Shown: piece by piece, positions 1-23,538 of the stretch
How positions within the stretch are numbered: position 1 is the first letter of the stretch
How the letters are laid out: every line of letters starts with the position of its first letter
Virus record (IMG/VR): IMGVR_UViG_3300010413_000176
Span: 1-23,538 of that record
DNA from: a virus
Direction: 5' to 3' (one strand)
DNA: 23,538 nt
Notes under the pieces: model-generated
Databases searched by the model: none
What the model saw: the letters and a program-made list of their open reading frames with translations, nothing else
What the model was told of the DNA's origin: nothing
Position numbers and translations under genes: made by a program

Positions 1-360
1 GACGTCGAGCAGCCCCCCATCATCATCAACGACGGGATCAAACGTGGTCATAGCACACAGATTCGTCACACCGAGATCCCCGTCCCCCGTGCAGGTCGTG
101 AGGCACTGGCACGCTGGTTCTGGCGCATCTGTAGGGAGAACGGTCAAGGCTTCTCCCAGAACGTGGCCCAACAATACCACATCACCCGCAGAGAATGCAA
201 AAAGATCCAGTGCGTCTTCGAGAGTAGGGGATGGGCCGTCAGCCGTGGCACAACCCAGGGATACGACCTCGTAGGTACAGAAGATTCTCCACTCGATGGC
301 CTCAACAAGATGTGGTCCATCGTCAAGCAGTTCTACCCCGACGCTCGCCCACCCCAGTAG
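1..360 (+). CDS. Unrecognised protein, C-terminal part (5' end outside window), winged-helix look
   Basis: The frame is open from base 1 to a TAG at 358-360, so this is the last 119 residues of a longer gene. A GTG at 163 could start a shorter product, but the frame runs well upstream in plausible protein sequence with no good ribosome binding site at 163. The middle part (FSQNVAQQYHITRRECKKIQ, then a stretch ending SRGTTQGYDLVG) has the spacing of a helix-turn-helix followed by a wing, so a DNA-binding C-terminal domain is possible. I do not recognise the family. It precedes the control region at 361-795 and is probably the last gene of an upstream + strand operon. Confidence 0.6.
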   Translation, partial: DVEQPPIIINDGIKRGHSTQIRHTEIPVPRAGREALARWFWRICRENGQGFSQNVAQQYHITRRECKKIQCVFESRGWAVSRGTTQGYDLVGTEDSPLDGLNKMWSIVKQFYPDARPPQ

Positions 361-488
361 CACGCGTATGATGCATGTACAGGCGTGGGGAACGCACGCA
401 CGCACGCATACGCACGGGTGGAGATATAAGAAATGTTGGTTATGAAATCTTCTTATACCATCCTCAGCAGGGAAGGTACACCTGGGAA

Positions 489-510
489 AAAGAACATGAT
501 CATGTTCTTT
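489..510. repeat. 22-bp perfect palindrome, probable operator
   Basis: The left arm AAAGAACATGA is followed directly by its exact reverse complement, centred on TGATCA. A partial copy (AAAGAACATGATCA) lies at 523-536 and the core GAACATGATCA recurs at 629-639. Perfect dyads of this size are typical binding sites for dimeric or tetrameric repressors. The gene 3' of this region encodes a ribbon-helix-helix protein, so that protein is the natural candidate ligand; this link is inference. The centre contains GATC, so methylation by a Dam-type enzyme could modulate binding if the host has one. Confidence 0.7.
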
Positions 511-620
511 CCGACTGCCAAAAAAGAACATGATCACAGTGTAAGTCAGACACTACCAGAAAAAATGAATGAGTGTATACAGTATGTGTTATAATATAGC
601 AAAGAGATCACAGAAAGCCG

Positions 621-710
621 GAAAAGAAGAACATGATCAACAACAACATGACCCTATAGTAAAAGTAGATTACATGGGGGTCATGTTGTTGTTCATGATC
701 TTCTTCTTTT
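621..710. repeat. Long imperfect inverted repeat with A-rich and T-rich ends
   Basis: The left arm (about 622-654) and right arm (677-710) are reverse complements over about 33 bp, with three mismatches clustered in the ATGATC core, and about 22 bp between them. The outer ends are AAAAGAAGA on the left and TCTTCTTTTT on the right. An RNA from either strand would fold into a very long hairpin ending in a U-rich stretch, so it could act as a bidirectional terminator for the upstream gene. The arms also carry the GAACATGATCA word, so it may double as a protein-binding site. Confidence 0.65.
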
Positions 711-730
711 TATGTCTGCTAGACTCACCC

Positions 731-759
731 TTGACAGCTTACCCAAGATCGTGTATAAT
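731..759 (+). promoter_or_regulatory. Consensus sigma-70 promoter for the small-gene operon
   Basis: TTGACA (731-736) and TATAAT (754-759) are both perfect matches with an ideal 17-bp spacer. Transcription should start near 766, about 30 bp before the ATG at 796. An AAGGAGG ribosome binding site lies at 784-790. The repeats at 489-710 sit just upstream, so regulation from upstream or by looping is plausible. Confidence 0.9.
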
Positions 760-795
760 GCTTATATCTAGTATATGTCTTACAAGGAGGATCAC

Positions 796-1005
796 ATGAG
801 AAAGATGGTTGGTCTGTACCTGTCAGATGATGCGACTGAGCTACTACAGGCTCTCGCTCAAGAGCTTGGCATCAGGAATAGGACAAAAGAGGGTGCCTGG
901 AGTGCTTCTGGTGCTCTTGAGCAGATCCTACGCACAATTCGGGAAAGGGGAGTAGACGAGGTTGCCGAGTGGTTCAGAATAGCATCACCAGACGAGACGG
1001 AGTAG
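796..1005 (+). CDS. Ribbon-helix-helix (Arc/MetJ-type) small DNA-binding protein
   Basis: A 69-residue protein. The start at 796 is chosen because AAGGAGG at 784-790 sits 5 bp before it; an in-frame ATG at 775 would place the ribosome binding site inside the gene. The N-terminus MRKMVGLYLSDDATELLQAL fits the ribbon-helix-helix pattern: a short beta strand (VGLYL), helix 1 with an LxxLAxELG-type end, then a Ser-containing turn (SASGALEQILRTI) as helix 2. There is an extra loop (RNRTKEGAW) between the helices. Such proteins bind DNA as dimers of dimers at repeated or palindromic sites. It is the first gene after the promoter and probably regulates itself through the upstream palindromes. The fold call is from pattern only. 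Confidence 0.7.
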   Translation: MRKMVGLYLSDDATELLQALAQELGIRNRTKEGAWSASGALEQILRTIRERGVDEVAEWFRIASPDETE

Positions 1006-1020
1006 GAAGAGAGGTGGGAG

Positions 1021-1275
1021 ATGGGTGTCAAGATTCTATACGATGTAATCCAAGAACGAAACAGACTCCGCGCCGTCAATGCCGAGCTGGTGGAGGCGTG
1101 CGAGGATGTAGCAAAAGTACCGAAAGAAGCTCTCGATTTGATCCAGCGCCACGGATATGTCTTTGACAACAATGGTGGCTCGTGGGAAAAACTCGCATTC
1201 ACTCTCTACAATATGTTGATCGAATGTGGACAAGAGACGCATGCCGCCCTCGCCCGCGCAAAGGGGGAACAATGA
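1021..1275 (+). CDS. Small coiled-coil accessory protein, cassette family
   Basis: An 84-residue protein of unknown function. A purine-rich GAGGTGGGAG stretch precedes the ATG. The first ~35 residues (YDVIQERNRLRAVNAELVEA) look like a heptad coiled coil and the last nine are ALARAKGEQ. Both segments recur at DNA level in the gene at 1762-2070: RAVNAELVEA against RAVNAQLVEA, and an identical 35-bp stretch over the 3' end and the start of the next gene. The stop overlaps the next ATG (ATGA), which suggests translational coupling. Confidence 0.75.
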   Translation: MGVKILYDVIQERNRLRAVNAELVEACEDVAKVPKEALDLIQRHGYVFDNNGGSWEKLAFTLYNMLIECGQETHAALARAKGEQ

Positions 1276-1277
1276 AC
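1243..1277 (+). repeat. 35-bp gene-junction repeat, copy 1
   Basis: This segment is identical to 2038-2072. It covers the last codons of one small gene (ALARAKGEQ), the shared ribosome binding site AAGGGGG, and the ATG and first Asn codon of the next. Because it spans a gene junction, recombination between the copies would swap or delete whole gene cassettes. Confidence 0.9.
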
Positions 1278-1484
1278 GCACCACATGCAGTACGGTGGGC
1301 TATTCGAGAAGCACCGTTCGAGACTATATGGACAAAATGGCACTGGACAGAAGATGCCTGTTGGACACTGTGCAAACGGTTTATACCATTAGGGCCAACT
1401 GATCCACATTTGTTTCCAGAGACAGAAGACGAACCAGACCGTGTTAATTGCAAGCTATGTTTGCAGAAAATGGAGGCCCAATGA
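1272..1484 (+). CDS. Small CxxC zinc-finger-like protein
   Basis: A 70-residue protein. The start is set at the ATGA overlap with the previous gene, behind AAGGGGG; a longer in-frame start at 1182 lies inside that gene and has no ribosome site. Two cysteine clusters (CWTLC and, near the end, CKLCLQKM) could bind a metal. Small phage proteins ending in a VxCxxCL motif are common and their function is unknown. It ends in another ATGA overlap with the next gene. Confidence 0.7.
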   Translation: MNAPHAVRWAIREAPFETIWTKWHWTEDACWTLCKRFIPLGPTDPHLFPETEDEPDRVNCKLCLQKMEAQ

Positions 1485-1744
1485 ACGCAACAGATCAGGC
1501 GGCACAGGACATCGCCGCGTTGCAGGCTGAGAATGAGAGGCTGAGGGAAGAGTGTAAGGAGTTGAACAAGGACTTTGCATGGCAATTGCGAGTGTCAGGA
1601 GAATTGATCACACGTGTTCACGCTCTTGAGGCAGCTATACGAGAAATCAGACAACAAAACGCAGATAGTGCGTGTGAGATCGCAGATATTTGTAACGCGG
1701 TTATAGGCATTGATCCTGCCGAACTTGCCGCCCTGGACGGCTAG
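1481..1744 (+). CDS. Small coiled-coil accessory protein, cassette family
   Basis: An 87-residue protein starting at the ATGA overlap, with GGAGG four bases upstream; an earlier ATG at 1448 lies inside the previous gene. Residues ~9-60 form a predicted coiled coil opening with DIAALQAENERLREE, and the C-terminus is AELAALDG. The DNA for DIAALQAENE is 29/30 identical to the start of the gene at 2067-2372, and the DNA for LQAENERLRE is 27/28 identical to a second stretch inside that gene. Function unknown. Confidence 0.75.
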   Translation: MNATDQAAQDIAALQAENERLREECKELNKDFAWQLRVSGELITRVHALEAAIREIRQQNADSACEIADICNAVIGIDPAELAALDG

Positions 1745-1761
1745 GAATGGAGAGGTGAGAG

Positions 1762-2070
1762 ATGGCAGACTATACCAAAATACCAAACGGGAAAGATGTG
1801 TTCATTCGCATGATTATAGAAGAGAATGCCGCACTACGTCAGCAATGCAGTGAGTTAAAAGAAGAAGTCGATCTGACAACCGATCGCTATCAGGAGTTTC
1901 TGGAAGAATTGGCCAAATGTCGCGCCGTCAACGCGCAACTGGTGGAGGCGCTGCGACGGATCAATGAGGCCGCAGCGTATGACATCCAGTACGGCGACGA
2001 AGGGCCGAACACGGATGACATAGAGGCCATTTCGCGTGCCGCCCTCGCCCGCGCAAAGGGGGAACAATGA
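1762..2070 (+). CDS. Small coiled-coil accessory protein, cassette family
   Basis: A 102-residue protein preceded by GGAGAGGTGAG. Residues ~20-65 are a long heptad-rich helix (ENAALRQQCSELKEEVDL, then RAVNAQLVEALRRI), followed by an acidic linker and the C-terminal tag ALARAKGEQ. It shares its middle and 3' modules with the gene at 1021-1275. It overlaps the next gene by ATGA at 2067-2070. Function unknown. Confidence 0.75.
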   Translation: MADYTKIPNGKDVFIRMIIEENAALRQQCSELKEEVDLTTDRYQEFLEELAKCRAVNAQLVEALRRINEAAAYDIQYGDEGPNTDDIEAISRAALARAKGEQ

Positions 2071-2072
2071 AC
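2038..2072 (+). repeat. 35-bp gene-junction repeat, copy 2
   Basis: Identical to 1243-1277 and placed at the same position relative to gene end and start. A crossover between the copies would remove 795 bp carrying two whole coiled-coil genes and one CxxC gene. Confidence 0.9.
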
Positions 2073-2372
2073 TCGGAACAGCAGGCAGCGGTGGACATCG
2101 CCGCGTTGCAGGCGGAGAATGAATGGGGACATTGCATGGGTATAGAAGTTCAGCGCGTTAGGCGCATTTTGCGCGAACTCATACCCAGTATCAAGTGTGA
2201 TGGCTTTGATCTGCCTGCAGTAGTAGGATCAATGGTGCAAGACCTGCAGGCGGAGAATGAGAGGCTGAGGGAGGCGTTGGAGATAGTGGCTAACTGGAAA
2301 CACGGTCAAGGTTGTTCCCAACTGATAGACCTGCGACAACTCGCCCGCGCCGCCCTGGACGGCGGGGAATGA
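2067..2372 (+). CDS. Small coiled-coil accessory protein, cassette family
   Basis: A 101-residue protein with AAGGGGG before the ATG. It contains the shared coiled-coil module twice: DIAALQAENEWG at the N-terminus and DLQAENERLREALE in the middle. Between them is a unique helical segment (VQRVRRILRELIPSIKC). The C-terminus ARAALDGGE resembles the end of the gene at 1481-1744. The internal repetition supports assembly by recombination between short homologous segments. Function unknown. Confidence 0.75.
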   Translation: MNSEQQAAVDIAALQAENEWGHCMGIEVQRVRRILRELIPSIKCDGFDLPAVVGSMVQDLQAENERLREALEIVANWKHGQGCSQLIDLRQLARAALDGGE

Positions 2373-2394
2373 GCCCCGTAGGGTAGCAGAATAC

Positions 2395-2429
2395 GAACCG
2401 ACTGAACCGAACGGAACGGACAGAACGGA
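2395..2429 (+). repeat. Cluster of five GAACSGA words
   Basis: GAACCGA occurs at 2395 and 2404, and GAACGGA at 2409, 2414 and 2423, giving steps of 9, 5, 5 and 9 bp. It fills most of the 64-bp gap before the gene at 2437, which stands out in an operon where nearly all other genes overlap. It may be a protein-binding cluster or simple purine-rich leader sequence. Confidence 0.5.
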
Positions 2430-2436
2430 GAGAGGG

Positions 2437-2622
2437 ATGATCAAAGTAACAAGTGAAGCGAGAACCACAGCAGGTAAATGTTCATTTGGGTGTGACGATT
2501 GGAGTTATATCGGAGTCTATGTAATCCACCTCCCGTGTTTGATTGGTTCATTCAAGTTGCGTATCTGTTCACGATGTTGGGAAGAGCTTAAAGAGGCATT
2601 CAAAAAAGTGCAGGTACGATAA
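2437..2622 (+). CDS. Small Cys-rich protein, zinc-ribbon-like
   Basis: A 61-residue protein with GAGAGAGGG just before the ATG. It has CSFGC near residue 15 and CSRCW near residue 47, the spacing of a small treble-clef or zinc-ribbon fold, followed by a basic helix (EELKEAFKKVQVR). The family is unrecognised. Its stop overlaps the next start (TAATG). Confidence 0.65.
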   Translation: MIKVTSEARTTAGKCSFGCDDWSYIGVYVIHLPCLIGSFKLRICSRCWEELKEAFKKVQVR

Positions 2623-2882
2623 TGGCTCTTGACGCTTTCCTAGTCCAGTACGCCAAGCAAATCATCACTGGCAATGCGATCGCTATGCTCTGTACGGCCT
2701 CGGCGCACGGGGCAACCAACCGGGAGTATGTCCGCGGCATTCTCGACACCACACGCTCCCAGGCTACGTCGTTCGGCATCCAGTGGAATAGCGTAGCACA
2801 GGAGATCCGCCAGGCGCTACAGGATGCTGGCCGGGAGGATCTGATCGAGGCAGTCGGACGGGGGATGATAGGAGAGGGATGA
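2622..2882 (+). CDS. Hypothetical small helical protein
   Basis: An 86-residue protein that begins inside the TAATG overlap with its upstream neighbour. It appears mostly helical, with no transmembrane segment or Cys cluster and with a Gly-rich end (AVGRGMIGEG). I do not recognise it. Its continuous coupling with genes on both sides supports that it is translated. Confidence 0.65.
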   Translation: MALDAFLVQYAKQIITGNAIAMLCTASAHGATNREYVRGILDTTRSQATSFGIQWNSVAQEIRQALQDAGREDLIEAVGRGMIGEG

Positions 2883-3142
2883 TGGACTGGAGACTATTTG
2901 GCATTCTAATCGTAGCTATCGTGTCGTGTCTTGTGGCATTGTATCAGGGACAGATAAGACACAGGAAACAAATAACCAGGCTGTATGAACGGCTGAACAT
3001 ATGTCATGGTGCATTATGGGCAATCTCTGGCATATTCCCTAGCCTCACAGCAAATCGTGATGATTTGTGGCAGATTGTAATGGAAATGCACAAGATTGCA
3101 AAACAGGCGGATGATATACTCAACACACTACAGGAGGACTAA
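2879..3142 (+). CDS. Small single-pass membrane protein
   Basis: An 87-residue protein starting at 2879 or at the next codon (2882); GGAGAGGG ends at 2878, so 2882 gives better spacing. Residues ~6-24 (LFGILIVAIVSCLVALYQG) form one transmembrane segment, followed by a basic stretch (RHRKQ) and a soluble helical part. Topology would be N-out and C-in by the positive-inside rule. An N-terminal anchor with a helical domain is also seen in inner-membrane spanins, but nothing specific supports that here. The stop overlaps the next start. Confidence 0.65.
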   Translation: MMDWRLFGILIVAIVSCLVALYQGQIRHRKQITRLYERLNICHGALWAISGIFPSLTANRDDLWQIVMEMHKIAKQADDILNTLQED

Positions 3143-3483
3143 TGGACGACCTGCGCGAGTTGGACATCAAGGTGGCAGAGGCGCTGGGATACAAACACTT
3201 TCCTCCGCCAGCAATGCCACCGTGGCAAAAACCAGGATCTGTAATGTATACTTTGCCACATTACAGAACCGACATAGCAGTAGCCACAGAAGTAAAGGAA
3301 TATCTCTACAGCACACACGGCATCTGGTTGAGCACAGGACGTCTACACGATGGCAGATACGTAGCAGGTGAGATCCAAGATGTCGCTGACTGGGACTGGT
3401 GGAAGTACTGGAGTATCGCAGACACAGAGTCCGAGGCCATCTGCCATGCATTCCTCGCGGCGATGTCCGACGTGAAGGACTAA
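3142..3483 (+). CDS. Phage ABA-sandwich-like protein
   Basis: A 113-residue protein preceded by AGGAGG (3131-3136). The pattern matches small phage proteins with the so-called ABA sandwich domain: an N-terminal helix with VAEALGY, then a YRTDIAVATEVKEYL helix, aromatic strands, and a final ADTESEAICHAFLAAM helix. The A-x-AICxAxLxA ending is the most characteristic part. These proteins are common in phage accessory regions and have no firm function. It overlaps both neighbours by a stop/start fusion. Confidence 0.7.
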   Translation: MDDLRELDIKVAEALGYKHFPPPAMPPWQKPGSVMYTLPHYRTDIAVATEVKEYLYSTHGIWLSTGRLHDGRYVAGEIQDVADWDWWKYWSIADTESEAICHAFLAAMSDVKD

Positions 3484-3695
3484 TGTTCACCTGCTCCAAG
3501 TGCCACCGTTCCGCATTCCTCGTCCACGGCCTCTGCCGGCAGTGTGCCCCGGACCTGCACTCCCAGACCACGGACTGGGCGCCATACAATGCCCTCTGCG
3601 ATCAGTACGAACGGGAGACGGGCACCCGGGCCGTGGACGATTGGGAAGGGTTTGACGACTGGTGTAGAGTGAGGGAGAGAGACATAGTCCCTTGA
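3483..3695 (+). CDS. Small zinc-ribbon protein
   Basis: A 70-residue protein. The start at the TAATG overlap is preferred over an earlier in-frame ATG at 3399, which lies inside the previous gene. Two CxxC knuckles (CSKC at residues 4-7 and CRQC near 18) form a classic zinc ribbon, followed by an acidic, Trp-rich tail. It is the last gene of the operon that starts at 796. The partner is unknown. Confidence 0.7.
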   Translation: MFTCSKCHRSAFLVHGLCRQCAPDLHSQTTDWAPYNALCDQYERETGTRAVDDWEGFDDWCRVRERDIVP

Positions 3696-3696
3696 C

Positions 3697-3736
3697 ACAG
3701 AAAAAGGCACACCTTGTTGGCTGCGCCTTTCCCTGT
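3697..3736 (-). terminator. Rho-independent terminator of the minus-strand operon
   Basis: Read on the - strand, a 15-nt left arm (3736-3722, ACAGGGAAAGGCGCA) pairs along its whole length with the right arm (3711-3697) using three G-U wobbles, with a 10-nt loop and U-rich sequence in the right arm (CCTTTTTCTGT). On the + strand the wobbles become A-C mismatches, so the hairpin is best formed by RNA from the - strand. It sits 23 bp past the stop of the last - strand gene. It could also slow + strand transcription arriving from the operon ending at 3695. Confidence 0.8.
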
Positions 3737-3758
3737 TTTCCTTCTCGGTATGATGACC

Positions 3759-4010
3759 CTATTGTACCATAGCTTCCTTTACCTTGTCCAGCACGGCCCA
3801 CTTCAAGTCTTGCACGATCTCCTCCCCAGCGTGTGCCAACAACCACTCCTCGAGCTCATGATCCCGTGTGGCCGTGTACCCGGCCAGCGTCGTCCCACAC
3901 GTCATACAATTCCACAGGGAGCACAGCGGCTGATCGTTTTCGTCCTCTTGTATGCCAATGAACTGCTTGCCCGAGTGCTGCCCACAGGATGGGCAGAAGG
4001 TCAGGATCAT
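3759..4010 (-). CDS. Zinc-ribbon protein, last gene of the minus-strand operon
   Basis: An 83-residue protein. The start at 4010 is chosen because TAGGAGGTG lies just upstream; a longer frame begins at 4034 but would contain that site. CPSCG (residues 6-10) and CMTCG (about residue 35) form a zinc ribbon with a loop of about 27 residues, followed by an acidic helical tail. It resembles the many small phage zinc ribbons of unknown role. It overlaps the upstream RlpA-like gene by four bases (ATGA), so the two are co-translated. Confidence 0.75.
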   Translation of the reverse strand: MILTFCPSCGQHSGKQFIGIQEDENDQPLCSLWNCMTCGTTLAGYTATRDHELEEWLLAHAGEEIVQDLKWAVLDKVKEAMVQ

Positions 4011-4435
4011 TCTACACCTCCTATCACCAGACACGGACCAGGCAATCTTCCCCCCGGTTCCACTTCCACGACCTCAAACCGCTGGACCTCTACCCGTATC
4101 CCTCTCCCCACCGTCCCCAACTCCACAGCTCGGGGGTGTCCCATCTCGAGTAGAATCCCATTGTCCCGCATCCACTCCGCTGTCCCATCCCCCGGTCTCG
4201 CACAGTCTACCACGGTAGCCATTTCCCAGTCCTCCCCGGCATACCGGATGGACCAGTGTTCCCCGAGGTCTGCACAGGACTGCACAGCGATCGGCCTGTA
4301 GAGTGGGGGGTAGGCAAGTTGTACGATGTCCTCTCTCCCAGACAGGCGGTTGTGGACGACTTCAGACATCTTGCCCGGTCCATACTGACTGGACCATCCA
4401 GAGACAACAGTCAAAACCAAAACGGCTATCTTCAC
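4007..4435 (-). CDS. RlpA-like double-psi beta-barrel protein, probably exported
   Basis: A 142-residue protein starting with GTG at 4435 behind GAGGGAC. A short hydrophobic N-terminus (KIAVLVLTVVSG) is followed by GWSSQYGPG, the entry motif of RlpA/expansin-like double-psi barrels (GxASxYGPG). Further matches are VVDCARPGDG (residues 75-84, with the acidic D77), GILLEMG (93-99) and AVELGTVGRGIRVEV (103-117), which fit the barrel's last strands. RlpA proteins act in the periplasm on peptidoglycan, some as lytic transglycosylases. The hydrophobic N-terminus is short for a signal peptide, so export is likely but not certain. A role in lysis or wall remodelling is inference. Confidence 0.7.
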   Translation of the reverse strand: MKIAVLVLTVVSGWSSQYGPGKMSEVVHNRLSGREDIVQLAYPPLYRPIAVQSCADLGEHWSIRYAGEDWEMATVVDCARPGDGTAEWMRDNGILLEMGHPRAVELGTVGRGIRVEVQRFEVVEVEPGGRLPGPCLVIGGVE

Positions 4436-4608
4436 TGTCCCTCTACAAACACGTCCACCCAGTCCTCCCCCTCCTGTGGCCCTACCATCTCAGTCGCAGC
4501 AGGCGTCACCGTCCATCCCGACCTGTCCATCCCGTCCCAGTCGTCACATGCCAGCGAGCACAGGGCCAGGACACACAGGACCAATAAGAACGCATATCGA
4601 GCTTTCAT
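4432..4608 (-). CDS. Small lipoprotein, first gene of the minus-strand operon
   Basis: A 58-residue protein, ATG at 4608 with AAAGGGGAC upstream. The N-terminus MKARYAFLLVLCVLALCSLA followed by Cys21 is a lipoprotein signal: a basic n-region, a long Leu-rich core and a Cys at the expected place. Ser at -3 is weaker than the usual Leu. After lipidation only about 38 acidic residues remain (DDWDGMDRSGW and onward). Its TGA overlaps the GTG of the RlpA-like gene (GTGA). Small phage lipoproteins can act as superinfection exclusion or as outer spanins; neither can be decided here. Confidence 0.7.
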   Translation of the reverse strand: MKARYAFLLVLCVLALCSLACDDWDGMDRSGWTVTPAATEMVGPQEGEDWVDVFVEGQ

Positions 4609-4640
4609 CTTGTCCCCTTTCTATACCCAACCTCCCCTCT

Positions 4641-4670
4641 ATTCTACCACACTATCCCCCAATTTGTCAA
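4641..4670 (-). promoter_or_regulatory. Sigma-70 promoter of the minus-strand operon
   Basis: On the - strand, TTGACA (4670-4665) is followed after 18 bp by TAGAAT (4646-4641), one mismatch from consensus. Transcription would begin near 4634, about 26 bp before the lipoprotein ATG at 4608. It is divergent from the + strand promoter at 4703-4730, with the two -35 boxes 32 bp apart, so a single regulator could control both. Confidence 0.8.
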
Positions 4671-4702
4671 GACCCAAACTTACCAACTCTTCATAACCCC
4701 CC

Positions 4703-4730
4703 TTGACAATGCCCCAACATATGGTATAAT
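4703..4730 (+). promoter_or_regulatory. Sigma-70 promoter of the packaging operon, extended -10
   Basis: TTGACA (4703-4708) and TATAAT (4725-4730) are separated by 16 bp. The -10 is preceded by TGG, an extended -10 that offsets the short spacer. Transcription should start near 4737, leaving a leader of about 136 nt before the small terminase gene. Confidence 0.88.
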
Positions 4731-4742
4731 GAGTCTACCAAA

Positions 4743-4815
4743 CCACTACAGGTAGTGGCATCTGTCCTTCCTTCCTGGTATGGGCTGCCCGTTGGCGTGG
4801 AGCGGGCAGCCCGTG
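4743..4815 (+). promoter_or_regulatory. Structured leader RNA with two hairpins
   Basis: Hairpin 1 (4743-4758) is CCACTAC and its exact complement around a 2-nt centre. Hairpin 2 has a perfect 10-bp GC-rich stem (4782-4791 with 4803-4812, GGGCTGCCCG), extendable to 13 bp with wobbles (4779-4815), and an 11-nt loop. No T tract follows hairpin 2, so it is not a standard terminator. Two leader hairpins right after a phage promoter recall the put antitermination RNAs of phage HK022, but I see no sequence match to them. RNA stability or processing is the alternative role. Confidence 0.55.
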
Positions 4816-4872
4816 GGGGGACATAAAGGAATCATAGACAGATCAGAAAGTTCATGAGAGAAACAAAGAAAA

Positions 4873-5310
4873 ATGGCAGATCAGGACATAAAGCCATCCG
4901 AAAGACTCACAGAACTCCTCAAAACTTTCACCGCTGATCAACTCCGTTTTGTAGATTACCGCATGCATGCCGACAGTGACAAAGAGGCTGCCGAACAAGC
5001 TGGTATGAATGTCAACAGCATCTACCAGTGGCGCAATAAGCAGGACATCAACGAGGCTGTGCAGCTCGCACAGTATGATGGTGTGATCCTCGGGTGGGCA
5101 CGCATTCATCGACTACTTGGAAGAGCAATCGACATTCTGTCCGAGGGTATTGAGCAGGGGATAGTAGGCGATCGCGGCTGGGATGCCATGCTAGAAGTCC
5201 TCGATCGTCTTGGGATGACGGCACCAACCAAGCACAAGCACGAGGGAACAGGTGATGATGGTTCCTTTGTCGTTCGTGTCGTTGGTGGCATTGACACAGA
5301 TGACATTTAG
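4873..5310 (+). CDS. terS: Terminase small subunit
   Basis: A 145-residue protein directly before the large terminase. An in-frame stop just upstream fixes the start near 4873; the ribosome site is weak (GAGAG, about 13 bases away). Residues ~30-60 (HADSDKEAAEQAGMNVNSIYQWRN) are a helix-turn-helix of the kind small terminases use to recognise packaging-initiation DNA, and the C-terminus (about residues 125-145) is short and acidic. Family knowledge: TerS rings bind pac or cos and regulate the TerL motor. The assignment rests on the HTH, size and position. Confidence 0.8.
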   Translation: MADQDIKPSERLTELLKTFTADQLRFVDYRMHADSDKEAAEQAGMNVNSIYQWRNKQDINEAVQLAQYDGVILGWARIHRLLGRAIDILSEGIEQGIVGDRGWDAMLEVLDRLGMTAPTKHKHEGTGDDGSFVVRVVGGIDTDDI

Positions 5311-5316
5311 AGTACC

Positions 5317-6672
5317 ATGCCAGTCTACGAGCTTCGTAGTGGAAAGCCAGGAGAAGCACACTATACGCCATATGGAGTGATACGAGAAGCCATCCTATGC
5401 CATGATCCAGAGCTCATGGTGACTGGGCCGGCAGACACTGGCAAGAGCATCGGGATGCTCAACATGCTCCATATGAACGCAATCAAGTATCCTAATTCGT
5501 CTCTAGTCATTGCACGCAAAACCTTAACAAGTGTACATGCTACAATCCTACAGACCTACTTGCACAAGGTTCTCACACCAGAGGACATCAGCAGCAAGTT
5601 TGTCAACATCTACGGCAACAACAAGCCTGAGTGGTTCCAATATGCCAATGGATCGCGGATCTGGGTCTCTGGACTGGATCGTCCAGAGAAGATCCTATCA
5701 GCAGAGCACGACTTGATATACGTCGCGCAGGCCGAAGAGATCACCTTGGTTGACTGGGAGACGCTGACAACTCGTGTGACAGGGCGTGCAGGACACATGC
5801 CTTTTCCGCGCCTCGTTGGTGACTGTAATCCCGCCTCCCAGTCACATTGGGTGTTGCAGCGGAACAAAGCAGGGCACTTGACCATGTTCTATTCTCGCCA
5901 TCAGGACAATCCCGACCTGTACGATCAAGAAACAGGTCAGATCACACCAGAGGGAGAACGTAGACTTGGACGGCTCAAGCGGCTGACCGGCCACCGCTAC
6001 AAGCGCCTGTATCTCGGCCTCTGGGCACCACCGGAGGGAGCGATCTTCGATATGTACGACGAGGACGTACACAAGGTCGTACACTTTGTACCACCGTCCA
6101 CGTGGCCGAGGTTCGTGGGGATAGACCCGTTCGGGGCCAAGATTGCAGCGGTCTGGATCGCATATGATCCAAAGGGAGCTGCCCTGCACGTGTATCGAGA
6201 ATACGTCCAACCATTCGGCGTGACCACGGGAAAGCACGTCGAGCAGATCCTGGATATGTCGGGGTACGGGCCTACCGGACAACCCAGACCTGGGCAAGCC
6301 GAAGCCATCTTTGCTTGGGTTGGGGGTGGACCATCCGAGCGACAGGCACGGCTAGACTTTTCAGGATACGGCATACCGTTGCAGCCGTCGCCGATCAAAG
6401 ATGTGTGGGCTGGCATTGACCGGATCGCGGCGTTGATGCGTGAGGGGAGCCTGTTCATACACGACAACTGTGTGGAGCTTTTGTCTGAGATCGGGGAGTA
6501 TCGGCGCAAGCTGGACAACAAGACTGGGGAGTACACAGACACGATTGAGGCAAAGGACTCTTACCACACGATCGACAGCTTGCGCTACATCCTCTCCTGG
6601 CTGACTGGATCAGGTGAGGAGACAAGGACCACCATCATTGACCGATCGATACCGATCGGCCCGAGGTTGTGA
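5317..6672 (+). CDS. terL: Terminase large subunit (ATPase-nuclease)
   Basis: A 451-residue protein, a usual size for TerL. The N-terminal ATPase has Walker A GPADTGKS (37-44), a Walker B-like segment DLIYVAQAEE (132-141) with the catalytic acid at E140/E141, and a coupling motif GDCNPASQSHW (168-178). The C-terminal RNase H-like nuclease starts at RFVGIDPFG with D270 and ends at DSYHTIDSLRYIL with D414 and D420 as likely metal ligands. It drives DNA into the prohead through the portal and cuts the concatemer. It follows TerS after 6 bp and precedes the portal module. Confidence 0.93.
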   Translation: MPVYELRSGKPGEAHYTPYGVIREAILCHDPELMVTGPADTGKSIGMLNMLHMNAIKYPNSSLVIARKTLTSVHATILQTYLHKVLTPEDISSKFVNIYGNNKPEWFQYANGSRIWVSGLDRPEKILSAEHDLIYVAQAEEITLVDWETLTTRVTGRAGHMPFPRLVGDCNPASQSHWVLQRNKAGHLTMFYSRHQDNPDLYDQETGQITPEGERRLGRLKRLTGHRYKRLYLGLWAPPEGAIFDMYDEDVHKVVHFVPPSTWPRFVGIDPFGAKIAAVWIAYDPKGAALHVYREYVQPFGVTTGKHVEQILDMSGYGPTGQPRPGQAEAIFAWVGGGPSERQARLDFSGYGIPLQPSPIKDVWAGIDRIAALMREGSLFIHDNCVELLSEIGEYRRKLDNKTGEYTDTIEAKDSYHTIDSLRYILSWLTGSGEETRTTIIDRSIPIGPRL

Positions 6673-6687
6673 AAGGGGAGAACAGAG

Positions 6688-6852
6688 ATGACTGACTTCT
6701 ACTCTTGGTACTCGGTCAAAGAGGCCGCATGGAACTTTGGGATGGCGCTGGGTTTCATTGGGGATGGTCTCCGTAACCTATGGTGGGCTCTTGCATCCTT
6801 TGCAGAGTGGTCATGGTATTCGCTGAAAGGGGAGAGCGATGATCGCAATTAG
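6688..6852 (+). CDS. Trp-rich 54-residue protein, copy 1
   Basis: The ATG is at 6688 behind GAAAGGGGAG. The product is 54 residues, with FYSWYSVKEAAWNFGMALGF followed by GLRNLWWALASFAEW and the tail SLKGESDDRN. It aligns end to end without gaps with the product at 6963-7127, and the two genes share an identical 18-bp stretch (6772-6789 and 7047-7064) plus a 13-bp RBS-containing stretch. Eight or so aromatic positions suggest an amphipathic membrane-associated or protein-packing helix pair. Function unknown; it lies between terminase and portal. It overlaps the next ATG by 14 bp. Confidence 0.7.
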   Translation: MTDFYSWYSVKEAAWNFGMALGFIGDGLRNLWWALASFAEWSWYSLKGESDDRN

Positions 6853-7051
6853 CATACCCGTTGCGCTGCTCACATTCTTGCTGGGAGTGGTCGCGGGGAT
6901 CGTCTTGATGATACTGTTGGCGTGGTGGCTGAATCGCCGGCAGAGTGTGAAAGGGAAGAACGATGCCCGAATGCTACACCTGGTACTGGATAAAGGGAGC
7001 CTTTTGGCATACTGCCATGGCATCCAGTCACATATGGGGTGCACTTCGTAA
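6839..7051 (+). CDS. Small single-pass membrane protein between the Trp-rich pair
   Basis: A 70-residue protein with GAAAGGGGAG upstream of the ATG. Residues ~4-30 (ISIPVALLTFLLGVVAGIVL and on) form one long transmembrane segment followed by a positive stretch (NRRQSVKGK), predicting a cytoplasmic C-terminus. It starts inside the end of Trp-rich copy 1 and ends inside copy 2, so all three genes are interlocked. A holin or other envelope role is possible but not supported by position alone. Confidence 0.65.
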   Translation: MIAISIPVALLTFLLGVVAGIVLMILLAWWLNRRQSVKGKNDARMLHLVLDKGSLLAYCHGIQSHMGCTS

Positions 7052-7127
7052 CCTATGGTGGGCTGGACTTTCCTTTGTTGAATGGGGGTTATTGTTGCTG
7101 AAAGGGGAGCACGAGGAACAGACATGA
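6963..7127 (+). CDS. Trp-rich 54-residue protein, copy 2
   Basis: The ATG is at 6963 behind AAAGGGAAG. The product is 54 residues, with CYTWYWIKGAFWHTAMASSH followed by GALRNLWWAGLSFVEW and the tail LLKGEHEEQT. Shared positions with copy 1 include WY, AxW, LRNLWWA, SFxEW and LKGE. Every matched landmark is displaced by exactly 275 bp, showing a tandem duplication. Its TGA overlaps the portal ATG (ATGA at 7124), which supports real translation. It overlaps the membrane protein gene in another frame over 6963-7051. Confidence 0.7.
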   Translation: MPECYTWYWIKGAFWHTAMASSHIWGALRNLWWAGLSFVEWGLLLLKGEHEEQT

Positions 7128-8938
7128 CACTACGAACCCAGCTCGCTGACTGGCTTGCACCACAGCGGGTACAAGAAACGCTGAAACTCGAAAAGGAACT
7201 CGAAAAGACCCGCTCCGATGCCATTGCAATGACCTCTGCCCTGGCAACATTCGGGGACATCCTACGGGATACCGTCTCTGGTGTCCCCCTCGTCCCCAGC
7301 GAGATCGCATCAAAGCTCACTGAGGGCGGTGTAGATGAGGTCATCCTGCAGCAGCTCATCTACCAGCTTGGGTACGACCAGCTTTCCTCTCTCTCCTCCA
7401 CAGTAGACGAATCGGGACAGGAACGGGAGGCCCTCGTCAAGCAGGCCAGGACCATGTTCAAGTACTCCCCGCTGGTCCAGTTCTCGATCTGGTTGTGGAC
7501 GGGGTGGGGACTGGGGGACCGGATCACTATCACTCTGGAGAATGACCAGGCACAAAAGATCTGGGACGAGTTCTGGACTGCCGAACGCAACGAGTCCATC
7601 TTTGGTGCTGACCAGATCCACGAGCTCTCCGACTGGCTGCTGGTCAACGGCAACCGGTTTGTGGCCTTGTTCACGGCCACCAGTGGGGAGAACGCCGGCC
7701 AGACGACCGCGCGCATTTTGGACCAGGACGAGGTGACACCTATTGCCAACCCGGAGGACCGGCTTGACGTGTGGTTCTACAAGCGGGCCGTAACGACCAC
7801 CACGGGCATAGGCGGAGATACATACTACTACCCCGACTACAAGACGGCGATGGGTGACGGGGGACTGCTGGAAAAGCGATGGGCTACCCTGCTACAGAAA
7901 AAGGTGGTGTCTGACCGCGATAAGCGGGCCGATAAGCTCAAGGCCGGCACGACGGTCTGTATCTTCCACGTCGCACACAACCAGAAGGACGAAAAGTCAC
8001 CGCTGGGCTGGCCGCTGACCACGACCTCGGGCGCGTGGGTACGGGGCCACAAGCAGTTCAGCGAGGCACGTCTTGGGGTGGCGATGGCGATCGCGCAGTT
8101 CGTGCGCCGGTCAAAGGTGCAGGGAGGAAGCCGTGCGGTCAAGTCGGTGATTGCACAGGTAGCGTCTACCCTGTCGCGCAACAACTACCTGGACAGAAAC
8201 CCTCCTGGCGCTGCTGGTTCAACGCATGTAGAGAACTCAGCCGTGGACACCGAAGAACTCCCCATGCGCACCGGGGCCAGCGATGCCAAGGACGACAATG
8301 CGATGTTCTCGTGGATGGCACTGTTGGGAATGGGCCTCTTCCCGACGTCTGCCGGTCTGGATACCTCCCGCTGGGCAACCGCCGTTGAAATGGACAAGGC
8401 CCAGAGTATGATCTTTGAGCGGTACCAGCGTTTCTGGACGGCACAGTTCAAGAAGCTGGTGAGGATCGTCCTGATGCTTGAGAGCAAGTATGGTGCCGTC
8501 AAGCTGACAGTTGAGAAGACCATCGCTGACATCAGCACGGACTCGTTCTCCCTGTCCGACTACCCGGCGGTCAGCAAGTCTGTGGCCGACCAAGTGGACA
8601 AGATGCTGACGCCCTATGTGGAGAAGGGTCTGATCAAGGACGACACGGCGAGGCAGCTCCTGGCGATGCTGTGGCGGATGTCCACCGATGCCCTGGGGAG
8701 TGGTGTGAGCAGGGACCTGACCACACCGGAGGCGTTTGGCGTAGGCGACGAAGAGGAGGCACCGGACAACAGCGAACCCGCAGTCGGTGACGAGGAGGAC
8801 GAGGTAGAGCCCGGTATGGAGGAGCTACAGGGGAGGCAGTTCGCACAGGCACTACGTAGTCTACAGCTTGGGGAGACCACACCGGCGCAGTTTGCAGAGT
8901 GGGCTTTTGAGGTGGTGGGTGATGCCATCGCTAGCTGA
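7124..8938 (+). CDS. Portal protein
   Basis: A 604-residue protein. The start at 7124 (ATGA overlap, GAGG upstream) is preferred over an in-frame ATG at 7082. The N-terminus has a short coiled coil (ETLKLEKELEKTR). A core typical of portals follows: YSPLVQFSIWLWTGWGLGD, TLENDQAQKIWDEFW, ELSDWLLVNGNRFVALF and VAHNQKDEKSPLGWP, leading to a long helical stem and a C-terminal acidic tail (GDEEEAPDNSE, GDEEDEVEPG). Portals form the dodecameric DNA gate at one capsid vertex and dock the terminase. The position right after TerL and before a MuF-type gene supports the call. Confidence 0.88.
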   Translation: MTLRTQLADWLAPQRVQETLKLEKELEKTRSDAIAMTSALATFGDILRDTVSGVPLVPSEIASKLTEGGVDEVILQQLIYQLGYDQLSSLSSTVDESGQEREALVKQARTMFKYSPLVQFSIWLWTGWGLGDRITITLENDQAQKIWDEFWTAERNESIFGADQIHELSDWLLVNGNRFVALFTATSGENAGQTTARILDQDEVTPIANPEDRLDVWFYKRAVTTTTGIGGDTYYYPDYKTAMGDGGLLEKRWATLLQKKVVSDRDKRADKLKAGTTVCIFHVAHNQKDEKSPLGWPLTTTSGAWVRGHKQFSEARLGVAMAIAQFVRRSKVQGGSRAVKSVIAQVASTLSRNNYLDRNPPGAAGSTHVENSAVDTEELPMRTGASDAKDDNAMFSWMALLGMGLFPTSAGLDTSRWATAVEMDKAQSMIFERYQRFWTAQFKKLVRIVLMLESKYGAVKLTVEKTIADISTDSFSLSDYPAVSKSVADQVDKMLTPYVEKGLIKDDTARQLLAMLWRMSTDALGSGVSRDLTTPEAFGVGDEEEAPDNSEPAVGDEEDEVEPGMEELQGRQFAQALRSLQLGETTPAQFAEWAFEVVGDAIAS

Positions 8939-9608
8939 CCTCCACGAGCAGGGCCCTGTCTCCAAGTTCAACGCCACATCTGAGTCCACAGGTGAACGGT
9001 CCTACGCCCTCGCCATTCGGAGCGGTGCGCTTGGGCTGCTCCGGGACGTGCTATCACAGTCCGAGTTTCTGGACTCTCTCTATGCCATCGTTCTACGTGG
9101 CCTGACAGGTGCATTCCGTGAGGGGTTCACTAAGGCCAAAGTGGACCCGGAGAACCTGAACACACCGGACTATCTACCCGAGCGGATGGCCCTGGACAAG
9201 CTGATCCTCGACAACCAGGCACGGATCATCCCGTTTACCAGCTACATCCTACAGCAGCGGCAGGACGTGTACAACCAGGGCAAGAAGGCACTGGCCATTC
9301 AGCACGTCGTCAATCGGACGATCCTGTGGGCCAACCAATACGACAAGGCGCGGCAAGAGGCGTACACGATGGTGAGCGGGGATGCGCCACAAATCTGGAT
9401 CTATGGCGATACCGTCAGGCATTGTGATTCGTGCTCTACCTACGAAGGCAGGATCTATCGTGCGTCCACCTGGGCAGCACATGGGGCCATCCCGAAAAGC
9501 TCTCGGCTGTGTTGCGAGGGATGGCGCTGTCTCTGTAAGTTAGAGCCTGCACCACCTGGATCGCGCATCACACCGGGGCGCTTCCCTGAGAGCGCCTTGT
9601 GCAACTAG
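8922..9608 (+). CDS. MuF-type minor head protein
   Basis: A 228-residue protein. The ATG at 8922 overlaps the portal by 17 bp and follows GAGGTGGTGGGTG; a longer in-frame start at 8868 lies deep in the portal gene. The N-terminal two-thirds is helical. The last ~50 residues hold the Cys-rich signature of Mu gpF/SPP1 gp7-like proteins: HCDSCSTYEGRIYRASTW, then GAIPKSSRLCC and CLCKLEP, a likely metal site. These proteins sit inside the head next to the portal and are needed for head morphogenesis. The gene directly follows the portal, as in most MuF phages. Confidence 0.8.
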   Translation: MPSLADLHEQGPVSKFNATSESTGERSYALAIRSGALGLLRDVLSQSEFLDSLYAIVLRGLTGAFREGFTKAKVDPENLNTPDYLPERMALDKLILDNQARIIPFTSYILQQRQDVYNQGKKALAIQHVVNRTILWANQYDKARQEAYTMVSGDAPQIWIYGDTVRHCDSCSTYEGRIYRASTWAAHGAIPKSSRLCCEGWRCLCKLEPAPPGSRITPGRFPESALCN

Positions 9609-9618
9609 GGGAGAAACG

Positions 9619-9849
9619 ATGGATAGTCAACTAAAGTGGTCAGTAGAGAATGGTATACTTGAATGTTGGGCGGAAGGATTCCCTATGGTGAAAAGCCGAA
9701 AAGTAGCACTTGATCTATCTCGTGTTTCCCATATAGTAGATCATGAAGACGGGATATGCTGGGTTCACGTAGAGAATCTTGGCTATAGCGTCGCTGTTCC
9801 ATACGATGACCTACTCAAGCTATGGAAAGCGTGGAAGGTAGAGCACTAG
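9619..9849 (+). CDS. Hypothetical small beta-rich protein
   Basis: A 76-residue protein with GGGGAGAAA before the ATG. It appears beta-rich (LKWSVENGILECWAEGF, HEDGICWVHVENLGYSVAV) with a short C-terminal helix containing three Trp or Tyr residues. No signal, membrane segment or Cys pair is seen. Family unrecognised. It lies in the gap between the head module and the Tat-signal gene. Confidence 0.65.
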   Translation: MDSQLKWSVENGILECWAEGFPMVKSRKVALDLSRVSHIVDHEDGICWVHVENLGYSVAVPYDDLLKLWKAWKVEH

Positions 9850-9860
9850 GGGAGGAAACA

Positions 9861-10136
9861 ATGACCACATTCACACCAGAAGAGGAGCAGATTCATACTG
9901 CACTCGCTGATCTGCAATCACAAATGGATGACCTACACGGACAGATCTACGATCTTAGGGAACAGCAAGATCTGATCCGCGGACAGTGCAAGCACGGTAA
10001 GATTAGAACCGCACATTTGCCCACAGGCAGCACTTATGCGCGCTGTGAGATCTGCGATCGTGAGTGGTGGGACTGGGAAGGCGGGATGCCGGAAAGTGTA
10101 CTAGAGGAGGAGAGGCAGCATGCTAACCCGTCGTGA
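9861..10136 (+). CDS. Coiled-coil protein with a C-terminal zinc-finger-like motif
   Basis: A 91-residue protein. The start at 9861 follows GGGGAGGAAAC; a longer frame from 9822 runs into the previous gene. Residues ~5-45 form a coiled coil (LADLQSQMDDLHGQIYDLRE), followed by CKHG and CEICDREWWDW, which could bind one metal. This coiled coil plus treble-clef layout is common among small phage proteins of unknown role. It overlaps the next gene by 17 bp. Confidence 0.7.
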   Translation: MTTFTPEEEQIHTALADLQSQMDDLHGQIYDLREQQDLIRGQCKHGKIRTAHLPTGSTYARCEICDREWWDWEGGMPESVLEEERQHANPS

Positions 10137-10593
10137 CTTTCTCAGGGGCCTGCTTGCTACCGCCGGTGCTGCAATGGTGGCACGGAATGGCATCTTGCAG
10201 CCGACAGAAGAGGTCAAGCAGGTAGAGCAGGACACTGCGCGTCCAGACCGTACCATCTTCGACATGGCGCAGAATACGTGGCGGCAAGACATGTTCCAGG
10301 CAGGATACCAGACTGCCGAGATGTTCATAGAGGGGATCGATGGAAGCGTCTATGTCAACACTGGCACACTGCCTATCAACTTTGAATCTCCTGTCTATGT
10401 GGACCAGAGAACTGGAAAACTTGTCCCTTTAGAATACATAAAGCGACCTGTCCAAAACGCTAGTCGCTATAGTTTTTTTGGCTATATCATAGCATCAGAA
10501 ACAGTGTTAGTCCACTTTAATTCTGACACACCAGCGGATCAGCTACGACCCAGCGATGTGATCTACACATGTGAAAGCTGGATAGACGCTTAG
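10120..10593 (+). CDS. Tat-signal protein of unknown function
   Basis: A 157-residue protein with GAGGAGGAGAGG before the ATG. The N-terminus MLTRRDFLRGLLATAGAAMV matches the twin-arginine signal almost perfectly (T-R-R-D-F-L-R plus a mildly hydrophobic core). There is no clear AxA cleavage site, so the signal could remain as an anchor. The mature part starts with a charged linker (EEVKQVEQDTARPDR), then MFQAGYQTAEMF and beta-rich segments. I recognise no enzyme family and see no cofactor motif, although Tat substrates normally fold before export. It lies in the head operon and overlaps the previous gene. Confidence 0.75.
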   Translation: MLTRRDFLRGLLATAGAAMVARNGILQPTEEVKQVEQDTARPDRTIFDMAQNTWRQDMFQAGYQTAEMFIEGIDGSVYVNTGTLPINFESPVYVDQRTGKLVPLEYIKRPVQNASRYSFFGYIIASETVLVHFNSDTPADQLRPSDVIYTCESWIDA

Positions 10594-10600
10594 GAGTCCC

Positions 10601-10885
10601 ATGGAACCCAAACCCCGCTATCGAACACGCATAGACCAACTTTCAACCTGCCCTTGGCGTGACATCGTGAACAGGCTCCAGAAGGAAGTGTGTATGGTCG
10701 CGCCGTCCGGGGCTGCACTGGTAGAACTCCGTGTGCTCGTGCTAAATGGAGATCCAGTCCAGTGGTTCGAGCCGAAGATCACACGCCTTGAACCAAAGCG
10801 AACGGCTAGCCAGTTTCTGGAGGTGTTCGTCAGCGAGACGAGGGCAGAGGTAGAGAGTGAGGGGGATACAGAAAGGAGCGACTAG
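10601..10885 (+). CDS. Hypothetical protein, last gene of the packaging operon
   Basis: A 94-residue protein with AGGAG six bases before the ATG. It looks like a small alpha/beta protein (DIVNRLQKEVCMV, ALVELRVLVLNGDPVQWFEP) with an acidic, probably disordered tail (ETRAEVESEGDTERSD). No family recognised. It ends the operon that began at 4873; the next + strand gene is 286 bp away behind its own promoter. Confidence 0.6.
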   Translation: MEPKPRYRTRIDQLSTCPWRDIVNRLQKEVCMVAPSGAALVELRVLVLNGDPVQWFEPKITRLEPKRTASQFLEVFVSETRAEVESEGDTERSD

Positions 10886-10927
10886 GACGACCTGCAGGAG
10901 TGTGCATCCGAGGCCACGATTGCGGGA

Positions 10928-10964
10928 ACACAAAAGACGCCGGTTAGCCCCAGCGCCTTTGTGC
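10928..10964 (-). terminator. Hairpin terminator reading from the minus strand
   Basis: In - strand RNA, GCACAAAGGCGC (10964-10953) pairs with GCGTCTTT-T-GTGT (10940-10928) over 12 bp with one bulge and two G-U wobbles, around a 12-nt loop that can add a GG/CC pair. The U-rich end (CUUUUGUGUU) makes it a plausible terminator. In + strand RNA the wobbles become A-C mismatches, but a weaker hairpin remains that might also end transcription from the packaging operon. It lies about 25 nt after the predicted start of the - strand promoter at 10993-11021. Confidence 0.6.
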
Positions 10965-10992
10965 GTTTCTGTTAGGAGGAAAAGGTAGACCC

Positions 10993-11021
10993 ATTATAGC
11001 ACATCTGGTGGCCCAAGTCAA
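10993..11021 (-). promoter_or_regulatory. Minus-strand sigma-70 promoter with no gene behind it
   Basis: On the - strand, TTGACT (11021-11016, one mismatch) and a perfect TATAAT (10998-10993) are separated by exactly 17 bp. Transcription would start near 10986 and meet the hairpin at 10964-10928, giving an RNA of about 60 nt. No open reading frame is seen on that strand just downstream, so the product would be a small non-coding RNA, possibly antisense to the end of the packaging operon transcript. Confidence 0.7.
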
Positions 11022-11042
11022 GCACGAGTTTGTAACTTGTAC

Positions 11043-11071
11043 TTGACAAAGCCGTAAACTTGGTGTATAAT
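11043..11071 (+). promoter_or_regulatory. Consensus sigma-70 promoter of the virion operon
   Basis: TTGACA (11043-11048) and TATAAT (11066-11071) with a 17-bp spacer; all twelve hexamer bases match consensus. The start would be near 11078, leaving a leader of about 94 nt before the ATG at 11172. It is divergent from the - strand promoter at 10993-11021, with 21 bp between the -35 boxes. Those bases contain related ACTTG/CAAGT words that could be an operator. Confidence 0.88.
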
Positions 11072-11102
11072 CTGACTAACAAAAGTTCATATACTAAGCG
11101 CA

Positions 11103-11151
11103 GAAGGAAGGCGCACCTTTGCACACCGCAAGGGCGCGTCTTTCTTTGTTT
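11103..11151 (+). terminator. Leader hairpin with T tract, attenuator-like
   Basis: A 12-nt arm (11103-11114) pairs with 11136-11147 with three G-U wobbles. After one A-C mismatch, CCTTTGC (11116-11122) pairs with GCAAGGG (11128-11134), closing a 5-nt loop. The stem of about 19 bp is followed by GTTTT. It lies roughly 25 nt after the predicted transcription start and 21 bp before the first gene, so unless it is antiterminated it would stop the virion operon. The G-U pattern shows it is built for + strand RNA. Confidence 0.65.
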
Positions 11152-11171
11152 TAGGGACAATGTGAGGGACT

Positions 11172-11648
11172 ATGCTTCCGACATTTCCATATCCACCCGG
11201 CTGGTCAAACCCCCAAACCGTGCGTGCAAGTGCTGCTCTACCAGCAGCCGGTGCGTGGGATGCGACACCCACGGCACTGGTGTCTGCCTATGCCACGTCC
11301 CTCAACTTGCATTTCACCTACACCAGAGGGGCAGTGGGTGGCGCGTTTGACTTTCAGCTCGAGGTATCCCCCTATGCCGTGGCTGCAAACGTTCCTGCCG
11401 GCGCCGCAGAGTGGGTAACGGAATCGCTCTATGCACCCGGGGCAGTCGTGGCCGGGGCAGATTCTACATCCCTCGTCCAGCGGGAGCTACAGAGCTACAC
11501 GTCCCAGGGGGCAGCGGCTGAGGACTTTGTTTTTGGACCGATCGCGTTCAGCTTCAACGTAGAACGCTACCGTGTACGTGCTCGTGAATCCGGCGTAGTC
11601 GGTACACCCGGCACGCTCCAGATCACGGGTGAGCTATCCCAACAATAG
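11172..11648 (+). CDS. Probable virion protein, beta-rich
   Basis: A 158-residue protein with GTGAGGGA before the ATG. It appears to be all beta (LVSAYATSLNLHFTYTRGAV, AFDFQLEVSPYAV, FGPIAFSFNVERYRVRARE) with small residues between strands, like a beta-sandwich decoration, neck or fibre-associated protein. No signal peptide, Cys or catalytic motif is seen. It is the first gene of the virion operon and is followed by two other beta-rich proteins. The precise role is unknown. Confidence 0.65.
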   Translation: MLPTFPYPPGWSNPQTVRASAALPAAGAWDATPTALVSAYATSLNLHFTYTRGAVGGAFDFQLEVSPYAVAANVPAGAAEWVTESLYAPGAVVAGADSTSLVQRELQSYTSQGAAAEDFVFGPIAFSFNVERYRVRARESGVVGTPGTLQITGELSQQ

Positions 11649-11649
11649 A

Positions 11650-11778
11650 ATGACAGACACCGGCACAATGGGGCAAAACACCTATCTGTGGGCCACCGTG
11701 ATGCGTGCAGAACGCTCCGACCCAATTTATAGCAAAGGGCTCTCTAGGTGCTGGTGTCTGCATGGAGTGACAATATGA
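11650..11778 (+). CDS. Possible 42-residue protein
   Basis: An ATG at 11650, one base after the previous stop, opens a 42-codon frame that ends in an ATGA overlap with the next gene at 11775. There is no clear ribosome site, so translation would depend on re-initiation. The product (MTDTGTMGQNTYLWATVMRA, then a Cys- and Trp-containing end) has no recognisable domain. It may simply be a spacer. Confidence 0.35.
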   Translation: MTDTGTMGQNTYLWATVMRAERSDPIYSKGLSRCWCLHGVTI

Positions 11779-12164
11779 GTGGACGGGGACCGGGACTGAC
11801 AGGCGTCACATATCTAGCTGGTGGGGTAGGCATCGTCGGGAACGTGGCACAGGCGACGGGTACGATCGAGTACGACGAGACGAACGCAGCGGAGCAGGAT
11901 GTAGTCACATTGACCATTCCGATCCGGTCCAAAATTGGCTCCCTCTGGTTCGACTTTGTGAACGTCACGCAGAACACGACGATCCGCCTGTACCATAAGA
12001 TCGATCTGACCAACTACCGCCTATTCCAGTCCAATGCCTGGGTCGTGGCAGACCCAGATGGTGTGCTCATTGACGGGTTCACGGCCTACAGTGACGTGAA
12101 GGTATCCTTCCAGTGTGGCGGGGGTGGTGCCGGGTCCGTTGACGTTCGTTACGCGGTGGTCTAA
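11775..12164 (+). CDS. Probable virion protein, beta-sandwich type
   Basis: A 129-residue protein. The start at 11775 follows GGAGTGA; a frame from 11748 is longer but lacks a ribosome site. After a Gly-rich N-terminus the sequence shows strands such as VVTLTIPIRSKIGSLWFDFV, TTIRLYHKIDLTNYRLF and VKVSFQCGGGG. Proteins of this appearance are common in phage virion modules and are presumed structural. The TAA overlaps the next start (TAATG), so this gene and the next are probably co-translated partners. Confidence 0.65.
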   Translation: MSGRGPGLTGVTYLAGGVGIVGNVAQATGTIEYDETNAAEQDVVTLTIPIRSKIGSLWFDFVNVTQNTTIRLYHKIDLTNYRLFQSNAWVVADPDGVLIDGFTAYSDVKVSFQCGGGGAGSVDVRYAVV

Positions 12165-12724
12165 TGCCAAGATACAACCAGACTTCTACCGAGCTGATAG
12201 ATCGTGAGGCTGTTGATGGTCTCTCTGGCGTGGTAGACTCGCTGGCCTATAAGATATGTGAGGCTGAGCATCACGTCCACAACCGTGGTCGATTCTGGGG
12301 ATCCAACGGTGCAGCGACTGAGACCAACGCGATCGAGGCCAACGTAGACGCACCCTTTGTGGCTATGTCTGGCAATGATATGTGGGGAACGGCAATCCCT
12401 ATCTGTGGTACAGGGGACGATCCAACCGATGGATTGGGTGACAAGTTTGATCCACATCTTGTGCTGGTTACAGACACGGATCATACGACCCCCTATCGTA
12501 TCCGATTGATCTACGGTACTGGGACAAGCGGAGAGGCGATTGCAGCAGACCAGTGGTCAGAAGAGATGTTTATCACGTCTGGGGGGCCTTTTCTCTCGGG
12601 TACTCCTGTAGACTTTATTATGGAACGGGTTGACGTTGGCTCAAAGTTGTGGGTTCAGGTGTGGAATGCAACTGATGAATCGACCGTCTCCTTTTTCTGG
12701 GGCTGCCACCCATACGCGGGGTGA
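12164..12724 (+). CDS. Probable virion protein, beta-rich
   Basis: A 186-residue protein starting in the TAATG overlap. The N-terminus is helical (TELIDREAVDGLSGVVDSLA) and His-containing (EAEHHVHNRG). The rest is beta-rich (PHLVLVTDTDHTTPYRIRLI, VDFIMERVDVGSKLWVQVWN, VSFFWGCHPYAG). It reads like a virion surface or fibre-associated protein. No enzyme motif is seen. It directly precedes the capsid protease gene. Confidence 0.65.
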   Translation: MPRYNQTSTELIDREAVDGLSGVVDSLAYKICEAEHHVHNRGRFWGSNGAATETNAIEANVDAPFVAMSGNDMWGTAIPICGTGDDPTDGLGDKFDPHLVLVTDTDHTTPYRIRLIYGTGTSGEAIAADQWSEEMFITSGGPFLSGTPVDFIMERVDVGSKLWVQVWNATDESTVSFFWGCHPYAG

Positions 12725-12727
12725 TGA

Positions 12728-14464
12728 ATGCCATTCACGTCAGCAGATGCGACCAAGCACACCAAGAAGGCGACCAGTGCCAAGCTCAAGAGGCAGTGGG
12801 CCGAAGTTGCCAATTCCACACGGGGTAGTTGTATTGAGGATGGCGGCGATCCAGAGGAATGTGATGCACGGGCCATCCGCGCGGCGAACTCTACTATAGC
12901 GAAAGAGGCAGACATGCCAGAACTGGCAGAGGCATCAAAGAACGCGGGTGACTACCTTGTGGTAGGCGACAAGGAGAAATCGTCCACTTGGCACCTACAG
13001 GTCAAGAAGAACGGCAAGCCTGACCGTGCTCTTGCTGGTGCAGCGTGGGCGGCCCTCTTCTCCCCTGGTGGGCACCGTGGGCAGCCGTATAAGGGCCCCG
13101 ACAAGGCGAAGGCCAAGTCCGCACTCAAGGCACTCTACAAGGCCGAAGATTGGGAGATGCCAGCGTCGGAAGCAGACGTGACCGAGATGTACTACGACGA
13201 TGAGGTATCCCACCGCTGGTCTCCTGCCACGTCCTTTGCGGACCTCCAGGCGGAGCGCAACGCAGAGGAGATCGCGGAGGACCTGCGTGAGGCAACCCGT
13301 GACTTCAACATGATCATGGGCAACGTGATGTGGTCTTCGGACATCCCAGATAAGGTATCCGCTCTCCGCTCTCTCTTTGACGAGTTCATGACCATTGTCG
13401 AGGCCAAGCTACAGGAACCTCCCGACATGGAGGAATCGGACCTTGAGGAGAGCGCCGCGGCTGTCTCTCTACAAGAGATCGACCTGGCAGAGATGGAACA
13501 GATCTACGACATTATGGAAAACCGCGCGCTTGCTGACCTGACCAACGCACGCCGCTTTCCGGTCCTTGTCGAGTTCTCCATTATCAAACCAGGTCACGGC
13601 AACAAGCGGGACAAGAACTACTACCCCGCTGAGACTCTTGCTACAGCAGGGCCCCTATTCGAGGGGGCAGACATATACGTAACAGACCATAATCCAAACG
13701 AGAAGGGCGAACGGACGAAAGTAGGCCGCTTCCGAACAGCCGGGAAACTGACGGAATCCGGTCTCGTTTCGACCGCGATCATATACGATCCTGACGTCGC
13801 AGAGAAGACCCGCAACCGTGCGGATGCAGGCGAGCTTGGGACACTTCACTGTTCCATCTTTGCCAGTGGCACGGGTCGCCCTGGGACTGTAGACGGGCAG
13901 GAAGTGACCGTGATTGAAAAGATCACGGATGTAGTCAGCGTTGATCTTGTCTCCAGGGCCGGGGCTGGTGGGCAAGCTCTCTCCCTCGCTGAGTCACATG
14001 GAGGAACCATGACAGACAACCAGCAGGAAACCCCCACGGTGCAGGAGAACGATGCACCGCAAGACGAGTCCATCCAAGAGGTGGAGATCCGAGAGGATGA
14101 TGCCACCGGTGAGGAGACCCCCGTCGAGGAGGTCGCTATTCCCGCCCATCTGGAAGACTCACGTGTACAGGAGCTGTTAGATGCTTCTGGCCTGCCGGAG
14201 GATGCCAAGTCCTGGCTCATCAAGGGCGCTCCCTATCTGACGGAAGACGAGGTGCAAGAGTCGATTGCAGAGATGCAGACATTCATCAAGCACCTGGCTC
14301 CCGAGGACGCGGGGCAGCCATTTGGCCTGGGAGAGACATCGCCGAAAGCACCAGAGGCCCTAAAGGTGCGCTCACAGCAAGAGATGGAAGCGGATGCACA
14401 AGCACGCTTCCGTGGTATTCTCGAGCGTGAGTCACCATCTGCCGTTGCGAACATCTACGGATAG
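12728..14464 (+). CDS. Capsid maturation protease fused to scaffold, with ChaB-like N-terminus
   Basis: A 578-residue protein. Residues ~10-60 (WAEVANSTRGSC and AIRAANSTIAKE) resemble ChaB-like segments seen before phage proteases. Residues ~85-140 contain STWHLQVKKNGKPDRALAGA and FSPGGHRGQP. The protease core at about 285-425 has YYPAETL, YVTDHNP with a likely catalytic His and LHCSIFASG with a likely Ser, then DVVSVDLVSRAGAGG. After about residue 427 comes an acidic, helical scaffold-like region. It would cleave scaffold and capsid proteins during prohead maturation. Its position before the decoration and capsid genes agrees. Confidence 0.82.
   Translation: MPFTSADATKHTKKATSAKLKRQWAEVANSTRGSCIEDGGDPEECDARAIRAANSTIAKEADMPELAEASKNAGDYLVVGDKEKSSTWHLQVKKNGKPDRALAGAAWAALFSPGGHRGQPYKGPDKAKAKSALKALYKAEDWEMPASEADVTEMYYDDEVSHRWSPATSFADLQAERNAEEIAEDLREATRDFNMIMGNVMWSSDIPDKVSALRSLFDEFMTIVEAKLQEPPDMEESDLEESAAAVSLQEIDLAEMEQIYDIMENRALADLTNARRFPVLVEFSIIKPGHGNKRDKNYYPAETLATAGPLFEGADIYVTDHNPNEKGERTKVGRFRTAGKLTESGLVSTAIIYDPDVAEKTRNRADAGELGTLHCSIFASGTGRPGTVDGQEVTVIEKITDVVSVDLVSRAGAGGQALSLAESHGGTMTDNQQETPTVQENDAPQDESIQEVEIREDDATGEETPVEEVAIPAHLEDSRVQELLDASGLPEDAKSWLIKGAPYLTEDEVQESIAEMQTFIKHLAPEDAGQPFGLGETSPKAPEALKVRSQQEMEADAQARFRGILERESPSAVANIYG
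14009..14464 (+). CDS. Internal in-frame start: probable scaffolding protein
   Basis: An ATG at 14009 lies in the same frame as the protease gene (its codon 428) and is preceded by GGAGGAACC, one of the best ribosome sites in the window. It would yield a separate 151-residue protein. The N-terminal half is acidic and disorder-like (QDESIQEVEIREDDATGEE) and the C-terminus is helical (RSQQEMEADAQARFRGILER), as in phage scaffolds. This matches the lambda C/Nu3 arrangement, where scaffold is made from an internal start in the protease gene. Confidence 0.7.
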   Translation: MTDNQQETPTVQENDAPQDESIQEVEIREDDATGEETPVEEVAIPAHLEDSRVQELLDASGLPEDAKSWLIKGAPYLTEDEVQESIAEMQTFIKHLAPEDAGQPFGLGETSPKAPEALKVRSQQEMEADAQARFRGILERESPSAVANIYG

Positions 14465-14487
14465 TCGCACAAGACAAGGAGAACAAC

Positions 14488-15090
14488 ATGCCGAATACAT
14501 TCTACAGCGGTTCTGCCTGGGAACAGTCCAGCGGGCCTATTGTCAACGTCACCGTTTTGGAGCAGGATGTTTGGCCGGTTGACGACAATTCTATCTCGGG
14601 GGCCAAGGACGCGCTGTTCGACGGTTCCCATCCAGTGATAGCAGTCGGTGGGCGTACTGCCGCTGACGGTCGTCCGCTCAACATCGTTGGCACGGTGATG
14701 AAGTTCTACGCCAATTCGCTCAACGCCAGCTATGGGCGCGTGGAACTTAACATCGCACACGGGCACATCGTCCGCCAGTATGTCGCCAACATCTTGACCT
14801 ATGCCGGTGGCTCTGCGGCCACCTACGAGACGGCCCCCGTACTCGGGCAGCCGGTCTACGTGGACGACTCTGCAGACCTCACTGCCGGCGTCACGCTTTC
14901 CATGTCGCCGCTGAACAGTGGCACTCTGGCTAACCCGCAGGCAGGTGTCTTGTGGTACTGCCAGGATGAGCTGGCGGATTCGTGGGCAGGCGGTCCCAAT
15001 GCCGCACCAACCTTTGATGTATCCCTTGCCAATGAGCTTGTCGAACAGGTGTACTGCGTGCTCATCAAGCCTGGGCGGGATCTGATCTAG
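14488..15090 (+). CDS. Head decoration-type protein
   Basis: A 200-residue protein with AAGGAG before the ATG. The sequence is beta-rich and Gly/Ala/Ser-rich, with the segment PVLGQPVYVDDSADLTAGVT followed by AGVLWYCQDEL, similar to the barrel part of small capsid decoration proteins. Position supports this: decoration genes usually lie between scaffold/protease and major capsid. It would stabilise the expanded capsid from outside. Family membership cannot be confirmed by eye. Confidence 0.6.
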   Translation: MPNTFYSGSAWEQSSGPIVNVTVLEQDVWPVDDNSISGAKDALFDGSHPVIAVGGRTAADGRPLNIVGTVMKFYANSLNASYGRVELNIAHGHIVRQYVANILTYAGGSAATYETAPVLGQPVYVDDSADLTAGVTLSMSPLNSGTLANPQAGVLWYCQDELADSWAGGPNAAPTFDVSLANELVEQVYCVLIKPGRDLI

Positions 15091-15119
15091 CCGCTCGAAC
15101 GAGCTAAAAGGAGAAACAC

Positions 15120-16313
15120 ATGACAATCAGTAGACGTCTACTTCGGGCAATGTGCGAGAACTACGTCGGTGAGCTGTCAGACCAGTACAAGCAAGCCAAC
15201 GCCGTTGCCATCGCCGAGAGCGGTCAGCCAAAGTGGGCACCCGAAAAGGTCAACGGGCGATTGCAGGAAGTACGCGATCGCCTTGCCCTGATCGACGCTG
15301 CACTCTCTGGCATCTCGCCAACGAGCCCCAACAACGTGCTGGTCCAGGAGACCATGACAAGTGGCGACTTCACAAACGCGATCCAGTCGTTTGTCAACCG
15401 CCTGTCTATCCCTGGGTACCAGAAAAAGAACTTCGCATTCGAGCCACTGGTCTGGAATGATACCCTGACCAACTTCCTGACCCACGACCGTTACCAGCAT
15501 CGGGACTCGATCGACGACTTGGAACTCGTGGGCGAGAAGGGGCGTGCCCGTCCAGGATCCAAGGACGACGCGACACATCGGGCGTACGCCGTGTACCGCT
15601 GGGAGAAGCAGTACGACTTCTCGTGGGAGCTCATCCGCAACGACGATATGGGCTACTTTATGGACCAGGCACAGCTGATGGGTGAGTCTGCCCGTCGAAC
15701 GCTTGAGAAATTCGTCAGCCGGATGTACACCAACGCCACCAGTATCGCACGGATGACCGGTCTCGGTGCGTTGTACTCTACCACGGGGCGTCTGACCTCT
15801 GCCCGTGTGAGTGCTGCACGAATGGCCTACAACCAGCGTGTGGACTCTCGCAACCAGCCGATCAACGCACGCCTGGCCTACGTTGTGGGTCACTCTGGTC
15901 TGATGGACACGGCGATGCAGATCCTACAGTCGGAGCTTGTGCCTGAACTCGCTACCAATGGCGTGAACGTGGCACGCAACTTCCAGTGGATTGAGGACCC
16001 GTACATCACCGGCACTGCACCCAACCTGCCGTGGTGGGCCTTCCCGGACTGGCGAGAGAACAACATCCGTCCATTTGTCCTGGCACGGCTTGAGGGGTGG
16101 CCTGCACCGCGGATCTTCCGCAAGCGGTCGGACATCGAGGCCGTCAGCTCTATGCTGGGTGCAGGGGCAGCCGTGGATCCGATGATGGGCGACTTTGACA
16201 GCGGCAACATCGTGCTCAAGGTCGTGGACATCTTCGGGACCTACGTGGACGGGACCGAGGGCAGCTACTTTGACTTCCGTGGTGGCTACTACTCTGCGGG
16301 AACGGCCCCGTAG
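15120..16313 (+). CDS. Major capsid protein, HK97-fold likely
   Basis: A 397-residue protein with AAAAGGAG before the ATG, a typical size for an HK97-fold capsid subunit. A helical N-terminal segment (RLLRAMCENYVGELSDQYKQ) may be a delta-like domain. A long mixed body follows with YRWEKQYDFSWELIRNDDMG (E-loop/P-domain-like), a spine helix region QAQLMGESARRTLEKFVSRM, and a C-terminal beta part ending FDFRGGYYSAGTAP. The downstream position after protease, scaffold and decoration is the standard order. The fold is inferred from order, length and pattern. Confidence 0.8.
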   Translation: MTISRRLLRAMCENYVGELSDQYKQANAVAIAESGQPKWAPEKVNGRLQEVRDRLALIDAALSGISPTSPNNVLVQETMTSGDFTNAIQSFVNRLSIPGYQKKNFAFEPLVWNDTLTNFLTHDRYQHRDSIDDLELVGEKGRARPGSKDDATHRAYAVYRWEKQYDFSWELIRNDDMGYFMDQAQLMGESARRTLEKFVSRMYTNATSIARMTGLGALYSTTGRLTSARVSAARMAYNQRVDSRNQPINARLAYVVGHSGLMDTAMQILQSELVPELATNGVNVARNFQWIEDPYITGTAPNLPWWAFPDWRENNIRPFVLARLEGWPAPRIFRKRSDIEAVSSMLGAGAAVDPMMGDFDSGNIVLKVVDIFGTYVDGTEGSYFDFRGGYYSAGTAP

Positions 16314-16351
16314 AATATGCCACGATTCACGCTCTAAAGGGGAGATAACAA

Positions 16352-16783
16352 ATGGCAACAGCCAAGGATCTACAAGAACAGCTCGATGCAACGCAGGCGC
16401 AGCTCGGCAGAGTGCTTGCCGTCTTGGAGCAAAATGGCATTCTCATGCCCGCTGCCCCGATAGACGAAAAGGAACGGCCTGACTATATCGCTTTCGGGTC
16501 AGACAAGCACCGGATCTTTCTGGGGCTCGTCGAAATAGACGACCTGGAACTGGCGACCAAAGAGGGCTGGACGGTCTATACCTCGCCCACGACGGGCAAA
16601 AGCTACCATCTCGCGGACGAGGTGGCAGCGGTCCAACGGGGGCGGGGTATGGACTCCGACAAGGCGATCCTCTTCGAGCTGCGGCAGAAGGTGGGGGAAT
16701 ACGAGGCCGGGGAGCCCAAGATACCGGAGTGGGCAACCGAGATCTTCACCCCGCCTGGCGCGAACTTCGAGCGCATAAGGTAG
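16352..16783 (+). CDS. Hypothetical protein after major capsid
   Basis: A 143-residue protein with AAGGGGAG before the ATG. Residues ~5-30 form a coiled coil (KDLQEQLDATQAQLGRVLAV). A compact domain follows (RPDYIAFGSDKHRIFLGLVE, GWTVYTSPTTGKSYHLADEV), with a Pro-rich end (EIFTPPGANFERIR). Position suggests a head-completion or head-fibre-linked protein, but I do not recognise the family. Confidence 0.6.
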   Translation: MATAKDLQEQLDATQAQLGRVLAVLEQNGILMPAAPIDEKERPDYIAFGSDKHRIFLGLVEIDDLELATKEGWTVYTSPTTGKSYHLADEVAAVQRGRGMDSDKAILFELRQKVGEYEAGEPKIPEWATEIFTPPGANFERIR

Positions 16784-16799
16784 CCACTAGGAGGGTACT

Positions 16800-17735
16800 A
16801 TGCTTCTAACATACTCGGAACCACCCATCATCAAGTTGCGGCCTTTTTACGGCGGACAGATGGGTGTACCCGGTTCGGAACCACCGGAGGGTATCCGGTC
16901 TGCGTCCCAGTCACTCGTGTACTACGTGGACGCTGCACATCCTGACGCCAGTGACACTAATGATGGGACGGATCCAGAGGCACCCCTGGCGACGATCCAG
17001 CGGGCGATCACCCTGAACAATGCCACCATCAACTGGGCATCGACGCCTCCGTACAAAGGTATGAACTGGATCGTGATCATGCCGGGGGCCTATGCCGAGA
17101 ACCTGACGCCGCCGTACTACTGCCGCGTGGTCGGTCGTGGGCTGGCAACGGGAAACACTACGGACATCTGCGTGGACGTTCACCCGACGGCTGGATCGGC
17201 ACTCGCAGGAACGGGTCTTGCGTGTCACTGGTACAACATCCGCTTTACGACCGACACGGCGGTCCCAGTCATCGACTTTGACACGATGAACTCGTGCATC
17301 TTTGAGAACTGCGCCATCACGGACGGGAACCCAGGGCTGGCCACGGTCGGCATTGACACGACGGGGGCAAACTCGAGTTGGATCGTAGGGTGTGTGTTCA
17401 AGGGCAATAGCAACCCGTTGACGATCGGTATCCGGTCAACCGGAAACTTCTACTCTTGCCGGGTCATAGACTGCGAGATCTGCGCGGTAACAACGGGGAT
17501 TGATCTCTCTGGTGCGGCCCTGTGTGGAAACTCCATTGCACACCGAAACCGGATCTGGGGTGGTGGTGCGGTTCTTCTGGGCACCGGGATTGATGATTCT
17601 GTAGTTGGGGATCTGCTGTGTACCGGCAACTGGATCACTGCGACGGATGCAATCAACCACGCCGACGCGACCATGACGATCGATAACCACGTCCAGAACG
17701 CTGGTGTGGGAGCGATCGAGACCGCCGGCACATAG
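16800..17735 (+). CDS. Right-handed beta-helix virion protein A
   Basis: A 311-residue protein with AGGAGGG before the ATG. The N-terminal ~75 residues contain GQMGVPG and YYVD, then DGTDPEAPLATIQRAI, the opening of DUF1565/pectate-lyase-like right-handed beta-helices. The rest repeats short coils (NSCIFENCAIT, SWIVGCVFKG, FYSCRVIDCEI, LCTGNWIT) with Asn and Cys ladders. It shares its N-terminal module with the next gene. Such proteins act as phage spikes or fibres that bind or cut surface glycans; no catalytic residues can be assigned. Confidence 0.8.
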   Translation: MLLTYSEPPIIKLRPFYGGQMGVPGSEPPEGIRSASQSLVYYVDAAHPDASDTNDGTDPEAPLATIQRAITLNNATINWASTPPYKGMNWIVIMPGAYAENLTPPYYCRVVGRGLATGNTTDICVDVHPTAGSALAGTGLACHWYNIRFTTDTAVPVIDFDTMNSCIFENCAITDGNPGLATVGIDTTGANSSWIVGCVFKGNSNPLTIGIRSTGNFYSCRVIDCEICAVTTGIDLSGAALCGNSIAHRNRIWGGGAVLLGTGIDDSVVGDLLCTGNWITATDAINHADATMTIDNHVQNAGVGAIETAGT

Positions 17736-17748
17736 ACGAGGAGGCACT

Positions 17749-18849
17749 ATGCCAAGTGCAGACGTACGATGGGTGCCTGCGCCTCTAGTTCGGTTCAAGA
17801 CTCTGTTTCCAGGGCAGATGGGTGTTCCTGGTACTGACAATGAAAATGGTCTACGTACAGACTGCGAAGGTACAGTTTTCTACGTTGACCGTAACGCGGT
17901 TGGCGTGTCGGATGGACGCGACGGCACAGACCCAGAGGCCCCGCTTCGGACGATCGGTGCAGCCCTGACCCACTGCCAGGCGTACCGCAACGACGTGATC
18001 GCCGTGATGATGAACGGGGACTGGATCTACTCCGACCCTGCACAGGGCCGGTTTGCATCCGTCTCCGAGCAAGTAACGGTGGACGTTGCCGGTGTGCGTA
18101 TCGTCGGTGTGGCACCGTCCAGTTCCCTGGGTGTCCCGTGGATGTGTACGGCGAACAGCGGCGTGGCGATCACGGTCACTGCAATGGACGTGGTGATCGA
18201 GGGGTTCTGCTTCTGGAATGACAACTATACCGGATGCACGGCAATCCTGGCGACGTGGGATGGGGTGACGGCGTTTGCCGACAACCTGATCGTCCGCAAC
18301 TGCTTTTTCTACGACGAGTTGCTGATCGGCATCGACCTGGACTACTGCTACAACAGCTACGTGGAGGACTGTTACTTCCAGAGGCTGACCACGGCGATCA
18401 ACAACAACGGGACGAACGGTGACCCCGACTGGCTGGTAGTGAGGCGCAACATCTTTACCGGTTGTACCACAGCCATCGACCTGGATGACGTTTCCTATGC
18501 TGTCGTGGAGGACAACGAGATCATTGACTGTCCAACGGGTCTCTCGTTCAACGGTGCCAGTCTGTGCAAGGTCAAGAACAACACGATCAACACTACGGTG
18601 TCGGCGGGCGTTGTGGCCATCGACGGAGCAGGCAACCAGGAATGTGTCATCTGTGGGAACGTCCTGAACGGTGACCCGACCGGGACCAACAACCTGATCG
18701 ATCTGACGGGTGGCGGAAGCAACATGGTGGCGGATAACTGGCTCTCGTGTACCATCGCACAGTATGACGTTACCTGTTCGGATGCCACCAGTGGGGCGTG
18801 GGTGCGTAACCACTGCATTGATGCAGAAACGGCTGCCAACCCGGTCTAG
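17749..18849 (+). CDS. Right-handed beta-helix virion protein B
   Basis: A 366-residue protein. The ATG at 17749 follows GAGGAGG; a longer frame from 17704 lies inside the previous gene. The N-terminus (FKTLFPGQMGVPGT, FYVD, DGTDPEAPLRTIGAAL) matches protein A, while the helix coils differ (DNLIVRNCFFYDELLIGIDL, SYVEDCYFQR, LVVRRNIFTGC, AVVEDNEIIDC, CKVKNNTIN). The shared N-terminus is probably the attachment module and the helix the variable host-facing part. Function as a surface-binding spike is inferred. Confidence 0.8.
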   Translation: MPSADVRWVPAPLVRFKTLFPGQMGVPGTDNENGLRTDCEGTVFYVDRNAVGVSDGRDGTDPEAPLRTIGAALTHCQAYRNDVIAVMMNGDWIYSDPAQGRFASVSEQVTVDVAGVRIVGVAPSSSLGVPWMCTANSGVAITVTAMDVVIEGFCFWNDNYTGCTAILATWDGVTAFADNLIVRNCFFYDELLIGIDLDYCYNSYVEDCYFQRLTTAINNNGTNGDPDWLVVRRNIFTGCTTAIDLDDVSYAVVEDNEIIDCPTGLSFNGASLCKVKNNTINTTVSAGVVAIDGAGNQECVICGNVLNGDPTGTNNLIDLTGGGSNMVADNWLSCTIAQYDVTCSDATSGAWVRNHCIDAETAANPV

Positions 18850-18857
18850 GAGGGACT

Positions 18858-19043
18858 ATGGACGCAATCACCAAGCGACTTGCAGACAAGATCGGGGATG
18901 ACGAACTAGCAGAGATGCTGGTCATCGCAGGGGTCAAGTACCCCGGTCAGATCCGGCGCATGTCCAACTCGGACCTCAAGGCAGTCCTGGGATCCACCAG
19001 TCTGGTCAACGTCGTCCGAGGGAAGATCAGAGCCAAGCAGTAA
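18858..19043 (+). CDS. Hypothetical small helical protein, helix-hairpin-helix-like
   Basis: A 61-residue basic protein with GGAGGGAC before the ATG. It is entirely helical, and the segment LVIAGVKYPGQIRRMSNSDL followed by KAVLG resembles a helix-hairpin-helix or SAP-like unit. No firm family. It lies between the beta-helix genes and the sugar-modification genes. Confidence 0.6.
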   Translation: MDAITKRLADKIGDDELAEMLVIAGVKYPGQIRRMSNSDLKAVLGSTSLVNVVRGKIRAKQ

Positions 19044-19064
19044 CAGTAGCACAAAGGGGAGACA

Positions 19065-19775
19065 ATGGAAGAGAACCAGAGACACGTACACATTGCGGTA
19101 CTCACGCAGGGCCACATACGCTACGAGCTTGCCAACTGGCTCCTGGGCCTGGTCAACACCAAGGCGTGGGGATTGGCAGCACAGCACAGACGGCCCTTCT
19201 CTGTCGTGTTCTACGAAGGGCGATCTCGAGAAGGTCGCCCTGTTTCGTCCAATAGGAACAGGATCATCCGGGACCGCCCTGCAGGATCGGACTTGATTAT
19301 GATTGACGCGGACGTGATCCCGCATCCTGACCTGTTTGAGATTGCACTACAGCCAGACAAGGACGTGATCATCTGTCCGACGCCGATCTGGAGAGCAGAG
19401 GGGAACATCCTTTGCCCGGCACGTCCCAACCTGAACGGGACACCGGAGAATCAGATCATTGCTCTCGGACTGGACACGTACACGGAAGTGCTCGAGGGTG
19501 GGACGGGAGCGATCTACATCTCCCGCGAGTGCCTGGGGCACCCAGATATGCACGCACCTTTCCAATTCCAGATGGGGGATGACGGGACAACCTTGATCGG
19601 AGAGGACTACACCTTCTGTGACAAGGCACGCGCGGCGGGGTTCAAGATCTGGACAGCCAACAAGATCCTCTGTGGGCACTACCAGGACGTCAACCTGTTG
19701 ACGGTGATGCAGCGGTTCCACGAGGTAGCGGAGATTGCAGAACTCGAAAAGAACCTGGCAGAGGAAGCACTATGA
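19065..19775 (+). CDS. Glycosyltransferase, GT-A (GT2-like) fold
   Basis: A 236-residue protein with AAAGGGGAG before the ATG. The N-terminus HIAVLTQGHIRYELANWLLG is a Rossmann-like opening. NRNRIIRD (residues 63-70) and DLIMIDADVIPHPDLF contain the DxD motif D81-A-D83 that binds metal and the sugar nucleotide. GGTGAIYISRECL and GEDYTFCDKARAAGFKIW fit the acceptor side and catalytic acid region. Such enzymes transfer a sugar from a nucleotide donor, but the sugar and acceptor cannot be read from sequence. It overlaps the sulfotransferase gene by four bases. Confidence 0.82.
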   Translation: MEENQRHVHIAVLTQGHIRYELANWLLGLVNTKAWGLAAQHRRPFSVVFYEGRSREGRPVSSNRNRIIRDRPAGSDLIMIDADVIPHPDLFEIALQPDKDVIICPTPIWRAEGNILCPARPNLNGTPENQIIALGLDTYTEVLEGGTGAIYISRECLGHPDMHAPFQFQMGDDGTTLIGEDYTFCDKARAAGFKIWTANKILCGHYQDVNLLTVMQRFHEVAEIAELEKNLAEEAL

Positions 19776-20452
19776 CTGAGTTTGCTTTCTCCTATCCGAC
19801 AGCGCGCAAGCTACAGGTCATCGTCACCGGAACAGGCCGAAGCGGGACGGGGTATGCCGCCAAGTGGTTGTCGTCCGTAGGCATCCTGTGTGGGCACGAG
19901 GTATTCTTTGACTACCAGGGTCTGCCGGCAGCACTGCTACGGTTGAGGACACGTTTGCATCGTCTTGTCGGGGATTCGTCCTGGCAGGCGGCGCCGCATT
20001 TGGACTCGGAGCCACTACGGGATGCGCTGTTGATCCACCAGGTTAGGCATCCCAAGCGAGTAGCAGAGTCCTGTATGCGGGTTCCACCGGGTAGCACGCC
20101 AATGTACCTGGACTACCTGGAGAGGCACCTGCCGTACTCCAAGGAGTTCGACAACGATCTGGACAAGGCCATCTGCCGGTGGATTCACTGGAATAGGCTG
20201 ATCGAGTCCCACTACCCACAGCATGATACCATTTTCTGGAAGGTAGAGAACGGGACGGATGGCCTGTGGAATATGCTGGTCACACGGGGCTTGGTAGATC
20301 CGGAGCGGATCACCAAGGCCGTGTGTTTCAGCAACACCCACTACAACCATAAGGTGGGTGAACCAGTAGAGGCCCATCTGGAGGACGTTGCACAGGCGCT
20401 CAAGGGCGATCTCATTGACTTGATGGGACAGTATGGGTACAACTGGGAGTAG
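19772..20452 (+). CDS. Sulfotransferase (PAPS-dependent family)
   Basis: A 226-residue protein starting in an ATGA overlap with the glycosyltransferase. VIVTGTGRSGTGYAAKWLSS (residues 16-35) is the 5'-phosphosulfate-binding loop, and HQVRHPKRVAES places R92 and S100 in the R-x7-S spacing of the 3'-phosphate site. CGHEVFFD (40-47) gives a candidate catalytic His42. These enzymes move sulfate from PAPS to a hydroxyl, often on a sugar. Coupling to a glycosyltransferase suggests it sulfates the glycan made there. A P-loop kinase is the alternative, but R-x7-S argues against it. Confidence 0.78.
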   Translation: MTEFAFSYPTARKLQVIVTGTGRSGTGYAAKWLSSVGILCGHEVFFDYQGLPAALLRLRTRLHRLVGDSSWQAAPHLDSEPLRDALLIHQVRHPKRVAESCMRVPPGSTPMYLDYLERHLPYSKEFDNDLDKAICRWIHWNRLIESHYPQHDTIFWKVENGTDGLWNMLVTRGLVDPERITKAVCFSNTHYNHKVGEPVEAHLEDVAQALKGDLIDLMGQYGYNWE

Positions 20453-20454
20453 AC

Positions 20455-20718
20455 ATGCCACACAGCGTAAACGTAATGGTGAGCAGCGAATCAGACGGGA
20501 CAACCAGGAACAATGTTCCCGACTGGCTGATCCATTTTGACGTAACCTGGGTTGACGATTCCGGGGAACTGCACCGGCGAACGGAAGACGAGTACTTCCT
20601 ACTGCTCCTGAACTGGTTGAGACAGAACTACCCACAGAGAGCACGAGAGATAATGGAGGAGCTCGCTTTCAAGATTGCACGGGCAAAGTACGGTGTGGAC
20701 GCCGAGATGATAGGCTAG
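20455..20718 (+). CDS. Hypothetical small protein
   Basis: An 87-residue protein. GGGAG lies eight bases before the ATG, within the end of the sulfotransferase gene. A beta-rich N-terminal half (NVMVSSESDGTTRNNVPDWL, IHFDVTWVDDSGELHRRTED) is followed by a helix (YFLLLLNWLRQNYPQRAREI). No family is recognised. The tight spacing keeps it in the sugar-modification operon. Confidence 0.65.
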   Translation: MPHSVNVMVSSESDGTTRNNVPDWLIHFDVTWVDDSGELHRRTEDEYFLLLLNWLRQNYPQRAREIMEELAFKIARAKYGVDAEMIG

Positions 20719-20726
20719 GAGGAAGC

Positions 20727-21005
20727 GTGGCAGAGATCCAGAGTATACCCGAGTTCTACACGGACCAGATCGTCGAAAACGGTGTCACCCGTGACATCTA
20801 CATGCACGTACGTGTGATCCTGGCGGGTGGTGACCCGGCGGGCGAGTGGCACTACTTCGGTACAGAGGTACCACCAGAGCACGAGGGAGCAGTGGAACAC
20901 GCACCAGTTCACTTTCCAGCGGCCACGCTCATGCTCGGCGATCAGGATGAAAGCCTCTTTTACGACCTGGGGCTACTGGCTGCCAAGAACCAGATAGAGG
21001 CATGA
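20727..21005 (+). CDS. Hypothetical small protein, GTG start
   Basis: A 92-residue protein starting with GTG at 20727, five bases after AGGAGGAA. It is beta-rich and His/Glu-rich (IYMHVRVILAGGDPAGEWHY, PPEHEGAVEHAPVHF) and may fold as a small beta-barrel. No family is recognised. It lies between the sulfotransferase and the third beta-helix gene. Confidence 0.65.
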   Translation: MAEIQSIPEFYTDQIVENGVTRDIYMHVRVILAGGDPAGEWHYFGTEVPPEHEGAVEHAPVHFPAATLMLGDQDESLFYDLGLLAAKNQIEA

Positions 21006-21056
21006 CGAGAGATCCACGCGCTGCCGGTCTGGGAGTGGTCGATACCGTGTGATGGG

Positions 21057-21203
21057 ATGGTCTATCACATGGTCGTCCATAGGTGGATAGAAGGACCGGG
21101 GTGTGGGGTAGTGCAAGAGCTACCAGAGAGCTTGCCTTTCCCGATAGAGTGGTTGTGGAGCGTGATTGTAAAAGACGGGCTACCGTTCTCGTTGAAGGAT
21201 TGA
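21057..21203 (+). CDS. Small protein, possibly frame-broken at its 5' end
   Basis: From the ATG at 21057 the product is 48 residues (MVYHMVVHRWIEGPGCGVVQ, then ELPESLPFPIEWLWSVIV and a KDGLPFSLKD end). The same frame is open back to 21006 and reads as good protein (REIHALPVWEWSIPCDG), but it has no standard start. The ATG at 21002, with GAGG just upstream, is one base out of frame. A one-base change near 21005 would give a 67-residue gene, so this may be an indel, a sequencing error or a frameshift. The stop lies one base before the next gene. Confidence 0.5.
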   Translation: MVYHMVVHRWIEGPGCGVVQELPESLPFPIEWLWSVIVKDGLPFSLKD

Positions 21204-21204
21204 G

Positions 21205-22698
21205 ATGACAGTATACGTTGTAGGTCCTGGTGGGCACGATGGAAACTCGGGGAGAACTTGGCAGACGCGCCTCGCTACCCTGAACGGTGCAGAGGACAAG
21301 CCAGTTGTCCCTGGTGATACCGTCTATGTGGCACCTGGGGCCTACCGGGAATCTCTCACAGTGGACGTGTCCGGGACGGCTGCCAAGCCGATCACCTACA
21401 TCGGAGACGTGACCGGAGAGCACACGGACGGTGTCGGGGGCATTGTGCGGATCACGGGGTCCGACAATGACCAGACGCTCACCCGTACCAGTTGTATCAA
21501 CGCCACCTCGAAGGACTATCGGACGTTCCGTGGGTTCATGATGGACACGGCGACGATCCTGATTGACATATCCAGTTCGGACTACTGGACCATAGAGGAC
21601 TGCGCTCTCTGGCGGGATACCGACAACTGTATCGACGCGGACGGGACGTCTACCAATCTGGTTGTACGCCGGTGTATTATGACCGGACGACACGCTGCAC
21701 GAACGATGTACATCATAAACGCCCCGGCAATTGACAACACGGGCGATGTGGTAGAAAACTGTATCTTTTTCAGCGGTCGTGCTGTCAGGATTGACGGTGC
21801 TGGCGATGTCCAGGTCAGGAACTCTCTTTTCATCGGGTCGGAATACGGTGTCCGCACGGGAAACGCAAATGCAGGACACGAGACAGATGTAAGGAACAGC
21901 ATCTTTACGGGATGTTCTATTGCTGTTCGTGGAGAGGCTGCAGGGCAACTCACAGAGGACTACAACACCTTCTACATCAACTCCACGGATCGGTCCAACG
22001 TGAACGTGGGGGCGAACTCGAACGCATACACGATTCTTTTCCAGCCTCCACTACGGAATGCTGGCGTGCTCCAGCAAAGTGGGTACCGCCTTCCCTGGTG
22101 GTTCAGTGACCTGTCCCAGTGGTCACAGATCGCACAGATCACGGGCGATGGGAACGAGCCGACGGTAGACTTTTTTGGCCAGCGCAGGCCGTACACACAC
22201 GGGGGGCCTATTTCTGCCCTGTGTAGCTGGGGCACCACACAGCGGGACGATTTTCAGCGGTCCGATATACGGGCATACGATGGGAACTTGAGCGTGCTCG
22301 TCCGCAAGGCACAGAAGACGAGGATTTTCGTACCCGGCATCTCGAACGTCCAGACCACGATCAGCGCACGGGGGTACAGGACGGCTGGTTATGGAGGACA
22401 CCGCAACCCGGAGATGGTCATCAAGCAACCAGGGCAGGCTGACCGAAGGACTGTCCTCGGTGGTGCTGCCGGGGCATGGGTACAGGGGTCGGACACGTTC
22501 ACGCCAGCAGCCAACCCGCATTGGTTGGAAGTGGAACTGTGGAACTTGTGTGATTTCACGACCACGACCACGGTCTCCACGACCTCGACCACGACACAGA
22601 GCACCACGTCTACGACAACGCAGACGGTGAGCACCTTGACGACGACGACAACTACACTGGCGTGTGATGTATGGTGGGATGATTTGCAGGTAGCGTAG
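21205..22698 (+). CDS. Right-handed beta-helix protein C with Thr-rich loop in a C-terminal beta-sandwich
   Basis: A 497-residue protein. Residues 1-35 (VYVVGPGGHDGNSGRTWQTR, then TLNGA) open a beta-helix of the DUF1565/pectate-lyase type. Coils follow to about residue 265 (WTIEDCALWRDTDNCIDADG, LVVRRCIMTGR, DVVENCIFFSG, VQVRNSLFIGS, TDVRNSIFTGC). The last ~150 residues form a beta-sandwich like a carbohydrate-binding module, ending LACDVWWDDLQVA. A 33-residue Thr/Ser-rich insert (452-484) lies between its last two strands, between two cysteines. It lacks the N-terminal module of proteins A and B. A glycan-binding virion or secreted protein is likely. Confidence 0.78.
   Translation: MTVYVVGPGGHDGNSGRTWQTRLATLNGAEDKPVVPGDTVYVAPGAYRESLTVDVSGTAAKPITYIGDVTGEHTDGVGGIVRITGSDNDQTLTRTSCINATSKDYRTFRGFMMDTATILIDISSSDYWTIEDCALWRDTDNCIDADGTSTNLVVRRCIMTGRHAARTMYIINAPAIDNTGDVVENCIFFSGRAVRIDGAGDVQVRNSLFIGSEYGVRTGNANAGHETDVRNSIFTGCSIAVRGEAAGQLTEDYNTFYINSTDRSNVNVGANSNAYTILFQPPLRNAGVLQQSGYRLPWWFSDLSQWSQIAQITGDGNEPTVDFFGQRRPYTHGGPISALCSWGTTQRDDFQRSDIRAYDGNLSVLVRKAQKTRIFVPGISNVQTTISARGYRTAGYGGHRNPEMVIKQPGQADRRTVLGGAAGAWVQGSDTFTPAANPHWLEVELWNLCDFTTTTTVSTTSTTTQSTTSTTTQTVSTLTTTTTTLACDVWWDDLQVA
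22558..22656 (+). repeat. Thr/Ser codon repeat (mucin-like tract)
   Basis: These 99 bases encode 33 residues, of which 23 are Thr and 5 Ser, with Gln, Val and Leu as the only others. At DNA level they are imperfect ACN triplet repeats, mostly ACG and ACC, with GACGACGACGACA near the end. The tract interrupts a beta-sandwich domain, so it should form an exposed flexible loop. Triplet repeats can change in length by slippage while keeping the frame. Confidence 0.9.
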
Positions 22699-22716
22699 TA
22701 AGACAAAGGGGAGAAC

Positions 22717-23538
22717 ATGAAAGCAGCGATACTGACGGACTTCAAGTCCCACGATCCGGCATACAGTCTATGTGGGGTCGTGGCAAACCAGGTCAAGATG
22801 TTCACGGAAGTGGGCAAGAAAGACCTGATCGTGGTGGTCAATGTCGGGTTCAATGATGACGAGGCGTACAGCCCGGCAAAGATCGTGAGAGTAGACCCCG
22901 GTCAAACGGGGAGCAATACGGTCGAGGTTACAGACCAGTCTGCGGCCGAGATCGAGCACCTTACCAAACAACTGCTAGATGCGTTCATAGGGGTAGGGGT
23001 CGTACTGACACACGACCTCATCTACCAGCCCAACCAGTGGAAGTACCACGTCGCTGCTCGACGGGTGGCAAAAGAGCGACCAGACATCAAGTGGTTGCAC
23101 TGGGTCCACTCGGCGACGGACATGGGGGTCAGGGAACAGACAGGACCATACCAGCAGGAACTGGCAGGACCGTTTCCCAACTCCAAGCTGGTGGTGATGC
23201 ACCAGGAGGAGCGGATGCGAAAACTGGCAGCGTTCGGCTACCGGCCACACCAGTCCGTGATCATTCCCAACCCACTGGACATCGTGGAGGGATACCACCC
23301 CATCGCCAGACAGATCGTAGAGGACAACGACCTGTGTTACGCGGACGTGGTACTGTTCTACCCGTGTAGGCTGGACAGGGGAAAGCAGCCACATATCCTG
23401 GTGGAAATTGCAGAGGGGTTGATGTCCCTGGGCCTAGATGCACGGGTCGTCATTGCCGACTTTCACAGTACCGCGGGGGACAAGGCTATCTACCGGGACG
23501 AGATGCGGGAGCAGGCAGCGATGGCAGGCGTCCCGTTG
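22717..23538 (+). CDS. Glycosyltransferase, GT-B (GT4-like), 3' end outside window
   Basis: The ATG at 22717 follows AAGGGGAG; 274 residues are visible with no stop. The N-terminal domain has VVANQVKMFTEVGKKDLIVV and THDLIYQPNQWKYHVAARRV, then IKWLHWVHSATDMG. NSKLVVMHQEERMRKLAAFG and VIIPNPLDIVEGY follow, typical of the inter-domain region of GT4 enzymes. The C-terminal domain begins with VLFYPCRLDRGKQPHILVEI, the usual GRLxxxKG-like nucleotide-sugar domain start. It probably builds a glycan with the GT-A enzyme upstream. The E-x7-E motif would lie beyond the window. Confidence 0.82.
   Translation, partial: MKAAILTDFKSHDPAYSLCGVVANQVKMFTEVGKKDLIVVVNVGFNDDEAYSPAKIVRVDPGQTGSNTVEVTDQSAAEIEHLTKQLLDAFIGVGVVLTHDLIYQPNQWKYHVAARRVAKERPDIKWLHWVHSATDMGVREQTGPYQQELAGPFPNSKLVVMHQEERMRKLAAFGYRPHQSVIIPNPLDIVEGYHPIARQIVEDNDLCYADVVLFYPCRLDRGKQPHILVEIAEGLMSLGLDARVVIADFHSTAGDKAIYRDEMREQAAMAGVPL

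Follow-up and report, generated by a model that had tools for sequence, protein, structure and literature searches.

A glycosyltransferase and a sulfotransferase encoded among phage virion genes, and fused in other phages, as a candidate system for sulfated virion glycans

The window analysed here spans a virus record in full (23,538 bases), which is probably part of a larger genome. It contains glycosyltransferase (GT) and sulfotransferase (ST) genes in the neighborhood of the following genes and features.

5317-6672, plus strand: terminase, upstream of the GT/ST genes and on the same strand
7082-8938, plus strand: gene at the portal position, conserved in relatives and without a Pfam match
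15120-16313, plus strand: major head (capsid) protein; PHROG head families, E 1e-23; homologues in 15 records
16800-17735, plus strand: repeat protein 1 (beta-helix family), homologous to beta-helix protein 2; candidate acceptor or capsid decoration
17704-18849, plus strand: beta-helix protein 2; PF13229, E 3.4e-12; present in most related phages
18858-19043, plus strand: 61-aa protein, immediately 5' of the GT/ST genes in the window and in the two related fusion phages
19065-19775, plus strand: predicted GT-A glycosyltransferase, 236 aa; DxD at 19305-19313, ED at 19602-19607, His at 19677-19679
19772-20452, plus strand: predicted PAPS-dependent sulfotransferase (ST), 226 aa; 5'-PSB motif GTGRSGT at 19829-19849, R92 at 20045-20047, S100 at 20069-20071
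19772-19775, plus strand: ATGA stop/start overlap of GT-A and ST, from the ORF coordinates
20455-20718, plus strand: small protein; no relative found in Pfam or the related contigs
20727-21005, plus strand: small protein; no relative found in Pfam or the related contigs
21205-22698, plus strand: third beta-helix-like protein; PF13229, E 0.007
22558-22659, plus strand: Thr/Ser-rich mucin-like tract TTTTTVSTTSTTTQSTTSTTTQTVSTLTTTTTTL at the end of the third beta-helix protein; candidate O-glycosylation acceptor
22717-23538, plus strand: probable GT-B (GT4-like) glycosyltransferase, 274 aa, open at the contig end; weak PF13439 match and GT4-like motif VLFYPCRLDRGKQ

The extents of the GT-A, ST and GT-B genes and the four-base overlap between the first two, as given in the first-pass annotation, were confirmed from the ORFs. 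Its description of the locus as a virion operon is also supported, since the terminase and capsid genes lie on this strand as well and four related contigs are syntenic. Judging from the ORF arrangement, the ATGA overlap probably couples translation of GT-A and ST, and most of these ORFs have a purine-rich stretch directly 5' of the start codon. The real start of beta-helix protein 2 may be at 17743, and repeat protein 1 is found downstream of the capsid gene in most related phages. Relatives of the 61-aa protein were detected by phmmer in both fusion phages (E 2.6e-6 and 2.4e-5) and also in L087, L089 and L096. Inside the virion gene block, the product of 10120-10593 has a predicted twin-arginine (Tat) N-terminal signal, MLTRRDFLRGLLATAGAAMVA (PF10518, E 3.5e-4, slightly below the cut-off), which is unusual for a phage structural region. 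The best relative of the capsid protein in the phage database belongs to Methanoculleus virus L4768/Blf4 (25% identity), and a capsid search across bacterial genomes found no host.

The product of the second gene had been read as a sulfotransferase from its two PAPS-binding motifs. Family searches with this protein were equivocal: the match to Pfam Sulfotransfer_3 (PF13469, E 0.1) reached 13.3 bits against a cut-off of 27, and a sequence search of the PDB gave no match. The identity was settled by the fold search. The AlphaFold2 model (pLDDT 91.5) retrieved sulfotransferases as all of its first eight Foldseek matches, and its best 50 PDB matches (VIA rows) were likewise all sulfotransferases (Z 10.8-13.6), among them CurM, Ols, TPST, SgdX2, Cpz8, SULT, 3-OST and NDST. 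Since the best fold matches are sulfotransferases, a kinase identity is ruled out and the original reading is borne out. Both motifs proved invariant in an alignment of 44 homologues, namely G20, T21, G22, R23, G25 and T26 of GTGRSGT (residues 20-26) and R92 and S100 of R-x7-S; R92 and S100 are conserved, as are S70 and W140, even though these four residues are absent from the pattern used to find the homologues. On the basis of modelled fold and PAPS motifs, we consider that this protein is a true PAPS sulfotransferase in its predicted activity. Its score below the PF13469 cut-off indicates a divergent subfamily, and therefore it is classed at the level of fold and superfamily only. The cellular PAPS sulfotransferases CurM ST, Ols ST, TPST-1/2, SgdX2 and heparan sulfate 3-OST share with it the fold and both PAPS motifs, at about 10-21% identity, whereas the phage subfamily is distinguished from the cellular enzymes by an invariant GHE, a D[S/A]S segment, a shorter length and frequent fusion to a GT.

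Searches of viral contigs with ST, GT-A or the terminase as single proteins found no relatives, nor did tblastn of ST against 50,697 phage records. Homologues of ST were gathered with a degenerate DNA pattern combining the GTGRSGT P-loop and GHE; the GT-A alignment was too variable for use in scanning. The pattern retrieved 62 viral stretches, all encoding ST homologues, and only 16 stretches, 13 of them profile-supported, across 257 Gb of genome contigs from bacteria and archaea. On these sequence counts the subfamily looks enriched in phages, the pattern being derived from phage sequence and the collections differing in how long their contigs run. In the viral contigs, we compared 104 ORFs located up to 2 kb from ST with 93 from the same loci that lie 4 kb or more from it. 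Glycos_transf_2 was matched by 6 of the 104 neighbors and Glyco_trans_1_2 by 4, and other GT families occurred besides, giving at least 10 GTs; among the matches listed for the 93 distant ORFs (25 of 28 families) there was no glycosyltransferase. Fisher's test gives p 0.0018 for 10 versus 0, on the assumption that no protein is matched by both families (one is GT-A and the other GT-B), and p 0.03 for 6 versus 0 with Glycos_transf_2 alone. Head and tail proteins were also found among the ST neighbors.

In the case of the first gene, the DAD motif on which the GT-A assignment was originally based (residues 81-83) is accompanied by ED at 180-181 and by H205, and D81, D83, E180, D181 and H205 are all invariant in eight homologues, which upholds that assignment. 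The match to Pfam Glyco_tranf_2_3 (E 3.4e-5) was under Pfam's cut-off, and the best match of the GT-A profile to PDB sequences was STIV A197 (E 4e-4). The fold was read from the N-terminal half of the homologous GT::ST fusion protein L009, which is about 40% identical to the GT-A of the window; the fusion model has a mean pLDDT of 75 with local stretches below 50, and its GT part is of moderate confidence. This half matches STIV A197 (Z 13.6) and the GT domain of LH3 (Z 12.8), and also hyaluronan synthase and polysaccharide synthases, with Z 11-13.6 covering A197, LH3 and hyaluronan synthase; the C-terminal half matches sulfotransferases. Read from this model, the product of 19065-19775 is a predicted GT2-like GT-A glycosyltransferase. 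Its weak phage matches are mycobacteriophage GTs, including gp12 of phage Dove.

The GT-B gene is the least secure member of the set. It does lie, as the first-pass annotation stated, after the third beta-helix gene, and its ORF stands; the identification was not firmly supported (PF13439, E 0.041), no PHROG, PDB-sequence or phage match was found, and no homologue was present in the related phages (four contigs compared). Since the window is the entire record and the contig stops there, the gene lacks its end, and the C-terminal half of the protein lies beyond the contig. From its sequence, it is probably a GT-B, GT4-like glycosyltransferase. Similarly, the third beta-helix gene is indeed upstream of GT-B but has weak Pfam support, and its product has no homologue in the four related contigs. 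The Thr/Ser tract of this protein ends 57 bases upstream of the GT-B start and belongs to the only ORF with a 40-aa stretch of more than 55% Ser/Thr in five related contigs; such a mucin-like tract is absent from the four related contigs compared.

Fusions of the two enzymes were found in several phages. In L018 and L009 both domains are in one protein of 449-450 aa (GT, E 1e-42 and 6e-39; ST, E 7.5e-57 and 1.3e-55, respectively), and the same GT-ST order occurs in L022, L053, L033 and L054. L026 has the reverse order, ST-GT, with a homologous GT-A, and L005 places a different GT2 domain after ST. In a FastTree phylogeny of ST domains, whose deep branches carry no support test, the fusions occupy several separate branches. 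Because the order can be reversed and a second GT type is used, a single origin of the GT/ST association is unlikely. Low dN/dS values between L018 and L009 (0.18 for the fusion, 0.125 for GT and 0.21 for ST, with 0.14 for the capsid) indicate that both domains are under purifying selection. The proposed functional coupling of GT and ST is well supported by these fusions in both orders, and we think it quite probable that both enzymes work one after the other on a single glycan.

The capsid proteins encoded in the records of L018 (G005) and L009 (G004) share 65-67% identity with that of the window, and therefore the three records belong to the same phage group. They share the order capsid, 143-aa protein, beta-helix proteins, 61-aa protein, and GT plus ST, the last two being split in the window and fused in G004 and G005; in G004 putative connector, tail and tape-measure-like genes come after the fusion. 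Joint conservation of the genes, whose failure had been named beforehand as grounds for refutation, extends in these phages to fusion. The anticipated linkage to beta-helix genes was found in these two related phages and did not extend to the others: the module is absent from G001 and G002, whose capsid is 76% identical, and from the other related records of the capsid search, several of which are fragments. Its absence from most related phages indicates that the module is dispensable and, because of these relatives without it, the GT/ST locus is regarded as a site for optional cargo, set between the head genes and the connector genes. The L033 record, in which neither the capsid nor the terminase protein of the window has a match, carries the fusion 1.4 kb after a major head protein, followed by a nucleotide-sugar epimerase, and the L053 fusion lies close to a minor tail protein. 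In the window, in the two related fusion phages and in L033 the GT genes lie inside the virion gene block.

Other gene contents were observed in these phages. At the same site between beta-helix and downstream genes, L096 (7538-10140) has a beta-helix-like ORF, a P-loop ORF and a clear GT4; the P-loop ORF is only weakly sulfotransferase-like (PF13469, E 0.0094) and was not counted as an ST. Upstream of the terminase, G001 (about 17986-20670, L074) encodes a TAGT-type GT (PF20691) with a second, adjacent PF20691 match and, beside it, a UDP-galactopyranose mutase, which was checked in this record; TAGT-type GT matches are also upstream of the terminase in G002. These TAGT genes are a different glycan cassette. 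Genes of the PAPS reductase family (PF01507) occur in G001 (39680-40156) and G004 (52492-52974); they were dropped as a source of PAPS, since members of this family also serve other functions, and the module is missing from one of the two carriers.

Virion glycosylation by viral enzymes has precedents. STIV A197 is essential and possibly modifies the STIV capsid (Turriviridae review, PMC10551542). It resembles the protein studied here in being a viral GT-A domain, the best match to it by both fold and PDB profile, but it belongs to an archaeal virus, has no sulfotransferase domain, and its capsid acceptor is a proposal (PMC10551542). Capsid glycosylation by phage GTs is established in mycobacteriophages (PMC12363180), where virion glycosylation of Che8, Corndog and Myrna is attributed to Freeman et al. 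2023, and the GTs of Corndog are set among its virion genes (PMC4351075). These phages, like the one in the window, encode their own GTs, and the Che8 glycosyltransferase Q855A2 is among the BFVD fold matches; unlike here, no sulfotransferase is mentioned in the parts of these accounts consulted (PMC12363180, PMC4351075). Cluster J mycobacteriophages have a GT-rich insertion of 8-10 genes between capsid and head-tail connector, described in 2013 with targets stated to be unknown (PMC3706429). The Dove gp12-gp21 cassette has the same placement relative to the capsid gene, and its relatives of GT-A, including gp12, lie directly after the capsid and before the head-tail adaptor, among other GTs. 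It differs in having a methyltransferase and a kinase-like protein, and a search of eight Dove proteins gave no sulfotransferase homologue. In the open-licence papers searched, no case of phage glycosylation with a coupled or fused sulfotransferase was found. Phage virion glycosylation is thus already known; what looks new is the step carried out by a sulfotransferase, together with the bifunctional enzyme.

We propose that soluble GT-A would use a host nucleotide-sugar as donor to glycosylate a concurrently produced virion protein, most likely the capsid or a beta-helix surface protein, or would extend a glycan on such a protein, and that ST would then transfer sulfate from host PAPS to that sugar. 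The translational overlap of the two genes here and their fusion in relatives would keep both activities together. GT-B may add a further or second glycan, and the Thr-rich tail of the adjacent beta-helix protein would be an obvious candidate target. This two-step modification of the phage's own virion proteins seems to us reasonably likely, and the position of the genes makes a virion protein a fairly likely acceptor. We infer the sugar and the order of the steps as given, and the effect might be negative charge, altered adsorption or protection.

The main rival is that the module alters a glycan of the host cell surface (O-antigen, capsule or S-layer glycan), for example blocking superinfection. 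Phage GTs often act in seroconversion; moreover, synthesis of bacterial surface glycans begins at the cytosolic face, where soluble enzymes could participate, and some viral contigs have sugar-nucleotide enzymes encoded close to ST. However, the module sits in the virion gene block and not in a lysogeny or moron region, a placement seen again in L033, whose capsid gene is different; membrane-type hydrophobic segments are absent from GT-A, ST and GT-B, and no flippase or Gtr-type gene was recognised adjoining the module. We therefore regard a host surface target as unlikely. The repeated fusion and adjacency of ST and GT, in both orders, points to a sugar as the ST acceptor and argues against direct sulfation of tyrosine or another residue of virion proteins, with the GT performing a separate step at another site. 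This possibility draws on the rank of TPST-1 and TPST-2 among the best fold matches (Z 12.3-13.2) and on the invariant acidic residue of GHE, shortly after the P-loop, at the position of the catalytic Glu of TPST; CurM and Ols score at least as high as TPST, and direct sulfation appears improbable. DNA-modifying phage GTs are well known, and the two module-less relatives carry TET-associated-type GTs (PF20691), in G001 together with UDP-galactopyranose mutase, upstream of the terminase, so one might suppose that GT glycosylates a hydroxylated base and ST sulfates the sugar, as a defence against restriction. Yet no base-hydroxylating or hydroxymethylating family is among the Pfam matches of the fusion carrier G004, Tet_JBP was not found in eight records in a search run without a positive control, the GT is structurally closest to STIV A197, LH3 and polysaccharide synthases, and the module is located among capsid genes, which makes DNA modification very improbable.

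The occurrence of both enzymes fused in related and unrelated phages suggests a coat of sulfated sugars that some phages would add to their own particles. The broader idea that bifunctional GT-ST enzymes are a recurrent phage class, assembled several times independently from a phage-enriched ST subfamily and building anionic sulfated-sugar virion coats by a coupled two-step reaction, is more tentative, and we hold it to be not quite an even bet. If true, it would account for a set of phage sulfotransferases that otherwise lack an assignment; the role of phage sulfotransferases was called unclear in a 2023 paper. GT fusion and head-gene placement give a specific alternative role, in which phage sulfotransferases finish glycans, probably on the virion. 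Single-chain GT::ST enzymes would then be available for study, and phages could bear sulfated surface glycans, with consequences for adsorption, stability and recognition by other organisms.
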